This document shows positions 1 to 64,000 of a stretch of DNA of 64,000 bases, piece after piece; position 1 is the stretch's first letter, and every line of letters begins with the position of its first letter. The position numbers were made by a program, and so were the translations under genes. The notes beneath the pieces were generated by a model. It was not told the origin of the DNA and did no database searches. It was given only the letters and a program-made list of their open reading frames with translations. The DNA is taken from positions 295,685 through 359,684 of the forward strand of contig JAMWDI010000001.1 in NCBI GenBank assembly GCA_023819375.1, written 5' to 3'. This stretch comes from Candidatus Omnitrophota bacterium. GTDB lineage: Bacteria; Ratteibacteria; UBA8468; B48-G9; JAFGKM01.

Positions 1-995
1 CCTTTATTCCTGTCAACTGTTATATTTAAATTTTCAATTGCCTTATTAAAAGATGCTTCACTTAGAATGAAAAAGGGACTTATTATATCACCAGTTATTG
101 GTAATAATTGATATGTATCTTTATAATTTGTTCTTGTTGCTTTAAAAAAGAAAACAGAAGGATATGGAATATTTTTTAAAATAAATTGTCCAGTTGTATC
201 TGTTGTCCCTGAATAATTAGGTCCAACTGTTTTAACCGTTGCTCCTTCAACTTGAATATCATTCTCATCTTTCAATTGACAGTATATTTCTTGTCTTATC
301 CCCTCTGCACTCCAAACTCCATCAAGTTCACAACAACATGAAGTAATAGAATTTGAAAAAGTCATAACAGGTCTATGGATAAAGTTTATACCTTCTTTAT
401 ATGCGGATATTGAATAGTATTGAGGATTAATATTTTGAACTATATAACCAATTGTATCATTTGAAGGTGCATCTACTAATTCTATTTTCGGCGGTTGCCC
501 ATCAGTATACTTTATATACTTTACAGTAACTCCTTGTTGATTATCTACTCTTTGATTATTTGAATTGTAAACTCTTGCACTTGCTCCATAGATAAAACCT
601 TCTGCTTGACTATTAAAAGTAATAACAATAAGATGTGATTTCCCAGAAGAGGGAGCATAAGAAAAAGGCAACATAATTATATAATTTAACCTATTAAAAC
701 TTCCAATTAAATCTGTCGGAGTTATACCTGTATATGTTGTAACAAAGCCGGATTTGGTTGCTTTCAAAATATATTTGTCTATGTAAAATTCTGGCTGGGC
801 AAAAGTATATGTACCATTTTCATCTGTTTCATCTGTTATACTTGTGCCACAAACTCTCACAGTTGCACCATTTACAGGTTGTAAATACCCATTTTCATCA
901 ATTGTCATAATTTGACCATTAACTGAATTTGCGGAAAATAAAAATCCATTTATTAAAATAAAAAAAATAAAAAAACAAAAAAATATCCTCTTCAT
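1..995 (-). CDS. Exported carboxypeptidase-regulatory-like repeat protein (3' part outside window)
   Basis: An open frame runs from an ATG at 995 to the left edge without a stop, so the C-terminus is missing. An AGGAGG site lies about 8 nt before the ATG. The protein starts with a Lys/Arg pair and a long Phe/Ile stretch ending near SANS, a typical export signal. Residues about 23-110 and again about 245-300 look like carboxypeptidase-regulatory (transthyretin-like) beta domains: each has a GATV motif followed by a TDENG or TDTTG turn and an aromatic strand. Such domains are common in large surface proteins. A consensus promoter sits just upstream inside the preceding gene. The function is unknown and the fold call is from motif reading only. 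Confidence 0.72.
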   Translation of the reverse strand, partial: MKRIFFCFFIFFILINGFLFSANSVNGQIMTIDENGYLQPVNGATVRVCGTSITDETDENGTYTFAQPEFYIDKYILKATKSGFVTTYTGITPTDLIGSFNRLNYIIMLPFSYAPSSGKSHLIVITFNSQAEGFIYGASARVYNSNNQRVDNQQGVTVKYIKYTDGQPPKIELVDAPSNDTIGYIVQNINPQYYSISAYKEGINFIHRPVMTFSNSITSCCCELDGVWSAEGIRQEIYCQLKDENDIQVEGATVKTVGPNYSGTTDTTGQFILKNIPYPSVFFFKATRTNYKDTYQLLPITGDIISPFFILSEASFNKAIENLNITVDRNK

Positions 996-1046
996 AATCT
1001 TTAATCCTCCTTTCTTTTTTTAGAGAAGAATTTTCATTACTTGAAA

Positions 1047-1075
1047 ATTATAAAAGAGAATTTTTAAATTGTCAA
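1047..1075 (-). promoter_or_regulatory. Consensus sigma-70-type promoter for the exported repeat protein
   Basis: On the minus strand TTGACA (1070-1075) is followed after exactly 17 nt by TATAAT (1047-1052). It lies over the 3' end of the M24 peptidase gene, so the exported protein can be transcribed apart from the arginine genes. The leader would be about 45 nt and includes the AGGAGG ribosome-binding site. Confidence 0.75.
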
Positions 1076-2098
1076 ATTTTTTAGAAAAATCATTTTTTCA
1101 AGACGAATTCCAAACTTTTCCGGTATATAAATCCCTGGTTCTATTGTAAAAACATTTCCTTTTTTTAATTTTTCTTTTCCCTTTTTATTTAAATAAGGTT
1201 TTTCATGAACATCTATCCCAATACCATGACCAAGACCATGAACAAAAAATTTCTCAATATTGTATTTTTTAAAATTTTCAATTGCCTTTTTATATAAATC
1301 ATATCCTTTTATATTCTCTTTCCGTAAATACTCAACAGATATTTTCTGGGTTTCTTCAACTATTTTATATATTCTCTTTATTTCCTCATCAACATCGCCA
1401 ACAAAAAAAGTATAAGTCAAATCGCTTTTATATCCATTAAAATCTGCTCCAAGATCAATTATTACAACTTCTCCATTTTTTATTTTTTTATCCCTGGATT
1501 TATGATGTGGATAAGAAGAATAAATTCCTGAAGCAACTATTGGTTCAAAACTTTCTTTTCTTCCTCCATTTTTTATAATCTGATATTTTATTTCAGCAAC
1601 AATATCAAGTTCATTTATCCCTTCTTTCAAATTCTTTTTTACAGTTTCTATTACATTTTTTGCAATGAGTTCTGCTTTTTTAATAAATTCAATCTCTTTT
1701 TCATCTTTTACACTTCTCAAATCAAGAATGAAATCGTCAAAGAGATATATTTTTGCTTTTAAGCCTTTTTGCAAATCCTTATATCCTGAATATGTAATCT
1801 CTGTATTAATCAATCCAATCTTCTTGTATCCTGATATAAACTTTCTAAAATTTTTATTCTTAATCTCTTGAAGATGAAAGTTTTCAAAAGAACCTCTTTT
1901 TATATAATCATGACATTCATTAAAATAAAGAGGGCTTACAAATAAATAAAGATTATCCCTGTCAACTACCAAATATCCTTCAATTTCAATGATTCCTGTA
2001 AGATAAAAGATGTTTGATGGATTTTTAGTAATAATTACGTCTATTTTCTTATCCTCAAGTATTTCTCTTACCCTCTCCAATCTTATCTCAATTTCCAT
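1064..2098 (-). CDS. M24-family Xaa-Pro peptidase
   Basis: A cytoplasmic metallopeptidase of the aminopeptidase P/prolidase type, expected to cleave Xaa-Pro bonds. The C-terminal pita-bread domain shows the five expected metal ligands: Asp in VIIDLGAD, Asp in KSDLTY, His in HGLGHGIG, Glu in FTIEPG and Glu in GIRLEK. About 344 residues is normal for the family. I chose the ATG at 2098, which follows the argF stop by 2 nt, because the 15 residues upstream of it only re-read the end of argF in another frame. The tail after GIRLEK is slightly shorter than usual. It is last in the argB-argD-argF run and may recycle peptides there. PepP and PepQ cannot be separated from sequence alone. Confidence 0.85.
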   Translation of the reverse strand: MEIEIRLERVREILEDKKIDVIITKNPSNIFYLTGIIEIEGYLVVDRDNLYLFVSPLYFNECHDYIKRGSFENFHLQEIKNKNFRKFISGYKKIGLINTEITYSGYKDLQKGLKAKIYLFDDFILDLRSVKDEKEIEFIKKAELIAKNVIETVKKNLKEGINELDIVAEIKYQIIKNGGRKESFEPIVASGIYSSYPHHKSRDKKIKNGEVVIIDLGADFNGYKSDLTYTFFVGDVDEEIKRIYKIVEETQKISVEYLRKENIKGYDLYKKAIENFKKYNIEKFFVHGLGHGIGIDVHEKPYLNKKGKEKLKKGNVFTIEPGIYIPEKFGIRLEKMIFLKNLTI

Positions 2099-2100
2099 TT

Positions 2101-3012
2101 TTAAGAATTTTGGAAAAGAAATACAAGAAGTGCCTTTTGGCAATGAAGACGATTTTCTGCTTGATCAAATACAATTGAGTTAGGACCATCTATTATCTCA
2201 TCTGTTACTTCTTCACCTCTATGAGCAGGCAGGCAATGCATAAAAAGGAAATCTTTTTTTGCTTTTTTAAGTAGTTTATTGTTAATCTGGTATTTTTGAA
2301 AAACTTTTAAACGTCTTTCCCTTTCTTTTTCATCCCCCATACTTACCCAGGTGTCTGTATAAATAATATCAGCATCTTCAACAAAATCCTCCGGGTTTTC
2401 ACTTATTTTCAATAAATTTTTATTTTTTATATTTTTTAACACTTTTTCATCAGGCATATACTCAGATGGACAGGAAATTCTTATTTCAATTTGAAGTAAA
2501 TCACAACCTTCTATTAAAGAATTGCAGACATTATTTCCATCACCAATATATGTTATTTTTAAATTTTCTAAAGAACCTTTTTTTTCATAAATTGTAAACA
2601 AATCGCAAAGTATTTGAACTGGATGATAAAGATCTGTAAGTGCATTTATAACAGGAATATCAGCATATTTTGCAAATTCTTCTAATTCTTCCTGTGAATA
2701 TGTTCTTATTATAATTCCATCAAGATATCTTGAAATTACCTTTGCTGTATCTTTTATGCTTTCACCTCTTGAAATCTGTGTTGTTTCAGAGGGTAAATAT
2801 AAAGAGTGTCCTCCGAGTTCGTAAATTGCTATTTCAAAGGATATTCTCGTCCTTGTACTTGGTTTTGAAAACAAAAGTCCAAAAGTAAAATTTTTCAAAT
2901 GTTCTGTAATTTTTTTATATTTTCTTAAATTTTTGAAATATTTTGTAAGATCAAAAATTTTATATATCTCCTCTTCTGTCAGGTCCTTAATTTTCAAGAA
3001 ATCTCTTTTCAT
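2101..3012 (-). CDS. argF: Ornithine carbamoyltransferase
   Basis: Transfers the carbamoyl group of carbamoyl phosphate to ornithine to make citrulline in arginine synthesis. The N-terminal carbamoyl-phosphate site SKPSTRTRISFE is at about residues 49-60. HPVQ follows the first domain, and the ornithine-site motif HCLPAHRGEEVTDEII and the DQAENRLHCQKA tail are intact. At 303 residues it is full length. Its ATG overlaps the argD stop by 4 nt (ATGA), so translation is probably coupled. The assignment over other transcarbamylases rests on HCLP plus the argB-argD context. Confidence 0.95.
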   Translation of the reverse strand: MKRDFLKIKDLTEEEIYKIFDLTKYFKNLRKYKKITEHLKNFTFGLLFSKPSTRTRISFEIAIYELGGHSLYLPSETTQISRGESIKDTAKVISRYLDGIIIRTYSQEELEEFAKYADIPVINALTDLYHPVQILCDLFTIYEKKGSLENLKITYIGDGNNVCNSLIEGCDLLQIEIRISCPSEYMPDEKVLKNIKNKNLLKISENPEDFVEDADIIYTDTWVSMGDEKERERRLKVFQKYQINNKLLKKAKKDFLFMHCLPAHRGEEVTDEIIDGPNSIVFDQAENRLHCQKALLVFLFQNS

Positions 3013-4199
3013 TGAAATTCCATCCTTTTTAAAGATTTCCTTAAAATTTCAATTCCTTCATCAATCTCCTCTTTTTTTATATTTATTGCTGGCATTATTC
3101 TTATAATATTTCCATGAGTACAATTAATCAAAAGTCCATTTTCTGCACAAATTTCAACAAGTTTATCTCCATCTCTTTCAACTTCAAAAGCAAGCATAAG
3201 TCCAATTCCTTTGACTTTTCTTATTATACTAAATTCTTTTTTCAATTCTTCAAGTTTATTTCTCAAATAATTACCCATAATTTTTACATTTTCAAGTAAA
3301 TTATCCTTCTCAATTGCCTCAAGAACTGCAAGACAACTAACACAAGCAAGTGGAGAACCGCCAAAGGTTGAAGCATGAGTTCCTGGAGACATTAAATCAG
3401 ATATTTCTCTTTTTGCTATCATTGCACCAACAGGAAAGCCACCCCCAAGAGTTTTTGCAAGAGTCATAATATCTGGTTCAATTCCAAAAACTTGATATGC
3501 AAAAAGTTTACCAGTTCTGCCAAATCCTGTTTGAACTTCATCAAAGATCAAAAGAATATCCTTTTCTTCACAGATTTTTTTAACATTCTCCAAATATTCT
3601 TTTTCAATTACGTTTATACCTCCTTCTCCTTGAATCAATTCAAGAATTATAGCAACAACTTCATTATCTATTTTTTCACATAGATCTGAAAAATCATTAA
3701 ATTTCGCATAAATAAAACCAACTGGCAATGGTTCAAACATTTCATTATATTTTCTCTGTCCTGTCATTGTAACAGTGGCAAGAGTTCTGCCATGGAAGGA
3801 ATTTTCCATAGAAATAATCTTATATCTTTTAGTTCTTCTCCCATATAATCTTGCCAGTTTTATTGCTGCCTCATTTGCTTCTGCTCCACTATTACAGAAA
3901 AATACTTTACCTCCAAAAGACAATTCAGAAAGTTTTCTTGCAAGAAGTGCCTGCCAAGGATGATAATAATTATTGGATAAATGTATCAAAATTTCAACCT
4001 GTTTTTTTATTTTTTCAACAATTTCTGGATGACAGTGTCCAAGGCCGCTTACAGCCCATCCAGGAAAAAAATCAAGATATTTTTTTCCATCAATATCCCA
4101 AAGATAACTTCCCTTTCCTTTTACAAATATAAGATTTTGTTTTCTGTAAGATGGAATAACATATCTCTCATAATTTTTTAGAATTTCTTCTTTATCCAT
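3009..4199 (-). CDS. argD: Acetylornithine aminotransferase
   Basis: A PLP-dependent class III aminotransferase that converts N-acetylglutamate semialdehyde to N-acetylornithine, with glutamate as amino donor. Visible features are NSGAEANEAAIKLAR (phosphate binding), the FDEVQTGFGRTG segment with the PLP-contacting Asp, and the Schiff-base lysine in TLAKTLGGGFPVGA. At 396 residues it is normal length. It overlaps argB by 8 nt upstream and argF by 4 nt downstream. The class also covers ornithine and GABA aminotransferases; the argB/argF setting decides the call. Confidence 0.92.
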   Translation of the reverse strand: MDKEEILKNYERYVIPSYRKQNLIFVKGKGSYLWDIDGKKYLDFFPGWAVSGLGHCHPEIVEKIKKQVEILIHLSNNYYHPWQALLARKLSELSFGGKVFFCNSGAEANEAAIKLARLYGRRTKRYKIISMENSFHGRTLATVTMTGQRKYNEMFEPLPVGFIYAKFNDFSDLCEKIDNEVVAIILELIQGEGGINVIEKEYLENVKKICEEKDILLIFDEVQTGFGRTGKLFAYQVFGIEPDIMTLAKTLGGGFPVGAMIAKREISDLMSPGTHASTFGGSPLACVSCLAVLEAIEKDNLLENVKIMGNYLRNKLEELKKEFSIIRKVKGIGLMLAFEVERDGDKLVEICAENGLLINCTHGNIIRIMPAINIKKEEIDEGIEILRKSLKRMEFQ

Positions 4200-5070
4200 T
4201 TTTTACAATTTCAGATCCAACTCCATGTTCTGTTAAAACTTCAAGAATTAATGAATGGGGTATATTTCCGCTTATAATATGAACCTTTTTAACACCACTT
4301 TTAATTCCATTTATTCCTGCCCTCACCTTAGGTATCATTCCTTCTTTAATAACTCCTTCTTTTATCAATTCTTCTCCTTCATTAATTGTTAATTTTGAAA
4401 TAAGGGTATCTGGATTTTCCGGGTTTCTCATTATACCAAGGACATCTGTAATAAAAATAAGCTTTTCAGATTTCAAACTTCCAGCAATATTGGAAGCAAA
4501 AGTATCTCCATTTATGTTGTAAAATTGCCCATCTTCGCCTATCGCTATTGGAGCACACACAAGAATTTTTTTATCTTCAAGTTTGTTTTTTACATAATCA
4601 GTTTCAATTCTTTTAATCTGTCCAACAAATCCAAGGTCAATAATTTCTTCTCCTTTTTGATAATGTATTTTTGATGCAATAATAAATTTTTCTTCTGGAG
4701 AAAGTTTATCACAGGAAACATCAAATTTACTTTGAAGTGTTTCTATAATCTCATCTCTAACTTTGAATAAAACATTCTTAACAATGTTTAATGTTTCCAA
4801 ATCAGTCACTCTTAATCCATCAATAAATTGTGTCTTTTTCCCTTTTCTTTCTATCTCATCAGATATAAATTTACCTCCTCCACAAACAAGGATTATTTTA
4901 ATACCAATAAGAGATAAAAAAGCAATATCAAAAAGTATTTTATCCTTTACATCCTCAATTTGATAAATACTACCACCAATTTTAATAACAAAGTTTTTAC
5001 CTTGAAATTCTTTAATATATTTAAATGCCTCAACAAAAACATCTGCTTTTTTCAAAATATTATCCTCCAT
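4192..5070 (-). CDS. argB: Acetylglutamate kinase
   Basis: Phosphorylates N-acetylglutamate, the second step of arginine synthesis and often the feedback-controlled one. FVIKIGGSIY gives the N-terminal lysine/glycine nucleotide loop, VCGGGKFISDE the second glycine loop, and FITDVLGIM and GMIPKVRAGI the C-terminal nucleotide-site motifs. The N-terminal extension of about 25 residues before the first strand is reminiscent of arginine-sensitive kinases, but that is inference. An AAAAGGGG site precedes the ATG. No argC, argJ/argE, argG or argH occurs in the window, so the pathway is split in this genome. Confidence 0.92.
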   Translation of the reverse strand: MEDNILKKADVFVEAFKYIKEFQGKNFVIKIGGSIYQIEDVKDKILFDIAFLSLIGIKIILVCGGGKFISDEIERKGKKTQFIDGLRVTDLETLNIVKNVLFKVRDEIIETLQSKFDVSCDKLSPEEKFIIASKIHYQKGEEIIDLGFVGQIKRIETDYVKNKLEDKKILVCAPIAIGEDGQFYNINGDTFASNIAGSLKSEKLIFITDVLGIMRNPENPDTLISKLTINEGEELIKEGVIKEGMIPKVRAGINGIKSGVKKVHIISGNIPHSLILEVLTEHGVGSEIVKNG

Positions 5071-5090
5071 CTTTTTCCCCTTTTAATTTT

Positions 5091-5861
5091 TTAAGTGAAA
5101 TATTTTATCATATTCTGAAAAATTTTAAAGGAAGGAGTAAAAATTTCATTATTTCCAAATTTCAAAAAATCAGGATAGTAATATTTTAAAACACATCTTT
5201 CAGGGTGAGGCATCATTCCAATTATAAGTCCATCCTCACTACATATCCCTGCTATATTATTAATAGAACCATTTGGATTATAAGGATATCCTTTTAAATT
5301 TCCATCTTTATCACAATATCTAAAAATAACCTGTTTATTTTTTTCAATTTTATGAAGAACTTTTTCATTTTTAGGCAAAAATTTCCCTTCTGCGTGAGCA
5401 ACAGGCATTCTTATAATCTCAGGTATATCTTTAAAAAAGGGAGAAACGTTTTCTTCAATTTTCAGGTATACCCATCTATCTTCAAATCTACCTGAATCAT
5501 TCCATTCAAGAGTTACAAGTTGTTTAGTGTTAAAAGGTAAAATTCCTGATTTAACAAGAACTTGAAATCCGTTGCATATTCCCAAAATAACTTTTTTTTC
5601 TTCAATAAATCTCTCAATTTCTTCCCATATTTTTAACCTTATTTCATTAGCAAGGACTTTTCCTGCTCCTATGTCATCTCCATAAGAAAATCCACCAGGA
5701 ATTACAAGTATCTGATAATCCTTTAATTTTTTCTCTTTTTTTATTATTTGATTAATATGGACCCTTTCTGCAATTCCACCAGCAAGATTAAAAGCCCATT
5801 CTGTTTCAAAATCACAATTTGTTCCTCCAACCCTTAATATTAAAACTCTAACTTTTGCCAT
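5091..5861 (-). CDS. purQ: Phosphoribosylformylglycinamidine synthase, glutaminase subunit
   Basis: A class I glutamine amidotransferase that feeds ammonia to PurL in the fourth step of purine synthesis. The nucleophile elbow GICNGFQVL carries the catalytic Cys, MPHPERC holds the catalytic His and Glu region, and LVIPGGFSYGDD is the oxyanion side. At 256 residues it is a little longer than many PurQ proteins. It lies 6 nt after purL in a purS-purL-purQ order, the usual three-subunit complex. Confidence 0.95.
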   Translation of the reverse strand: MAKVRVLILRVGGTNCDFETEWAFNLAGGIAERVHINQIIKKEKKLKDYQILVIPGGFSYGDDIGAGKVLANEIRLKIWEEIERFIEEKKVILGICNGFQVLVKSGILPFNTKQLVTLEWNDSGRFEDRWVYLKIEENVSPFFKDIPEIIRMPVAHAEGKFLPKNEKVLHKIEKNKQVIFRYCDKDGNLKGYPYNPNGSINNIAGICSEDGLIIGMMPHPERCVLKYYYPDFLKFGNNEIFTPSFKIFQNMIKYFT

Positions 5862-5867
5862 TTGGTT

Positions 5868-8234
5868 TTAAAATTTTAATGATCTCCAGGATTTATATAT
5901 CTCATCAAGTGAAATTTCAAATAATTTTTTAAGCCCAAAAAATCCTTCTAACTTCCCTTCTTCAATAATTTCGCCAATACAACTTATTTCCTCTCCTTCA
6001 AAAATTTTTTCAAATTCTTTTAAATTTGTTTTTTCTATTTCAACAACAAATCTTCCACAACTTTCAGAAAAAAGAATAATTTCTTCTGATTTTTCTTCTG
6101 AAATAACTTTTGAAAAATCAACTTTACATCCCAAATTTCCTCCTATCATCATCTCACAAATTGTAGTTATAAGTCCACCATCGGAACAATCATGACAACT
6201 TCTTATAATTCCGTTTTTAATTGCATAATGAATTTTTTTCATCAATGGTAATGTTTTTTCTGGTCTTGGTTTTGGAATTATACCACCTTTAATTTTATTA
6301 ATTTTGAAATATATAGAACCACCAAATTCATTATATGTTTTTCCAAGAACAAAAATTAAATTTCCTTGTTTTTTAAAATCTGTAGAGGTAATTTTTCTTA
6401 TATCCTCTATAATCCCTATACCTGAAATCAGTAAAGTTCCTGGGATTGAAACTATTCTGCCATCTTTTCCTTTAAAGTAATTGTTTAAACTATCTTTTCC
6501 TGAAATGAAAGGGACTTTATATTTCAAAGCAAAATCTTTGCATCCTTTCACACATCTTACAAGTTTACCAAGTTCTTCTTCATCTAAAATATTTCCCCAA
6601 CAAAAATTATCAAGAATAGCAATTTTCTCAGGATCTCCACCACAACTTACAATATTTCTTATACATTCTTCAATACAATTGCCTGCCATATAATATGGAT
6701 CAATTTCACCATAAAAAGGATTTATTCCACAGGCAACAATTATTCCTTCATAACTGTCATAGAATGGTTTTAATACAACACCATCTGAAACACCTCTACT
6801 CTCAAAACCAACAAGGGGTTTTAATATAGTTCTTCCACCAACTTCATGATCATATTGATGAATTACTTCTTCTTTAGAAGCAATATTTGGATTTGAAAGA
6901 ACTTTTAAAATATCTCTTTTTAAATTGCCTGATTTATATGTAACTTTCTCTTCTTCTTTTTTCTCAAAAAAACATTTTAATTTTCTTTCAGGAACACCTT
7001 TATGAAGAAATTCCATATCAATATCACAAATAATTTCATCCTTATAGTAAACTGTTAATTTACCAGTTTTTAAAAATCTTCCTATCACTGTTGCTTCAAC
7101 ATCTTCAGAATTAAATAACTCAATTAATTTCTCAACATTTTCTTCACTTACTGAAAGGACCATTCTTTCCTGAGATTCTGATAAAAATATTTCCCATGGT
7201 GCAAGACCTTCATATTTAAGAGGAACTTTTTCAAGATAAACAACTGCTCCTAAATCTTTACCCATTTCACCAATGGCAGAAGAAAATCCACCTGCTCCAC
7301 AATCAGTTATAGAATTAAAAAGTCCTTTGTCCCGTGCAACAAGTAAAACATCCTGCAATTTTTTTTCAACTATTGGATTTCCTATTTGGACAACACTTGT
7401 AGGAATATCTTCTTTTAAACTTGCAGAAGAAAAAGTTGCCCCATGAATTCCATCTCTTCCTGTCTTTCCGCCAACGACAACTATAAAATCTCCTTCTTTA
7501 ACCTTTTTTTCTACTTTATCAATAGGTATAATACCGACTGTTCCACAATAAACCAGACAATTAAAAACATATCCATTATCAAAAATAATGGCTCCATTTC
7601 CAGTTGGAATACCCATTCTATTTCCATAGTCTCTGACCCCACTTACAACACCTCTGAAAACTCTCAAAGGATGTAATACTCCCTTTGGTAATTTCTTATA
7701 TGGATAATCAAGTTCACCAAAACAGAAAACATCAGTATTTAAAATTGGCTTTGCACCAAGTCCAACACCAAGAATATCTCTTATTACTCCACCTATACCA
7801 GTTCCTGCTCCACCATATGGTTCAAGTGCTGAAGGATGATTATGGGTTTCAACTTTAAAAGCAACTCCCCATTTTTCATTTAATTTTATTACTCCAGCAT
7901 TATCTTTAAAAACAGAAATACACCATTTATAATTTAAAATTTCTGTGACTTCCATTATTTCTTTTAAAAGACAAATTCTTTCAAATTTAGTAACATTTCT
8001 CTCCTTTTCGTAATATTCAATTTCTGCTTTAAAAGTTTTATGACAACAATGTTCACTCCATGTCTGAGCAATACATTCAAGTTCACAATCAGTTGGGTTT
8101 CTACCAAGAAAGGAAAAATACTCCTTTATTTTTTTCATCTCTTCAAGATTTAAGGAAAGCAAATTTTTCTCACTTATTTCAATAAGTTCTTTCTCATCTG
8201 CATTTAAAATATATATTTCTCTTGCATATTTCAT
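5868..8234 (-). CDS. purL: Phosphoribosylformylglycinamidine synthase, large subunit
   Basis: The ATP-dependent FGAM synthase catalytic subunit of the small (stand-alone) PurL type. Early motifs include AQTWSEHCCHKTF with the conserved histidine, VETHNHPSALEPYGGA, and the glycine-rich VVVGGKTGRDGIHGA nucleotide site. The second AIRS-like half contains ISGKDSLNN and CHDCSDGGL. At 788 residues it matches small PurL rather than the 1,300-residue fused form, in line with separate purQ and purS neighbours. All residues expected near the substrate are present by eye. Confidence 0.96.
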   Translation of the reverse strand: MKYAREIYILNADEKELIEISEKNLLSLNLEEMKKIKEYFSFLGRNPTDCELECIAQTWSEHCCHKTFKAEIEYYEKERNVTKFERICLLKEIMEVTEILNYKWCISVFKDNAGVIKLNEKWGVAFKVETHNHPSALEPYGGAGTGIGGVIRDILGVGLGAKPILNTDVFCFGELDYPYKKLPKGVLHPLRVFRGVVSGVRDYGNRMGIPTGNGAIIFDNGYVFNCLVYCGTVGIIPIDKVEKKVKEGDFIVVVGGKTGRDGIHGATFSSASLKEDIPTSVVQIGNPIVEKKLQDVLLVARDKGLFNSITDCGAGGFSSAIGEMGKDLGAVVYLEKVPLKYEGLAPWEIFLSESQERMVLSVSEENVEKLIELFNSEDVEATVIGRFLKTGKLTVYYKDEIICDIDMEFLHKGVPERKLKCFFEKKEEEKVTYKSGNLKRDILKVLSNPNIASKEEVIHQYDHEVGGRTILKPLVGFESRGVSDGVVLKPFYDSYEGIIVACGINPFYGEIDPYYMAGNCIEECIRNIVSCGGDPEKIAILDNFCWGNILDEEELGKLVRCVKGCKDFALKYKVPFISGKDSLNNYFKGKDGRIVSIPGTLLISGIGIIEDIRKITSTDFKKQGNLIFVLGKTYNEFGGSIYFKINKIKGGIIPKPRPEKTLPLMKKIHYAIKNGIIRSCHDCSDGGLITTICEMMIGGNLGCKVDFSKVISEEKSEEIILFSESCGRFVVEIEKTNLKEFEKIFEGEEISCIGEIIEEGKLEGFFGLKKLFEISLDEIYKSWRSLKF

Positions 8235-8238
8235 AATT

Positions 8239-8712
8239 TCAACCCTTGGGATAAATAAAGTAATTTTGAATTAATGTATTTGCCAGCAACTTTTCACATA
8301 TCTCTTTTACTTCTTTTTCTTTCAAATTTCCTTTTATATAATATTTTTTACCTGTTTTCACTTCAAGTTTCTTCAAAATACCACTTTCAATTATGGTTTT
8401 TTTTGCAGTTTCACCAACAGAATCCGTAACACCTTCTTTAAAAAAGACTTCTACAATCCAAAAATTTTTTATTTTCTTAAATTTTCTGTAAACTTTAAAA
8501 TCCTCTGAAATATTGTCAACAAGTAAATCCCTTGCAATTTTAACAATATTTTTTTTCCCTGCATCTGTTATAATTTTATAAAGATTTGAAACACGAACTT
8601 TTTCAACATTTAGAATACCAAGTTCTTTTATATTTTTTTTTATTTCTTTACCAAAAACATCAAATGCTTCCTTTTTTTTAAAAATTTCAACAATCCAGAA
8701 TTTCTCATTCAT
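8239..8712 (-). CDS. purS: Tandem PurS-type FGAM synthase accessory subunit
   Basis: PurS is normally about 80 residues and bridges PurL and PurQ. This gene is double length and reads as two PurS-like units: FWIVEIFKKKEAFDVFG near residue 5 and FWIVEVFFKEGVTDSVGE near residue 83, each followed by a helix ending in LGI or SGI. I start at the ATG at 8712, not 8736, because the queD stop and this start form an ATGAATGA junction and the first eight codons of the longer frame lie inside queD. A covalent dimer is the likely product, since PurS family members act as dimers. Confidence 0.85.
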   Translation of the reverse strand: MNEKFWIVEIFKKKEAFDVFGKEIKKNIKELGILNVEKVRVSNLYKIITDAGKKNIVKIARDLLVDNISEDFKVYRKFKKIKNFWIVEVFFKEGVTDSVGETAKKTIIESGILKKLEVKTGKKYYIKGNLKEKEVKEICEKLLANTLIQNYFIYPKG

Positions 8713-9073
8713 AATAACTTGCACATTGTTTTTCATTTTCCCAGACAGTAACTTTTGAAATTTTTACAGGATAATTTTTAAGCAGTTGTTCCATTTTTTT
8801 ATAAATAAAAAAAGCAATATTTTCAGAGCTTGGATTTTTTTCTTTAAAAAAGGGTATAAGATTTAAGTTTTTATGATCAAGATAACTAAGTACAATATTA
8901 AGTTTATTCTTTAAAATATTAAAATCTATAAGCAATCCTATTCTATCAAGAAATTCTCCACAAACAACAACTTCTACTTTCCAATTATGCCCATGCAAAC
9001 TTTCACATTTTCCTTTATAATTCTTTAATTTATGAGCAGAGGAAAACTCACCATAAACTTTTATTTCATACAT
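8705..9073 (-). CDS. queD: 6-carboxytetrahydropterin synthase-like protein
   Basis: A PTPS/QueD-family enzyme, expected to convert dihydroneopterin triphosphate to 6-carboxytetrahydropterin for 7-deazaguanine (queuosine) synthesis. The zinc histidines are seen in FSSAHKL and SLHGHNW, and the catalytic Cys is in KGKCESLHGHNW, the CxxxHGH spacing of the QueD type. The C-terminal VWENE supplies the pterin-binding Glu. At 122 residues it is full length. It overlaps purS by 8 nt; no queC, queE or queF is visible here. Sepiapterin-type PTPS is an alternative. Confidence 0.88.
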   Translation of the reverse strand: MYEIKVYGEFSSAHKLKNYKGKCESLHGHNWKVEVVVCGEFLDRIGLLIDFNILKNKLNIVLSYLDHKNLNLIPFFKEKNPSSENIAFFIYKKMEQLLKNYPVKISKVTVWENEKQCASYYE

Positions 9074-9076
9074 TTT

Positions 9077-10165
9077 TTAATCTACAAAATTTCTTTTTTT
9101 CAAATATTCCACAATTGCTTTACCGAGTGTCTCTGCAATCGCCTGTCTTACTTCAACATCTTTTAAATTTATTTCAATAACAGGATTACATATAAAACCA
9201 ATTTCTGTCAAAACCGAAATCATTGGAGTATATTTCAAAACATAAAAATTACCTCTCTTTGCACCTCTATCAGGAGTTATAAGTCTTTCTGCAAGTTTTT
9301 CTTGAACTATTTCTGCAAGTATTCTGCTTTCATCAATGACATCTGTTTCATTTAAATTATTAACTATTTGAGAAAGTATAGGGTCTGGATTATTTTCTTC
9401 AATTATTTCACCCTCTCCATTTATTGATTTTGGAAGATAATTTACTTCTGCTTTACTGTATGGATAAAATGTTTCAAAACCTGTTGCATTTTCCCTATTT
9501 AATCTTGAAGAATTTGTATGAACGGAAAAGAAAATATTGGCGTTTAACGCCTTTGCCATATTTACTCTATCTTCAAGTGAAATAAAAATATCCTCTCTTC
9601 TTGTTAGATATATTTCAATATTAGAATATTTCTCAAGTTGTTTTTTTAAATATTTTTCAAGACGCAAAGCAACATCAAGATTTACGTCCTTTTCTTTCAA
9701 CCCATAGTTCCCAATCGCTCCTGCGTCATGACCCCCATGTCCTGGATCTATAACAATAATAAATTTATTATTTTTATTTTCACTATTTAACTTGACTTCT
9801 TCAAAAATTTTTTTCGTAGATGGAGTATAACCTGAAAAAATTTGAGAAAAATCAGAAAGTGGGATAAGGACGTCTCCCTCAATTTCCTTTGCTGGATTTT
9901 TCAGTTCAAAACTTCTTCCTCCATAAATTAAATTATTATCATCAATTCTAAATTTTATTTGAGTATCATCGATAAAAACAAAAACTCTATCTTCAATTTT
10001 TGCCCAATTTTCAGCATTTATTATCTTGAGAAATGTTTTTATAGAGATGTATGGCGTATTTTTTATATAATAAATTGGAAACTTTCGCGATTTTACTTCT
10101 TCTTCAAGATTTAAAGAAAACAGATTTAAAGTTAAAAATAAAAAAATAAAAAATTTAGATTTCAT
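9077..10165 (-). CDS. Exported N-acetylmuramoyl-L-alanine amidase (Amidase_3)
   Basis: Cleaves the amide between muramic acid and the stem peptide in the periplasm. Residues 1 to about 18 form a signal peptide. Residues about 25-115 resemble a copper-amine-oxidase-N/AMIN-like beta domain (GGRSFEL, VLIPLSDF). The catalytic domain follows, with zinc ligands in VIDPGHGGHDAG (His), LKEKDVNLDVA (Glu) and FFSVHTNSS (His), and the catalytic Glu in LTEIGFICNP. An AAAGGTGG site precedes the ATG. It starts about 25 nt after the encoded 3' end of the tmRNA, so the two may share a transcript. Confidence 0.9.
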   Translation of the reverse strand: MKSKFFIFLFLTLNLFSLNLEEEVKSRKFPIYYIKNTPYISIKTFLKIINAENWAKIEDRVFVFIDDTQIKFRIDDNNLIYGGRSFELKNPAKEIEGDVLIPLSDFSQIFSGYTPSTKKIFEEVKLNSENKNNKFIIVIDPGHGGHDAGAIGNYGLKEKDVNLDVALRLEKYLKKQLEKYSNIEIYLTRREDIFISLEDRVNMAKALNANIFFSVHTNSSRLNRENATGFETFYPYSKAEVNYLPKSINGEGEIIEENNPDPILSQIVNNLNETDVIDESRILAEIVQEKLAERLITPDRGAKRGNFYVLKYTPMISVLTEIGFICNPVIEINLKDVEVRQAIAETLGKAIVEYLKKRNFVD

Positions 10166-10190
10166 TAAAAAACCACCTTTAAATAATTAG

Positions 10191-10547
10191 TGGAGGCGGC
10201 GGGTACTGCCCCCGCGTCCAGAGAGAATTAAGATAGAGTTTCTACCTGCGTAGTCAGAAGTTTATTCTTTGGGTAAAAAGGCACTTCTGACAAGCCTTTT
10301 TACCCGCATCCTTTTTTAAATAATTTCCTTTGAAGGAAAAAGGATAACCTTCAAAGGAAATACCCCTTTACCCGACCTGTTTTACAGAGTCAGGGGCAAA
10401 CTCTGTAAACAGGTGGCTGCATTCTTATGCAGCCAAAACATTTGCAGGTGCGGCAGTTATTTTTTGTCAGGTTTTTTTACGAGAACCTGACAAACTCGGC
10501 AGGCAACTCTATCCCAATTTCTCCCTGTCGAAACCTATTTCGCCCCC
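10191..10547 (-). ncRNA. ssrA: Transfer-messenger RNA
   Basis: The minus strand gives GGGGGCGAAATAGGTTTCGA at the 5' end and a 3' half ending CCGCCGCCTCCA. The ends pair as a seven-base acceptor stem with one G-U. The 3' CCA is not encoded (ACTA follows). The message part reads GCC GCA CCT GCA AAT GTT TTG GCT GCA TAA at 10425-10454, giving the tag AAPANVLAA, with the hydrophobic LAA end expected for proteases. Paired arms for pseudoknots follow the tag (CCTGTTTACAGAG region; TTTCCTTTGAAGG repeats). The apparent T-loop reads GGCAGTA rather than TTCRANT, which I note without explanation. The RNA start overlaps the last codons and stop of smpB. Confidence 0.93.
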
Positions 10548-10981
10548 ATTTCTTTCAATTTTCTTTCTATCTGCCGCTTAATTTCTCTTTCTTTTAATTC
10601 CCTTCTTTTGTCAAAGATCTTTTTTCCTTTCACAAGACCTAATTCAATTTTTGCCAGTCCCTTATTATTAAAATATACTGAAATAGGGACAAGTGTCAAG
10701 CCTTTTTCTGCAACTTTCCTTTCAAGATGTCTTATCTCATTTTTTTTCAAAAGTAATTTTCTTTTTCTCAAAGGATCCAATTTTTCTAAAGAGCAAGGAT
10801 ATGGCCCTATATAAAAATTATGAAGAAAAACTTCTCCATTTTCTATTTTTGCATAGGCATCTTTAAAAGCAATCTTACCTTCTCTTATTGATTTTACTTC
10901 ACTTCCTTTTAAAACAATTCCCGCTTCTATTCTATCCAAAATTTCATAATCATGATAAACTTTTTTATTTTCTATTCTCAT
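10535..10981 (-). CDS. smpB: SsrA-binding protein
   Basis: Binds tmRNA and guides it into stalled ribosomes. The N-terminus NKKVYHDYEILDRIEAGI, GSEVKSIREGK and the C-terminal helix KGKKIFDKRRELKEREI are the family signatures. At 148 residues it is full length. It ends ATG GGG GCG AAA TAG; these bases are also the 5' end of tmRNA, so the gene and its RNA partner overlap by about 13 nt on the same strand. The stop is TAG, which shows amber is used as a stop in this genome. Confidence 0.96.
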   Translation of the reverse strand: MRIENKKVYHDYEILDRIEAGIVLKGSEVKSIREGKIAFKDAYAKIENGEVFLHNFYIGPYPCSLEKLDPLRKRKLLLKKNEIRHLERKVAEKGLTLVPISVYFNNKGLAKIELGLVKGKKIFDKRRELKEREIKRQIERKLKEMGAK

Positions 10982-10984
10982 TTT

Positions 10985-12595
10985 TTATTCTCTCAATATA
11001 AGCAAAAAAAGAATGCCGAGAAGAATAAAAGTTATAATAAAACCTGTAATTCCAGAATAAAAATAATTTGAAAGAAAAAGAATAATTGAAGATAACAAAA
11101 CTGCAAATATAATTAAAGAAATAGAAAGTTTTATTCCAGTTTTTCTTATCGCACCTGTCAATTCTTCAATTTTTTCTTCTATAATCTCTTTTCTTTCATT
11201 TTTTTCTTTAATTGTATTAAGAAAATTTTCAAAACTTTCAGGTATTTCTTTAATTAGATGTTGAAATCTATCAAAAGATTCCCAAACTTCTTTTAAATAG
11301 TAATTAAATTTTATTTTCTTTTCAAGAAATTCAAGGAAAATTGGTTCAATTGAATCAATAAGTCTAAACTCTGGAGCAATAAAATGGCATATACCTTCAA
11401 GTGTAATCATTGATTTCCCTATTAAAGAAAAACTTACAGGTATTTTAACTTTATGTTTCCTCATTACATCAAAACCAGTTTCTATTATTTCTCCAATTTT
11501 TATATTTTTTAAAGGAACATTTTTATAAGTATCTATCACATCTTCAATTTCATTTTTCAATTCTTCAATATCTGTTTTTCTATCAATAGAACCCATTGCT
11601 TTTAAAGTTGAAATTATTTTATCACTCCTACCTTTAATAATACCTGTGATAAGATTCAAAAGATAGTATTTTTTCTCATCATCAAGTTTTCCAACAATTC
11701 CAAAATCTATTAAAGCAATCCTTCCATCCTTTAAAATAAAAATATTTCCAGGATGTGGATCTCCATGAAAAAATCCAACTTCAAAAATTTGCTTTAAAAT
11801 AATATCAATACCATTTTTAAGAACTTTCATCTTATCAACATATTTGCTCCATTCGTCAACTTTACTTATTTTAATCCCATCTATATATTCAAGTATAAGT
11901 AATTTCTCTGTGCATAATTCTTTATAAACATAAGGAATCAACAATCTTTCATCTTTAATCTTTTCCCTCATTGCTTCTATATTTTTGCATTCAATAAGAA
12001 AATTTAATTCTTTTTTTATACTCTTTTCAAACTCCTGGACTATTTTTAAAGGTTGATAAAGTTCACTGCCTTCAATAAATTTTTCTATTAATTCTGCTAT
12101 GTCATATAAAATTTGAATATCTGTATATATCTGTTCTTTTATGTTTGGTCTTTGAACTTTTACTGCAACATATTCTCCTTTATATTTTGCCTTATAAACA
12201 CAGGATAGAGAAGCAGAAGCAATTGGAACTGGTTCAAATTCTTCAAAAATATTTTCTATTTTATTTCCAATTTCATTTTCTATAGTTTTTTTCATCACTT
12301 CAAAATCTTCTTCTTTCACTTCATCCTGAAGTTTTTCAAGTTCTTTAATATATTCAAGTGGTACCAAATCAGGTCTTGTGCTTAAAATCTGTCCCATTTT
12401 GATATAAGTAGGTCCAAGTTCTTCAAGAATTTTTTTTATCCTCACAGGAATTGAATATTCAATTTTTTTCTTTTTTCTGAAAGGAATTTTTAAAAGATGT
12501 AATTTTTCAATAATAATTCCAAAACCGTACTTAATAAGAATATTTATAAGTTCACGATATCTTCTGAATTTCCTTATAGATGGATATTTTCTCAT
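10985..12595 (-). CDS. ABC1/UbiB-family atypical kinase, membrane anchored
   Basis: A 536-residue member of the ABC1/UbiB/AarF family, known for a role in quinone synthesis or lipid homeostasis. The family-specific KxGQ motif is in TYIKMGQILSTRPDLVP, the alanine-rich loop in PIASASLSCVY, the ATP lysine in YVAVKVQRP, and the catalytic and metal loops in HGDPHPGNI and ALIDFGIVG. Two hydrophobic helices close the protein (LSISLIIFAVLLSSIILFL and ITGFIITFILLGILFLLI). It abuts the radical SAM gene with no gap. No ubiquinone or menaquinone genes are nearby, so the pathway is not settled. Confidence 0.88.
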   Translation of the reverse strand: MRKYPSIRKFRRYRELINILIKYGFGIIIEKLHLLKIPFRKKKKIEYSIPVRIKKILEELGPTYIKMGQILSTRPDLVPLEYIKELEKLQDEVKEEDFEVMKKTIENEIGNKIENIFEEFEPVPIASASLSCVYKAKYKGEYVAVKVQRPNIKEQIYTDIQILYDIAELIEKFIEGSELYQPLKIVQEFEKSIKKELNFLIECKNIEAMREKIKDERLLIPYVYKELCTEKLLILEYIDGIKISKVDEWSKYVDKMKVLKNGIDIILKQIFEVGFFHGDPHPGNIFILKDGRIALIDFGIVGKLDDEKKYYLLNLITGIIKGRSDKIISTLKAMGSIDRKTDIEELKNEIEDVIDTYKNVPLKNIKIGEIIETGFDVMRKHKVKIPVSFSLIGKSMITLEGICHFIAPEFRLIDSIEPIFLEFLEKKIKFNYYLKEVWESFDRFQHLIKEIPESFENFLNTIKEKNERKEIIEEKIEELTGAIRKTGIKLSISLIIFAVLLSSIILFLSNYFYSGITGFIITFILLGILFLLILRE

Positions 12596-14053
12596 TTATT
12601 CTTTTAAATATTCCTCTTGCCAAACTGGATCCACAAGTTCCCTATATTTCCTGTTATATTCAGGCATTTTGCCTTCTTCAATAAATTTCAAGTATTCTAC
12701 TGCCCCCTCATCAATAGGTTGTGCGTCTGTTTCTTTTACGATTTTGTAAAAATCAAGAGAATTGTCTCTTATTATACAAGGAGTGAGTAAATTTCCACAT
12801 TCATTTTTATTTCTTTTTATCCAATAATTATTTTGCCATTCTCTTATTTTTTCAAATAAAGGAGATTTTATTGCATCTGTTATAGTTTTGCCTTCTTGAT
12901 AAATTTTATAAATATTTCCCAGATTTTTGTCTTTGAATGGAATAAAAACGCAAGGTGTTATTGTTCCATCCCATAAAATATAAAAATAACCTCCTCCCCT
13001 TGCACCTGCCATACACCCATCAGAAGCAGTTCCAGAATTCCAGAAATCAGCAATAAAAATTTTTTTCTCAATAACAAGTTGCCATATTCTTTTTAACATT
13101 TTATATCTCTGTTCAGGTGTCACCATTAATTCTACAGAAGGATTTCTACCTATCGGCATATACTGAAAATACCATCCATAGAAAGCACCTTTCTTTTCAA
13201 AATAAAAATCAATAAATTCATCTGATAAAAGTAAATCAGCATTATATTTTGTTGGAGTAACAGAAATACCAAAAGGCACTCCTTCTTCTCTAAGATCATC
13301 CATCACTTCCATTATTCTTCTGAAAACACCATTTCCTCTTCTCTCATCTGTATCACTCTCAAACCCTTCAACCGAGATTGCAGGAGTAAAATTTCCAAGT
13401 TCAGCAAGTTTTTTTGCAACATCTTTTTTAATCATAGTTCCATTTGTATAAGCCATAAAATATGCATCATTATGCTTTTCAAGAATGTCAAATAATGTTT
13501 TTCCATTATCTTTATACATAAATGGTTCTCCACCAGAAATTACAAAAAAGTATGCACCGAATTCTTCCTTTATTTCCTTTATAATCCTATCAAAAATTTC
13601 AAATTTTAAAGTATGTTTTTCATAAATTTCTCCTGCATAACAACCTTTACATCTCAAATTACAAATATTAGTTGGAGAAATAGTAACAAAACAAGGGGGT
13701 CTGAATCCATGTTTTTCTTCAAATGTTCTTCTTATATATATTCCTTGTATAAATACTTTTCCAAGAAAAATATTTGTAAGTGCTTTAACACAATTAGGTG
13801 AAATACTATCTGTTTCAAACAATCTTTCAATTGAATGTAAAAGTGCTCTTCCCATATAATACCTTTCTTCAAGTACTTTTTTTGGTCTTTCATAAGTTTT
13901 TAGTGACATTTTGTATGTTGCTTTTTCTATTGCATTTATAAGTGCTCTCCTTGCAATTGTATTTCTTAAGGATGTATTCAAAATCTTAGAAATAACTCTC
14001 TGTGAAGAGCCCTTTTCCATAATTGAGAGTATTTTATCTTCAAGTTTAAGCAT
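12596..14053 (-). CDS. Radical SAM/SPASM-like protein
   Basis: The 4Fe-4S cluster motif CxxxCxxC is in ICNLRCKGCYAG at about residues 131-142 and the SAM-binding GGEPF follows. The C-terminal half has cysteine groups (GCMAGARGGG, ITPCVF, CGNLLTPC) that fit extra clusters of a SPASM/twitch domain. The N-terminal 110 residues are basic and helical with no recognised domain. It starts with an AAAAGGAGG site at a divergent promoter and leads the minus-strand run that passes through the kinase and smpB. SPASM enzymes modify peptides or sugars, but no precursor peptide gene is visible nearby. Substrate unknown. Confidence 0.8.
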   Translation of the reverse strand: MLKLEDKILSIMEKGSSQRVISKILNTSLRNTIARRALINAIEKATYKMSLKTYERPKKVLEERYYMGRALLHSIERLFETDSISPNCVKALTNIFLGKVFIQGIYIRRTFEEKHGFRPPCFVTISPTNICNLRCKGCYAGEIYEKHTLKFEIFDRIIKEIKEEFGAYFFVISGGEPFMYKDNGKTLFDILEKHNDAYFMAYTNGTMIKKDVAKKLAELGNFTPAISVEGFESDTDERRGNGVFRRIMEVMDDLREEGVPFGISVTPTKYNADLLLSDEFIDFYFEKKGAFYGWYFQYMPIGRNPSVELMVTPEQRYKMLKRIWQLVIEKKIFIADFWNSGTASDGCMAGARGGGYFYILWDGTITPCVFIPFKDKNLGNIYKIYQEGKTITDAIKSPLFEKIREWQNNYWIKRNKNECGNLLTPCIIRDNSLDFYKIVKETDAQPIDEGAVEYLKFIEEGKMPEYNRKYRELVDPVWQEEYLKE

Positions 14054-14083
14054 ATAACCTCCTTTTTACTAGATTTTAGAAAA

Positions 14084-14092
14084 ATTATATCA
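14084..14092 (-). promoter_or_regulatory. Extended -10 promoter for the radical SAM gene
   Basis: The minus strand reads TGATATAAT, an extended -10 (TGn before TATAAT), about 30 nt before the ATG at 14053. An AAAAGGAGG site lies in the leader. No strong -35 is seen. It points away from the promoter at 14108-14137, making a divergent pair. Confidence 0.55.
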
Positions 14093-14107
14093 TAATAAAG
14101 GAAGATT

Positions 14108-14137
14108 TTGAAAAAAAATTTGAAATAATGCTAAAAT
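14108..14137 (+). promoter_or_regulatory. Promoter with extended -10, probably giving a leaderless mRNA
   Basis: TTGAAA (14108-14113) is followed after 18 nt by TAAAAT (14132-14137), which is preceded by TGC (an extended -10). The ATG of the next gene begins only 7 nt after the -10 box, about where transcription should start, and there is no Shine-Dalgarno site. Confidence 0.55.
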
Positions 14138-14144
14138 TTAAAAA

Positions 14145-14666
14145 ATGGGTAATTCATCAAAAGTTATAGATGAAATTTTAAATGTTTTTTCAAAAATAAA
14201 AGATGAAGACTTTGACATCTTAGAAAATGCTATTTTAAAAAGTAGGAAGATTTTTATTTTTGGAACTGGAAGAAGTGGCTTTATTGGAAGATGCTTTTGT
14301 ATGAGATTATTTCATCTCGGTTTTAATTCATTCTTTATTGGAGAAACCATAACTCCTAAGTTTACAGAAGAGGATCTTTTAATTTTAATTTCTGGCTCGG
14401 GTGAAAAATCGTTAGTTTTAAACTTTGCTAAAATATGCAAAAGAGAAAAAGGAAAGATTTTAACGATAACTTCAAGTAAAAATAATAAACTTGCTAAAAT
14501 ATCTGATTTAGTGATTGTTATTCCTGTTTCAAAATCTATTCAATTTGGAAATTCCCTTTTTGAACAAGTAACTTTTCTTTTTTTTGAAGAATTTATTCAG
14601 AAATTTATTGAGAAAAATAAAATCAAAAAGGATTTTATGAAAGAGAGACATACAAATTTAGAGTAA
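14145..14666 (+). CDS. hxlB: SIS-domain protein, 6-phospho-3-hexuloisomerase-like
   Basis: A single SIS (sugar isomerase) domain of 173 residues. The phosphate loop is IFIFGTGRSGFIGRCFCMRL and the second sugar-phosphate loop ILISGSGEKSLV, followed by ITSSKNNKLAKISD. Length and motif order match HxlB, which interconverts 3-hexulose-6-phosphate and fructose-6-phosphate in ribulose monophosphate metabolism. No partner synthase (HxlA) is present. The next gene starts on the base after this stop. It could be an isomerase for another sugar phosphate used with the downstream oxidoreductase. Confidence 0.72.
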   Translation: MGNSSKVIDEILNVFSKIKDEDFDILENAILKSRKIFIFGTGRSGFIGRCFCMRLFHLGFNSFFIGETITPKFTEEDLLILISGSGEKSLVLNFAKICKREKGKILTITSSKNNKLAKISDLVIVIPVSKSIQFGNSLFEQVTFLFFEEFIQKFIEKNKIKKDFMKERHTNLE

Positions 14667-16367
14667 ATGGTAACAAAAGTTCTTATAGATTCTCTTAAAT
14701 TAGTTCATTATTCAAGGTGTGAAAAAGGCATATTATCTGCAATTGAACATTTTGGATTTTATTATAAAATTGTTGATCTTGCTTTTGAAAGATTTTTTGA
14801 AAGAGAAATAGAAAATACAAATTTATTAATAATTGGGCAAGAAGGAACTGGTTTTTCACTCGGAAAAACAGAAATTGAACTAATAATAAAAAATGTCTAC
14901 TCTCAAGGTATGGGACTTGTTATTTTTGATGGTTATATTATTTCCTATCCTGAAGATTTTTTTAAAAACCTTAAAATAAGTGGTTTTATCTCAAGAAAAA
15001 CAAAAAAACTTAAACTTGAAAAATCTGCATGGTTATGTCAAGGAACTTATCTTAACGAAATTGAACTCAAAAAAGATTTAATATTTTATTCTGTCCAATT
15101 TGAAAAAAAGTTCTGGAAACCATTTTTATATTCAGATGAAAATGAAATTTGTGGCTTATATGGCATTTTCGGGAAAGGAAGAATTGTCTTATTTTTAACA
15201 TCTGCAGGTTTATGGCAAGATGAAACTCTTGGACATGCAGAAGGTCTTGATGACGTTTTTTTCAGAGCACTTATATGGGCAAGCAAAAAACCAATTGTAA
15301 CAAAAACAATGCCTCCTTTTATAACCGCCAGAATTGACGATGCTTCTGCCTCGGGTAGTAAAATTGCAAAATATAAGGAAACTGTTGAAAAGTTTAGATA
15401 TGTTGATATTCTTAACAAATATTATATAATTCCTAACATAGGGCTTTTTATTGATGACATTAAAGAAGAAGATATCCCATCAATAAGAGAAAAATATTTT
15501 GAAAAATATGCAGAATTTTCTCCACATGCTTTTTCGGATCCGAGAAATCTAAACGAATTTCCCATATATATGAAACATAATGGTGAGGAATTTTCAGAGG
15601 CAGAACTTGAAGAAAATTTCAAAAGAGTTGATATAAAATTTGAAAATTTTGGTATAAAACCATCAAAAACTGTAAATGTTCATTTTGGAGAACTTGGCAT
15701 TAAGGCATTGAAATATTTAAAAGAAAGAAATCAAACATTTTTAATGAATATAATAAAACCTGGAAAAGCATTCTCTGATCCAAAGGCCCACATATGGGAT
15801 TTGAAGCCTTATGGTAAAATATACTTTTCCTTAAGTGAAATACCTGAAGATAAGGATTTCTTTAATGTATTATCTATACCTTTTAGAATTGAAAGTAAAA
15901 TCTCAGATGAAAAAAAACCGGATTTTGATTTTCTTTTTGGTTGTACACAGTTCTGGAATGAAAATAATTTTGTTGATATTAAAAAAGCGATTAGAAGAGG
16001 TGTTTTTCAAATTAAAAGAGGTCTTGAGAATAAATTTTTTGGCTGCTTTATGTGTCATGAGCAAAGAATCTCATTTTTAAAATTAGAAGAATGGGAAGAA
16101 ATAATAAAAGGAATAATTGATGAAATTGGGAAAAAGGATATAATTTTTAGAAGTTATGACTATATAAGTGAATATGCTAAAAATCTGAAGTCTGTATCAA
16201 TTGAAAAAATTGAATATGACAAAAATTTGAGGATTACAATGAAAGGAAAAACAAAAATACCTTTATTATTAACAGTTTTTCAGGATAAGGATGAAAAGGA
16301 AGTTATTTTTAATTTTCTTGAAATCCCACCTTTTGAAAACTATACTATATTAAGTTTCAAGATTTAA
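14667..16367 (+). CDS. Uncharacterised two-part protein with polysaccharide deacetylase-like region
   Basis: I do not recognise this 566-residue protein with certainty. Residues 1 to about 220 look like an alpha/beta amidotransferase or ThuA-like domain (LLIIGQEGTGFSL, LVIFDGYI). From about 218 the run FITARIDDASASG resembles the paired-Asp opening of NodB-type deacetylases, with later FSPHAFSDP and VHFGELG histidines as possible metal ligands. A short beta-rich tail follows. There is no signal peptide. It sits between an HxlB-like isomerase and a PHP protein, so a role in sugar or polysaccharide metabolism is inferred. A catalytically different TIM-barrel protein is equally possible. Confidence 0.5.
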   Translation: MVTKVLIDSLKLVHYSRCEKGILSAIEHFGFYYKIVDLAFERFFEREIENTNLLIIGQEGTGFSLGKTEIELIIKNVYSQGMGLVIFDGYIISYPEDFFKNLKISGFISRKTKKLKLEKSAWLCQGTYLNEIELKKDLIFYSVQFEKKFWKPFLYSDENEICGLYGIFGKGRIVLFLTSAGLWQDETLGHAEGLDDVFFRALIWASKKPIVTKTMPPFITARIDDASASGSKIAKYKETVEKFRYVDILNKYYIIPNIGLFIDDIKEEDIPSIREKYFEKYAEFSPHAFSDPRNLNEFPIYMKHNGEEFSEAELEENFKRVDIKFENFGIKPSKTVNVHFGELGIKALKYLKERNQTFLMNIIKPGKAFSDPKAHIWDLKPYGKIYFSLSEIPEDKDFFNVLSIPFRIESKISDEKKPDFDFLFGCTQFWNENNFVDIKKAIRRGVFQIKRGLENKFFGCFMCHEQRISFLKLEEWEEIIKGIIDEIGKKDIIFRSYDYISEYAKNLKSVSIEKIEYDKNLRITMKGKTKIPLLLTVFQDKDEKEVIFNFLEIPPFENYTILSFKI

Positions 16368-16378
16368 AAAGGAAAAAA

Positions 16379-17245
16379 ATGGAATTTAAAAATCCATTTA
16401 CTAAAGCAGGATTTTGGTTTAAAGGCAATATTCATACTCATACAAAAAATTCAGATGGTCGTTTATCTCCTGAAGAAATTGTGAGAATGTATAAGGAAAA
16501 CAAATATGATTTTTTATTTCTTACAGACCATAATAAAATAACTGAATGTAAAATTTCATTTAAAGACTTTATTGTTATTGAAGGAGTAGAATTTAATAAA
16601 AACAATTTCCATATACTTGGCCTTAATTTAAACAAAATTTTCAGCATAGAAAATTTAACCCTTCAAGAAATCATTAATAAAATAAATTCTTCTGGTGGTT
16701 TTACAGTTATATGTCATCCATACTGGTCAGCAATTAAAAGTCAGGAAATATTAAATCTTTCCAATTTTTTAGGAATTGAAATTTATAATAATACTTGTGA
16801 ACAATCAAAAGGGAAAGGATATTCACTTGTCCACTGGGATGAAATTTTACAAGAAAATAGAAAAATCTGGGGTTTTGCAGTTGATGATACCCATTTTCTC
16901 TCTGGTGAAAATCAAGAAAATGATATTTTTGGTGGATTTATTATGGTAAAAGCCCCTTTATTAAATAAAAAAGAGATTTGTAACTCCATAAAAGAAGGAT
17001 TTTTTTATTCTTCAACAGGTGTATTTATAGAAAACTTAGAAATTGCAAATAATAAAATTAAGATTCAATTTTCTCCATCTGTTTTAGTTGACTTTATTGG
17101 ATATGGAGCAACTGGTGTTAGATTTTCAAAGAAAGAAGAAATTACTTATGCTGAATATGAAATAAAAGGCAATGAAAAATATATAAGAATTGAAATAACT
17201 GACAAAAACAATAAAAAAGCATGGACAAATCCTATTTTTTTATAA
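16379..17245 (+). CDS. PHP-domain metal-dependent phosphoesterase-like protein
   Basis: A PHP-family hydrolase of 288 residues without signal peptide. Metal ligands appear in order: NIHTHTKNSDG (HxH), FLFLTDHNKIT (DH), GVEFNKNNFHILG (E, H), VICHPYW (H) and GFAVDDTHF (DxH). A small C-terminal beta domain follows from about residue 215. An AAGGA site precedes the ATG and the gap to the preceding gene is 11 nt. A lipoprotein-like paralogue with the same motifs lies at 25885-26883. The substrate is unknown; the stand-alone family hydrolyses phosphoesters. Confidence 0.8.
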   Translation: MEFKNPFTKAGFWFKGNIHTHTKNSDGRLSPEEIVRMYKENKYDFLFLTDHNKITECKISFKDFIVIEGVEFNKNNFHILGLNLNKIFSIENLTLQEIINKINSSGGFTVICHPYWSAIKSQEILNLSNFLGIEIYNNTCEQSKGKGYSLVHWDEILQENRKIWGFAVDDTHFLSGENQENDIFGGFIMVKAPLLNKKEICNSIKEGFFYSSTGVFIENLEIANNKIKIQFSPSVLVDFIGYGATGVRFSKKEEITYAEYEIKGNEKYIRIEITDKNNKKAWTNPIFL

Positions 17246-17260
17246 ATAAAGGAGGGAAAA

Positions 17261-18256
17261 ATGATTAAGATAGGCTTTATAGGATGTGGGAATATATCTT
17301 ACAGACATTTAAATCATTTGAAAGAAATAAAAGATGTAAAAATTGTTTCTGCTATTGAACCAGATGAAGAAAATTTTAAAAAATTTCAGGAAAGTTATGG
17401 AGATAAAATAAAAAAATATGAAAATGAAGAAGAAATGATAGAAAAAGAAAAACTTGATGGTGTTGTTATATGTTCTCCCCATACATTTCATTTCAACCAA
17501 ATAAAGATTGCTCTTGAAAATGGTTGTGATGTTCTTGTTGAAAAACCTGCTGTTGTAAGTTATAAAGAAAGTATTGAAATAAGAAAGATTATGGAAAAAA
17601 CTGGAAAAAAAATTGTTGTTGCCTACCAGAGACATTATATGCCTGTTTTCAATGAAGCAAAAAATATAATAAAAGAAAAATTTGGGAAGGTTATTTTTCT
17701 TTCAGGATTTCTTTCTCAATACTGGCTTGAGTTATTTAGAACTAAAGATGGAAAAAGAGCGTGGAGACTATTGCCAGAATATTCTGGGAAAGGACAACTT
17801 ACAGATTCAGGAAGCCATTTTGTTGCTTCTATATTTTTCCTGACAGGACTGACACCTGAAAAAGTTGCTTCCTTTCTTGATTTCAGAGGTGAAAGAGTTG
17901 ATATAAATTCTGCCTTTATTGTAAAATTTAAGGAAGAGGCAATTGGAAACTTTGGAATTCTTGGATATGACCCTTTTTGGAGAGAAAATCTATTAATATG
18001 GGATGAATATAATAATCTTATAAGTGTTTCTCTTTCTGAGGAATCTTATGTTCATTTTAAAGGAGAAAAGGAAAGAAAGAAGATAGAAGGAATAGAAATA
18101 GAAGTTAAAAATCCAAGTGATGATTTTGTAAAATGTATAAAAGGGGAAAGAAACCCTCACACAGATTGGGGAATAATAGAAAAAGTTTGTCTTTTAAGTG
18201 ATATGGTTTACAAATCATTTTTTGAGGAAAGAATAGTTAAAAATGGAGAGATTTGA
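17261..18256 (+). CDS. Gfo/Idh/MocA-family oxidoreductase
   Basis: An NAD(P)-dependent sugar or inositol dehydrogenase-like protein of 331 residues. The Rossmann loop IGFIGCGNISYRHL opens the protein, CSPHTFHF marks the second nucleotide contact, and DVLVEKPAV is the family EKP motif with the catalytic-site Lys. The downstream half is the usual mixed beta-sheet substrate domain (GQLTDSGSHFV). AAAGGAGGG precedes the ATG. It closes a four-gene plus-strand cluster and probably acts on the same sugar as the HxlB-like isomerase; the substrate cannot be read. Confidence 0.85.
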   Translation: MIKIGFIGCGNISYRHLNHLKEIKDVKIVSAIEPDEENFKKFQESYGDKIKKYENEEEMIEKEKLDGVVICSPHTFHFNQIKIALENGCDVLVEKPAVVSYKESIEIRKIMEKTGKKIVVAYQRHYMPVFNEAKNIIKEKFGKVIFLSGFLSQYWLELFRTKDGKRAWRLLPEYSGKGQLTDSGSHFVASIFFLTGLTPEKVASFLDFRGERVDINSAFIVKFKEEAIGNFGILGYDPFWRENLLIWDEYNNLISVSLSEESYVHFKGEKERKKIEGIEIEVKNPSDDFVKCIKGERNPHTDWGIIEKVCLLSDMVYKSFFEERIVKNGEI

Positions 18257-18263
18257 ATTTTTA

Positions 18264-18287
18264 TGTTAAAATGAATTTTTTAAGGAG
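18264..18287 (+). promoter_or_regulatory. Extended -10 and ribosome-binding site before etfB
   Basis: TGTTAAAAT (18264-18272, extended -10) is followed by AAGGAG (18282-18287) and the etfB ATG at 18296. The -35 is weak. This 39-nt gap is the only clear break before the Etf-ATPase block, so an independent start here is plausible. Confidence 0.42.
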
Positions 18288-18295
18288 AAAATAAA

Positions 18296-19081
18296 ATGAA
18301 AATAATTGTATGTATTAAACAAGTTCCTGAAGGATTAGATGTAAAGGTAGATCCTGAAACAAAAAGAATTGTAAGAGAAGGAGTTAAAAGTATTATTAAT
18401 CCCTATGATCTTTACGCTATTGAAGAAGGAATAAGATTGAAAGAAAGATTTGGAGGAGAAACTTGGGTAATTTCTATGGGGCCCCTACAAGCAGAAAGTG
18501 CAATAAGGGAAGCAATTGGGATGGGTATTGATTATGGAGTTCTTTTAAGTGACAAAAAATTTGCAGGTAGTGATACTCTTGCAACTTCATATACTCTTTC
18601 TCTTGGAATTAAAAAAATAGGAAATTTTGATATTATAATATGTGGGAGAGAAACATTGGATGGAAGTACAGGGCAGGTTGGTCCAGGTATTGCAGAACAT
18701 CTTGGAATTCCTTATATATCTTATGTGAGCAAAATTATTGATATTAAGGATGGAATAATTGAATGTAAAAGATTGATGGAAGACCACTATGAAATTGTAA
18801 AAACTAAAATTCCTGTTTTAATTACTGTAATAAAGGAAATTAATGAACCAAGAATACCTTCCTTAAAGAATATGCTAAGGGCTAAAAAAATTGATATTCC
18901 TATTTGGAATGCTGAATCTCTTCAAGGAAATGAAACGTTTTTCGGACAAGATGGTTCTCCAACTCGTGTTATAGATGTATGGACACATACTATTAAAAAA
19001 GAGGGAAGAAAAATTGAAGGAGATCCTGAAAAACTTGCTGATGAAATAATTTCTGAACTAAAAAAAATAGGAGTGGTTTAG
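18296..19081 (+). CDS. etfB: Electron transfer flavoprotein, beta subunit
   Basis: Forms with EtfA a flavin- and nucleotide-binding electron carrier. The start MKIIVCIKQVPEG, the AIREAIGMGIDYGVLLSD segment, DIIICGRETLDGSTGQVGP and the adenine-loop region VLITVIKEINEPRIPS are typical. At 261 residues it is full length. The downstream etfA starts on the next base. The ETLDGSTGQ wording is the usual EtfB signature; whether this pair bifurcates electrons cannot be told by eye. Confidence 0.93.
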   Translation: MKIIVCIKQVPEGLDVKVDPETKRIVREGVKSIINPYDLYAIEEGIRLKERFGGETWVISMGPLQAESAIREAIGMGIDYGVLLSDKKFAGSDTLATSYTLSLGIKKIGNFDIIICGRETLDGSTGQVGPGIAEHLGIPYISYVSKIIDIKDGIIECKRLMEDHYEIVKTKIPVLITVIKEINEPRIPSLKNMLRAKKIDIPIWNAESLQGNETFFGQDGSPTRVIDVWTHTIKKEGRKIEGDPEKLADEIISELKKIGVV

Positions 19082-20266
19082 ATGAAAATAAAAATAATTT
19101 ATGAAAATTGTGATTTATGTAAATTATGTATAGAAAATTGTCCTTTTGGGGCAATTGTGATAAAAGGAAATAAAATAGAAATAAATGAAAATTGCTCTTT
19201 ATGTGGATTATGTATTAAAGTCTGCCCCAAAAATGTTTTAATTAAAGAAGAAGAAAAGGAAGAAAAAAGGGATTTGAGCGAATATAAAGGGATATGGTTT
19301 TTTGCTGAAACAAAAGAAGGAAATATTGCTTCTGTTTCTTATGAAATGCTTTCTGCTTCAAAAAAATTGAAAAAGAAATTAAATCAGGAAATATGTGCTG
19401 TTCTTTTTGGCAAAAATATAAAGGAAAAAGCAGAAGAATTAATAAAAAGAGGAACTGAAAAGGTTTATGTTATTGACGATGAAATATTTTGTAATTTTTC
19501 AGAAGAGGTATATTCTACTGCCCTTGCCTATTTGATAAAAAAATATAAGCCAAACATACTTATCGCAGGTGCTACAATGATTGGAAGAAGTTTCATCCCA
19601 TCTGTTGCTGTAAAAGTAAAAACAGGACTTACTGCAGATTGTACAGATGTTGATATAGATGATGAAACTGGTCTTTTAGTCCAAACAAGACCCACTTTTG
19701 GTGGAAACTTGATGGCAAAAATTATATGTGAAAAACATAGGCCACAGATGGCCACTATAAGACCTAAAATTTTCAATATCGCAGAAGAAGAAAATAATAT
19801 AAATGGTGAAATAATAGAAGAAAAAATTGAATTTGAAATAGACAAAAGAATTGAAATATGTGGAAGAGAAAGAATTGAAAATGTTGTTGATCTTCAAGAA
19901 GCAGAAATAATTGTTTCAGGAGGGAGAGGATTAAAAGAAGGGAAAAATTTTGAAATTATAAGGGAACTGGCTGAATTACTCGGTGGTGCAGTCGGTGCTT
20001 CCCGTGCTGCTGTAGATTCTGGTTGGATTGGATATCCCCATCAAGTTGGTCAAACAGGAAAAACAGTAAAACCAAAAGTTTATATTGCGTGTGGGATATC
20101 AGGAGCAATTCAACACCTTGCTGGGATGCAGACATCCGATTATATAATTGCTATTAATAAGGATCCAGAGGCTCCTATTTTTAAAGTAGCAAATCTTGGA
20201 GTTGTTGGAGACTTATTTGAAATTTTACCTGTTTTAATTAAAAAATTGAAAGAAATTAGGAGGTAA
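19082..20266 (+). CDS. etfA: Electron transfer flavoprotein, alpha subunit with N-terminal ferredoxin domain
   Basis: Residues 1-55 carry two 4Fe-4S motifs, CDLCKLCIENCPFGAI and CSLCGLCIKVCPKNVL, fused to a standard EtfA. The FAD domain shows ILIAGATMIGRSF, TGLTADCTD, the SGGRGLKEGKNF loop, VGASRAAVDSGW, VGQTGKTVKPKVYIACGISG and a closing AINKDPEAPIF. Ferredoxin-fused EtfA is known from anaerobes where Etf links to iron-sulfur redox partners. It is followed after 2 nt by an ATPase subunit gene, so this redox carrier and the rotary ATPase are likely co-transcribed. Confidence 0.93.
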   Translation: MKIKIIYENCDLCKLCIENCPFGAIVIKGNKIEINENCSLCGLCIKVCPKNVLIKEEEKEEKRDLSEYKGIWFFAETKEGNIASVSYEMLSASKKLKKKLNQEICAVLFGKNIKEKAEELIKRGTEKVYVIDDEIFCNFSEEVYSTALAYLIKKYKPNILIAGATMIGRSFIPSVAVKVKTGLTADCTDVDIDDETGLLVQTRPTFGGNLMAKIICEKHRPQMATIRPKIFNIAEEENNINGEIIEEKIEFEIDKRIEICGRERIENVVDLQEAEIIVSGGRGLKEGKNFEIIRELAELLGGAVGASRAAVDSGWIGYPHQVGQTGKTVKPKVYIACGISGAIQHLAGMQTSDYIIAINKDPEAPIFKVANLGVVGDLFEILPVLIKKLKEIRR

Positions 20267-20268
20267 AA

Positions 20269-20742
20269 ATGGAAATTGGACTTATTTATTCATTACTAGG
20301 TGCAGCAATAGCAATTTTTTTCTGTGGAGCAGGTTCAAGTATAGGAATAGGTTATGTTGGTAAAGAAGCCAATGGAGTTTTATCAGAAGAACCAGAAAAA
20401 TTTGGAACAATGCTTTTACTTGTTGCTCTACCCGGAACTCAGGGAATTTATGGATTTTTAACAGGATTCCTTGTTATGATGAAAATTGGTATTTTGGGAG
20501 GACAGATACCTTCAATTTCACCATCTCAGGGACTTGAAATATTGATTGCCTGTTTACCAATAGCAATATCTGGTTTAGTTTCAGCAATCCATCAAGGAAA
20601 AGTTTGTGCTTCTGGAATTTCTGTTGCCTCAAAACATCCAGAAGCAAGTATGAGAGCTCTTGTATATGGCGCCCTTGTAGAAACATATGCAGTGTTAGGT
20701 CTTGTTGCTTCAATATTTTTACTTATGGGAGTTAAGATATAA
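20269..20742 (+). CDS. ntpK: V/A-type ATPase membrane rotor subunit K (proteolipid)
   Basis: A double-hairpin proteolipid of 157 residues with four hydrophobic helices. Two related glycine-rich hairpins are seen (IAIFFCGAGSSIGIGYVGKE and the ISGLVSAIHQGKVCASGISV half), and LVETYAVLGLVASIFLL carries the conserved ion-binding Glu in helix four. The matching position in the first hairpin reads LLVALPGTQGIYG with no acidic residue, so one carboxylate per subunit is expected. GGAGGTAAAA precedes the ATG. It overlaps subunit E by one base (TAATG). Confidence 0.92.
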   Translation: MEIGLIYSLLGAAIAIFFCGAGSSIGIGYVGKEANGVLSEEPEKFGTMLLLVALPGTQGIYGFLTGFLVMMKIGILGGQIPSISPSQGLEILIACLPIAISGLVSAIHQGKVCASGISVASKHPEASMRALVYGALVETYAVLGLVASIFLLMGVKI

Positions 20743-21299
20743 TGGTGGAAAAACTTATTAAAAAACTGATTGAAGAAAGTAAATTGAAAGCAGAAAAAAT
20801 TATTGAAGAAGGTAAAAAAGAATATGAAAAAAAATTAAAAGAAGAAAAAGAAAAAGTATTGTTTGAAATTGAAAAAGAATTAAAAAGAGAGAAGGAAAAA
20901 ATAGATAAAGAAATTGAAAAAGAAATTGTAATTTTTAATCTGGAAAAAGAAAAAGAAATCCTTGAATTAAAGAATGAACTTATTAAAAAAATTGAGGAAA
21001 AAATTGAAGAAAAATTCAATGAATTTTTAAATGAAAATATGGAAAAAATTATAAAAAATATCATTGAAAATTCAAATGAAAAAAATTTAGAAATTTTTGT
21101 GCCTTTAGGGAAAAAAATAATGATAGATTTACCAGTAGAAAATGACAAAAATTTAAAAAATTCTTTCAGAATAAAAAGTACTAACTGGGAAATAGAATTT
21201 TCTTGGGCAACTGTAAAAAATATTTTTGAGAGTAAAATTAAAGAATTGGCAAATAAGTTAATTTTCCATGAGGAAAAATTTACTAATAAGAAAACTTAA
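20742..21299 (+). CDS. ntpE: V/A-type ATPase peripheral stalk subunit E
   Basis: 185 residues, strongly charged and Lys/Glu-rich. Residues 1 to about 110 form an almost unbroken coiled coil (KAEKIIEEGKKEYEKKLKEE), then a small alpha/beta head. This matches subunit E, the outer stalk that holds the A3B3 head. Sequence identity in this family is always low; the call depends on the fold pattern and the position between K and C. Its 3' end overlaps the uracil-DNA glycosylase start by 32 nt. Confidence 0.8.
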   Translation: MVEKLIKKLIEESKLKAEKIIEEGKKEYEKKLKEEKEKVLFEIEKELKREKEKIDKEIEKEIVIFNLEKEKEILELKNELIKKIEEKIEEKFNEFLNENMEKIIKNIIENSNEKNLEIFVPLGKKIMIDLPVENDKNLKNSFRIKSTNWEIEFSWATVKNIFESKIKELANKLIFHEEKFTNKKT

Positions 21300-21852
21300 A
21301 GAAGAAGTAGAAAATTGTCATAATTGCAACCTACATAAAGGAAGGAAAAATGTTGTTTTTGGCTCAGGAAATATTTATTCAAAAATATTGTTCATTGGAG
21401 AAGCACCTGGAAAAAATGAAGATGAAAAAGGAATTCCATTCTGTGGAAAAGCAGGAAAGATTCTGGACAATCTTTTGGATTTAATAAATTTGAAAAGGGA
21501 AAATATATTTATAACAAATGTTGTAAAATGTAGGCCTCCTAAAAACAGAAAACCAAAAGAAGAAGAAATAGAAAAATGCAAAAAGTACCTTGAAAAACAA
21601 ATTGAAATAATAAATCCCAAGATAATATGCTGTCTTGGAGAGATTGCTTTAAAATTTATTTTTGAAAAATTTAAAATAAAGAAAAAAGCCAAGATAAATG
21701 AAATTCATGGGAAGGTTATAGATGTTAGTGAAAAGAAAATTATCCCATTATTTCATCCTGCTTATGCGGTTTATAATCCTAAAAAATTTGAAATTATGAA
21801 AAAAGACTTTATTAATTTGAAGGATTTGCTATGTTTGATATTTATTTTTTGA
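21268..21852 (+). CDS. Family-4 uracil-DNA glycosylase
   Basis: Removes uracil from DNA. The first two cluster cysteines are in NCHNCNLHKGR, motif A is FIGEAPGKNEDEKGIPFCGK, and later VVKCRPPKNRKPKEEE and CKKYLEKQ give the remaining cysteine region. PLFHPAYAVYNP is the C-terminal HPA motif. The iron-sulfur cysteine pattern separates type 4 from types 1-3. It is embedded between ATPase subunits E and C with overlaps of 32 and 22 nt, so it is translated from the ATPase message. That position is unusual for a DNA repair enzyme. Confidence 0.9.
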   Translation: MRKNLLIRKLKEEVENCHNCNLHKGRKNVVFGSGNIYSKILFIGEAPGKNEDEKGIPFCGKAGKILDNLLDLINLKRENIFITNVVKCRPPKNRKPKEEEIEKCKKYLEKQIEIINPKIICCLGEIALKFIFEKFKIKKKAKINEIHGKVIDVSEKKIIPLFHPAYAVYNPKKFEIMKKDFINLKDLLCLIFIF

Positions 21853-22751
21853 GTGGAAAAATTTCTTCACTTGAAAAAAAATTTATTGATTATGAGAAAT
21901 TAAAAAAATTAATTGAAAGTAAAACAATTGAAGAATTTCTGGATTTACTTGAAGGTACATTTTTTAAAATTCCAAAATCTATTTCACATCCAGATGAAAT
22001 AATAAACTATTTTGAAGAAGAAAGAAAAAAATTGATTGAGGAAATTGATAATCTATTTGAAGAATATTTGAAAATATTTTTTCTTTTAAAATATGACTAT
22101 TTTAATCTTGCCTGTCTAATTGAAAACAGAGAATTTTTTTCTCACTATGGAACAGTTAATTTTTACATATTAAAGGAAGCGATAGAAAAAAGAGATTTTT
22201 CAAAGATACCATCATATCTCATAAATGCTTTTGAAGTTTTAAAACTAAAAAAAGAAATTGGAGAAAAACTTCTATTGTTAAAAATTGATTATTATAAAAA
22301 TTTTTATAAAATTTCAGAAAATATCTCCCCTTTAATTAGAGATTATGCGAAAATTGAAATTGATTTTGCAAATATTTATACATATTTTAATAAAAAAATC
22401 TCTGGTGAAGCGGTCAAAATTGAGGACTTAATTGAAAATGGAAATATTAAAAAAGAGTTCTTTCTTGAAGAAAGTAATCTTTTTAAAAATTTAACTTCTA
22501 TTTACAAAAAAATCTCTCTACCATTAAGTGAAGAAAATATTGAAATAGAAAAACACAAAATTATTGTTGACTTTATTAAAATTGGCAGAATTAAACCTGA
22601 TTCAATAGAGAAAATATTATTCTTTTACATTGCAAGAGAAATTGAAATTGAGAATGTTCAACGATTATGCCTTTCTAAATTTTATAAACTTGATTATGAA
22701 ATTTTGAAAAAAATATCAATAATACCTTACCAGTACAAATGGAAAGTTTAA
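21831..22751 (+). CDS. ntpC: V/A-type ATPase subunit C
   Basis: Subunit C (the d/AC39-like cap of the rotor) is a 300-odd residue helical protein built from three similar helical bundles. This protein is 306 residues, almost all helical, and opens with YFLSGKISSLEKKFIDYEKL and TIEEFLDLLEGTFF, the family's repeated pattern. NLACLIENREF and ENVQRLCLSKFYKL follow the same logic. Similarity is modest, so order beside K and E is part of the evidence. Subunits I, B and D are absent from the window. Confidence 0.78.
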   Translation: MFDIYFLSGKISSLEKKFIDYEKLKKLIESKTIEEFLDLLEGTFFKIPKSISHPDEIINYFEEERKKLIEEIDNLFEEYLKIFFLLKYDYFNLACLIENREFFSHYGTVNFYILKEAIEKRDFSKIPSYLINAFEVLKLKKEIGEKLLLLKIDYYKNFYKISENISPLIRDYAKIEIDFANIYTYFNKKISGEAVKIEDLIENGNIKKEFFLEESNLFKNLTSIYKKISLPLSEENIEIEKHKIIVDFIKIGRIKPDSIEKILFFYIAREIEIENVQRLCLSKFYKLDYEILKKISIIPYQYKWKV

Positions 22752-22874
22752 AATGAAAACCAATGAAAATTGTAATAAAAGCACAAACCGCTTAGACAAA
22801 TTTGTATTTTACATCCCAAATTGATAAACTCATTTATAGAATATAGAGAGGAATTTTATAAAAAGGGGGGCAAA

Positions 22875-24038
22875 ATGAAAAATATATTATTTGATCTGTG
22901 TAAGATAAAAAAAGCAAAAACAAAAAGAATATCAAGTTATGATATTGAAGGGAGAAATAAAGATTACTGGATAATAGAACCAGAAGAAACAAAATTGATT
23001 GCTGAAATAGAAGGACCTGGATGTATAACTCATATATGGATGACACAGTCTGGTTCTCCTTTTATGTATAGAGAAGTAATTTTAAAATTTTATTGGGATG
23101 ACGAAGAAAATCCAAGTATACTTGTTCCTCTTGGTGATTTTTTCTGTCTTGGCCATTCTCTCGTCAACTCTTTCTGTTCTCTACCCTTTTCAGCCTCAAC
23201 TTCTACTCCTTATAAATTTGGTGGTCTGTGTGCTTTAAACTGTTATTTACCTATGCCTTTTAGAAAAAAAGCAAGAATTGAAATTAAAAATGAAGGAAAA
23301 GAACTTTACAAACAATACTTTTATATTGACTATGAAATTTATGAAGATGATTTAGAAGAAAATGTAGCATATTTACATTCTTGCTGGAGAAGAGAAAACC
23401 CAACTCCTGGCTGGGGTCCTGAAATTCCTGTAAACTCATCAGAATCAGATATAGTTAACAAAGAAGAAATTGCATACAAAAATAATTATGAAATTCTCTA
23501 TGCAGAAGGTATTGGTCATTATATTGGATGCAATATTTCAGTAACAAATTTTCATGGAACATGGTGGGGAGAAGGAGATGACATGATATGGGTTGATGGA
23601 TATAAATGGCCCCCTGATTTACATGGTACAGGAAGTGAAGATTATTTCAACCAGGCCTATGGAATGCAAAATAATGCCTTTTTATTTAATGGTTCTTCTA
23701 TATTTGAAGGTTTTTCTATTTTTGGAAACAACCTCTATGATGGCAATTTTCGGGGTGGATATCAAACATCCTATGTTTTTCATATTACAAATCCAATCCA
23801 TTTTAAAAAATCAATAAAGGTAACAATTGAAGCAGGTCATGGAAATCACACACAAAATGATTACTCTTCAACTGCTTATTGGTATCAATTAGAACCACAT
23901 ATAAAATTTGATATTTTGCCAGTTGAAAAGAGATACCCTGTCTTACTTTCTTTTATAAATCCAGATTCATTAAAAACAGAAAAAAGAAAATTGATTATAA
24001 CCTCTGAAATGGAAGAAATGAAAAGAAAGAAAAAATGA
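22875..24038 (+). CDS. GH172 (DUF2961) family glycoside hydrolase-like protein
   Basis: DUF2961 proteins form a beta-jelly-roll family of carbohydrate enzymes (difructose-anhydride and arabinofuranosidase activities are known). Visible landmarks are GPGCITHIWMT near the N-terminus, PLGDFFCLGHS, the LHGTGSEDYFNQAYG motif with the acidic residues of the family, and FHITNPIHFKKS. I start at the ATG at 22875, 387 residues, because GGGGGG lies 4 nt before it; the longer frame has no such site. No signal peptide, so it probably acts in the cytoplasm. It overlaps the next gene by 4 nt. Confidence 0.85.
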   Translation: MKNILFDLCKIKKAKTKRISSYDIEGRNKDYWIIEPEETKLIAEIEGPGCITHIWMTQSGSPFMYREVILKFYWDDEENPSILVPLGDFFCLGHSLVNSFCSLPFSASTSTPYKFGGLCALNCYLPMPFRKKARIEIKNEGKELYKQYFYIDYEIYEDDLEENVAYLHSCWRRENPTPGWGPEIPVNSSESDIVNKEEIAYKNNYEILYAEGIGHYIGCNISVTNFHGTWWGEGDDMIWVDGYKWPPDLHGTGSEDYFNQAYGMQNNAFLFNGSSIFEGFSIFGNNLYDGNFRGGYQTSYVFHITNPIHFKKSIKVTIEAGHGNHTQNDYSSTAYWYQLEPHIKFDILPVEKRYPVLLSFINPDSLKTEKRKLIITSEMEEMKRKKK

Positions 24039-24826
24039 AAATTATAGATATACATACTCATGCTTTTCCTGATAATTTAGCAGAAAAGGCAATACCATTA
24101 CTTGAAGAAGAAGGCAAAATCAAGGCAAAACTTGATGGAAAAATATCTTCCTTAATTTCTTCTATGAATAAAAATGGTATAGAAAAAAGTGTAATATGCT
24201 CAATTGCAACAAAAGTATCCCAGTATGGTTCAATACTAAAATGGTCAAAAGAAATAAAATCAAATAGAATAATTCCTTTTCCCTCATTTCATCCAGACGA
24301 TCCTTTCTATACTGAAAGAATTGAAGAAATAAAAAGAGAAGGTTTTAAGGGAATAAAACTTCATCCATATTACCAGAATTTTATTATTGACGAAGAAAAA
24401 ATGATGAAAATTTACGATAAAATATATAAAGAGAATTTAATTTTAGTTTTACACACAGGTTTTGATTTTGCTTTTGAAAGAATAAGAATTGCAGATCCTG
24501 AAAAAATAATCAATATTAAAAAGACTTTTCCAAAATTGAAATTGATCACAACTCATCTTGGTGCTTGGGAAGATTGGGACAATGTAGAAAAATATATGAT
24601 TGGAAAAGAAATTTATATGGAAATATCTTTCTCACTTGAATTTCTCAACAAAGAAAAAGCAAAGAAAATGATTATGTCTCATCCATCAGATTATATTTTA
24701 TTTGGCTCTGATTCTCCCTGGACAGATCAGGGAGAAACATTAAAACTCTTAAAAGATTTAAAATTGCCTTGTGAAATTGAAGAAAAAATATTATACTTTA
24801 ATGCAAAAAAATTATTAGGTGAGTAA
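24035..24826 (+). CDS. Amidohydrolase_2-family TIM-barrel hydrolase
   Basis: A 263-residue amidohydrolase-like protein. The metal-binding start IIDIHTHAFPD (HxH), GIKLHPYY, LVLHTGF (H), LITTHLGAW (H) and the terminal FGSDSPWT (D) are the five metal-site strands of the superfamily. This subgroup includes decarboxylases and lactonases of aromatic or sugar acids. It overlaps the GH172 gene (ATGA) and precedes a UroD-like gene by 2 nt, so the three form one unit. Substrate unknown. Confidence 0.82.
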   Translation: MKIIDIHTHAFPDNLAEKAIPLLEEEGKIKAKLDGKISSLISSMNKNGIEKSVICSIATKVSQYGSILKWSKEIKSNRIIPFPSFHPDDPFYTERIEEIKREGFKGIKLHPYYQNFIIDEEKMMKIYDKIYKENLILVLHTGFDFAFERIRIADPEKIINIKKTFPKLKLITTHLGAWEDWDNVEKYMIGKEIYMEISFSLEFLNKEKAKKMIMSHPSDYILFGSDSPWTDQGETLKLLKDLKLPCEIEEKILYFNAKKLLGE

Positions 24827-24828
24827 AA

Positions 24829-25884
24829 ATGACGCAACTTGAAATTTTTAAGATGACAGTTAATCATAAACCCCATGATAAATTCCTTTATTATGCAAAA
24901 TTTACTCCTTATTTAAAAGAAAAATTATGTGAAAAATATGGAATAAAAGAATCGGAAATTTATGATTTTTTTGGATTTTTCAATCCTGTTTATGTTCAAC
25001 CAGAAATTAAAAAGAGAGAAATTGATTTTTCAAAGTATTACACAGACATTGAAATACCTGAAGGTGCCTTCATAAATTCTCTTGGTGTTCTTGAAATTCC
25101 TGCAAAATATTACCATTTTACAGGTTATATAAGTCCCTTAAGAAATGCAAAATCTTTAAAAGAAATAGAAGAATTCCCTTTTCCTGAACCAGATGATTTT
25201 AGTTTAGGGGATATGAAAAATTTAGTTGAGGAGGCACATAAAAATGGCAAAGTTGCTGTTTGTGTTGTTGGACATATTTACGAAGATTCATGGCAGGTAA
25301 GAGGTTATGAAGAATTTTTAATTGATATGATTGAAAAACCTTCTTTTTGTGAATATATACTTGATAAATTTACAGAGAGAAATGTGAAAATAGCCCAACT
25401 TTCAGCAGAAAGTGGAGTTGACTATATCATTACTGGTGATGATGTTGCAAACCAAAGGTCCCTTATGTTTTCCAAAGAAATGTGGAAAAAATTTATGATG
25501 TCAAGATGGAAGAAAGTTTATGACAAAGCCAAAAGTATAAAACCAGATATACAGATTTGGTATCATAGTGATGGGAATATAGAGAACATAATTCCAGAAT
25601 TAATTGAAATTGGAGTTACTATTTTAAACCCACTCCAACCAGAATGTATGGATATATACAAACTTAAAAAAGAATATGGCAAATATCTCGTATTTGACGG
25701 AACTATAGGCACACAATCCACTATGCCTTTTGGAAAACCAGAAGAGATAAAAAAATTAATAAAAGAAAGAAAAGAAAAACTTGGATATGATGGTGCTTTA
25801 ATTTTGTCACCAACCCATATTCTTGAACCTGAAGTTCCTATTGAAAATATTGAAGCGTTTATAGAGGCATCCAGAACTATCTGA
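24829..25884 (+). CDS. Uroporphyrinogen-decarboxylase-fold protein (MtaA/CmuA-like)
   Basis: A 351-residue TIM-barrel protein of the UroD superfamily. GVDYIITGDDVANQRS, WYHSDGNIENIIPELIEIG and ILNPLQPECMDI are characteristic strands, and FDGTIGTQSTMPFG is the C-terminal ligand loop. It lacks the N-terminal substrate-arginine motif of heme UroD. Many such members in uncultured bacteria are found in sugar clusters and their reaction is unknown; some relatives are methyltransferases. It ends exactly where the opposite-strand PHP gene ends. A paralogue is at 31023-32171. Confidence 0.78.
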   Translation: MTQLEIFKMTVNHKPHDKFLYYAKFTPYLKEKLCEKYGIKESEIYDFFGFFNPVYVQPEIKKREIDFSKYYTDIEIPEGAFINSLGVLEIPAKYYHFTGYISPLRNAKSLKEIEEFPFPEPDDFSLGDMKNLVEEAHKNGKVAVCVVGHIYEDSWQVRGYEEFLIDMIEKPSFCEYILDKFTERNVKIAQLSAESGVDYIITGDDVANQRSLMFSKEMWKKFMMSRWKKVYDKAKSIKPDIQIWYHSDGNIENIIPELIEIGVTILNPLQPECMDIYKLKKEYGKYLVFDGTIGTQSTMPFGKPEEIKKLIKERKEKLGYDGALILSPTHILEPEVPIENIEAFIEASRTI

Positions 25885-26883
25885 TTATTGTAAAGAGTTT
25901 CTTGTCCTTTTTATTCCAAATGGATTTAAATAAATAAAACCCTTTTTACCAAAAATTTCAACTCTTAAATATTTTTCTATTTTAGGATTTTCTTTATAAT
26001 TTAATTTATTCCCCTCCCCTATTATTTTTCCATTTGAAATCCATTTTATTTTCTTATAATTCTTTGCTAATATCTTAATTTCTCCTTTTGTTTCATCAAC
26101 AATTATTTTTTCTAAATAAGGCATATCATACCCAAAAATTGCTGAACATATATAAAATCTACCTTCTTTCATCGCTTCTTTTATTTCATTTTCATCCAAT
26201 TCATTAAGTAAAAATATATTCCAGTTTACAGAAAGGTGGGTTATTTTATGAAAATCATCATTTCCAAACCCCCAGACAGGTCTTTCTGGCATCGTCCTTG
26301 AAAGAATTTCATCCCAAATATCAGTATCTCCATAAACTTTATCCTTTTGAGCAGATGTATTTAAAACTTCTACACCTATAAGATTTTTATATTTTTTAAA
26401 AAAATTCACATACCAATCTATTTCCTTATTATATCTTCCAGGATGGGCAAAAATAGAAATCCCCTCTTTTTGAGATATAAGATTTAAAATTTCATTTTCA
26501 TCTAAGTTTTCTATATTTTCAGAAATAACAAATGAAAAATATCCAAGGATATGATGTTGATTTTTACCAAATTCAATACCTTTTATCAAAAAAATATCTT
26601 TTTCATTTTCAGGATATGTTAGTTTGTTATGGTCTGTAATTGAAAGAATTGAATAGCCCTTCTTTTTATATAAAAAGATAACCCTTTCAATCGGTTCCTT
26701 TCCATCACTTTCCTTTGTATGTGTGTGAAGATTTGTCTTATATCTATTTACTTTTTCCCAGTTTACATTCTTATATGGATTTGTAAGAAGAATATTTTCA
26801 GAAGGGACATATTTGATTTCTGCACAATTATTGAAAAATAAAAAAATCAGAATCAATATGTAATATTTTTTCATAAGTTTCAT
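25885..26883 (-). CDS. Membrane-anchored PHP-domain protein
   Basis: A paralogue of the cytoplasmic PHP protein at 16379-17245, with the same motif series: NLHTHTKESDG, SITDHNKLT, GIEFGKNQHHILG, IFAHPGRY and GFGNDDFHK. I take the ATG at 26883, giving a hydrophobic start KKYYILILIFLFFNNCAEI; the Cys after it may be lipidated, but NNC is not a canonical lipobox. A longer start at 26940 would place 19 basic residues before the signal, which seems unlikely. Probably a periplasmic phosphoesterase or sugar phosphatase; substrate unknown. Confidence 0.75.
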   Translation of the reverse strand: MKLMKKYYILILIFLFFNNCAEIKYVPSENILLTNPYKNVNWEKVNRYKTNLHTHTKESDGKEPIERVIFLYKKKGYSILSITDHNKLTYPENEKDIFLIKGIEFGKNQHHILGYFSFVISENIENLDENEILNLISQKEGISIFAHPGRYNKEIDWYVNFFKKYKNLIGVEVLNTSAQKDKVYGDTDIWDEILSRTMPERPVWGFGNDDFHKITHLSVNWNIFLLNELDENEIKEAMKEGRFYICSAIFGYDMPYLEKIIVDETKGEIKILAKNYKKIKWISNGKIIGEGNKLNYKENPKIEKYLRVEIFGKKGFIYLNPFGIKRTRNSLQ

Positions 26884-27142
26884 AATTTTATACTTTTTAA
26901 ATTTTAAAGGCAATTTTAATTTTTGCTTCAAATTTGGCAATAATTCCAGATATAAAACAAAAGATTTACTTGAAAATTAGAAAATTGAAGTTGTTATGAT
27001 TTATTCAAAAAGGGTATAAGAAAACTAAAAATATGGAAATTGAAGAAAAATTGACATTACAGAACAATATCTCCTTTCACATTTAAAAGCACTTATAAAT
27101 ATAACAAAATTGCTTAATAACAGTGAAGAACTTATTTTAAAA

Positions 27143-27151
27143 TGATATAAT
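27143..27151 (+). promoter_or_regulatory. Extended -10 promoter directly before tilS
   Basis: TGATATAAT (TGn plus TATAAT) ends 10 nt before the tilS ATG, and no Shine-Dalgarno site or convincing -35 is present. Transcription should start about 4 nt before the ATG. The rest of 26884-27161 is AT-rich with no supported gene. Confidence 0.55.
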
Positions 27152-27161
27152 AAAAATTAAA

Positions 27162-28526
27162 ATGGACAATATTTTTAAAAAAATTGAAGACTTTATTCAG
27201 GAAAATAAACTTATTTGTGAAAATGACAAGATTTTACTTGCAGTTTCTGGAGGGCCCGATTCTGTTTTTCTTTTTCACTTTTTTCTCTATCTTTTAAAAA
27301 TTAAAAAAATTGAAATTAAAGTTGCTTATATTCATCATCATTTAAGAGAAGAAGCAGATAAGGAAGTAGAATTTGTGAAAAATCTCACAAATAAATACAG
27401 TATTGAATTTTTCAAAGAAGATATTGAAATTTTAGAAAAAAAGAATATAGAAAAAATATTAAGAGAAAAGAGATATGAAAAATTATATGAAATTGCTGAA
27501 AAAATAAAATTTAATAAAATAGCAACTGGCCATACTCTTGATGACAATGTTGAGACAATTATTATGAATTTTTTACGAGGATGTGGAATTTCTGGACTAT
27601 GTGGTATATGGCCTTCAAATAAAATAATTCCTGACTCACAAATAACGGTAATAAGACCTCTTTTATGTGTTGAAAAAAAAGAAATAATAGAGTATCTTAA
27701 AAAGAATGGAATAGAATATTTAATTGATACTTCAAATCTTTCTCTCTCTTTTTTTAGGAATAGGGTTAGATATGAAATAATTCCTTTTCTTCTTAAATAC
27801 AACCCATCTTTTAAAAAACAAATCTTTAAAATGAGTTTCATCATTCGGGATGAAGAATTATTTCTCAAAAAATGTGTTGAAAAAATTTACAATGATCTTG
27901 TTTGTATAAAAAATGGGAAATTTATTGTTAATATAGAAAAATTTAATGAACTTGATATTTGTTTGAAAAGAAGAGTTGCGGGGCAGATATATAAAAATAT
28001 CAAAAAAACTTTCTATGTCAATTTCAGAATTGTTGAAAAAATTTTAAACCATATTGAAAAGGGAATTAATGTTTTTGACGAGGAAGTAATTGATAGAATT
28101 TTAAAAGATGTAAGGATTGAAGAAAAAAATTTTCTTTACAAAGTTAACATTCCTGGAATTACTGAATTTGATAATATAGTGATAGAAACAGAATATGTCA
28201 ATTTTTCAGAAAAGATTTTTGAAAATACTGATAAATTTACTGCTTTTTTTGATTTTTCAAAGATAAAAGGCGAAATTTTTGTGAGAAATAGAAAAATTGG
28301 AGATAGGTTTAAACCACTTGGATTTAGAAATGAAAAAAGATTATCAAGATTTATGATTGATAAAAAAATACCAGTTTACGAAAGGGACAAAATTCTTATC
28401 TTTGAAAATAATGGAAAGATCATGTGGGTATGTGGATATGAAATATCTGAAGAATTCAAAGTTGAAGAAAATACAGAAAAAATTTTGAAGATTACTGTAA
28501 TAAAAAAGGAAAATGATTTATGTTAA
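27162..28526 (+). CDS. tilS: tRNA(Ile)-lysidine synthase
   Basis: Converts cytidine 34 of the CAU-anticodon tRNA-Ile to lysidine. The PP-loop ATP motif SGGPDSVFLFHFF is at about residues 30-42, AYIHHHLREEA and ATGHTLDDNVETIIMNFLRG follow, and RNRVRYEIIPFL is the family's TilS-specific segment. The C-terminal domain is present (GDRFKPLGFRNEKRLSRFM, VCGYEISEEFKV). At 454 residues it is full length. It starts the TU with an extended -10 and no RBS, and overlaps the next gene by 7 nt. Confidence 0.96.
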   Translation: MDNIFKKIEDFIQENKLICENDKILLAVSGGPDSVFLFHFFLYLLKIKKIEIKVAYIHHHLREEADKEVEFVKNLTNKYSIEFFKEDIEILEKKNIEKILREKRYEKLYEIAEKIKFNKIATGHTLDDNVETIIMNFLRGCGISGLCGIWPSNKIIPDSQITVIRPLLCVEKKEIIEYLKKNGIEYLIDTSNLSLSFFRNRVRYEIIPFLLKYNPSFKKQIFKMSFIIRDEELFLKKCVEKIYNDLVCIKNGKFIVNIEKFNELDICLKRRVAGQIYKNIKKTFYVNFRIVEKILNHIEKGINVFDEEVIDRILKDVRIEEKNFLYKVNIPGITEFDNIVIETEYVNFSEKIFENTDKFTAFFDFSKIKGEIFVRNRKIGDRFKPLGFRNEKRLSRFMIDKKIPVYERDKILIFENNGKIMWVCGYEISEEFKVEENTEKILKITVIKKENDLC

Positions 28527-28984
28527 AATATAAAAATGGGTTGAAAGGAAAATTGGGAATAACTCTTATAGAAATAATTGTGGGTATTCTTATAATTCTT
28601 TCAATTGCTTCTGCTTCTCTTCCTGTTTTACACAAAACAAGAAATAAAGCATTAATCACAAAAACAAAAAGTATTATAGATTCTATTGAGGTAGCCCTTT
28701 CAGTTTATGAAACAGATTTTGGAGATTATCCAGAATGGGATGGAAATGGAAGCAAAATCCTTGTTGAAGTTCTTCAAGGGCCCTGTAATAGTGATAGATG
28801 GAATGGACCTTATATTAGATTCAAAAAGAAAGAGATAGATAGAAATGGAAATATTATTGATTCATGGGGAAATCCTATTATTTACAAATATCCTCAAAAT
28901 GAATATAATAATGTCCCTTTTATTCTTATTTCACCTGGGAAAGATGGTAAAATTGGAACAGAGGATGATATAGGGAACTGGTAA
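28520..28984 (+). CDS. Type II secretion major pseudopilin-like protein (GspG type)
   Basis: A 154-residue prepilin. The basic leader ends KLG before ITLIEIIVGILIIL, matching the prepilin peptidase site with Glu at +5, and a single N-terminal membrane helix. The C-terminus SPGKDGKIGTEDDIGNW is the calcium-loop end of GspG proteins, and LVEVLQGPCNSDRWNGPYI is similar to the GspG variable region. It overlaps tilS by 7 nt; no other gsp genes are near, so it is an orphan pseudopilin. It differs from the H-X9-DG type at 55713. Confidence 0.85.
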   Translation: MLKYKNGLKGKLGITLIEIIVGILIILSIASASLPVLHKTRNKALITKTKSIIDSIEVALSVYETDFGDYPEWDGNGSKILVEVLQGPCNSDRWNGPYIRFKKKEIDRNGNIIDSWGNPIIYKYPQNEYNNVPFILISPGKDGKIGTEDDIGNW

Positions 28985-28985
28985 A

Positions 28986-29714
28986 ATGAAAAGATTTGAA
29001 GTTGGACTTAAAATTATTAAAAAAACAGGAGAATATTTAAAAAAAGAAATTGATAAGGTTCGGAAAATAAAAGAATTGAAATATGATGTCAAACTTTTGC
29101 AGGACCTTAAAAGTGAAAAATTTATTATTGAAAATATAAAAAATTTTTATCCAGATGATAGTTTTTTATGTGAAGAAGAGGGTTTACTGGGAAAAGATAA
29201 AGAAAATTTATGGATAATAGACCCCTTAGATGGAAGTTTAAATTTTTCAAGGGGAATTCCTCATTATTGTATCTCAATTGCTTTTATTGGAAAAAATGAA
29301 AATTTTGGAATTGTTTATGATTTTTTAAGAAAAGAAATTTTTACTGGAATTAAAGGAAAAGGTGCATTTTTAAATGGGAAGAAGATCTGTGTTAGTAATT
29401 TGAATAAAATAGAGGAAGCAATTTTAAGTGTGGGTTTTATGAGGAGTATTAAAGATATAAATTACGGAATTAAGTTTTTATCAGATACTATAAGAAAGGT
29501 TAAAAGAATAAGAATAATGGGTTCTGCGTGTTTAGATATCTGTTATGTTGCCTGTGGAAGAATTGATTTTGCAGTTTATTTAGAACTTAAAAGATGGGAT
29601 TATGAAGGAGCAAAAATTATTTTAGAGGAGGCAGGTGGAAATTTTGAAGAAAAAAAAGTAAATGGCATTAAAGTTTTTATTGCCTCAAATGGAAAATTGA
29701 AATTGGAGTTTTAA
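28986..29714 (+). CDS. Inositol monophosphatase-family phosphatase
   Basis: A magnesium-dependent phosphatase of 242 residues. The metal site is spread over FLCEEEG (Glu), WIIDPLDGSLNF (DPxDGS) and KRWDYEGAKIILEEAGG (WDxxG). These are all the residues needed for catalysis in the IMPase/CysQ/FBPase family. It is between the pseudopilin and a histidine kinase, overlapping the latter by one base. The natural substrate (inositol phosphate, PAP or fructose-bisphosphate) is not determined by these motifs. Confidence 0.87.
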   Translation: MKRFEVGLKIIKKTGEYLKKEIDKVRKIKELKYDVKLLQDLKSEKFIIENIKNFYPDDSFLCEEEGLLGKDKENLWIIDPLDGSLNFSRGIPHYCISIAFIGKNENFGIVYDFLRKEIFTGIKGKGAFLNGKKICVSNLNKIEEAILSVGFMRSIKDINYGIKFLSDTIRKVKRIRIMGSACLDICYVACGRIDFAVYLELKRWDYEGAKIILEEAGGNFEEKKVNGIKVFIASNGKLKLEF

Positions 29715-31015
29715 TGGAAAAGAAAAAATTTTTAAAACTTGATAGTTTAATGTTAAAACCGGTTTCCATTCTGATAGATAAATTCAATTTACTTATAAGA
29801 AAACTTGAATCAAGAGAAAAAACAACAGAGGTTAATGGCTTTGTTTCTGATTTAATTGAAGAATTAAAAGATGTTGAAAAGGGTATTCTTGGCTTTTTTG
29901 CAGAAATACTTTTTATGTATCATCTTTCTGAAAGGATGGTAAGTATTGAAAATGAAATATCACTTATTGAAATTCTTGGCGAAAGAACAAAAGAATTTAT
30001 CAAGCCAGATTTTATAAAAATTTATTTAAAAACACCTGATGAAAAATTATCTCCTGCTTACAGTTTCCCATTGGATTTTGATGATACTTCTTTAATTGAA
30101 ATAATAAATGAAAATTTTGAAAAAGGAGAAAGTTTGCTTTATGAAAAAAGGATTAATAATAAGTTTTACTCAATCCTGATGATACCTCTAAGGACGACAA
30201 AGGAAAAATATGGATTATTTGTTGTAGGAAAAGAAAAAAGGAATTCTTTTAAATCAGAAGAGATTACTCTTTTAATTGCTGGTAGTTCTGTAATAAGTTT
30301 TTCAATTACTAATATAAAATTGATGCAAAAAATGATATTGAACGAACGCCTTGTAATGATAGGACAATTAATTTCTGGTCTTTCCCATGATTTAAGAAAT
30401 ATATTAACTAAACTGGAAAATGGAATATATTTTATTGAGACAGGAATGGAAGAAAAAGATATGGAGGATATTAAAATTGGAAAGGAAATAATTAAAAAAA
30501 ATTATATAAAACTGAAGGAATTTGTTCTTTCAATGATTGATTATTCAAGAGAAAGAGAAATTCTCCTTGAAGAGATAAATCTTGATTCTCTTATTGATGA
30601 TGTAATTTTTTATTTTGATGGGATTCTTAAAGAAAAAAATATTAAGATTGTAAAGGAATTTGACGAAAATTTGAAAATAGTTAAAGTAGATAGACATAGA
30701 ATTGAAAGGATGCTCTCAAATTTAATTCAAAATTCCATTGATGCTGTTGAAGAAAATAAAGGAGTGATTAAAATAAAAACAAAAAATCTTGAAAATTCTT
30801 TTCAAATTATAGTAGAAGATAATGGTTGCGGGATACCTGAAAAAAATTTAAATAAAATTTTTGATATCTTTTTCACAACAAAAGGTTCAAGAGGAACAGG
30901 GTTTGGACTTGCAATTGTTCAAAAAATAGTTAAAGAGCATAATGGAAAAATAGAAGTAAATTCAAAAGTTGGGGAGGGGACAATCTTTACAATTACTTTA
31001 CCAAAACTTTTATAA
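29714..31015 (+). CDS. Soluble GAF-type sensor histidine kinase
   Basis: A 433-residue kinase without membrane helices. Residues about 60-200 are a GAF-like region (SILMIPLRTTKEKYGLFVVG). The phospho-acceptor box is LISGLSHDLRNIL at about residue 220, followed by the ATPase domain with NLIQNSIDAVEEN (N box), VEDNGCGIP (G1), FFTTKGSRGTGFGLAIV (F/G2 boxes) and GEGTIFTITLP. No response regulator is adjacent, so it is an orphan. The signal is likely cytoplasmic. The convergent UroD-like gene ends only 7 nt away. Confidence 0.87.
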   Translation: MEKKKFLKLDSLMLKPVSILIDKFNLLIRKLESREKTTEVNGFVSDLIEELKDVEKGILGFFAEILFMYHLSERMVSIENEISLIEILGERTKEFIKPDFIKIYLKTPDEKLSPAYSFPLDFDDTSLIEIINENFEKGESLLYEKRINNKFYSILMIPLRTTKEKYGLFVVGKEKRNSFKSEEITLLIAGSSVISFSITNIKLMQKMILNERLVMIGQLISGLSHDLRNILTKLENGIYFIETGMEEKDMEDIKIGKEIIKKNYIKLKEFVLSMIDYSREREILLEEINLDSLIDDVIFYFDGILKEKNIKIVKEFDENLKIVKVDRHRIERMLSNLIQNSIDAVEENKGVIKIKTKNLENSFQIIVEDNGCGIPEKNLNKIFDIFFTTKGSRGTGFGLAIVQKIVKEHNGKIEVNSKVGEGTIFTITLPKLL

Positions 31016-31022
31016 TTCAACT

Positions 31023-32171
31023 TTATCTTATCGGATACTTACCAAATTCTATACCTGCCTGAATAAATTCTATATAGTTCTGTTCTTCTTCAAATGGAAT
31101 TGGTGCTGATTCAGGTATATCAGATGGAATCAAAATAAATCTTCCTTTCCTTGCTCCTTGTAAAATACATTCTTTTACAAGTTCCCTTATTTCTCCCTTT
31201 GTTCTGAATTGAAGGTCTTCTACTAAAATCCCACCCATTATGGTAATTGAATCTCCTACAATTTTTCTCACCTTTAATATTTTGTTTGGTATTTCATAAC
31301 TATTACAAATAGGTTCAAGTATATCAACCGGCATTTTTAAAACAAGAGGCAAAAGTTCTTCTATCCCATCATGCCAGTGATAACAAACATAGTTAAAATT
31401 GCCTCTTTTTAAAATTTCAATTAAATTTTTATCAAATCGTAAAACAAATTCTGAAAAGATCTTTTTAATATCATGAAAATATTCAATAGGTAAAGAAGGA
31501 GGAGTAGCATATTCAGCACCTCTAATTCTTATAATCGTATTTGAAATAGAAAATGAGATAAATTTATAAAGGTCAATCAATCTTTCATATATTTTTTCAA
31601 GGAGTTGAATTATTAATTTTGTATAGTCAAGGGCAAATTTAGCAAAATCACCAGGTGCAAATAAAAATCCTACAACTCCAAGTGGATCAGGAAGACACAT
31701 TACCATTACACCTTTATCTCCAAGTTTTTTTTCCATTTCATGAAAATCTGAAAGATCAGGTTGATAAGGAATATAAGGTAAAGATAAAAATTTATAAATA
31801 TCCTTTTCTCTTTCAATCCAAGGTTTTTGAACCCATTGATGAACACTCATTTCTGTTGTTCTTGCAATCCTAACAAGAGGCCCATAATCTGTTTCAACTG
31901 TCAATTTAACAATTTTTGATATTGGACTATCATGTTCTTCTTCAACTTTTACATCTATTGATTCAGGCGCAGAAAAAAAGAAGCCAGTTTTTGGTTTGTA
32001 AAATTGAAATGTATCCTGAAGTTCCTTTGCAATTTTTAATAAATTTTCAAAACTTTTATGCTTTTTCCAGAAACTGTCTTCGTCAAATGGATTTATTTTA
32101 TATAATGAAACTGGAACTCTGTCAGGAATACCACCTCTCAAAACTGTTTGTATCCTTTCTTTACTTGTCAT
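31023..32171 (-). CDS. Uroporphyrinogen-decarboxylase-fold protein
   Basis: A 382-residue UroD-superfamily protein, paralogous in fold to 24829-25884. VLRGGIPDRVPVSLY near the N-terminus, GVMVMCLPDPLGVVGFLF, NYVCYHWHDGIEELLPLVLK, DILEPICNSYE and TIMGGILVEDLQF are characteristic. It lies directly after a sugar-phosphate isomerase-like gene on the same strand (adjacent with no gap). The function is unknown; UroD-fold proteins in similar clusters may act on corrinoid methyl groups or sugar acids. Confidence 0.75.
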   Translation of the reverse strand: MTSKERIQTVLRGGIPDRVPVSLYKINPFDEDSFWKKHKSFENLLKIAKELQDTFQFYKPKTGFFFSAPESIDVKVEEEHDSPISKIVKLTVETDYGPLVRIARTTEMSVHQWVQKPWIEREKDIYKFLSLPYIPYQPDLSDFHEMEKKLGDKGVMVMCLPDPLGVVGFLFAPGDFAKFALDYTKLIIQLLEKIYERLIDLYKFISFSISNTIIRIRGAEYATPPSLPIEYFHDIKKIFSEFVLRFDKNLIEILKRGNFNYVCYHWHDGIEELLPLVLKMPVDILEPICNSYEIPNKILKVRKIVGDSITIMGGILVEDLQFRTKGEIRELVKECILQGARKGRFILIPSDIPESAPIPFEEEQNYIEFIQAGIEFGKYPIR

Positions 32172-33011
32172 TTATTTTCTCCCAAGTATTTTATCTATCG
32201 CAAGTGAAGTATTATATATTTTTGTTTCAGGATAATGTCTATATGGCCCAACTTCAGCGGTTAGATAACTGTCATACCCAATTTCTTTCAATGCTTTTAT
32301 AACTTCAGGCCAGTTAACATCACCTTCAAGTAAATCACAGAAACCATTTATATTTCCAATAGAGAGTTTAAAATCTTTAAGATGTATTCTCTTAATTAAT
32401 TTCCCAAGTATCCTGATCCACATCTCAGGGAAACCAATTATTAAAATGTTACCAACATCAAAATAAACTTTTACATATTCAGAACCAATTTCTTCAACAA
32501 AATTTTTCATTTCAAGAGGGCTTAAAAGAAACTTATTCCATACATTTTCAACACAGATATATACTTTCAATTTTTCTGCAAGTTCAACATATTTCTTTAT
32601 TGATTCTTGACTTCTTTTATAACATAAATCATAACTTACTATTTCACCTTCCCCTGACAGTGGCGCAACAACACCAGGAACTACAAGAAGAGCATCTGTT
32701 CCGAGATAATTAGCAAATTTAAGTCCCTTTTCAAGCAATTCCTCTCCCTTTTTTCTTATTTCTGAATTTGAACTTGAAAGTGGATATTGCCAAAACTGTC
32801 CAACAAGTAAACTTGCTATTTCAAGTCCATTTTTTCTAACAATTTCTCCAACTTTTTTAACTTCATCTTCTGAAGAATTTAAATTTAAAATTCCTCCTTC
32901 TTCAGATGTATTCAACTCTACTGCTTCAAATCCAGCATCTTTTATTATTTTTAATCCATCTTCAAATTTTAAATTTGAAGGCAAAACCCAAACATTTATA
33001 CTTTTTTTCAT
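32172..33011 (-). CDS. Sugar phosphate isomerase/epimerase (xylose isomerase-like TIM barrel)
   Basis: 279 residues of the AP_endonuc_2/xylose-isomerase-like fold. VELNTSEEGGI carries the first acidic metal ligand, VENVWNKFLLSPLEM the second (Glu), YFDVGNILI the Asp, RIHLKDF the His and LTAEVGPYRHYP the closing Glu. AAAGGAGG precedes the ATG. Only 13 nt separate it from the GNAT gene upstream. A sugar or inositol-derivative isomerase is likely; the substrate cannot be assigned. Confidence 0.82.
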   Translation of the reverse strand: MKKSINVWVLPSNLKFEDGLKIIKDAGFEAVELNTSEEGGILNLNSSEDEVKKVGEIVRKNGLEIASLLVGQFWQYPLSSSNSEIRKKGEELLEKGLKFANYLGTDALLVVPGVVAPLSGEGEIVSYDLCYKRSQESIKKYVELAEKLKVYICVENVWNKFLLSPLEMKNFVEEIGSEYVKVYFDVGNILIIGFPEMWIRILGKLIKRIHLKDFKLSIGNINGFCDLLEGDVNWPEVIKALKEIGYDSYLTAEVGPYRHYPETKIYNTSLAIDKILGRK

Positions 33012-33024
33012 TTAATACCTCCTT

Positions 33025-34155
33025 TTAAATATGGTCAATTAAAGGAAAAAATAAATCAAAAGGTAAAAACTTTTCTACCAATTTTCCTGCCTTCCCATCA
33101 ATTTTAATTCCTTTACCTGAAAAATCAAAAAATAATCTTACCATTTCTTCTTCATTTAATTTTACAATATTTTCACTTTCTTCAATAAATTTTAATTTTC
33201 CTTTTTCTTTTCTTATTCCAACTCTACTTTTTCCTTCTATTTCAAATAATACTTCATCTTCTTCTGATAGTTTATCCTCAATTACTGACTTATATGTTTC
33301 AATTGTTTTTTTTAAATCTATTATTTTTATCATACCACAAGGTTCAATCCTCCAATAAGAACTGCAATCTACAATAATATCTGGTATATCTTCAAAACTT
33401 CCATATTCAAGAATGAATGAATTTTTACCAAATCTATCACATAAATATTTTAAAATACCAACTATTAAATACTCATCACCACCAACTTCATAAACTCTTA
33501 TTTCCAAACCAGAACTTTCTGTACTTCCAGCAACAACATAACCAAATTTACCATTATCTTCTGAATAATATAAGGATGTCCCAAATTTAGTATAAATTAG
33601 TTGAAAATAATCATAATCTCTCTCTATTCTGTATCTTTTTTCATTGTAAACTTCAATAATCTTATTTAAAATTTCTTTTTCTCCGAGATATCTTTTTGCT
33701 TCAACACTCTTTACTTTTTTCTTTTCAAGTCCTCTTTTTGTTATATTTAGAAGAACTAATTTACCCCCTATTTCATAACCAAAGTTTTTATATCTATGTC
33801 TATCTCCCCACAAAATTGAAAGAGGATAACCCTCATCTTCCATTTTTTTTATAGCATAATTCATTAAAGTGCTCATATATCCTTTTCCTCTTTCTTCATA
33901 TTTCGTTGAAACAGCACCTATTCCTCCAAGTTTTATCTTTAAATCCTTTTGAATTAATGTCAAAGGGAAAATTCTTACAAGAGAAAGAATATTTTCATTT
34001 TCTTCAATTACCAAAATATTCTGATAATCTAACTTTTCTTTTTTCCAGACGTGAGGATATCTTATACAAAAAGAATTAAAAGAATGGCCATAAACATCTT
34101 CTAAAAACCTCATAATTTTTTCAAAATCTTTTTCTCCAAGATTTTTAATTTCCAT
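33025..34155 (-). CDS. Eis-like GNAT N-acetyltransferase
   Basis: A 376-residue protein whose first 150 residues form a GNAT fold: VRIFPLTL, the acetyl-CoA loop VSTKYEERGKGYMSTLMNYA, and SILWGDRHRYKNFGYEIGG. A second, degraded acetyltransferase-like half and a terminal SCP2-like domain (IKIDGKAGKLVEKFLPFD) complete the layout of Eis-family enzymes. The substrate is unknown; some relatives acetylate aminoglycosides or lysines, but the context gives no resistance signal. It is divergent from lpxB with 48 nt between the ATGs. Confidence 0.8.
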   Translation of the reverse strand: MEIKNLGEKDFEKIMRFLEDVYGHSFNSFCIRYPHVWKKEKLDYQNILVIEENENILSLVRIFPLTLIQKDLKIKLGGIGAVSTKYEERGKGYMSTLMNYAIKKMEDEGYPLSILWGDRHRYKNFGYEIGGKLVLLNITKRGLEKKKVKSVEAKRYLGEKEILNKIIEVYNEKRYRIERDYDYFQLIYTKFGTSLYYSEDNGKFGYVVAGSTESSGLEIRVYEVGGDEYLIVGILKYLCDRFGKNSFILEYGSFEDIPDIIVDCSSYWRIEPCGMIKIIDLKKTIETYKSVIEDKLSEEDEVLFEIEGKSRVGIRKEKGKLKFIEESENIVKLNEEEMVRLFFDFSGKGIKIDGKAGKLVEKFLPFDLFFPLIDHI

Positions 34156-34203
34156 TTTTTTCTTATTCTTTTGTGTAATATAATATCATAAAAAATTAAA
34201 AAG

Positions 34204-35307
34204 ATGAAAATATTTATTCTTGCTGGTGAAAAGTCTGGTGATAATTATGGTGCCTTATTATGTAAAAATTTAAAAAAATTAAAAAGGGATATAATCATTC
34301 TGGGAACTGGTGGAAAAGAAATGGAAAAAGAAGGAGTTGAGATTATAAAGAGCAATCTTTTTGGAATTATGGGTTTTTCTGGTGTTATTAAAAGAATTGT
34401 TCCTTATTATATTTTTTTAAAAAAAGTTCTAAAAAGGATAAAAGAGGAAAATCCAGATTTAATTATTTTCATAGATAACCCTGCATTTAACTTAAGAATT
34501 GCTGAAAGACTAAGAAAAAGATATAGAACCTGTTATTATATTCCACCAAAAATTTGGGCTTATCATAAATATAATATAAAAATTTTAAGAAAATATATTG
34601 ATTTTGTTATTCCTATTTTTCCATTTGAAAAAGATATTTACGAAAAAGAAAATATTCCAAATTTTTATTTTGGACACCCATTTATTGACCTTATAAAAAA
34701 TGAAAGTGAAATTTTATCTGAAAAAGAGCAAGATGAATATTTGATAGGAATTTTACCTGGAAGCAGAAAAGAAGAAGTAAAATATAATTTACCAGTAATG
34801 ATGAAAGTTGCTGAAATTTTGAATAAAGAGAAAAAAACAAGAATTTTAATATCTGCAAGTGAAAGTAAAATAGAAAAAATTATAAAAAATATTACTAAAA
34901 ATTTCAAACTGGAATACTCTATAATTGATGACTTATACAAAATTATTAAAAGTTCGGATGTTGTCCTTGCTGTCTCAGGAACAGTAAACCTTGAAGTTGC
35001 ATACTTTGAAAAACCAATGATTGTTTTCTATAAAACTTCAATACTCAACTATTTATTAGCAAAGTGGAAAGTAAAATTGAAAATGATAAGCCCTGTTAAT
35101 ATAGTTGTTGGAAGAAAAATTGTTCCTGAATATGTTCAGAATTTTAAAATAGTTGAGGTTGTTGAAAGTTTAAAAGAATTACTCAATAAAGGACTTTTAT
35201 ATATAAAAGAAATAAATGGTTTTAAAAAATTGAAAGAAACTTTTAAAGAAAAAAATGTCAGTGAAAAGATTGCAAAATTTATAATTGAAGGAATTTTGAA
35301 ATGCTAA
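34204..35307 (+). CDS. lpxB: Lipid-A-disaccharide synthase
   Basis: Condenses UDP-diacylglucosamine with lipid X to form the lipid A disaccharide, which implies an outer membrane with lipid A. ILAGEKSGDNYGALL opens the protein, ILGTGGKEMEKEGVEII, NLFGIMGFSGVI, IFIDNPAFNLRIAERLR, YIPPKIWAYHKY and ILPGSRKEEVKYNLPVMM are all LpxB signatures. VLAVSGTVNLEVAYFEKPMIVFYKT is broken here by phrasing only, not in the gene. At 367 residues it is full length. A TATAAT at 34179-34184 gives a short leader. It overlaps the exporter gene by 7 nt. Confidence 0.96.
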   Translation: MKIFILAGEKSGDNYGALLCKNLKKLKRDIIILGTGGKEMEKEGVEIIKSNLFGIMGFSGVIKRIVPYYIFLKKVLKRIKEENPDLIIFIDNPAFNLRIAERLRKRYRTCYYIPPKIWAYHKYNIKILRKYIDFVIPIFPFEKDIYEKENIPNFYFGHPFIDLIKNESEILSEKEQDEYLIGILPGSRKEEVKYNLPVMMKVAEILNKEKKTRILISASESKIEKIIKNITKNFKLEYSIIDDLYKIIKSSDVVLAVSGTVNLEVAYFEKPMIVFYKTSILNYLLAKWKVKLKMISPVNIVVGRKIVPEYVQNFKIVEVVESLKELLNKGLLYIKEINGFKKLKETFKEKNVSEKIAKFIIEGILKC

Positions 35308-37094
35308 AGGAATATTTTAAACTAAAAAAATATGTAAAAATAAGATTTAAGTTTATTTTGGCGGGTTTATTTTTCTTATTTTTAGGCATAATAACAAATA
35401 GTATTTCCTTTACAGCAATAATACCTTTAATGGATATAGTTTTGTCTGGGAAGAAAATAAAATTACCTGAAAATTTACCAGTTTCCATTGGGAACAAAAT
35501 TGAACCAGTGATATCAAAATTAAATACATATCCTCCTTTATTGGTTTTAAAATATTTGATTTTATTTGTAATCCTAACATTCTTCCTAAAAGGTCTTTTT
35601 TATTATCTCAATAATTATTTCTTCAAGTTTTTTTCTGCAAGAACTCTGGCTGATATAAGGAATAAACTTTATAAAAAGATTTTAAATCTTCCATTAGATT
35701 TTTATTCCTCAACCCAAACAGGAGAAATTACTACAAGAATTATATATGATGTGGGTATTTTAAGTAGTGCAATTGAATCTTTTTTCCCTAACTTTCTTTT
35801 TCCTATTTTTCTTGCTTTTAATTATTTTCTAATAGCATTCATTATTGACTGGAAACTCTCTTTAATTTCAATTATTATTTTCCCTTTAATTTTCATTCCT
35901 ATTTCTCAATTAAGTAAAAAATTAAGACAACTTGGGAAAGCAATTCAAGAAACATATGGGAAAGTTGCAAATTTTATAAATGAAACTGCTTTTGGACAAA
36001 AAATTATAAAGGCATATAATCTTGAAGAAAAAATGATAAAAAGATTTGAGAAAAGTAATGAAGAGATTTTTAGAACAGTTATATCAACAAATGCAAGAGT
36101 TTTACTTATTTCCCCTTTTATTGATTTTTCTATTGCAATTGGTTCTTGTTTTATTGTATATTATGCAGGTAATAAAATAATAACAGGTTCTATAAGCCCT
36201 GGATTTTTATCTCTCTTTTTATTTTCTTTATTTTCAACAGTAAGTCCTTTAAAGGAAGCAATGCAAACATATGCAATTTTAAAACATTCAAGTTCTGCAT
36301 TGCCACGTATTTTTTCTATTTTTGATCTTGAAGCAAAAATTAAAGATGAAGGAGAAGAAATTTTTACAGGTTTAAAAGAAAAAATTGAATTTAAAAATGT
36401 CAGTTTTGCCTATAATAATTCAACCCTTATTCTTAAAAACATAAACATAACTGTAAAAAAAGGGGAAAAAATAGGGATTGTTGGGAAAATAGGATCAGGA
36501 AAAAGCACTCTGGTTGGACTTCTTTTAAGATTCTATGATACAAATTCAGGAAAGATAGAAATTGATGGAAAAAATATAAAAGTTTTTAAAATTGAAACCC
36601 TAAGGAATCATATCGGCTATGTTCCTCAGGAACCAATTATTTTCTATGGCACGATAAAGGAAAATATAACTCTGGGAGATGAAAATGATGAGAGATTTAG
36701 AGAAATAATAAAATTGGTTGGATTGGATAATTTTATAGAAGAATTGCCAGAGAAGGAAAATACAATTATAGGGGAAAGAGGGGTAAATCTATCTGGAGGG
36801 CAAAAACAATTAATCTCCATAGCAAGAGCAATTTATAAAGATCCTGAAATTTTAATTTTTGATGAAGCAACTGCATCTCTTGATGGTGAATCAGAAAGAA
36901 TTGTTCAATCAGCAATTGAAAAAATCATGGAAGGAAGGACTGTTTTTATAGTGGCTCATAGATTATCAACAATCAAAAACGCCACAAAAATTGTAGTTCT
37001 TGAGAATGGTGAAATCGTCGAAGAAGGTACACATGAAGAACTTTATGAAAAAAAAGGCATTTACTATAAATTTTTCTGTATGCAAAAAATTTAA
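35301..37094 (+). CDS. MsbA-like ABC exporter
   Basis: A half-transporter of 597 residues: six membrane helices in residues 1-320 and an ATPase domain with IVGKIGSGKSTLVGLLLR (Walker A), GYVPQEPIIFYGTI (Q loop), NLSGGQKQLISIARA (signature), ILIFDEATASLD (Walker B) and VAHRLSTIKNA (H loop). Coupling to lpxB suggests lipid A or other lipid flipping across the inner membrane. Family members also move drugs or peptides. Its TAA stop lies within a TTAA palindrome shared with the stop of marC on the other strand. Confidence 0.87.
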   Translation: MLKEYFKLKKYVKIRFKFILAGLFFLFLGIITNSISFTAIIPLMDIVLSGKKIKLPENLPVSIGNKIEPVISKLNTYPPLLVLKYLILFVILTFFLKGLFYYLNNYFFKFFSARTLADIRNKLYKKILNLPLDFYSSTQTGEITTRIIYDVGILSSAIESFFPNFLFPIFLAFNYFLIAFIIDWKLSLISIIIFPLIFIPISQLSKKLRQLGKAIQETYGKVANFINETAFGQKIIKAYNLEEKMIKRFEKSNEEIFRTVISTNARVLLISPFIDFSIAIGSCFIVYYAGNKIITGSISPGFLSLFLFSLFSTVSPLKEAMQTYAILKHSSSALPRIFSIFDLEAKIKDEGEEIFTGLKEKIEFKNVSFAYNNSTLILKNINITVKKGEKIGIVGKIGSGKSTLVGLLLRFYDTNSGKIEIDGKNIKVFKIETLRNHIGYVPQEPIIFYGTIKENITLGDENDERFREIIKLVGLDNFIEELPEKENTIIGERGVNLSGGQKQLISIARAIYKDPEILIFDEATASLDGESERIVQSAIEKIMEGRTVFIVAHRLSTIKNATKIVVLENGEIVEEGTHEELYEKKGIYYKFFCMQKI

Positions 37095-37666
37095 TATTTT
37101 ATAATTTGTCCTATCCCTTCTCTTATATATTTTATTCCCAAAGATGCAAGAAAAAGTGAAAGAATTTTTATAATTCCCTTTATTCCAGTTTTACCAATAG
37201 CATGTGTGATTTTTTGAGAAAAAAATAGAATTATATAAGCAAAAATAATATTTAAAAACAAACATATTAAAGTTATCCCAGTCCCATAAAAATTTTTTGA
37301 AATTAAGATTGTTGTCAAAAATGCAGGTCCTGCAAGAAGTGGAATTGCAAGAGGAACAATACATAGTTCTTCGTCTTCAACTTTAAATTGACTTGTGCCT
37401 ATAAATTCAGTAATTGAAAAAATTAAAAGAATTATTCCACTTGCTATTAAGAAATCAGAAAAGGAAATTTTTAGATATTTAAATAGAAATTCTCCAAAAT
37501 AAAGAAATAATACACCAATAAAAAAACAAACAGAGATTGATATGAAAAGAATTTTATTTCTTTTTTCATCTGGAAATGAATGAGTATAACCAATATAAAA
37601 AGGAATTGTTCCGATAGGATCAAGAGTAATAAAAAGAGAAAACAATGAAGCAATAAATTTTCCCAT
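37091..37666 (-). CDS. MarC-family integral membrane protein
   Basis: 191 residues with six hydrophobic segments. LDPIGTIPFYIGYTHSFPDE at the start and VPLAIPLLAGPAFLTTILI in the middle are the family's two repeated Pro/Gly-rich motifs, with LIASGIILLIFSITEF between them. MarC proteins have no settled function; the old link to multiple antibiotic resistance is not supported. It follows the ATPase A subunit by 36 nt on the same strand and may be read from that transcript. Confidence 0.85.
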   Translation of the reverse strand: MGKFIASLFSLFITLDPIGTIPFYIGYTHSFPDEKRNKILFISISVCFFIGVLFLYFGEFLFKYLKISFSDFLIASGIILLIFSITEFIGTSQFKVEDEELCIVPLAIPLLAGPAFLTTILISKNFYGTGITLICLFLNIIFAYIILFFSQKITHAIGKTGIKGIIKILSLFLASLGIKYIREGIGQIIKY

Positions 37667-37702
37667 TTTTTCAATTTGTAAATCTTAAAAAATGTTTATT
37701 TT

Positions 37703-39436
37703 TTAAAATAAGTTCAAGATTTTCTCATGTAATTTCAGAAATTCTTCATAATTTTTTTCTGGTATATATCTCATTCTCGCAATTTCTTCTCTTACAGGAT
37801 TTTTCAATATCTCTTCAAGTGTTTTCCCCTTTTCAAGAGCACTTGATGAAACTCTATAAAATAAAATTATTGTTTTTAACATATAATATTGCTTCTTCAA
37901 TGTTGTATATGCATCCATTTCATCAAAAGCACTTTGATGTAAGAAATCTTCTCTTATAGAACGAGCAATTTCAAGAATTAATCTATCCTTTAAAGAAAGA
38001 GTCTCCATACCAACAAGACGAACAATTTCAAGTAGTTCTGCCTCTCTTTCAAGTAATGCCATTGCTTCATTTCTTATTTCCATAAAATCTTCTGCAATAT
38101 TTTCTTTAAGATACTTTTCAATATTTCTTTCATATAAAGAATAACTTGTAAGCCAGTTGATAGCAGGAAAATGTCTCTGATAAGCAAGTCTATCATCAAG
38201 TCCCCAAAAGACTTTAACAACTCTTAAGGTCATCTGTACAACTGGATCTGTTAAATCTCCACCAGGCGGACTTACAGCACCTAAAAGGGATAAAGAACCA
38301 ATTTTATTCTCTTTACCAAAACATATTACTTTCCCTGCTCTTTCATAAAAAGAAGCAACTCTTGTTCCAAGATATGCAGGATAACCTTCTTCTCCTGGCA
38401 TTTCTTCCATTCTTCCAGAAATTTCTCTTAAAGCCTCAGCCCATCTACTTGTTGAATCAGCCATCAATGCAACTGAATAACCCATATCTCTAAAGTACTC
38501 TCCAATTGTAACTCCTGTATAAATACTTGCTTCTCTTGCAGCAACTGGCATATTTGAAGTATTTGCAATTAAACATGTTCTTTCCATTAAAGGTCTTCCT
38601 GAATTTGGATCCTTCAGTTTTGGAAATTCAATCAAAACATCTGCCATTTCATTACCTCTTTCACCACAACCTATATAAACAACTATTTCACTATCAGCCC
38701 ATTTTGCAATTTGATGAAGAACTACAGTCTTACCTGACCCAAATGGGCCTGGAATACAGGCAGTTCCACCTTTAAGAATTGGAAATAAGGTATCTATTAC
38801 TCTCTGGCCTGTAACAAGAGGAGTATCTGGCTCAAGTTTTTTCTTAAATGGTCTTGGTCTTCTTACAGGCCATTTTTGCATTAAATATAAAGGAATTTCT
38901 CCATTCTCTGTTTTAACTTTCCCTATTTCTTCTTCCACTGTAAAGTTTCCTTCTTTTATTTCTACAATTTGACCTTTAATACCATATGGAACTATAATTT
39001 TATGTTCTATAAGTGGGGTCTCCTGAACAACTCCAATTACATCACCAGTTTCTACGTAATCTCCCTTTTTTACAATAGGTTTAAAATCCCATTTTATACT
39101 TCTGTCAAGTGCTGGAATATCAATTCCTCTTATTATAAAATCACTCTTTTTTTCTATTTGACTTAAAGGCCTCTGAATACCATCAAAAATATTTTTAAGC
39201 AATCCTGGACCAAGTTCTACCATTAAAGGCATTCCAGTCCCAAAAACAGGATCTCCAACTTTAAGTCCTTCTGTCTCTTCATAAACCTGTATTGAAGCAA
39301 TATCTCCCTCAAGTCGTATAATTTCACCTATAAGCCTTTCTTCTCCAACTCTAACAACATCAAACATTTTACTTTTTTTCATCCCCTCTGCTTGAACAAG
39401 TGGTCCTGAAACTTTTACTATTTTTCCTATATCCAT
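37703..39436 (-). CDS. ntpA: V/A-type ATPase catalytic subunit A
   Basis: The catalytic head subunit, 577 residues. The Walker A loop is [17 protein letters not shown] at about residue 225, preceded by the bulge domain typical of A (not B) subunits. [35 protein letters not shown] and [10 protein letters not shown] are family landmarks. It is cut from the K-E-C group at 20-23 kb and lies on the opposite strand. Subunit F is immediately upstream (1 nt gap); B and D, normally next to A, are missing and MarC follows instead. Confidence 0.96.
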
Positions 39437-39437
39437 T

Positions 39438-39734
39438 TTATTCCCTCATTCCTGTTGCTTTTTTAATTAACTCTTTTATAATTTTGGACCCCTTTTTTTC
39501 CTTACTTTTTAAACTTGGAATAACAACCATTTTTTTTAAATTCACATATTTCATAAACTTATTTTCATCAAAAACTTCTTCAGTTATAAAAATACAACCA
39601 ACTTTATCCATGTCAATCTCTTTCAATATTTTTTCAGTTTCTTCAACAGAATTTGAAAAAATTGTCTCAATATTAAAAATGGAAAAAAATTCTATACTTG
39701 TCCTATCCCCTATAAAAATTATTTTTTTCTCCAT
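39438..39734 (-). CDS. ntpF: V/A-type ATPase subunit F
   Basis: A 98-residue protein on the rotor shaft. [15 protein letters not shown] is the N-terminal strand-loop-strand of subunit [12 protein letters not shown] the middle strand, and [27 protein letters not shown] the last strand and helix (read here in two pieces: [13 protein letters not shown] and [13 protein letters not shown]). The short length and position right before subunit A support the call. The tRNA-Pro gene ends 15 nt upstream on the same strand. Confidence 0.82.
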
Positions 39735-39748
39735 ATAATTTTAAAAAA

Positions 39749-39824
39749 TCGGGGCGCTCGGATTTGAACCGAGGACCTCTTGGTCCCAAACCAAGCGCGC
39801 TTAACCAGACTGCGCTACGCCCCG
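39749..39824 (-). tRNA. tRNA-Pro (UGG anticodon)
   Basis: A 76-nt cloverleaf on the minus strand. The acceptor stem is CGGGGCG with CGCCCCG, the D arm is GCGC/GCGC, the anticodon stem CTTGG/CCAAG closes the loop TTTGGGA (anticodon TGG) and the T arm is CTCGG TTCGAAT CCGAG. The discriminator base is A and CCA is not encoded (T-rich sequence follows). Confidence 0.96.
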
Positions 39825-39833
39825 ATTTTAAAA

Positions 39834-39862
39834 ATTATACTTTCTTTTTTGCAATTTTTCAA
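39834..39862 (-). promoter_or_regulatory. Promoter of tRNA-Pro
   Basis: TTGAAA (39857-39862) and TATAAT (39834-39839) on the minus strand are 17 nt apart. The -10 box ends 9 nt before the mature tRNA 5' base, so the start would lie only a few nt from it. The ATPase F and A genes follow and may be read through. Confidence 0.72.
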
Positions 39863-39873
39863 CAAAAATTATA

Positions 39874-39903
39874 TTGTAAAAGCACAATCAAAAAGGGTAA
39901 AAT
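39874..39903 (+). promoter_or_regulatory. Promoter of the ABC importer operon, near leaderless
   Basis: TTGTAA (39874-39879) and TAAAAT (39898-39903) are 18 nt apart. The importer's ATG is 8 nt after the -10 box, so the transcript should begin at or next to the start codon. There is no Shine-Dalgarno site. It is back to back with the tRNA promoter. Confidence 0.5.
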
Positions 39904-39911
39904 AGAATTCT

Positions 39912-41213
39912 ATGAAAAAAAACATTTTTTTATTATTTTTATTATACAAAACTTTATTCTGTGAAAAAAATTTGGTTATTATTTCTCCTCACTGGGAAGG
40001 GGTAAAAATTGAAATAACGAGATCTTTCTGTAAATGGTATGAGAAAAATTACAAAGAAAAAGTAAAAGTAGAATGGATTGACCAAGGAGGAACAAATGAC
40101 AATTTAAAGTATGTTGAATCACTTTTCAAAAAAAGACCAAATGGAATAGGAATTGATATTTTTTTTGGAGGTGGTTTAAGTCCATATTTGAAGTTAAAAG
40201 AGAATGGATATCTAGAAAAATATAAATTACCACAAAGTGTCTTAAAAAATATACCTAAATTATGTGGTGGAATTCCAAATTATGATAATGACTTTTTCTG
40301 GTATGGAGTTGTTCTTTCAAGTTTTGGAATTCTATATAATAAAAAGGTTCTCAATTATCTAAAATTACCTATTCCATCAAGTTGGAAAGATTTAGGCAAG
40401 GGTTGTTATTTTTCTTGGATAGGTGCTGCTGATCCAAGACATAGCGGAAGTATGCATATGATGTATGAAATAATACTTCAAGCATATGGATGGGAAGAAG
40501 GATGGAATACTATTTTTTCAATTGCTGGTAATACAAAAAATTTTTCAATAAGTGCCTCAGAAGTTGCAAGACAGACTTCAACAGGTGAAGTAGCAATTTC
40601 ATTATGTATTGATTCATATGCTCTTGCTCAAATAGAAATAAATGGAATTGAAAATATGGGATTTATTTTGCCTGAAAATGAAACAGTTATAAATCCTGAT
40701 TGTATTGGAATTCTTAAAGGTGCTCCTAACATTGAAATTGCCCAAAAGTTTATTGATTTCTTATTCACAGAGGAAGGACAAATAATTTGGATACAAGAAA
40801 AAGGAAAATGGAATGGGCCAAAAGAGTATTCTTTAAATAGATTCCCAATTATGCCTTCAGTATATTATCATCCAGAAATAAAAATCAGTATAAATCCATA
40901 CAGTATCCAAAACGCAATTAAATATGATTTCCAACTTGCATCAAATAGATGGTCTATTCTTGACGATATGATTGGAAGTTTTATAATTGACTGTCATGGA
41001 TCTCTTAAAAAAGCATGGGAACTAATTTTAAAAACCCAAAATAATAACTTAAAAGAAAAATTTTGTGAATTGCCTTTTGATAAAAAAATTCAAAGATTTT
41101 TATGGGAAAATTGGAGAGATCCTATTTTTAGAAATAAACATATAAATGATTGGGTTGAATTTTCAATAAAAAAATTTAAAAATATAATTTTAGAAGGTAA
41201 ATATCTTCTTTAA
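39912..41213 (+). CDS. ABC transporter substrate-binding protein (Fe3+/spermidine-type class)
   Basis: An exported binding protein of 433 residues. MKKNIFLLFLLYKTLFC is the signal; the Cys could be lipidated, but the box is not canonical. The body has the two-lobed pattern of iron- and organophosphate-binding proteins: VEWIDQGGTNDNLKYVES, DIFFGGGLSPYLKL, SFGILYNKKVL, PIPSSWKDLG and AKPFIDFL-like AQKFIDFLFTEEGQ. The following two genes complete the importer. Iron, hexose phosphate, glycerophosphodiester and phosphonate are all possible ligands; the GDPD genes nearby favour an organophosphate. Confidence 0.78.
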   Translation: MKKNIFLLFLLYKTLFCEKNLVIISPHWEGVKIEITRSFCKWYEKNYKEKVKVEWIDQGGTNDNLKYVESLFKKRPNGIGIDIFFGGGLSPYLKLKENGYLEKYKLPQSVLKNIPKLCGGIPNYDNDFFWYGVVLSSFGILYNKKVLNYLKLPIPSSWKDLGKGCYFSWIGAADPRHSGSMHMMYEIILQAYGWEEGWNTIFSIAGNTKNFSISASEVARQTSTGEVAISLCIDSYALAQIEINGIENMGFILPENETVINPDCIGILKGAPNIEIAQKFIDFLFTEEGQIIWIQEKGKWNGPKEYSLNRFPIMPSVYYHPEIKISINPYSIQNAIKYDFQLASNRWSILDDMIGSFIIDCHGSLKKAWELILKTQNNNLKEKFCELPFDKKIQRFLWENWRDPIFRNKHINDWVEFSIKKFKNIILEGKYLL

Positions 41214-41214
41214 A

Positions 41215-42270
41215 ATGAAAAAAGAAATTCTTGCTGTTGAGAATATTGAAAAGAGTTTTGATGGAAAAGAGGTTTTAAAGAATATTAGTTTTACTGTTTA
41301 TGAAAATGAATTTTTTTTCATCCTTGGACCTTCTGGTTGTGGGAAAACTACACTTTTAAGAATTATTGCTGGCTTTACACAACCTGACAGGGGAAGAGTT
41401 ATCCTTAATAAAAAAGATATTACAAATCTTCCACCAAATAAAAGGAATATTGGCTTTGTTTTTCAAAATTTTGCTTTATGGCCGCATATGAAAGTTAAGG
41501 AAAATATTGCTTTTGGACTGGAAATAAGAAAATATCCAGGTGATTTTATAGAAAAAAAAGTAAAAGAGATCTTAGAATTAACCAAACTTAAAGATGTAGA
41601 AAATTTATACCCATCACAAATTTCAGGTGGACAGCAACAAAGAGTTTCTCTGGCAAGAGCTTTAATTACAAATCCACAAATCCTTTTACTTGATGAACCA
41701 CTAAGTAATCTTGACGCAAAATTAAGAGATGAAATGAGAAGTGAATTAAAAAGAATATTCAAAGAAACAGGAAAAACTATGATATATGTTACACACGACC
41801 AAAAAGAGGCAATGACTCTTGGAACTACAATCGCAGTAATGAAAGAAAAAGAAATCGTACAAATTGGTTCCCCGTATGAAATTTATACTTATCCCAGAAA
41901 TTTTTTTGTCGCTTCATTTGTTGGAGATATAAATTTTTTAAAGGGAAAAATTATTGAAAAAATTGGAGAAATTTTAAAAATTGAAACAGAAGAAGGATTA
42001 TTTTATGCAAAATATAAAAGACCTTTAAATTCTGAAAATATTCTATTTTGTTTTAGACCAGAAAGCATAACAAACAAAGGGGAAAATTTAATAAAAGGGA
42101 AAATGAGGGATTTTGAATTTTTGGGCAATCTTCTTAGGTTGAATATTATAACTGAAAGAGGAAATCTTTTTAAAATAGAAATTTTACCAAAAGACTTTGA
42201 AAATTATAGAAATGGAGAAGATATTGTTTTTTCTATTAAAAAAGAAGATGTAATACTTCTTGAAGAATAA
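41215..42270 (+). CDS. ABC importer ATP-binding protein
   Basis: A 351-residue ATPase of the PotA/FbpC/UgpC class. FILGPSGCGKTTLLRIIAG is Walker A, IGFVFQNFALWPHMKV the Q loop, QISGGQQQRVSLARAL the signature, ILLLDEPLSNLDAKLR Walker B with D loop, and YVTHDQKEAMTL the switch His. The C-terminal 110 residues form the TOBE-like regulatory domain (FCFRPESI). It ends one base before the permease ATG starts (overlap of A in TAATG). Confidence 0.92.
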   Translation: MKKEILAVENIEKSFDGKEVLKNISFTVYENEFFFILGPSGCGKTTLLRIIAGFTQPDRGRVILNKKDITNLPPNKRNIGFVFQNFALWPHMKVKENIAFGLEIRKYPGDFIEKKVKEILELTKLKDVENLYPSQISGGQQQRVSLARALITNPQILLLDEPLSNLDAKLRDEMRSELKRIFKETGKTMIYVTHDQKEAMTLGTTIAVMKEKEIVQIGSPYEIYTYPRNFFVASFVGDINFLKGKIIEKIGEILKIETEEGLFYAKYKRPLNSENILFCFRPESITNKGENLIKGKMRDFEFLGNLLRLNIITERGNLFKIEILPKDFENYRNGEDIVFSIKKEDVILLEE

Positions 42271-43934
42271 TGATGAGAAAAAAAATTTTATTTTTTTCAA
42301 TTCTTTTCTTTCTGATATACTTTTTCATTTATCCCATTTTTTTCATTGTTTATCAATCCTTTTTTCACCAGAATAAATTTACCTTAGAATTATTCAAAAT
42401 TGCATTAACAAATTATTCTATTAGAAAATCCATACTAAATAGCATTTTACTTGGAATAATCGTTGTTATTACTACAAGCATCATAGGTATACCACTCGCC
42501 TTTATTTTTGATAGGATTAATTTTAAAGGTAAAAGTCTTTTTAGAATTTTATTTTTGCTTCCTATGATTTCAAGTCCTTTTGTAGGTGCTATTGGAATAA
42601 AACAGGTTCTTTCAAGATTTGGCAGTTTAAATATTTTACTAATTAAACTTAATCTTATAAAAAATCCAATTTCTTTTTTTGGTTCTGGTTTTTCTGGAAT
42701 AGTTATTCTTCAAACTTTACATCTTTTTCCAATAATGTTTTTAAATATTTCATCTGCCCTTAATAATTATGATATTTCTGTAGAGGAAGCGTCATATAAT
42801 CTTGGAGCATCAAAAATTCAAACATTCTTAAGAATTACTTTTCCTCTCATTTTACCTGGTTATTTTACAGCATCTTCAATAATTTTCATATGGTCAATAA
42901 CAGATCTTGGAACACCACTTGTTTTTGAATTCAATCAACTTATTTCTGTTAAAATATTTCATATGTTAAAGGACATAAATACAAATCCTGTTGGCTATTG
43001 TCTCGTTTTTATGATATTGATTTTAACTCTTCCACTTTTTATTTTTATAAAAAGATATATTGAAAAAATCCCCTATACAACAGATAGAACAGTTTTAAGA
43101 ATAGTTGAAAAAAATTTGAAGGGTAAAAGTTTATTTTTACTTTATTTTTTCTTTTCTTTAATACTTTTTTTCAGTTTACTTCCACACTTTTCTATGATTT
43201 TATATTCCTTTTCAAAAAAATGGTTTTTCTCTATTTTACCAGAAAAATATACTCTTGAATATTACAAAATTGTCTTTTCACATAGATTAACAAAAACAGG
43301 AATATTAAACAGTTTAATATATAGTTCCTTAAGCACTACTTTTGATATATTTTTAGGCTTCTTGATAGGCTATATACTTGCAAGGTGGAAAATTAGAGGC
43401 AAAAATATCCTTGATATAATTTCAATGATGCCCCTTGTAATTCCAGGGATTGTTTTGGCCTTTGGATATGTAGTAACCTTCTCAAATACAATTTTGGACC
43501 CAAAAAACAATCCAGTATTTTTTATAATTTTGAGTTATAGTTTAAGAAGATTACCTTACATTATAAGAACAACTTATTCTTCATTTTTACAGATTTCTGA
43601 AAATTTAGAAGAAGCATCATATTCTCTTGGTGCAGACAATCTAATAACTTTTAAAAAAATAGTTTTCCCACTTGTAAGTCCTGGAATTTTCGCAGGTGGT
43701 ATTCTCGCTTTTGCTTTTTCTTTAATGGAAGTAAGTTGTAGTTTGATTCTTGCAATAAGAGAAAAATTTTATCCGATATCAAAAGTTATTTATACTCTTG
43801 CCGGAAGAGTAACTGATGGTCCTAATACTGCCTGTAGTTTAGGTGTTTTAGGAATGATAATAACAGCAATATGTCTTTTTATCTCAACAAAAATTATTAT
43901 GAAAAAAATAGGAGAATTTTTCAGGATAGGTTGA
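42270..43934 (+). CDS. ABC importer permease, fused double type
   Basis: 554 residues with about 12 membrane helices and two EAA loops: VEEASYNLGASKIQTFLRI in the first half and LEEASYSLGADNLITFKKI in the second. This is the FbpB-like single-chain permease in which two MetI domains are fused, common for iron(III), 2-aminoethylphosphonate and hexose-phosphate importers. Its TGA stop abuts the opposite-strand oxidoreductase stop with no base between. Confidence 0.9.
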   Translation: MMRKKILFFSILFFLIYFFIYPIFFIVYQSFFHQNKFTLELFKIALTNYSIRKSILNSILLGIIVVITTSIIGIPLAFIFDRINFKGKSLFRILFLLPMISSPFVGAIGIKQVLSRFGSLNILLIKLNLIKNPISFFGSGFSGIVILQTLHLFPIMFLNISSALNNYDISVEEASYNLGASKIQTFLRITFPLILPGYFTASSIIFIWSITDLGTPLVFEFNQLISVKIFHMLKDINTNPVGYCLVFMILILTLPLFIFIKRYIEKIPYTTDRTVLRIVEKNLKGKSLFLLYFFFSLILFFSLLPHFSMILYSFSKKWFFSILPEKYTLEYYKIVFSHRLTKTGILNSLIYSSLSTTFDIFLGFLIGYILARWKIRGKNILDIISMMPLVIPGIVLAFGYVVTFSNTILDPKNNPVFFIILSYSLRRLPYIIRTTYSSFLQISENLEEASYSLGADNLITFKKIVFPLVSPGIFAGGILAFAFSLMEVSCSLILAIREKFYPISKVIYTLAGRVTDGPNTACSLGVLGMIITAICLFISTKIIMKKIGEFFRIG

Positions 43935-45032
43935 TTAAGTCAAAAGGGTTCCAATAAATCTGGCAATTGAAAGGCAACAAGTTAAACCTGGGGAATCAAT
44001 ACCAATCAAATTTATAAAACCATCTATTTCTTTCTTTATTACAAAATCTTTAAATTCTTCACCCTTTTTCTGTAATTTAGGTCTTATCCCATAACTTTCA
44101 GGAACCAAATCTTCAATATCTATTTTTGGCAAAAGTTTTTTTATGCTTTCATAGAAAAAAAATTTTTTATTTTCATCAGGTTTAAATATAGAATTTTCTT
44201 TCTCATTTGGATATGGTGGATAATTTTTCTTAACATACTCAACATCAGGACCAGCCCTTAAAACCCCATCAAATCTTGGTGTTAAATGTATTCCAAGCCC
44301 TTCTTTCATTGGGACAGGATAAACCAGTAAAGGAATATTAAATCTTTTTGAAATTGTGAAATAATCACCTTTGGCCCAAAAAACATTATAATTAAAACCT
44401 AATTTTCTTGATATTTCTTCTGCATATAAACCTGCACAATTTATAACAACCTCAGAATAATATTTTCCTTTTTCTGTCTCAACAAGATAAAGAGCGTTTT
44501 TCCTCTCAATATTTATAACTTTTTCATCAAATCCAGCAATCCCACCATTATTTAAAAATTTTTCATAAAGACAATCCATTAAATAATGAACATTTAAAAT
44601 TCCTGTTGAACCAGTGTATAAAGCACAAATTCCGTCAATATCTGGACAAATTTTTTTTATTTCATTTCTTTCAATTATCCTCATCTCAGGAACTCCATTT
44701 TGCATTCCCTGTTTATATAACCGCTCTATTTCTTTTACTTCTTCTTTTTCAACTGCAACCGTCAATTTTCCTGTTTTTTTATGTATAATATTATTTTCCT
44801 TTAAAAACTCATAAAGCAATTCATTCCCTTCAACGCATAATTTCGCTTTTAAGGATTTTGGTGGATAATGAATTCCTGAATGTATAACTTCACTATTTCT
44901 TGAACTTGTCTCAAGTCCATATTTTCTATTTTTTTCAATTAAACCAACTGAATATTTTTTAGAGAGTTCATAAGAAACTGAAAGTCCAATAATTCCAGCA
45001 CCAATAACTATAACATCAAAATCTTTTTCCAT
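43935..45032 (-). CDS. FAD-dependent oxidoreductase, L-2-hydroxyglutarate dehydrogenase-like
   Basis: A DAO-family flavoenzyme of 365 residues. VIVIGAGIIGLSVSYELSKK is the FAD loop, SSRNSEVIHSGIHYPPKSLK with KLCVEGNELLYEF is the LhgO-type active-site segment, and VVINCAGLYAEEISRKLG and YPVPMKEGLGIHLTPRFDG follow. A glycerol-3-phosphate dehydrogenase-like substrate cannot be ruled out and would fit the two GDPDs upstream in the same operon (6-nt gap). It has no membrane segment. Confidence 0.78.
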   Translation of the reverse strand: MEKDFDVIVIGAGIIGLSVSYELSKKYSVGLIEKNRKYGLETSSRNSEVIHSGIHYPPKSLKAKLCVEGNELLYEFLKENNIIHKKTGKLTVAVEKEEVKEIERLYKQGMQNGVPEMRIIERNEIKKICPDIDGICALYTGSTGILNVHYLMDCLYEKFLNNGGIAGFDEKVINIERKNALYLVETEKGKYYSEVVINCAGLYAEEISRKLGFNYNVFWAKGDYFTISKRFNIPLLVYPVPMKEGLGIHLTPRFDGVLRAGPDVEYVKKNYPPYPNEKENSIFKPDENKKFFFYESIKKLLPKIDIEDLVPESYGIRPKLQKKGEEFKDFVIKKEIDGFINLIGIDSPGLTCCLSIARFIGTLLT

Positions 45033-45037
45033 TTTTA

Positions 45038-45739
45038 TTATTCCTTTATTAATGATAAACAGATATCTGGTCTATCTGTTGTTACAAATTGAACTCCATA
45101 AGAAATAACTTTTCCAATATCTTCTTTTGTATTAGGAGTCCAAGTATTAACTAAAAATCCTAAACTTATCATTTTTTTTACTATCTCATTATTCAAATAA
45201 TGAAATTCTATATCAAGTTTTCTTATCCCAAGTTTTATACATTCTTTTAAATAATCATAAGGAATAGGTCCACTTATTAAAGCAGTTGCAACAATAGGTA
45301 GTTTTTTTCTAACCTTTTTTAAATACTCAAAATTAAATGAGCCAACAAAAACATTCTCTTCCATTTTATATTTTTCTATTAGATTAACAAGTTTATTTAT
45401 TTCACACTCCTTAATTTCTATCAAAATTTTAACTTTATCACCTATCTCTTCAAAAACATCACTTAATAAAGGTATTTTTTCTCCTCTATATCCAAATTTA
45501 ATTCCAGCATCGTATTTTTCTATTTCTTTATAACTCATTTCTTTAACAAATCCTGTTCCATCAGTAGTTCTGTCAATTTTTTCATCATGTATAACAATAA
45601 GTTTTCCATCTTTTGTCTCCCTAACATCAAGTTCAATAAAATCAACTCCAATTTCAACTGCTTTTTTAAAAGATAAAATTGTATTTTCAGGATACTTACC
45701 TGCAAAGCCCCTATGTCCTACCACAATTATATTTTTCAT
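45038..45739 (-). CDS. Glycerophosphodiester phosphodiesterase
   Basis: Hydrolyses glycerophosphodiesters to glycerol-3-phosphate and an alcohol. HRGFAGKYPENT (HR and E), ELDVRETKDGKLIVIHDEKI (ExD and HD) and the late VNTWTPNTKEDI form the standard metal and catalytic set. No signal peptide, so it is cytoplasmic. It overlaps the paralogous gene upstream by 29 nt; the start must be this ATG because GHRGFAG follows it directly. The substrate is probably brought in by the adjacent importer. Confidence 0.92.
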   Translation of the reverse strand: MKNIIVVGHRGFAGKYPENTILSFKKAVEIGVDFIELDVRETKDGKLIVIHDEKIDRTTDGTGFVKEMSYKEIEKYDAGIKFGYRGEKIPLLSDVFEEIGDKVKILIEIKECEINKLVNLIEKYKMEENVFVGSFNFEYLKKVRKKLPIVATALISGPIPYDYLKECIKLGIRKLDIEFHYLNNEIVKKMISLGFLVNTWTPNTKEDIGKVISYGVQFVTTDRPDICLSLIKE

Positions 45740-46463
45740 CTTTCTCCTTTCTTAAATTCAACAGTAAATCAGGTCTATCTGTTAAAATTACATCTACTCC
45801 CATTTTTATATATTTCTCTGCCATATTTTCATCATTTGCATAAAAAACGTTAACAATTATACCATAAGAATGTGCTTTTTCAACCAAATTTTCTGTAATT
45901 TCATAAGAAGGTGTAAAAAATTGCAATCTTTCTGCTTTCCATTTTACTGTCTCTTCAATATATTCTTCTGGATTACTAAACTGCCTACTCATATTACAGA
46001 TTCTTATTTCAGGATATAATTTTCTCGCCAATTTTATTAAAGAAGATGAAATAGCAAGATATGTATTTTTAATTTTGTCTTTTTCAATTAAAATCTTTAT
46101 AACTTCTTCAACCAGTTTTTCATCTGTCCATGTGTGTAAATTTATGTCAGTATTTACCGGTATTACTTCAATTGCTTCTTCCAATGTCGGTATTTTCACT
46201 CCCCTAAATACTTTCTTTTTCTCTTTTCCTGCATTAAGTTTTTTTATTTCTTTAAGTGTTAAATCCCATATATAACCAGTTCCATCAGTGGTTCTGTCAA
46301 CTCTCTCATCATGTAAAATAACAGGCACTTTATCCTTTGAAAATTTAACATCCATCTCTATTTCATCAACACCAAGTTCAACTGCTTTCTGGAAAGACAA
46401 AACAGTATTTTCAGGATATTCCCAACTAAAACCCCTGTGTGCACATATCTTAAATTTTTTCAT
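45711..46463 (-). CDS. Glycerophosphodiester phosphodiesterase paralogue
   Basis: The sister of the preceding gene: AHRGFSWEYPENTVLSFQ, EMDVKFSKDKVPVILHDERV and DRTTDGTGYIWDLTLKEI match it closely, so a tandem duplication followed by divergence is likely. The C-terminus GIIVNVFYANDENMAEKYI and DVILTDRPDLLLNL keep the family end. All catalytic residues are present. It lies 4 nt after the interrupted hydrolase gene. Confidence 0.9.
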   Translation of the reverse strand: MKKFKICAHRGFSWEYPENTVLSFQKAVELGVDEIEMDVKFSKDKVPVILHDERVDRTTDGTGYIWDLTLKEIKKLNAGKEKKKVFRGVKIPTLEEAIEVIPVNTDINLHTWTDEKLVEEVIKILIEKDKIKNTYLAISSSLIKLARKLYPEIRICNMSRQFSNPEEYIEETVKWKAERLQFFTPSYEITENLVEKAHSYGIIVNVFYANDENMAEKYIKMGVDVILTDRPDLLLNLRKEKDEKYNCGRT

Positions 46464-46467
46464 TTTT

Positions 46468-47547
46468 TTATTTTATATAGTTGACTCCTTTTAATTTATC
46501 ATTGTAGGACCTTATAATTTCAAAATAAGAAGGGTATATTACATCGTGATGCCATAGCAGAACTAATTTTCCTCCCATATTCAGTACATAATCAAGTTGT
46601 TCCTTTAAAGGAGCATAACCGCCTGTATAAGATCCCATGGGTCCTTCAAATCCAATCATTTCTACTTTTTCTTTAAATCCTTTCATCAATATATTAAGTT
46701 TATGGTATGGATTAGAAATAATCCCTTTATGCCCCATAAATAGTCCCATTGGTATTATTTTAACATTATTTTCTTTCCCTTTTTCAATAGCATAATTTAC
46801 AATTTCTTCTGATTCCCTATAACTTCTTCTATGTTTCCCATCGGGTTCCACACCGTAATAGTCAGTGAAAGCAATACATAAGGGAATATCTGAAAATTCT
46901 TTTATGAAAATGTTAATTACTCTTTTACAATATTTTATATATAAATCCTCTGCTTCCACATCCCATTTTAACTTCTTGAATTCTTCATAATTTGATAGTC
47001 CTACTGAAAGTTCAAGTCCATTCCCAAATGGCCATCCAGTTATGAATATAAACGCAATTCTATCTCTTTCTGGTTGTGAATGGATAACTCTGGAGAACTC
47101 TTTAACTGTATTAGCCCATATTTCCAACATTTCATTATTTAACATTCTTTCTCCATTTACCTCTTTCCAGGGCAAATAACTTCTAACTTTCCTCCCATCA
47201 GGATAAGAGTAATAATAAGGTTCTATTTTTTCAAATACCCATGAAGGAACGTGAATTCCTGTAAGGATACTGTAAGCCAATTTTTTATCTGCCTTTTTTG
47301 CTTCTTCAAGCATCCTTGTCAGTCCTATAAATGTATATACCCCTTTTTCTTTCTCCACATCCTTCTATCCAACATAATTATTCACTCCTTCTACTGGATA
47401 TTCAAAAAGGTCTTTCCTTTTACCTTCAACCGATACCCAATTACAGGTATTTGTTGTAACAAAAATCCCTTTTGGTATTTTGACTTCTGTTTCTCCAAAT
47501 AATAATCCACTACTAATAACTATATAAACTAACATTTTTAATTTCAT
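46468..47547 (-). pseudogene. Secreted TIM-barrel hydrolase-like gene interrupted by one amber codon
   Basis: An AAAAGGAGG site and an ATG at 47547 open a frame with the signal MKLKMLVYIVISSGLLFG. It runs 60 codons to a TAG at 47365-47367, then stays open in the same frame (Lys-Asp-Val-Glu-Lys-Glu follow) to 46468. The second part, if read from a GTG at 47358, is 296 residues. It has barrel-like strands (FIFITGWPFGNGLEL, VEMIGFEGPMGSYTGG, LVLLWHHDVIY) with no ordinary start signal of its own. The simplest reading is one 359-codon gene with a nonsense change. smpB ends in TAG, so amber is a normal stop here. Family not recognised; glycosidase-like. Confidence 0.7.
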
Positions 47548-47582
47548 TCAACCCTCCTTTTTAAACAAATTCTTTAATTGCG

Positions 47583-48240
47583 TTATTCTCCCTCTGGTAA
47601 CCAGTATTTTCTCCAGGGCCCTGTTGTAATATTTCCATCATAGGAAATATCTGATTTATTATTGTACCATTCTACATGTCCATCCCAGAAAAGAAAGTTT
47701 GCACCATTATTATGCCTGTCCTGGATTCCTTTTCCTGTAGTATCTACTGCAGGATCTGAAGCCCATCTAAGTCTGTTATAGGATATATCATAGTCAAAAA
47801 CATATGTCCTCATTAAAGCTGCTTCTGCTAAAACTATAAAATATGTTGGTTTTTTAACCCTTTGCATTCTCCCTCTTAGACGAGATGTGATACTCGCAAA
47901 ATTCGTTGCATAAGAAAAATTACCACTCTGTCTGTGAGATGGACATTTAAAAATATTTTCTTTTGGGTCTTTAATATAACGTAATGCTACAATTCGTCTT
48001 ATTCCATCATTATATTTGGAAATACATATTATGACTTATCGGAAAAAACCCCCAATCTTCTACATACATAAAAAGCGCCAGTCCTATTTGTTTTAGATTA
48101 TTCATACAGGTTGCCTGTCTTGCTCTTTCTCTTGCTTTACTTAAGGCAGGTAGCAACATCGCAGCAAGGATGGCAATGATTGCCACCACTACAAGCAATT
48201 CTATTAAAGTGAACCCAAATTTTTTAATTCTTTTTTTATT
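47583..48240 (-). pseudogene. Frameshifted H-X9-DG-type pseudopilin without a visible start
   Basis: The 5' part reads [18 protein letters not shown] with the prepilin helix, then [20 protein letters not shown], and stops after MYFQI at 48010. The next frame, entered by a one-base shift near 48010-48020, is open from [16 protein letters not shown] through the cysteine-bearing FKCPSHRQSG to the DRHNNGANFLFWDGHVEW end at 47583. A strong AAAGGAGG lies near 48248-48257, but no ATG, GTG or TTG occurs in frame between it and the FTLIELL leader; the expected place is occupied by AAT. It was a close relative of the intact gene at 55713. Confidence 0.75.
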
Positions 48241-48258
48241 TTTATTTACCTCCTTTCT

Positions 48259-49044
48259 TTATTTTTTCTTTTCCACATTTTTTAACTCTCCTTCATATTC
48301 CATCACCTCCTTTAAAATTTTTTTTATATATTCAAAGTCATCAATTGTCCCTTCTTCTACATCTTTTGGCTCCTCATATTCAAGTCCTATATACCCATTA
48401 TAAGAAGGAAGAAGTTTTTCAAATATTTTTTTGTAATCAATTACTCCTTCAGATAATCTACAGTATTTCGGTTTTCCATTTTCATATTTTACATTCTTAA
48501 AATGTGTAAAACCTATGTATGGTAAAATATAATCAAGTGCTATTAAAGGGTCTTCTCCATAATACAAAAAGTTTGCAGGATCATAATTTATTTTTACATT
48601 TTCCCTACCTACTTCCTCTATCAATTTTTTACATTTTCTCCCTTCTTTCATTAAACCGCCATGATTTTCTACAATAAGTATAAGATTATAATCATTAGCA
48701 ATTTGACCAATCTCTTTTAATAAATTAACAACCCTTTTAAACGATTCTTCACTATCTTCCCATATATCACATAATCTTACGTATTTCGCACCAAGATAAG
48801 TAATAAAAGGGATTTCTTCTTTATAATTGTATGTAATAGATGCTTCCAAAAATTTGACACCGTTATTCTCTGCTATTTTTTTATTTTTTTCTATTAAATT
48901 TTTATCTGTAGAAAAAGCAAGTGGAAATTTATTTGAGTCTCCAAAGTGAATACATATATCATTGATGCCAATTTTCTTCATAAATTTACAATATCTTTCA
49001 AAATCCCAAAATCTAAATCCCCAAGGAGAACTTGTAAATTTCAT
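48259..49044 (-). CDS. Sugar phosphate isomerase/epimerase
   Basis: 261 residues of the AP_endonuc_2 TIM-barrel fold. FLEASITYNY and LILIVENHGGLM supply Glu ligands, INYDPANFLYYGEDP the Asp/Asn site, FTHFKNVKY the His and YIGLEYEEPKDVE the last Glu. There is no signal peptide. It is adjacent to the dehydrogenase (1-nt gap), pointing to one LacI-controlled pathway in which a sugar or its ketose/aldose is dehydrogenated and isomerised. The stop lies just before the RBS of the broken pseudopilin. Confidence 0.82.
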   Translation of the reverse strand: MKFTSSPWGFRFWDFERYCKFMKKIGINDICIHFGDSNKFPLAFSTDKNLIEKNKKIAENNGVKFLEASITYNYKEEIPFITYLGAKYVRLCDIWEDSEESFKRVVNLLKEIGQIANDYNLILIVENHGGLMKEGRKCKKLIEEVGRENVKINYDPANFLYYGEDPLIALDYILPYIGFTHFKNVKYENGKPKYCRLSEGVIDYKKIFEKLLPSYNGYIGLEYEEPKDVEEGTIDDFEYIKKILKEVMEYEGELKNVEKKK

Positions 49045-49045
49045 T

Positions 49046-50080
49046 TTATTCCTCCCATTTAAATAGAATTTTCAAAATATCATATTTATTATCTTCTAAC
49101 TCTTTATATGCTTTATATGCATCATCTATAAAATACTCTTTTGTATATAATGACTTTGCATCAAACTTACCTTCTGATATCAGTTTTAATATTTCTTCTT
49201 TATCGCCTGGATTTAAAGCAATTGAAGCACTTACAACTAAATCACTACAATTCCATCTTGAATATCTTGTTATAACTATTGGTTGTCTATATTGTCCCTG
49301 TAAATGTATCCTTCCACCAGGTCTCACATAATCAAAAATTTCATCTATTACTTTTGGATTACCACTTGCTTCAAAAACAACATCTACTTTTTTACCATCA
49401 TTCATGTCCATAATTTCTTTCAAAGGATTTTTGCATCTTAAATCAACAACAAAATCAGTATATTTTTTTGCAATCTTTAATCTTGTATCATTTATATCTC
49501 CTGCAATTACTTTTCCTGTTTTATATATCTTTTTTAATAGTTGAACCGCAGAAAGCCCAATAACTCCCATACCTATTACCAAAAAACTTTCTCCTTCATT
49601 TACTTTCACCATATCTATGCCCTTTTTAGCAACACTTGCAAGATAAGCAATAACCGCTTCCTGATAACTTACATTTTCGGGAATTTTTGCTGGCCTATCC
49701 ATTAAATAAGGAGAAGTTTTTTGATTTTTTATTGCATATTCACATTGTCCACCCCATGCTGCCATATAATCAGGATAATACCTTACTTCATTTGCCATTA
49801 CTCTATCTCCAACTTTCAATGTTTCTCCTTTGTTCGTTTTAAAAGCATTTTTTCCTACATAAACCACTTCCCCAACTTCTTCATAACCTGGTACACATGG
49901 ATACCATACACCTTCCCAACTTGCTTCACCTCTATAAACAGCCATTTCTGTTCCTGTTGATATACCACTATACTTTGTCTTTACTACTATTGTTCCATCA
50001 TCTACTTCTGCCAATCTTATTTCTCTTATTTCAACTTCTTTAGGTTTTTTAAATATTACCGCTTTTCCTTTCTTATACAT
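49046..50080 (-). CDS. Zinc-type medium-chain alcohol/polyol dehydrogenase
   Basis: 344 residues of the MDR superfamily. YSGISTGTEMAVYRG and VPGYEEVGEVVYVG give the catalytic domain (here without the four-Cys structural zinc loop), and LVIGMGVIGLSAVQLLKKIY the NAD(P) Rossmann loop with GMGVIG. VDVVFEASGNPKVIDEIFDY follows. Related proteins include the bacteriochlorophyll-type BchC fold and sorbitol dehydrogenases. It follows lacI by 9 nt, and with the isomerase next to it probably handles one sugar or polyol. Confidence 0.83.
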   Translation of the reverse strand: MYKKGKAVIFKKPKEVEIREIRLAEVDDGTIVVKTKYSGISTGTEMAVYRGEASWEGVWYPCVPGYEEVGEVVYVGKNAFKTNKGETLKVGDRVMANEVRYYPDYMAAWGGQCEYAIKNQKTSPYLMDRPAKIPENVSYQEAVIAYLASVAKKGIDMVKVNEGESFLVIGMGVIGLSAVQLLKKIYKTGKVIAGDINDTRLKIAKKYTDFVVDLRCKNPLKEIMDMNDGKKVDVVFEASGNPKVIDEIFDYVRPGGRIHLQGQYRQPIVITRYSRWNCSDLVVSASIALNPGDKEEILKLISEGKFDAKSLYTKEYFIDDAYKAYKELEDNKYDILKILFKWEE

Positions 50081-50089
50081 TTTTCTCTC

Positions 50090-51112
50090 CTATTTAAAAT
50101 TTTTAAGTTCTGGTTTTATAAAAACTTTCCAAATTTTTTTATTTTTATTCTTTATTTTCTTTAAAATTATCTCTGCTGCTTTCTTTCCAATATCTTCTCC
50201 TCTCTGTTCAATAAAAGGAATTAAACCTTTAACAACTAAATTAAAGTGAACTTCTGCAATCTCAGACAAATTTAAATCAACAGGATCAAATCCTGTTAAG
50301 AATATATCATCGGGGATTTTTATGCCATTTTCATAAAAAAACTTAAATCCATATTTAAAATAGAGTAAACTTTCTACAAATATTGCATCTGGTTTTACTT
50401 TTTTAAATATATCTTCAAGCCCTTCATACATATCTTCTTGTTTTTCAATTTTTTTATAAATCAATCTTTCATCTATCTTAAATCCATATTTTTTTAAACA
50501 CTCACAATATCCATCAAATCTTTCATTTAAAGCACTCAAATTTTTTTCACTTCCTATATATGCAATCTTTCTTTTCCCTTTTTTGATTAAATATTCAGTT
50601 GCCTTAAAACTACCCCATTTATTATCGCTTACAACAAAATCAATATTTTTATCCGATAAATAATTGTCCACAAAAACAACTGGTATTTTAGATTTTTCAA
50701 AAATTTTCACTAATTTTTCATAATTTTCAGATTTTTGTGGAGAAATTATTAAGCCCTCAATCTTTCTTTCCAAAAAAGTTTCTATATGTTGAATTTCTTT
50801 TTCCCCAAGATTGGAACTTGATATAAGAGCAAAATAATTGTTTTCAGCAAGTTTTTTTTCAATTCCTGATAATATATTTAAATTAAAACTTCTTGTTAAG
50901 TCACCAAGAATTATTCCAATAGTTTGTGTTTTGCCTGTTTTTAATTGTAGGCCTAAAGGATTGGGCTTATAATTACTTTCTTTTATTTTTTTCTTTATTT
51001 TTTGAACAAGTTTTTCATTTATTCTTTTTTCTTTCCACTTATTATTATAAACATATGATACTGTCGCTACACTTACTCCAAGTTCTTGAGCAATATCTTT
51101 TAATCTTTTCAT
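50090..51112 (-). CDS. LacI-family transcriptional regulator
   Basis: 340 residues. Residues 1-50 are the LacI helix-turn-helix (LKDIAQELGVSVATVSYVYN) with hinge helix, NPLGLQLKTGKTQTIGIIL starts the periplasmic-binding-like effector domain. Two operator-like sites flank its own consensus promoter, so autoregulation is likely. It heads the operon with the dehydrogenase and isomerase and probably controls them in response to their sugar. The effector is unknown. The start has no Shine-Dalgarno site; the leader would be about 18 nt. Confidence 0.9.
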   Translation of the reverse strand: MKRLKDIAQELGVSVATVSYVYNNKWKEKRINEKLVQKIKKKIKESNYKPNPLGLQLKTGKTQTIGIILGDLTRSFNLNILSGIEKKLAENNYFALISSSNLGEKEIQHIETFLERKIEGLIISPQKSENYEKLVKIFEKSKIPVVFVDNYLSDKNIDFVVSDNKWGSFKATEYLIKKGKRKIAYIGSEKNLSALNERFDGYCECLKKYGFKIDERLIYKKIEKQEDMYEGLEDIFKKVKPDAIFVESLLYFKYGFKFFYENGIKIPDDIFLTGFDPVDLNLSEIAEVHFNLVVKGLIPFIEQRGEDIGKKAAEIILKKIKNKNKKIWKVFIKPELKNFK

Positions 51113-51120
51113 TTTATTTG

Positions 51121-51134
51121 CTCAATCGTTTAAA
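51121..51134 (-). promoter_or_regulatory. Candidate LacI operator, promoter-proximal
   Basis: Imperfect palindrome with a central CG at 51127-51128 (CAATCGTTTAA), just downstream of the -10 box. It shares ATCGTTTAA with the site at 51168-51181. Central CG symmetry is typical of LacI-family operators. Confidence 0.5.
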
Positions 51135-51137
51135 TAA

Positions 51138-51165
51138 ATTATACCTATAAAATTTTTTTTGTCAA
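51138..51165 (-). promoter_or_regulatory. Consensus promoter of the LacI-led operon
   Basis: TTGACA (51160-51165) and TATAAT (51138-51143) on the minus strand are separated by 16 nt. Both hexamers are perfect consensus. A LacI-like site lies on each side. Confidence 0.8.
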
Positions 51166-51167
51166 GA

Positions 51168-51181
51168 GATAATCGTTTAAG
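51168..51181 (-). promoter_or_regulatory. Candidate LacI operator, upstream of the -35
   Basis: Second copy of the ATCGTTTAA core with CG at 51174-51175, 47 bp from the first centre. The two sites bracket the promoter and could support a repression loop. Confidence 0.45.
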
Positions 51182-51237
51182 CAAATTAAAATCTTGAAAA
51201 ATTGATGTGAACTTATAATTTTATTTCTTGGGAAAAT

Positions 51238-51514
51238 AATTTTTCTTTATTTTTTAGATTTTGACTATTTTGCCATCATAAGCAACTTCTATTTTTTCTT
51301 TTCTAAAAATCTCTTGAAGTTCTGAATATAACAGCCCTCCATTATGGGAAAAATGTGTTACTATGAATTTAAAATTTTCTTTTAGCAAATTTTCCTCCAT
51401 AAGTTTTTTCTTAACTTTAAAAACACCTTCTATTCCGAGATGTCCTTTCTCATAAGGTAGTTTACCATTTGTGCAGTCCATTATAATAATATCAAACTTG
51501 AAATTTTTTAAATA
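51238..51514. repeat. 277-bp direct repeat, left copy
   Basis: This stretch is repeated in the same orientation at 60024-60300 (offset 8786). I compared the two copies by eye: the only difference is A at 51353 against G at 60139, which is synonymous in the MBL-fold frame. The copy ends abruptly at 51514. Confidence 0.95.
51254..51514 (-). pseudogene. 3' fragment of the MBL-fold hydrolase gene
   Basis: The last 87 or so codons of the gene at 60040-60870, kept with an identical stop and identical protein sequence (MDCTNGKLPYEKGHLGIEGV onward). It is cut at 51514, where the remnant of a different gene begins. It has no start signals and lies downstream of nothing that could express it as a protein. 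Confidence 0.9.
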
Positions 51515-52146
51515 AGGAATAAAGAAAATATTCTATCACTTATGAAAGGGCTAAACCTCGCAGGAATATCAAATGCTTATAGCAGGGATATCCTCTCCTG
51601 CCTCAGGCGGGGAACATCTTATATCTCACTTTCTTGATATGTAGACTCATCAAAACCAAAAAGAACCATTTGGCTATCATGAACTTCAGGTAGGCACACG
51701 GGTTTATATATCTGCCGTTATCTATGAATACTTAGGAAATCTCTCTTCTTATGATGTAAAAAAGATGGCAGAGCATAGTAAAATTGAGTAATGCAGCTAA
51801 ACTCAATCAATTAAAAATAACTTTTCCTTTAAGTGCTGATATTATTGAAGAGAAGTTTAAGAAAAAGATGATGATAGACAGAAAAATAAGGGAGCACTTC
51901 TAAAAAGGTGGGATGAAATAAAAAGAGATGTCTTTCCAATAATATATAAACCAGATGAAGTAAAAATTTTTAGCCAGTGCAGAGTGTCCTTTCAGATTAT
52001 CAGATTAAAAGATATAGGGGGTGGATAGGAAACTTGTGATAGAAACTATTCTACTCTCACGGTTCATAAGAGAACGCCTTGTTATTCTTGATATTGCAGA
52101 CAATCGCGGTATTCTTGAAGATATAGCAGAAGGATATGCTGGATAA
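51515..52146 (+). pseudogene. Glycerol-1-phosphate dehydrogenase (AraM/EgsA-like) remnant
   Basis: Reading across frames gives NKENILSLMKGLNLAGISNA, then SSPASGGEHLISHFLDM, FGYHELQVGTRVYISAVIYE, and near the end LIETILLSRFIRER-like VIETILLSRFIRERLVILDI and LEDIAEGYAG. The zinc histidines of iron/zinc-type G1P dehydrogenases would be those in GGEHLISH and FGYHELQVG. There are in-frame stops (after FLDM at about 51641 and after HSKIE) and at least two frameshifts. The N-terminal half is missing because the sequence starts at the repeat junction. It is dead but recognisable. Confidence 0.75.
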
Positions 52147-52149
52147 AGA

Positions 52150-54343
52150 AACCTAAAACTCCAGTTCCAGCAGACCAGACGAAGATAATCTTCCAGAAAG
52201 AATCCAGTTGTTTTTCCCTTCAGTATCTGTAGTTCCCACTGCTCATTATTAAATCTCACCCTTATCCGACTTCTGGCTCAGTACAAGTTCTAGATCTCCT
52301 TTATGTGCAATTCAATATATAACCTTGATTACTCTGATGGACAGAGTTAACCTTTATATTTGCATCAAGAATCTGTGGTGCTCCATCAATAAGATTGATA
52401 CTGAAAAGTTTGCAATCGTGAGTAAGGATATTAATATCTGTAAGTTCTCCAAGAAGTGATGTTTCTCCTGACCATCTCTTTGTAGCAAGATAGTGTGCTT
52501 TCGGGAGAAAGAGTTTCTCTGCATTTAGATTATATACAGATGGAACCTCTCCAAGGTTAAATATAACCACTGTGCAAAAAGGTAATGACAGGCATTCTTT
52601 AAGCAAAGAAAAATGAAGCATACATATAAACCATACAGGAGGACCATATATCTGAGTTTCATCCCTGTAGTTATAGTCAGTAAAAAACACCTCATCTCTA
52701 TTATTGGGGCAGCAGAGTGCTTTTTTAAGCCACTTCATACGGGGATTTTTCAGAATAAAGATGAAGCCAGACAGTAACCTTCACCATAGTTCTGAAAATG
52801 AGACAGAATGTAATAAGGGTTTTTACTTCATTATCACTTAACTTCGGAAATGTTCCCACAGAATCCTGTTAGGAATAAAAGGCCTCTTAGATGTAATGAG
52901 ATATATGTAGTTGCCCACCGAAAGTTTGTGAGAAAATTTTCCCAGTTGCCATCTCCCATATCAATTCCATACCTGTAGTTATTGAAATATTCTGCAAGAA
53001 ACGGATTAGCCATACCAATATCACAACATGCCTCAAGATATCCATCAGAAGGTAATCTCTTTCTTATCTCTCTGAGAAACTAATCCCTCCACTGATATCC
53101 TGATTGTTTCTTTTCTTTCCGAAGTAAGAGACAATCTTCAAATGCATAACTCCAGAAGTCAAGTTTTATTCCTTCCAATCCACTTTCTTTGATAAAAAAA
53201 TCAATTGCTTCTTCAATATATTTTCTAACTTCAAGTAAACTGATATCCAAGGAGAATTTATCCTTAAAGCGACAAGAATAATCAAAACCATTCAGGATGT
53301 TCTTTGAAAAGGCGGGCTTTGTGCGGAATAAGAACACCTATCCATATAGCAGGTCTCAATCCACGTTGTTTGATACCATCTGTAAATACCTTAAACTCCT
53401 CAGGAAACATTTTCTTATGAATCCTTTTTCTCCTTCATAAGCAACACCAAACCATGCAGATCTATGACCGCATATCCGTCATCAATTTGAATCCACTCAA
53501 CCGTAGGGAAATTTTCCTTTATAAACTCAGCCACAGCAAAAAGCCGTTGCTGGTCTATATCTCTGTATACACTATATCATTCCAGAAACCCCAGATAACT
53601 GTATTTCGGTTGGTAGACTTTGCTCCATAAAGAGGAGGAAGATATCTCCTTAATACCTTTATATAACCAGCAAAATGCCTTTTCAATATTGTCCGCATCC
53701 TCTGTTATATACCAAGATACCACATATCTTCAAGATATCTATCTGGTTGAAACTCAAAATATTCAATTGACTTAAAGGAAGAGAAAATATCCCATTGCAA
53801 ACCTTTTTCTATATGTTTCACAATATAATTATAGAAAAATGCATGTTGTGAGAGTGAACCATGAACAAGATCATTTTTACTCTGGAGATTGGAAAGAAGT
53901 ACAGCAGGAAATGGTTGATAGGAAAAAAATACCTATACGTTTGTCTGTTCCTGTTGGTGAATACTGTCCATTCTTATAACTCTCTTTCCATAAATACGTG
54001 GATTTTCAGGATGATAAAAATAATCATTCCTCATCCGGACCTTCAAGTTTTATATCTTTCAGTTACAGTCCAATTTCTTTAAGAAAAATTACACTGTTAA
54101 AATTGTTATACAGTCGGCGTGAAATAATAATCTCTTTTTGTCTTCTTCTTTTAAATAAATATCTTCTTTTATCCCGTTTTTATATTCAAGTAAAAGGTGG
54201 GCTGTGCTTGTTTTTTCACTGCTGCCAGTTTCCTTTAAATGGCTCAAGCCGATCTGATGTTACTATTATATAAGGAATGGCAACAAGTTTTCCTGATCTA
54301 TTCTCTTTCCTATCCACTTACTTAAAGAGCTTAAAAAATCCAT
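52150..54343 (-). pseudogene. Melibiase/GH36-like glycoside hydrolase remnant
   Basis: Starts at an ATG at 54343 (MDFLSSLSKWIGKRIDQENL) and then breaks into pieces in different frames. Recognisable parts are YIKVLRRYLPPLYGAKSTNR, the catalytic-nucleophile region GIKLDFWSYAFEDCLLL, SDGYLEACCDIGMANPFLAE, and the stretch MKWLKKALCCPNNRDEVFF with the C-terminal beta domain. The wording resembles alpha-galactosidase-type (GH36/melibiase) enzymes. Multiple stops and frameshifts are seen, for example near 53340, 53080 and 52740. The LacI gene on the other strand points away from it. Confidence 0.65.
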
Positions 54344-54426
54344 TTTTTCTTAAACATATCACATTTTTTTATTTCCCTGCAAGGATGTTTAATAAGTAAT
54401 ACTTTAAAACAAAGAATTCTATCTTT

Positions 54427-54497
54427 AAAAATAAAATATCCTTGACAAAATTTAAAAATAGTAATATAATGTAAACGTTTACAATGGATATAAAAAA
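54427..54497. repeat. Tandem promoter-operator unit, copy A
   Basis: A 71-bp match to 54494-54564, period 67, sharing an AAAA overlap. It contains TTGACA (54442-54447), 17 nt, TATAAT (54465-54470), the perfect palindrome TGTAAACGTTTACA (54470-54483) and an ATG at 54484. From that ATG a duplicated start reads Met-Asp-Ile-Lys-Lys-stop. Confidence 0.95.
54470..54483 (+). promoter_or_regulatory. LacI-type operator 1
   Basis: Perfect 14-bp palindrome TGTAAACGTTTACA with central CG, overlapping the last base of the -10 box in copy A. It covers the expected transcription start. Confidence 0.8.
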
Positions 54498-54564
54498 ATA
54501 AAATATCCTTGACAAAATTTAAAAATAGTAATATAATGTAAACGTTTACAATGGATATAAAAAA
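54494..54564. repeat. Tandem promoter-operator unit, copy B
   Basis: Same as copy A: TTGACA (54509-54514), TATAAT (54532-54537), operator TGTAAACGTTTACA (54537-54550). Here the ATG at 54551 begins the real regulator. The gap from -10 to ATG (13 nt) puts the start within the operator and the mRNA leader at about 6-7 nt, with no Shine-Dalgarno site. Confidence 0.95.
54537..54550 (+). promoter_or_regulatory. LacI-type operator 2
   Basis: Second perfect TGTAAACGTTTACA, 67 bp after the first and directly before the regulator's ATG. It overlaps the -10 of copy B by one base. Binding would block both start and elongation from copy A. Confidence 0.8.
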
Positions 54565-55582
54565 GATAGCAAAAGAATGTGGAGTCTCAATAGCAACCGT
54601 TTCAAGGGTATTGAATAACAAGCCCAATGTTGCTGAAGAAACACGTAAAAAAATTATAGAAGTAATAAAAAGTTATGATTTTGTCCCTAACAGAATAGCA
54701 AAAAGTTTTGTTCAAAAGCATACCTTCACCATTGGAATTACTCCCCCTGATATACACCCTCATTCATCACCGGATGTATTTTTCTTCCCTGTTTTAATAG
54801 ATGGGATGGAAGAAATTCTATGGAAAGAGAAATATAATCTTTTGCTTCTCTATGCCAAGTCTCCTGAAATACAAAAGCGTTCATATTTTGTCAATTTATA
54901 TAGAAGTAAACAGGTAGAAGGATTAATCCTGTTGAATATAAAAAAGGATAATCAGGCATTTATCTGTTTAGAAGAATCCGGTTATCCCTGTGTCACTATA
55001 GGTAGAGTAAGTGAGAATCAAAAGAGCAGTTATGTAGATACAAACAATATAAAGAGAACATATATGGCAGTTGAGCATTTTATTACAGTGCATAACTTCA
55101 GAAAAGTAGCATATATAGGTATAAAGCCAATTTATTCTGTATATGCGGATGCTTTAGAAGGATATAAACTGTGTATGAAAAGATATGGCATACCAGTAGA
55201 AAAAGATATAGTTTATCTGGCAAAAGATGAAGATGAAGAAGAAGGATACAGGGGTATAAAAAAGATATTATCTGAATCTCCGGAATGTCTTGTAATAATG
55301 GGAAACCTTATCTTCAATGGAATTTTAAAATATTTCGGAGAAAAAGGAATAAAGATTCCAGAAGATATGCCCATTATCCACTGTTCAGAACTGCCGATGG
55401 TTATTCCATACGAGATAAAAATTACCCAGGTCAAACAACCTGTCTTTGAGTTAGGTAGATATGCAATAGAGATACTTTTAAGACAAATAAAGGGAAACAA
55501 AAAAAGGGAACAGGTTATTTTAAATCCAGAATTTTGTCCGGGTAATTCCTGTGGATGTTCTATTATAGAGGGGAAAAGATGA
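54551..55582 (+). CDS. LacI-family regulator of the island core
   Basis: 343 residues with the LacI helix-turn-helix IKKIAKECGVSIATVSRVLN and hinge, then the binding-protein-like domain (FTIGITPPDIHPH, GLILLNIKKDN, HNFRKVAYIGI, PECLVIMGNLIFNG). The two TGTAAACGTTTACA palindromes before the gene are the likely autoregulatory sites. It ends with a TGA that overlaps the ATG of a 37-codon ORF. The pseudopilin and glycoside hydrolase downstream may be its targets by read-through. Effector unknown. Confidence 0.92.
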   Translation: MDIKKIAKECGVSIATVSRVLNNKPNVAEETRKKIIEVIKSYDFVPNRIAKSFVQKHTFTIGITPPDIHPHSSPDVFFFPVLIDGMEEILWKEKYNLLLLYAKSPEIQKRSYFVNLYRSKQVEGLILLNIKKDNQAFICLEESGYPCVTIGRVSENQKSSYVDTNNIKRTYMAVEHFITVHNFRKVAYIGIKPIYSVYADALEGYKLCMKRYGIPVEKDIVYLAKDEDEEEGYRGIKKILSESPECLVIMGNLIFNGILKYFGEKGIKIPEDMPIIHCSELPMVIPYEIKITQVKQPVFELGRYAIEILLRQIKGNKKREQVILNPEFCPGNSCGCSIIEGKR

Positions 55583-55692
55583 AAAAGATGGATAGAAGAG
55601 TTATTTTTGTTAGCCATCCGGTTATACCGGATGATTATATACATTCCTTTTTTCCCATTCACTGGGAAGACCAGTGGATATTATATAGATAA
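55579..55692 (+). CDS. Short ORF coupled to the LacI gene
   Basis: A 37-codon frame (Met-Lys-Lys-Met-Asp-Arg-Arg then [18 protein letters not shown]) starts inside the LacI stop (ATGA). It contains several aromatic residues and an HxxxxDD-like sequence but no known motif. It may be the head of a truncated gene rather than a functional peptide. Low confidence. Confidence 0.3.
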
Positions 55693-55712
55693 AAAACATA
55701 TGGAGGTGTAAG

Positions 55713-56438
55713 ATGAGAAAGATAGTAAAAGCAATAAAGACAGGGGGATTTACTTTGATAGAGCTTCTGGTAGTTGTGGCAATCATTGCTATTTTAGCAG
55801 CAATGTTATTACCTGCACTTTCCAGAGCAAGGGAAAAGGCAAGAATGGCAGTATGTATGAATAATCTTAAACAGATTCATCTCGGCGCTATGATGTATGC
55901 ACAGGACTATGAGGAGTGGCTACCTACAATAGAAAATGGTGGTTATCAACGTTTTTTAAACTCTTTTCTCTTCCATTCAGAAAGTGACAATAGGTGGTAT
56001 GGTTATGCAAAGTTATATACGTTAAAATATGTTCCGAAAGGAACTACATTTGTATGCCCTTCTGACCTATGGGAGAAAGCGTATGGTAATGAAATCTCTA
56101 ACCGTATAGAGTCAAACTGGGTAAACTGTGGATGGAAGACACTTAGAAGCACATATATATATGCTCCATATAGTAATGCTACTTTAGTATCTAGTACTAC
56201 TACTTCTCCATATTATAAACTCAGTAAGATTCCACAAACAAATGTTCTGGCATTGGCACGGATATATTTCTATACTCCAAGCCGATGTGAAATCAACCAT
56301 AATGGTATGGTTAATGTCCTTTTTGTCGGTGGAGATGTAAGACCTATTAAAGAGAAATCCATAATAAATTTGAAACCTACTTGGCCTGATGACTGGAACT
56401 GGAAAGGTTTTCTCCAGAATCTTTATAAGTATCAATAA
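55713..56438 (+). CDS. H-X9-DG-type pseudopilin
   Basis: 241 residues. The prepilin site is in [20 protein letters not shown] with Glu at +5, then [20 protein letters not shown]. The C-terminus has the [18 protein letters not shown] motif (His, nine residues, GD in place of DG) of DUF1559-like major pseudopilins common in PVC bacteria. GGAGG precedes the ATG at normal spacing. It is placed between a regulator and a secreted glycoside hydrolase, a pairing also seen in broken form at 46.5-48.2 kb. Confidence 0.85.
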
Positions 56439-56461
56439 TTAGTATCTAAAAAAGGGGGGCT

Positions 56462-58399
56462 ATGGACAGAATAATAAAAAAGGGGATATTATGTGGCTTG
56501 AGTTTATTGTTATTGGTCAGTATAAACTCATTTGCCAATTTTAATCTTCCTTCCGGGACTATAATTTACGAAGCGGAGGACTTTGTAGAACATACTGTAG
56601 GCAAAATAAAAGAAGACACAAGTTGTAGTGGAGGAAAGTATATCTCCTGGCCCAAAGAAAACAATTACCTGCACATTTTGAGATTTCCAGCTCCTGAAAA
56701 AAAGGATATAAAATATGCAATATGGATAAGACACAAGGGATGCAGTATATGCCTGAAGGACCATGAAGCAAAAGAAATTACTTGGATATGGTATAGAGAC
56801 CCTGTCTGGAAATGGAATAAGTTTGGAGATTTCAGTTTTTCTCAACTCGGAGAAAGTTTTGTGATTATGACATCCCCTCATTTTGGAGAAGGGGCATTAG
56901 AAGGAGGGATTGACTGTGTAATAGTTTCTCCTTCTTTAGCCTTTACTCCTGAAGGCATATATACAAAACAATCAACGAGTGAGCAGGAAAAAGAAGAAGA
57001 GGTGTTAAAGAAAAACAATATCATAAAACTTGAAATTGACTTTTCTGCTAAAAAAGGAAAGATAAGTCCGTATCTTGCAAGTGCTAATATTAATGGTATT
57101 ACTCAACATCTTATAGATAATAAGGATTGGGATAAAATGATGCAAGAGTTTTTCAAAGACGGATTATTAAGAGCACAAGTTGTAATGTTTAATAAACCTG
57201 ATGGAGATGGAAACTGGTGGAATTTCAAAGAGATAGACAGGTTTATAAAAACAGCGAGAGAAAGATGGGGGGTAAAAAAGATTTTGATTGGGCCATCGTT
57301 GAAAATCCCTGGATGGGATTATAAAAGTAAAATCACAGAAAACCAAATATTAAAATCAAAAGAGGCACTTCAGCAACTTGTCAGAAGATATGGCAGCCCT
57401 GGAAATGTATCTGTAGAATACTGGGAAGCAGCAAATGAATGGTGGGGTGGCTACTGGGAGAAAAATCCAAAGGAGTTTGTGCAGGTATATACATATTTAT
57501 GCAAGGCGATAAAAGAGATAAATCCTGATTTAAAAGTAGGTGGTCCTGTGGATGCCTGGCCTACACTTGGAAGGATTGAAGCACTTTTAAAAAGTTTCCC
57601 TGAACTGGATTTTATTAGCTGGCATTTTTATCCCACAGGATCTGCCGGTCCTAATGAGGGTGTATTTACAGACCTTGCCAGATTACAGGAAAAGATGGAA
57701 ACCGGAACTTCATACAGAGACAATGTACTATCCAGAGCATCACAACTTGCTTCCAATGTGATTGCCTGTCAGAAGATAAGTGAAAAAATACTCGGTAAAA
57801 AAATACCTGTAATTGTCTCGGAATATCATCTTAACTACCATGCATGGGACCCTGTTGACCCTATGATGTGTTCTCCTTTTGCAGGAGTATGGAATGCACT
57901 TGCACTTACCTATCTATGTCAATCTGACTGTTTTTCAGGTATGATACATGATGTTAAGACAGCTGTCTATGGACTGTTTGGTCCGGCAGATGGGTTAAGT
58001 GTACATTTCAGAGTAATCCCTGCTCCTTCAAAAGAGGATGAAAACAAAATATATATAAGACCTATAGGTCATATCCATCATTTCTTTATAAAACATATCG
58101 CAGGGAAAGAAAGGGTATCTGTCTCAAAGAAAGGAGCAAGTTCTAATTTTGAAGTTATAGCAGCAACAGATGGCAATGAGAGGTCAATTGTAATGGTAAA
58201 TTATTCATCTGCTCCAAAAGAAGTAAGAATCAAAATGTCAGATTATCTGCCAAAATTTACATATGAATTTAATTTCCCTGTTAAGTATCTCCACTGTACC
58301 TCTGACAACATATCAAAAGGAGAAGGACTATTTTTTAATACTGATGGTGAAGGAGTTATTATGATGCAACCTTATTCTGTTATGTGTTTATATTTTTAA
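56462..58399 (+). CDS. Secreted clan GH-A-like glycoside hydrolase with N-terminal carbohydrate-binding-like domain
   Basis: 645 residues. A signal peptide spans residues 1-25 (GLSLLLLVSINSFANF). Residues 30-165 form a beta domain (GTIIYEAEDFVEHTVG, WPKENNYLHILRFP) like CBM6/35. The TIM barrel follows: acid/base Glu in VEYWEAANEWWGG, DLKVGGPVDAWP, SWHFYPTGSAGP and the nucleophile candidate Glu in IPVIVSEYHLNYH. A C-terminal beta domain (ERSIVMVNYSSAPKEVRI) ends it. The layout resembles GH39/GH51-like enzymes; the exact family and substrate are not determined. AAAGGGGGG precedes the ATG. Intact within an otherwise decaying island. Confidence 0.75.
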   Translation: MDRIIKKGILCGLSLLLLVSINSFANFNLPSGTIIYEAEDFVEHTVGKIKEDTSCSGGKYISWPKENNYLHILRFPAPEKKDIKYAIWIRHKGCSICLKDHEAKEITWIWYRDPVWKWNKFGDFSFSQLGESFVIMTSPHFGEGALEGGIDCVIVSPSLAFTPEGIYTKQSTSEQEKEEEVLKKNNIIKLEIDFSAKKGKISPYLASANINGITQHLIDNKDWDKMMQEFFKDGLLRAQVVMFNKPDGDGNWWNFKEIDRFIKTARERWGVKKILIGPSLKIPGWDYKSKITENQILKSKEALQQLVRRYGSPGNVSVEYWEAANEWWGGYWEKNPKEFVQVYTYLCKAIKEINPDLKVGGPVDAWPTLGRIEALLKSFPELDFISWHFYPTGSAGPNEGVFTDLARLQEKMETGTSYRDNVLSRASQLASNVIACQKISEKILGKKIPVIVSEYHLNYHAWDPVDPMMCSPFAGVWNALALTYLCQSDCFSGMIHDVKTAVYGLFGPADGLSVHFRVIPAPSKEDENKIYIRPIGHIHHFFIKHIAGKERVSVSKKGASSNFEVIAATDGNERSIVMVNYSSAPKEVRIKMSDYLPKFTYEFNFPVKYLHCTSDNISKGEGLFFNTDGEGVIMMQPYSVMCLYF

Positions 58400-58427
58400 C
58401 AGGGAAAATGATACCTTTTCTTTTTGA

Positions 58428-58449
58428 TAAACAAATAGATTTTTGTTTA
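58428..58449 (+). other. AT-rich inverted repeat after the glycoside hydrolase
   Basis: TAAACAAA and TTTGTTTA are 8-bp arms around a 6-nt loop, 28 nt after the stop. There is no following T run and the stem is weak, so a terminator role is uncertain; TAAACA also resembles a LacI half-site. Confidence 0.25.
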
Positions 58450-58475
58450 CAGGATATAAAGTGATAAAATAAGCG

Positions 58476-59015
58476 ATGAATAGGGTTTTTCAGAAAAAAG
58501 GTACAATAATATGGTTATGGATACAGAGACTATTTACAGGACCGGTTGCTGGTTTTATATGTGGTCTTTTCGGTATGGGTGGTGGCTCTTTGATGGTCCC
58601 TGCCATTGTTTATGTCTTTAACCTTCCGATGAAATAGGCAATAGGAACAAGTTTTTATTTGTAATTATCTTTTCTGACATATCCGCACTTATCAATTATA
58701 TAAAAACATAACAAGATCAGCACAAAAATTTCGTTTTTTATTGTCCCTGCAGGTATTTCAGGCGCACAGGCAAGAGTATTTCTTACAAGCAGCTTTCAGA
58801 TGTTCTATTGCAATATATATTTGTGATAGTTATCGCAGGACTTGGCATTAGAATGTTTTTTTAGAAAGAGAACAGCGATGATACCTGTAAAGAAAATAAC
58901 TTCAATAAAATAAAAACGATTATCATAGGATTTCTCGCTGGTTTCGTATCAGGGTTGTGCGGAGTGGATGGTGCTGTGCTTATTATCTCTCTTCTTTACC
59001 TTTCTCAAATTTATC
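58476..59015 (+). pseudogene. TauE/SafE-type permease remnant
   Basis: From ATG 58476 the frame reads WIQRLFTGPVAGFICGLFGM then GGGSLMVPAIVYVFNLPMK to a TAG at 58636. Later pieces in other frames give FIVPAGISGAQARVFLTSSF and the second half GFLAGFVSGLCGVDGAVLII. The doubled GF-GxGGG/G-L motif is characteristic of sulfite-exporter-type (TSUP) permeases. Several stops and frameshifts destroy it, and a transposase remnant begins at about 59015. Confidence 0.7.
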
Positions 59016-59643
59016 ACAACTTATCAATATCCTTTTTAAATTATCTTTAAATTTCCTGTAATCTTTTTTCCATATTCTTTCTCGCATTCCTTATCAAATG
59101 AATATGACATAACTGATACTCTGCTTTTGGAAATAAACTCCCTACAAAACCAGTCCTCCTTTAATTGCCTCGCCTTAAAATCTTCTACTTTCTCAATTAC
59201 CCTTTCTTTTATCCCCTCTATCTCTGTATCTGTATAAGAATAATTTAATCTCTTTAATGCCCGGCTTATTTGATTTGAAACTTATCCACACTTATTAATA
59301 AAAATAAAAATTCGTCAAAGTCATCTGAAGACCTTTTATATTTTTCTGGAAGTAAACTTGGACTAAAATTGCCATTTCTTGTCCTTGGAACTTCTAATTC
59401 TAAAAGTCTAACTTTGTAAGTAAATTCCTAAAATAATAACTATTCCCTTTATCCCTCTTCTATTTTCTTTAAAAAATCCTCTCTTTCTCTCTCCATTAAA
59501 TAATTTATTAACTCCTCACAAAAATACTTTAATCCTATCTTGTCTTTCTGGCTTATCTTTGGGAAATGTCTTATTTATCACTTTCTCTATTGCTTCTTTC
59601 TTTATCTACTCAAACCTTTCTTCTGTCACTTCTCTTTTCCCAT
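59016..59643 (-). pseudogene. IS256-family (mutator-type) transposase remnant
   Basis: The minus strand from an ATG at 59643 (after a GGAGG site) gives, across frames, KREVTEERFE, IKVFCEELINYLME, VRLLELEVPRTRNGNFSPSL, KRSSDDFDEFL, LNYSYTDTEIEGIKERV and the diagnostic YQLCHIHLIRNARKNMEK. These are N-terminal and central parts of the mutator-type transposase in order, but with stops, frameshifts and a missing middle; the C-terminal third is gone. No inverted repeats were identified. Confidence 0.72.
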
Positions 59644-59696
59644 TTTTTCCTCCTTAATTATAAATCTTACTCTTTTATACACAATATTTTTAATAC

Positions 59697-59910
59697 TTAC
59701 CACTACATTATTGGATAAGAGTAAAAACACCAAAAGATAATGCAGAAGTAGAAAGATTTATAAGAACGATAGAGGAAGAATTTTTAGAATTATGGAATTA
59801 TACAGATGATGTTTAGTTGTTTAATAAAAATTTGGTAGAATACCTGATAGAATATAATTTTAACAGGCACATCAATCACTTGGATACGATACACTAATAA
59901 ATTTTTTAAT
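59697..59910 (+). pseudogene. Integrase-core (rve) transposase 3' remnant
   Basis: The plus strand reads HYWIRVKTPKDNAEVERFIR, TIEEEFLELWNYTDD, a TAG in place of an expected codon, then LFNKNLVEYLIEYNFNR and QSLGYDTLINFL across a frameshift. The pattern PKDNAxVERF...LxYNxxRxHQSLGxxTPxxFL is the C-terminal part of DDE integrase-core transposases of the IS481/IS3 group. Only the last third is left. Confidence 0.75.
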
Positions 59911-60023
59911 GAAAAATTTGAAGGAAAAGTGTTATCCATGTACCTGAATTATACAGAATATTAGTTTCTTTCATCATAGTTTTTTGATAGAGACATAACT
60001 ATTATTGGTTAATATAATAAAGG

Positions 60024-60300
60024 AATTTTTCTTTATTTTTTAGATTTTGACTATTTTGCCATCATAAGCAACTTCTATTTTTTCTTTTCTAAAAATCTCT
60101 TGAAGTTCTGAATATAACAGCCCTCCATTATGGGAAAAGTGTGTTACTATGAATTTAAAATTTTCTTTTAGCAAATTTTCCTCCATAAGTTTTTTCTTAA
60201 CTTTAAAAACACCTTCTATTCCGAGATGTCCTTTCTCATAAGGTAGTTTACCATTTGTGCAGTCCATTATAATAATATCAAACTTGAAATTTTTTAAATA
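60024..60300. repeat. 277-bp direct repeat, right copy
   Basis: Matches 51238-51514 with one mismatch (G at 60139). In this copy the repeat is the 3' third of an intact gene, so it is probably the original location. Confidence 0.95.
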
Positions 60301-60870
60301 TTGCCAAGTCTCTTCTGGATACCAACCAGTATCACATCCAAATAAAATAAACTTATTTTTATAATTAAAAATAAAATTGAAACATTCCTCATCTTCAATT
60401 TCAGTTTTATGATCTGCCAGTATTGGAAATACTACCATTTCGCCTGCTTTAAATTCATTAAAAACTTTAACTTGGTGAAGTTTTATTAAAGTATTATAGT
60501 TGGTTTTTTTTAAAATTAAATCGCTTATTATCTCACATATAGTTTTACTTCCATAAATATTTAAAACTCTTCCTTCTTTCATATGAGCAAATGGCTTAGA
60601 TCTAAAAATAAGTTCTGTCGGTGAAAAATGGTCCCTATGAGAATGAGTAATAAAAAGATGCTCAACTTCTGCAAGATTTATTCCATATTTTAAAACATGA
60701 AGATATGTATCTGGTGGAAAATCAACTTTATATTTTTTATCTATTAATATTGAACTTCTTGTCCTTATATTTTTACCTTTTAATTTTCTTGCTTTTTTAC
60801 AATATTCACATTCACAAAAAATCCCTGGCCAACCTTCCGCTGCACATGTTCCTAAAAAAAGAATTTCCAT
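60040..60870 (-). CDS. Metallo-beta-lactamase-fold hydrolase, PhnP-like
   Basis: 276 residues. EILFLGTCAAEGWPG opens the fold, CECEYCKKA is a PhnP-type zinc-cysteine pair, LFITHSHRDHFSP is the HxHxDH metal motif and FGCDTGWYPEE, IIMDCTNGK and VTHFSHNGG carry the remaining ligands. PhnP hydrolyses cyclic ribose phosphodiesters; no phosphonate genes are here, so the substrate is open. The C-terminal part is the repeated sequence described for 51238 and 60024. It lies 4 nt after the secreted hydrolase-like gene. Confidence 0.85.
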   Translation of the reverse strand: MEILFLGTCAAEGWPGIFCECEYCKKARKLKGKNIRTRSSILIDKKYKVDFPPDTYLHVLKYGINLAEVEHLFITHSHRDHFSPTELIFRSKPFAHMKEGRVLNIYGSKTICEIISDLILKKTNYNTLIKLHQVKVFNEFKAGEMVVFPILADHKTEIEDEECFNFIFNYKNKFILFGCDTGWYPEETWQYLKNFKFDIIIMDCTNGKLPYEKGHLGIEGVFKVKKKLMEENLLKENFKFIVTHFSHNGGLLYSELQEIFRKEKIEVAYDGKIVKI

Positions 60871-60873
60871 TTT

Positions 60874-62538
60874 TTAAAAATTAATAATTTTTGCAAACTC
60901 CTTTAAAAAATCATATTTCTTTTGCCAAGTTGTATACATAAAGCCAATAACATTATTATATTTTTTTGAAAGTTCATACCATTCTTTAACTTTTCCAATA
61001 TCTGCATCGTAATAACACGCTATAACTACTTTAAAATTTTCTTTCAAAAAGAACTCCAAACTCTTCTCTCTTGGCTCACTTCCCCAAACAACCATAATTA
61101 AATCTTTAGATATATAATTCCAAGAACCTGTAAGATCCCCTCTCACAAGATAATAGTTATTTTTAGCATTATGATTTGGATCAAACATATCAGACCAGAT
61201 ATAAATTTCAGTCTCAGGATTAAACTTGCGTATAATTCTAACTTCTCTCGTAACACATTCTCCAAGAAGTTCTGCAATATCTTTTCCTTTACATGCTTCA
61301 CAAGTCCCTCCCATTCTCACTTCATCCATACTTAATAAAACTTTCTTATATCTTAATGTTTCCCATAATAATTTGGCTTCATGCTCAAAAATTTCATAAA
61401 CCTCCTCTTCTCCCATACAAACAACAACTTGACTATCGTAAATCAACATAGGATGATACCAACTAACTTTTAACCTCTCTCCATCTTTTATTTTAGTTTC
61501 TTTTTTTAATCTTATTTTTAAATATGGCCTATCAAAATTTGTCCATAAGTTAAAATTGGGATCAATTAAAGGTTCATAATCAATCCCTTCTTCATAAATT
61601 TTCCCAGTATCTTCACTTTTTACAATAATTGGTGTTCCTTTCCTCCTTAAAACATTTATAGGACCTATCTCTTCAATACTCCAATCGTCTAACCAAAATT
61701 TTCCTCCTTTTGCTTCCCAGACACCTGCATAAAGACGTATTTTTTCATATTCCATACTATTAAAAATCATCGTCAATTTTCTCCAATCAGTTGTTTGTGG
61801 AATATTAAAAGTTCTTGGTGATAATTCTTTATTACCAGGTACTCCAAGAACAACAATTCTAAAAGAACTTGCAGGTGTTAAATTTTCAGTTTTAATCCAT
61901 AAATTTACACGATAACATCTATATGGCTTCACTAAAATTTCTTGCATTATTCTTCCATGTCCATAGGGATTTAAATTAAAATTTTCAAATCTTATAGAAC
62001 TCCTTCCACTTTTCTTAATTTCTGTATCTACAAAACTAATTTTTCCTGGTTCATCATGAAATACAAAATTTTTAAATTTATTTCCTTCAAATTCCTCAAA
62101 ATCTCCATTTTTAACTTTGACATCTAAATCTGGAGTAAAAATTGCTTCCTTATCTTTAACAATAAAAAGAGCATCCTTTACTGGAAGACCTTCAGCAAGA
62201 TATTTATTATGAGCAAGAATCCCTCCTCCATAGCCAATTGAAAAAATAGAAGGTATGATTTCTATATTTAAATTATCACAGAATTCCTTGATTTTTTTAA
62301 GATTGCTAAAATATTTTTCATCCTTTTTACATAAACTATCAAGACCTGCAGAAAGAATTATCCCATTATAATTATTTTGATAAGCAGTTTCTACAATTTC
62401 TAATATTTTTTGAAAATCAACATCTTTTCTTAAATCAAACCCAAATACCCAAACAAATTTATACTTCAAATTTTTTCCATAACAAAAAATTATTAGAAAA
62501 AATAAAAAACATAAAATTTTGTCAATATATGTTTTCAT
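60874..62538 (-). CDS. Secreted TIM-barrel-like protein with an internal carbohydrate-binding-like domain
   Basis: I take the ATG at 62538 (MKTYIDKILCFLFFLIIFCY), not the upstream TTG, because it follows the preceding stop at 4 nt and starts a clean signal peptide. Residues about 25-120 look like the first strands of a TIM barrel (YNGIILSAGLDSL, IEIIPSIFSIGYGGG). Residues about 145-285 are a beta domain like CBM4/9 (VKNGDFEEFEGN, RSSIRFENFN, WLDDWSIEEIGP). The barrel resumes with LLSMDEVRMGGTCEACKGKD and IYIWSDMFDPNHN. Family not recognised; a glycosidase is inferred. Confidence 0.6.
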   Translation of the reverse strand: MKTYIDKILCFLFFLIIFCYGKNLKYKFVWVFGFDLRKDVDFQKILEIVETAYQNNYNGIILSAGLDSLCKKDEKYFSNLKKIKEFCDNLNIEIIPSIFSIGYGGGILAHNKYLAEGLPVKDALFIVKDKEAIFTPDLDVKVKNGDFEEFEGNKFKNFVFHDEPGKISFVDTEIKKSGRSSIRFENFNLNPYGHGRIMQEILVKPYRCYRVNLWIKTENLTPASSFRIVVLGVPGNKELSPRTFNIPQTTDWRKLTMIFNSMEYEKIRLYAGVWEAKGGKFWLDDWSIEEIGPINVLRRKGTPIIVKSEDTGKIYEEGIDYEPLIDPNFNLWTNFDRPYLKIRLKKETKIKDGERLKVSWYHPMLIYDSQVVVCMGEEEVYEIFEHEAKLLWETLRYKKVLLSMDEVRMGGTCEACKGKDIAELLGECVTREVRIIRKFNPETEIYIWSDMFDPNHNAKNNYYLVRGDLTGSWNYISKDLIMVVWGSEPREKSLEFFLKENFKVVIACYYDADIGKVKEWYELSKKYNNVIGFMYTTWQKKYDFLKEFAKIINF

Positions 62539-62542
62539 TTTA

Positions 62543-64000
62543 TTACTCAATTATACATATCTCATTCCAATCATTTAATTTTACGTCTATTTCCCAGATT
62601 TTTTCTTTTTTCTCAACTCTAAAATTATGCTCTTTTTCTCTGCCTTTTAAATCAAATAAATATACCTTTGGCTCTTTATTAAATTTGAAAACTTTTGAAA
62701 CACAACTTATTATCCTTTCTTTCCCTATTATATATCCTTCATTTATTTCTTCTATTGTTATTGGAAACATATGATTTATCGGCCCATATTCTCCTGCTCC
62801 TTCTCCTTCTTTTGGAATAACTGAAGCATAATAATAGTAAAGTAGCCCATTCCTTAAAGCAGTTATCACTGATTTCATTATTACTTCTGCAAATCTTTTT
62901 TTTCCTTCCTCTCCTAATCTTGTTGGTCTTATTCCAAGTATAATCGGTGTTGATAGATGTCCTTTCGCACAATAAATCAAAGTTGGTGGTTTTTTATCTA
63001 TAAAAGTTAAAGGATTTACAGGATCGTTTTCAAATTCTGCAAACCTGAATATATTTGGAAACACTTGTTCTTCTTTAATCCCTGGAAAACTATTTATTAC
63101 TGCTATTTTTCCTTTTTTTATTATATACTCAAGTATCTCTTTTCTCGCTTCTTTCCCTACTAACCCACAATCAGTGTACTTCCTTTTTATCTTCCCTGTC
63201 TTCTCATCTATATCAACTGTATACCCATCCCATTTCTCATAAGTATGTCTATCTGGTCTTCCTATGCTCCCCCAAGTTAATGTAAACTGATCTATATATA
63301 CACCATCCAGTCCTACTTCATCTGTAAGAAAATCTATCTGTTTTAAAAAATGTTTATATCTATAATTCCCTTTTTCAAGATATACAAGTAAATTTAAAAA
63401 ATTGGGATTTTCTGAATAATATGTGTCAACTATCACTCTCCCATCCTCTGTCTGTAAAACTGAATCAACCCATTCACCAATCCCTTCTTTTAACACCTCA
63501 CTTTCTTTTTTATTGAGAATATAACCATATGTTCCTTTCCTTTGGGAAGAACCACCTGGTAAAATTTCTCCATTTTTAATATCTCTTTTATCTATTGCAA
63601 TTAAATTTGTTTCTATTTTTCCAAGTATTTTCGCAGATGGATCTTTCTTCCTTATTTCTTCTATAATTGGCTTCATTACCTCTTTATATTCCTCTCTTGT
63701 ATAAATCTTCCCTGTTTTTGGATTTATAGAATAATAATCAAGCCATGGACCAGGAACATATATTTTTATTTTTCTTCCAGGTATTATTTCACCAGAAAAA
63801 GCAAATGGCCCTTCTATTTTTGTATTAACCTTCCAGTCATTTCTTACTTTGTTTATAAATGTAAAATAATTTTTCTCTTTTGAGGGATATATAGAAAATT
63901 CAAATTTATAACTTTTATTTTTATCAAGCCCAAAATGTTTTATTGTATAATTCAATGTATTTGCCTTTTTGGTTATTTCCCCTTGAACTCTTAAAATGTC
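62543..64000 (-). CDS. Large putative glycoside hydrolase-like protein, 5' end outside window
   Basis: The frame is open to the right edge (486 codons visible), so the true start lies outside. The visible part has beta-strand-rich sequence to about residue 80, then barrel-like segments with acidic residues: LNLLVYLEKGNYRY, VGLDGVYIDQFTLTWGSIGR, IAVINSFPGIKEE and PTLIYCAKGHLSTPIILGIR. The YIDQF and similar segments resemble clan GH-D or GH101-like barrels, but I cannot name the family. It shares strand and near-contiguous spacing with the next hydrolase, suggesting one polysaccharide-degrading unit. Confidence 0.6.
   Translation of the reverse strand, partial: DILRVQGEITKKANTLNYTIKHFGLDKNKSYKFEFSIYPSKEKNYFTFINKVRNDWKVNTKIEGPFAFSGEIIPGRKIKIYVPGPWLDYYSINPKTGKIYTREEYKEVMKPIIEEIRKKDPSAKILGKIETNLIAIDKRDIKNGEILPGGSSQRKGTYGYILNKKESEVLKEGIGEWVDSVLQTEDGRVIVDTYYSENPNFLNLLVYLEKGNYRYKHFLKQIDFLTDEVGLDGVYIDQFTLTWGSIGRPDRHTYEKWDGYTVDIDEKTGKIKRKYTDCGLVGKEARKEILEYIIKKGKIAVINSFPGIKEEQVFPNIFRFAEFENDPVNPLTFIDKKPPTLIYCAKGHLSTPIILGIRPTRLGEEGKKRFAEVIMKSVITALRNGLLYYYYASVIPKEGEGAGEYGPINHMFPITIEEINEGYIIGKERIISCVSKVFKFNKEPKVYLFDLKGREKEHNFRVEKKEKIWEIDVKLNDWNEICIIE

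What the first reader, a model, noticed from the sequence alone, without database searches (positions are those of the whole stretch)
18296..22751. Electron-transfer flavoprotein, rotary ATPase and uracil-DNA glycosylase in one block
Seen: etfB, ferredoxin-fused etfA, ntpK, ntpE, a family-4 uracil-DNA glycosylase and ntpC are consecutive with gaps of 0-2 nt or overlaps up to 32 nt. Known: Etf complexes move electrons and may bifurcate them; V/A ATPases couple ion flow to ATP. Inference: redox carrier and ion pump are co-expressed; a DNA repair gene locked between stalk and rotor subunits is unusual and may be conserved.
Basis: partly seen in the sequence, partly recalled or inferred. Interest (0 to 1): 0.58.

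Follow-up and report, generated by a model that had tools for sequence, protein, structure and literature searches.

The report
Energy genes with a DNA-repair passenger
In a little-known group of uncultured bacteria, part of a sodium-type ATP-driven rotary motor is encoded in one tight gene block with an electron-carrier pair and an ordinary DNA-repair enzyme, the product of an operon that was cut up and reshuffled and then kept.

Summary
F-A lies 15 kb away in the window, B-D about 112 kb away, and I on another contig. This four-way split, and the block, recur in family f1 and in f3 of the same order. The etf-K link holds in 14 of 26 genomes of the class that have both genes. UDG4 lies between E and C in 12 of the 16 genomes that have it, and entered once (97/86). 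Of 28 UDG4 loci outside the class, none has an ATPase gene nearby. Families f2 and f5 and one f1 genome have etf unlinked, and one genus-mate has UDG4 elsewhere, so neither link is obligatory. Best reading: a remodelled operon. UDG4 is an ordinary repair enzyme riding in it. The Etf is of the bifurcating type and K carries the sodium-site residues, so Etf, Rnf and ATPase may serve one ferredoxin/sodium circuit. Side find: the genome's single acyl-CoA dehydrogenase, the likely Etf partner, ends the fatty-acid-synthesis operon.

The parts
18296..19081 (+). etfB, electron-transfer flavoprotein beta, bifurcating type by similarity
   Evidence: PF01012 8.7e-41; five best PDB chains LctB 7qh2_B, 5ol2_B, 7koe_A, CarD 6fah_B, 4kpu_B at 199.7-225.2 bits, next 85.2
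19082..20266 (+). etfA with N-terminal two-cluster [4Fe-4S] ferredoxin domain (CxxCxxCxxxCP at residues 10 and 38)
   Evidence: PF01012, PF00766, Fer4; CarE 6fah_A full length 5.7e-116, LctC 7qh2_A 5.5e-98; motif positions
20269..20742 (+). ntpK, V-type rotor-ring subunit, two-hairpin (157 aa) form
   Evidence: PF00137 two stretches; NF005124 over cut-off; E. hirae NtpK 2bl2 2.2e-33
20742..21299 (+). ntpE, peripheral-stalk subunit
   Evidence: NCBIfam PRK02292 5.9e-5; family alignment
21268..21852 (+). family-4 uracil-DNA glycosylase, the only PF03167 protein found in the genome
   Evidence: TIGR00758 213 bits, cut-off 125.3; 4zbx 2.5e-49; single match in genome
21831..22751 (+). ntpC, V-type subunit C (AC39/d)
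   Evidence: PF01992 9.2e-16
   Evidence: PF00006, PF16886, PF22919, PF02874
39438..39734 (-). ntpF, directly before ntpA
   Evidence: home-made HMM 150 bits, the ORF being one of its seeds; relative L054 6821-7111 is PF01990; F-A pair repeated in L066, L068, L069, L071

Best explanation
This is a remodelled V/A-type ATPase operon. In most outside relatives the order is I-K-E-C-F-A-B-D. Here I is gone from its place, an etfB-etfA pair stands upstream of K, the operon is broken into K-E-C, F-A, B-D and I, and a UDG4 native to the class was inserted once between E and C in an ancestor of f1 and f3. Mechanism: etfB to ntpC is probably read as one mRNA with translational coupling through the overlaps (inferred). 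UDG4 does ordinary uracil excision and is carried along because it became translationally coupled to E and C (inferred). Etf is of the ferredoxin-fused bifurcating class (by similarity) and would pass electrons from NADH to an acyl-CoA-dehydrogenase-type enzyme and to ferredoxin. Reduced ferredoxin would drive the genome's Rnf complex, whose ion gradient is shared with an ATPase whose ring carries the sodium-site residues (inferred). That would give a reason to keep Etf and ATPase together, though not an obligatory one.
For: Order and spacings. Rest of the ATPase elsewhere: A and F in the window, B-D at C2, I on C3. The same split in relatives: F-A in L066, L068, L069, L071 (4 of 4 fetched) and B-D in L067, L070, L072 (3 of 3 fetched). 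Six-gene block whole on one contig in 7 genomes. etf-K linked in 11 of 12 f1, 2 of 2 f3 and 1 of 1 f4 genomes that have both. UDG4 between E and C in 10 of 11 f1 and 2 of 2 f3 genomes that have it. The 12 in-operon UDG4s form one clade (97/86) with two stand-alone f4 UDG4s as sister (100/97). I directly upstream of K in 57 of 83 K rows, etf in 14 of 83. L054 shows an intermediate with etf-K-E-C-F-A-B-D still in one run, broken by unrelated genes. Rnf genes. Sodium-site residues invariant in 10 of 10 K.
Against: etf and K are unlinked in 1 of 12 f1 (G007), 8 of 8 f2 and 3 of 3 f5 genomes that have both, so co-expression is not needed across the class. UDG4 is off the block in G004 and in f4. 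No transcript data exist. The peripheral-stalk G/H subunit was not looked for. No ion or electron transfer can be shown from sequence. All relatives are draft assemblies, several under 90% complete.
Confidence: 0.65

Rival explanations
1. Functional coupling: the 4Fe-4S UDG4 works with the Etf/ATPase module, for example as a redox- or energy-sensing repair switch, or is held there for co-regulated repair under energy stress.
For: UDG4 carries four cluster cysteines invariant in 13 of 13 aligned; E and UDG4 overlap in 12 of 12 genomes where both are next to each other on one contig (longest ORFs, so some starts may lie later); kept since the f1/f3 ancestor.
Against: G004 has E without UDG4 next to it; f4 UDG4s stand alone; 28 of 28 outside UDG4 loci have no ATPase gene within about 1.5 kb; other unrelated genes sit in the f4 operon, so insertions are tolerated.
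Confidence: 0.07
2. Pure drift: both the etf and the UDG4 junctions are accidents of a decaying operon, without selection for co-expression of Etf and ATPase.
For: Links are lost in f2, f5 and G007; the ATPase is already in four pieces; the f4 operon holds MNT/HEPN, nitrilase-family, mannitol-dehydrogenase-like and nitroreductase genes.
Against: etf-K adjacency is seen in f1, f3, f4 and in a Desantisbacteria contig (L092) where ACAD-etfB-etfA-K-E are consecutive, so it has lasted or moved as a unit.
Confidence: 0.27
3. Assembly artefact (chimeric contig).
For: The relatives named are nearly all metagenome assemblies.
Against: Seven genomes carry the same six-gene order on one contig.
Confidence: 0.01

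Closest known systems
Enterococcus hirae-type Na+ V-ATPase (NtpK, 2bl2)
   Same: 157-aa two-hairpin K; LPGTQG, QGK and VETYA motifs align with NtpK.
   Different: Genes are in four places instead of one operon; etf and UDG4 genes are interleaved.
Caffeyl-CoA reductase-Etf CarCDE of Acetobacterium (6fah) and the lactate dehydrogenase-Etf complex (7qh2)
   Same: Ferredoxin domain fused to EtfA over full length; EtfB closest to the same group. A single acyl-CoA dehydrogenase, closest to the Bcd-type chains 5ol2_C and 4l1f_A, in the genome.
   Different: The dehydrogenase gene is not beside etf here but after fabF; it is beside etf in L092.
Family-4 uracil-DNA glycosylases (4zbx, 1ui0, 1vk2)
   Same: Cluster cysteines, GEAPG and HPA motifs, match over most of the length.
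   Different: Gene context only.
Canonical bacterial V/A-ATPase operons (I-K-E-C-F-A-B-D)
   Same: K-E-C order kept.
   Different: I replaced upstream of K by etfBA; UDG4 between E and C; F-A and B-D detached.

Membership tests
Family-4 uracil-DNA glycosylase | Score over curated model TIGR00758 | tested here: met
   213 bits, cut-off 125.3
Family-4 uracil-DNA glycosylase | Four [4Fe-4S] cysteines and GEAPG/HPA motifs (roles recalled) | tested here: met
   C17, C20, C88, C104 invariant in 13 of 13; GEAPG at 44, HPA at 163
Family-4 uracil-DNA glycosylase | Uracil excision activity | not testable with these tools
   needs an assay
V/A-type ATPase | Catalytic A and B, stalk D, F, C, E, membrane I and K encoded in the genome | tested here: met
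   E by a weak model, B, D and F by likeness to annotated relatives
V/A-type ATPase | G/H peripheral-stalk partner of E | not tested
   no model was run for it
Na+-coupled V-ATPase | NtpK sodium ligands (recalled as L61, T64, Q65, Q110, E139) | tested here: met
   aligned L54, T57, Q58, Q109, E138 in the window; invariant in 10 of 10 K
Na+-coupled V-ATPase | Sodium transport | not testable with these tools
   needs biochemistry
Bifurcating Etf, CarDE/LctBC type | Closest to structurally solved bifurcating Etfs, with ferredoxin-fused EtfA | tested here: met
   (that these PDB entries bifurcate is recalled)
NCBIfam equivalogs AcrA (NF042970) and EtfB (NF040731) | Score over the curated cut-off | tested here: not met
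   AcrA 335.9 bits, cut-off 600; EtfB 265.3, cut-off 445: not filed as an AcrA or EtfB equivalog
Bifurcating Etf, CarDE/LctBC type | Electron bifurcation | not testable with these tools
   needs biochemistry

The most novel reading that the evidence does not exclude
Energy-conserving fatty-acid synthesis: the genome's only Etf and only acyl-CoA dehydrogenase form a bifurcating enoyl-thioester reductase for fatty-acid elongation. The dehydrogenase gene is the last gene of plsX-fabH-fabD-fabG-acpP-fabF-ACAD. Each enoyl reduction by NADH would reduce ferredoxin, feed Rnf, and so the sodium gradient shared with the ATPase whose genes follow etf.
Probability: 0.17. Interest if true: 0.75.

Novelty: new variant of a known kind. 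Interest (0 to 1): 0.42.

Why it matters
It documents a rotary ATPase stably encoded in four separate places with foreign genes set into one of them, with relatives at several stages of the process, so operon break-up of an obligate multi-subunit machine can be followed. If the Etf/ACAD/Rnf/ATPase link is real, it would show how an uncultured anaerobe may save energy during lipid synthesis. The repair gene itself is ordinary.

Tried and rejected
Considered and rejected: chimeric contig (seven genomes agree); UDG4 acquired from outside the class (it groups with f4 UDG4s, 100/97; the 28 outside rows were the top-scoring ones, not a random draw, so a closer outside relative could have been missed). 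A lactate-dehydrogenase-like Etf partner is left open (one FAD-oxidase_C protein, 477 aa, beside the lipid A genes). Led nowhere: RNA fold after ntpC (z -0.17); PDB search with ntpC (only a 0.2 match); paper searches for the pairing (no paper on it seen in the listings) and for a bifurcating enoyl-ACP reductase (none in the listings). Rows dropped: K tree left out L086 and L150 as too short; UDG tree left out G004 fragments L175 and L176 and duplicates L001, L181, L206; alignment A2 holds 13 rows and omits the UDG4s of G004, G026 and G032, and its L037 row was given from base 529, shorter than the longest ORF.
Full report
What is there. Pfam and NCBIfam identify ETF beta, ETF alpha with an N-terminal two-cluster ferredoxin, V-type subunit K, family-4 uracil-DNA glycosylase and subunit C; E is supported weakly by NCBIfam (5.9e-5) and by place and relatives. 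No + strand terminator-like site was found in 17900-23200 (three sites, all on the - strand; 1.8 expected on both strands), and promoter-like sites are 37 against 27.8 (sd 5.5) in shuffles. A + strand promoter-like match at 20217-20246, inside the end of etfA, is a 9-of-12 match like most of the others.

The ATPase is in four pieces. The window lies at G000:C2:295685-359684 of a 1.73 Mb, 13-contig genome. PF00006 finds three proteins: 37703-39436 in the window (subunit A), C2:201500-202159 (in a 520-aa ORF that matches the B-position gene of relatives, followed by D) and C2:173535-174149 (104.7 bits, 431 aa, probably Rho by score and length, not tested). PF01496 finds I on C3, next to argJ. 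F lies before A at 39438-39734.

Comparative survey. One search covered 118 genomes; 35 (G000-G034) belong to the same class. Using (UDG4; ETF alpha; A/B; K) on all 35, and neighbourhoods fetched (annotated): 26 genomes have both etfA and K, and K is directly after etfA in 14 of these: f1 11 of 12 (exception G007), f3 2 of 2, f4 1 of 1, f2 0 of 8, f5 0 of 3. For f2 the etf surroundings were fetched in 7 of the 8 (not G023); there the verdict 'unlinked' rests on different contigs alone. In f1, G002, G006, G014 and G015 gave neither gene. Several links are seen on contigs that end in or just after K (G001, G009, G011, G013), so for them only the etf-K half is on that contig. UDG4 was found in 16 of 35; it lies between E and C in 12: f1 10 of 11 (G004 is the exception), f3 2 of 2, f4 0 of 2, f2 0 of 1. 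The whole six-gene order on one contig is seen in G000, G003, G005, G008, G010, G017 and G019.

Exceptions. G007 has K-E-UDG-C with etfBA on another contig, and a second, canonical V-ATPase; its contamination figure is 6. G004 has etfB-etfA-K-E followed by an unrelated 245-aa ORF, and its UDG4 start lies on another contig, cut by the contig end, divergent from another ORF; whether ntpC follows that UDG4 cannot be seen. In G014, ntpC is not preceded by a readable UDG4 in the 300 bases left on the contig. f3 genomes carry both the split ATPase and a canonical one; f2 has only the canonical one, with K of about 105 aa.

The f4 intermediate. L054 (G030) reads etfB-etfA-K-MNT-HEPN-E-C-nitrilase family-F-A-B-mannitol dehydrogenase family-D-nitroreductase, with no UDG4 found in that genome (83% complete). 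So the etf-K junction probably predates the break-up, and the operon accepts passengers.

Outside the class. The best 80 of 277 relatives of K in the genome collection were fetched. UDG4 is present in 5 of 80, all of this class. In a tree of 83 K rows, 57 have I upstream, 14 etf, 12 neither; the etf label needs 4 changes, and starred branches force only 1 (quick tree, several long branches).

UDG4 history. Of the 30 best loci from a UDG4 search of 386 genomes, 28 lie outside the class and none of these 28 has a V-ATPase or etf gene in its locus of at most about 3.5 kb; the other two are G007 and G026. In the careful tree of 43 UDG4s the 12 in-operon ones form one clade (97/86), joined to the two f4 stand-alone ones (100/97); the f2 copy (G026) falls elsewhere. 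One insertion of a class-native gene is the simplest account. The window protein keeps C17, C20, C88, C104, GEAPG and HPA and is the genome's only PF03167 match: an ordinary, probably active repair enzyme.

Etf and its partner. EtfA matches CarE of the caffeyl-CoA reductase-Etf complex over its full length (5.7e-116) and LctC next; EtfB matches LctB, 5ol2_B, 7koe_A, CarD and 4kpu_B at about 200-225 bits, then drops to 85. That these entries are bifurcating Etfs is recalled. The genome has one ETF alpha and one acyl-CoA dehydrogenase. That dehydrogenase is closest to chains 5ol2_C and 4l1f_A and is 73% identical to the one beside etf in L092. It directly follows fabF in plsX-fabH-fabD-fabG-acpP-fabF-ACAD (acpP read by eye from its sequence), where an enoyl reductase might stand. 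I could not test whether a FabI-type enzyme exists elsewhere in the genome.

Ion circuit. K aligns with E. hirae NtpK (2.2e-33); the residues matching its sodium ligands (recalled) are invariant in 10 of 10 K aligned. The genome has RnfC, D, G and A genes in a row of ORFs. [quoted passage not shown] the passages shown do not mention this gene block.

Literature. Searches were read as listings only, except PMC10066038. None listed a paper on this gene block; the library holds open-licence papers only.

Verdict. Observation confirmed; interpretation partly supported. The arrangement is a conserved variant of a known operon, with a passenger repair gene and a plausible but unproven energetic reason for the etf link.

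Noticed in passing
L210 7166-8344 (G000:C13:86165-87343): The only acyl-CoA dehydrogenase found in the genome directly follows fabF in a plsX-fabH-fabD-fabG-acpP-fabF run, where an enoyl-ACP reductase might be expected.
   Followed up: partly
L092 1128-6192: Candidatus Desantisbacteria contig with rnc-ACAD-etfB-etfA-K-E in a row; its ACAD is 73% identical to the window genome's.
   Followed up: partly
L054 2363-12483 (G030): V-ATPase operon with MNT/HEPN, nitrilase-family, mannitol-dehydrogenase-like and nitroreductase genes between its subunits.
   Followed up: partly
L051, L042 (G017, G007): A second, canonical V-ATPase with K of about 105 aa in genomes that also have the split one.
   Followed up: partly
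L159 9377-10708: LpxC fused to a FabA/FabZ-like domain beside lpxA and lpxD.
   Followed up: no
window 16379-17245: CehA/McbA-type PHP metallohydrolase just upstream of the block; the ORF at 25885-26940 on the - strand looks alike by eye.
   Followed up: no

Follow-up and report, generated by a model that had tools for sequence, protein, structure and literature searches.

A short direct repeat around a decaying chromosomal gene block, possibly the scar of an insertion-duplication by one-sided homologous recombination

Homology-facilitated illegitimate recombination has been described in Escherichia coli, as has a route in which linear DNA first circularizes and then enters by a single crossover (PMC3240628). 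Chromosomal DNA that brings along no recombinase is thereby integrated, either through one homologous and one illegitimate joint or through a single crossover of the circularized fragment, which leaves a direct repeat. In Campbell-type insertion-duplication, the product has the geometry A-R-X-R-B, in which R is the homologous segment. Recombination during DNA exchange also creates duplications in Streptococcus pneumoniae, namely transformation-induced merodiploids of ~100-900 kb, formed between pre-existing IS repeats (PMC3784515). The locus described here, an 8.5-kb island of mostly broken genes bracketed by a 277-bp direct repeat within a window of 64,000 nucleotides (the whole stretch of DNA that was analyzed), shares the A-R-X-R-B geometry and, in our preferred reading, would combine one homologous with one illegitimate joint. 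It differs from the E. coli events in that it is reconstructed from the product alone and in that this product duplicates 277 bp. Unlike a Campbell-type insertion, it involves no plasmid or phage circle; its interior is decayed chromosomal DNA of a sister-genus type, with IS stubs. In contrast to the pneumococcal merodiploids, the duplication here spans no more than 277 bp, and there is no sign of a repeat that predates it. The proposed mechanism is an already known one, and the repeat is best not taken as the mark of a new kind of element.

The two repeat copies, at 51238-51514 and 60024-60300, are in direct orientation and identical at 276 of 277 positions, as an earlier note on this DNA had claimed; the lone mismatch is silent, as it had also claimed, since in the MBL reading frame A51353/G60139 gives two His codons, CAT versus CAC. 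The longest exact stretch that the copies share is 161 bp. The right copy, on the minus strand, is the 3' end of an intact gene (60040-60870, minus strand) for an MBL-fold hydrolase (Lactamase_B_2, PhnP-like; Pfam PF12706, 5.8e-12; NCBIfam PhnP-like match below the cut-off). The left copy, also on the minus strand, is a truncated MBL 3' end, i.e., 261 bp including the stop codon plus a further 16 bp. The repeat is thus a part of the MBL gene, of which a full-length copy exists on the right side only. The left copy ends at 51514, exactly where, as the same note had it, a 5'-truncated G1P dehydrogenase remnant starts on the plus strand. In the 1.73-Mb genome, the repeat occurs just these two times. 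Near-identical repeats are rare in the ~1.54 Mb (89% of the genome) that was examined: besides the 277-bp pair, one other pair of ~200-300 bp reaches 99% identity, and the remainder are identical EF-Tu-like genes, a few IS, pilin or contig-end repeats. Given this rarity, a chance origin of the repeat is excluded. The two EF-Tu-like copies (C8:224441-225664 and C8:239392-240615) are 1224 bp long, 100% identical and 15 kb apart.

To the left of the island, a LacI-family regulator (50090-51112, minus strand) heads a LacI-dehydrogenase-TIM barrel operon that is conserved in the family. In genomes G008 and G010, the latter belonging to the same family but to a different genus, this operon has different upstream neighbors. 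The region upstream of the regulator (51113-51237, minus strand) contains a promoter-like TTGACA...TATAAT stretch, read directly from the sequence, and meets the left repeat copy at 51237/51238. The intergenic gap between LacI and MBL at this copy is 141 bp. In distant UBP13 relatives, a regulator is likewise found downstream of MBL.

The island is less AT-rich than its surroundings, with a G+C content of 33.9% versus 28.1% for the window outside it, and no other stretch of the 368-kb contig reaches a value as high. Its lower AT content had been pointed out earlier, together with remnants of five genes, all of which can be named. Adjoining the left repeat is the frameshifted, 5'-truncated G1P dehydrogenase (51515-52150, plus strand; 74% identity to G010:C11, 6 frame-breaking indels), an intact homologue of which lies elsewhere in the genome, near C2:190-192 kb. 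Then comes a frameshifted melibiase-like glycosidase (52155-54406, minus strand; 75% to G010:C11, 13 frame-breaking indels). Both were identified through their G010 homologues, the glycosidase counterpart containing Melibiase PF02065; Pfam searches of the read-through remnants gave nothing because of the frameshifts. Near the right end are a TauE/SafE remnant (58458-58998, plus strand; PF01925, 9.6e-12; 77% to G010:C11), an IS256-family (Mutator) transposase remnant (58990-59702, minus strand; PF00872, 4.7e-12) with relatives at C2:9.9-10.3 kb and C3:95 kb, and the 3' remnant of an IS481-like element with its integrase core (59703-59955, plus strand; 92% to the end of contig C11; rve_3 hit of 6.2e-4, short of the curated cut-off).

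The glycosidase and TauE remnants enclose an intact core, which the earlier note had counted as four genes. Three of these are clearly intact and the fourth is not firm: between the first two there is an ORF of ~37 codons at most. The first is a second LacI-family regulator (54551-55582, plus strand), assigned by Pfam, whose 3' part is 74% identical to G010:C24 with no frameshift. A 67-bp perfect tandem duplication (54427-54560, plus strand) covers its promoter, a TGTAAACGTTTACA palindrome and its start codon. The second gene (55713-56438, plus strand) encodes a prepilin-type N-methylation/DUF1559 protein with a homologue in G010:C24. At the DNA level, the N-terminal part of this type of gene is matched at more than 30 places across the contigs, i.e., it belongs to an expanded family. 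The third encodes a GH39-like secreted glycosidase (56462-58399, plus strand; PF01229, 5.4e-12), free of frameshifts and 73% identical in amino acids to its homologue in G010:C24. The interior yielded no integrase, relaxase or replication gene, and the genome holds no further copy of the interior beyond paralogues and IS copies.

Most of this interior has a counterpart in G010. Positions 51539-54406 and 58458-58998 are colinear with a single G010 contig, C11, at 74% and 77% identity, respectively. On that contig, MFS is followed by G1P dehydrogenase, the melibiase-like glycosidase and TauE, so that the three broken genes, at 74-79% DNA identity, keep the same order; the glycosidase frame of G010 itself has one apparent frameshift. 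In G014, a member of the same genus as G010, the glycosidase and TauE lie close together, two other genes standing between them. The intact core (LacI, prepilin-type, GH39-like) matches a separate G010 contig, C24, and its position between the glycosidase and TauE remnants is unlike the arrangement in G010. Of four pieces, three place the block nearer to G010 than G014 is to either. The GC3 of the core is 0.26-0.29, versus 0.14-0.18 in the flanking genes, and that of the G010 GH39 gene is 0.30. The core thus resembles G010 and not its own genome in composition, and the block therefore looks imported. Among five genomes of the same genus, some of them only 77-90% complete, the GH39 core was not found, nor was MBL beyond a 29% match in one. 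Import from a G010-like donor fits the block best, and its interior is an ordinary chromosomal gene block of a sister-genus kind, not a mobile element.

Set against G010, the broken genes have accumulated 22 frame-breaking indels over about 2.85 kb, and the scorable core genes, namely GH39 and the 3' part of LacI, carry none by the same comparison. The repeat copies differ by one substitution and no indel. Codon-position patterns, with the intact GH39 gene as the reference for constraint, suggest a neutral divergence of ~1-3% since gene breakage, an estimate that some other constraint references would raise. Were the repeat as old as the decay, this divergence and the rate of indels together would lead one to expect at least 5.7 changes versus the one seen (P about 0.02 or less), a calculation that rests on an assumed codon-position constraint and ignores gene conversion. 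We conclude, in agreement with the earlier note, that the repeat copy is probably younger than the decay inside the island, barring gene conversion that keeps the copies alike.

Our preferred reading, to which we assign a probability of roughly 0.55, is that the repeat is an insertion-duplication scar, with homologous recombination in MBL on one side and an illegitimate MBL-G1P dehydrogenase join on the other. From the product we infer the donor, the haplotypes and the order of events as follows. A chromosomal block from a lineage near G010 would have entered, settled just downstream of MBL and decayed. Later, DNA carrying the G1P dehydrogenase remnant, the rest of the island with its IS stubs and the MBL 3' end would have recombined with a chromosome in which LacI stood directly beside MBL. 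On the MBL side the two would have been joined by homologous recombination; on the other, an internal MBL position, 51514, would have been joined illegitimately to G1P dehydrogenase at 51515. This may have come about directly, by homology-facilitated illegitimate recombination, or the fragment may have circularized end-to-end and then entered by a single crossover. Either route would yield the order LacI - MBL 3' end - island - intact MBL, and the 277 bp would be the overlap from the illegitimate joint to the end of haplotype homology, 16 bp past the MBL stop.

This scheme requires a single illegitimate joint, and 51514/51515, where MBL meets the middle of G1P dehydrogenase in non-homologous DNA, is the sole clearly novel one. 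The joint lies in A+T-rich sequence that weakly resembles G1P dehydrogenase orthologues at this point (P 0.016, 0.034 and 0.12), a suggestive but weak sign of junction microhomology. If LacI/MBL is the native junction, as the plausible gap and the UBP13 arrangement suggest, the structure would follow from recombination with DNA carrying the island beside MBL. No genome showed the empty site, LacI beside MBL, or an island with a single MBL copy next to it, and in the five same-genus genomes this MBL gene was not found beyond the 29% match. The host genome, 94% complete, encodes ComEC and DprA; Ku was not found in it. The earlier note had proposed a Campbell-type recombination of a circular element carrying the MBL 3' end. 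Recombination through the MBL 3' end does explain the geometry; a circular mobile element does not accord with an other-genus chromosomal block that has no integrase, relaxase or replication gene. A circularized chromosomal fragment may have been involved.

In the first alternative to an insertion-duplication, the island is native beside MBL, and a deletion between LacI and the island, in which the 5' half of G1P dehydrogenase was lost, was mended with templated filler, 277 bp copied into the break from the nearby MBL 3' end. Such a repair would account for the truncation of G1P dehydrogenase exactly at the repeat edge, and it gains from a second patch of similar size (239 bp), which likewise has a truncated gene on one side and a regulator promoter on the other. 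The source of this patch (63488-63726, minus strand) lies in an intact gene of ~880 aa and is copied at C2:15463-15701 (238/239), in a truncated paralogue adjoining a LacI/GntR-like regulator. However, near-identity at C2 (~97-99%) runs past a 157-bp deletion to ~15870 and then falls to the paralogue level of ~75%, and the other end abuts unrelated DNA beside the regulator promoter. One edge thus lies in homologous DNA, which filler does not need; a step from ~75% to ~97-99% at one end and non-homologous DNA at the other is the one-sided signature expected of an insertion-duplication, and it supports the occurrence of events of that kind in this genome. The C2 locus could alternatively reflect gene conversion followed by deletion. 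Nor need random filler at the island end 16 bp past the MBL stop, in the MBL-to-LacI orientation and with a normal 141-bp gap. We regard templated repair as unlikely. That the lineage recurrently copies 200-400-bp gene fragments upstream of sugar-regulator promoters, next to truncated genes, is a far more speculative proposal, which we think very improbable; if it were true, ectopic patch-insertion would reshape regulator promoters, those of LacI and of the LacI/GntR-like regulator at C2:15.4 kb.

A quite unlikely explanation is an error of assembly topology, i.e., a chromosome with LacI-MBL only, the repeat and island forming a separate circle, or a unit present in several copies. An overlap of exactly 127 bp links 24 of the 26 contig ends to another end; the contig order can be deduced from these pairs, and such overlaps would be the signature of a SPAdes short-read assembly at k=127. 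Because the 161-bp exact stretch exceeds k, the loop was resolved, and the assembled order set, by paired reads. The true arrangement could accordingly be a circle, an array with several units or a mixed population. Every single junction must, however, have reads of 127 bp or longer across it, which leaves topology or copy number in doubt but not the joins: the single junctions are secure at the k-mer level, and direct k-mer support is needed for all four. Moreover, no contig break occurs at the repeat, MBL is intact, and a circle of broken chromosomal genes with no replication gene would not persist.

Alternatively, the island and the MBL 3' end may have been duplicated in tandem within one chromosome, the first island copy then being deleted as far as the left repeat. 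Tandem duplications with short repeats, or none, at their ends are frequent in bacteria, and transformation-stimulated ones are documented in pneumococcus (PMC3784515). This route needs two events, one of them a deletion whose endpoint happens to fall immediately past the MBL stop and immediately short of the LacI promoter; we judge it improbable.

A site-specific integrative element that used the MBL 3' end as its attachment site would leave the gene restored at one end and a 3' fragment at the other, as do islands that integrate into gene ends; with its recombination and replication genes absent, with an interior that in G010 and G014 is an ordinary chromosomal neighborhood and not a discrete unit, and with 277 bp being very long for an attachment core, this explanation is scarcely credible. 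A composite transposon was rejected, as the IS256 and IS481-like stubs, related to other copies in the genome, lie at the island's right end only and no identical IS flank both ends.

An insertion-duplication of this kind would mean that imported chromosomal DNA can lodge in a genome without a mobile element, here in an uncultured lineage, and that a short direct repeat may be the record of a one-sided homologous event. A repeat-bracketed island is not necessarily a mobile element. In this block most of the imported genes would have decayed, and a small sugar-use cassette would have been kept intact.
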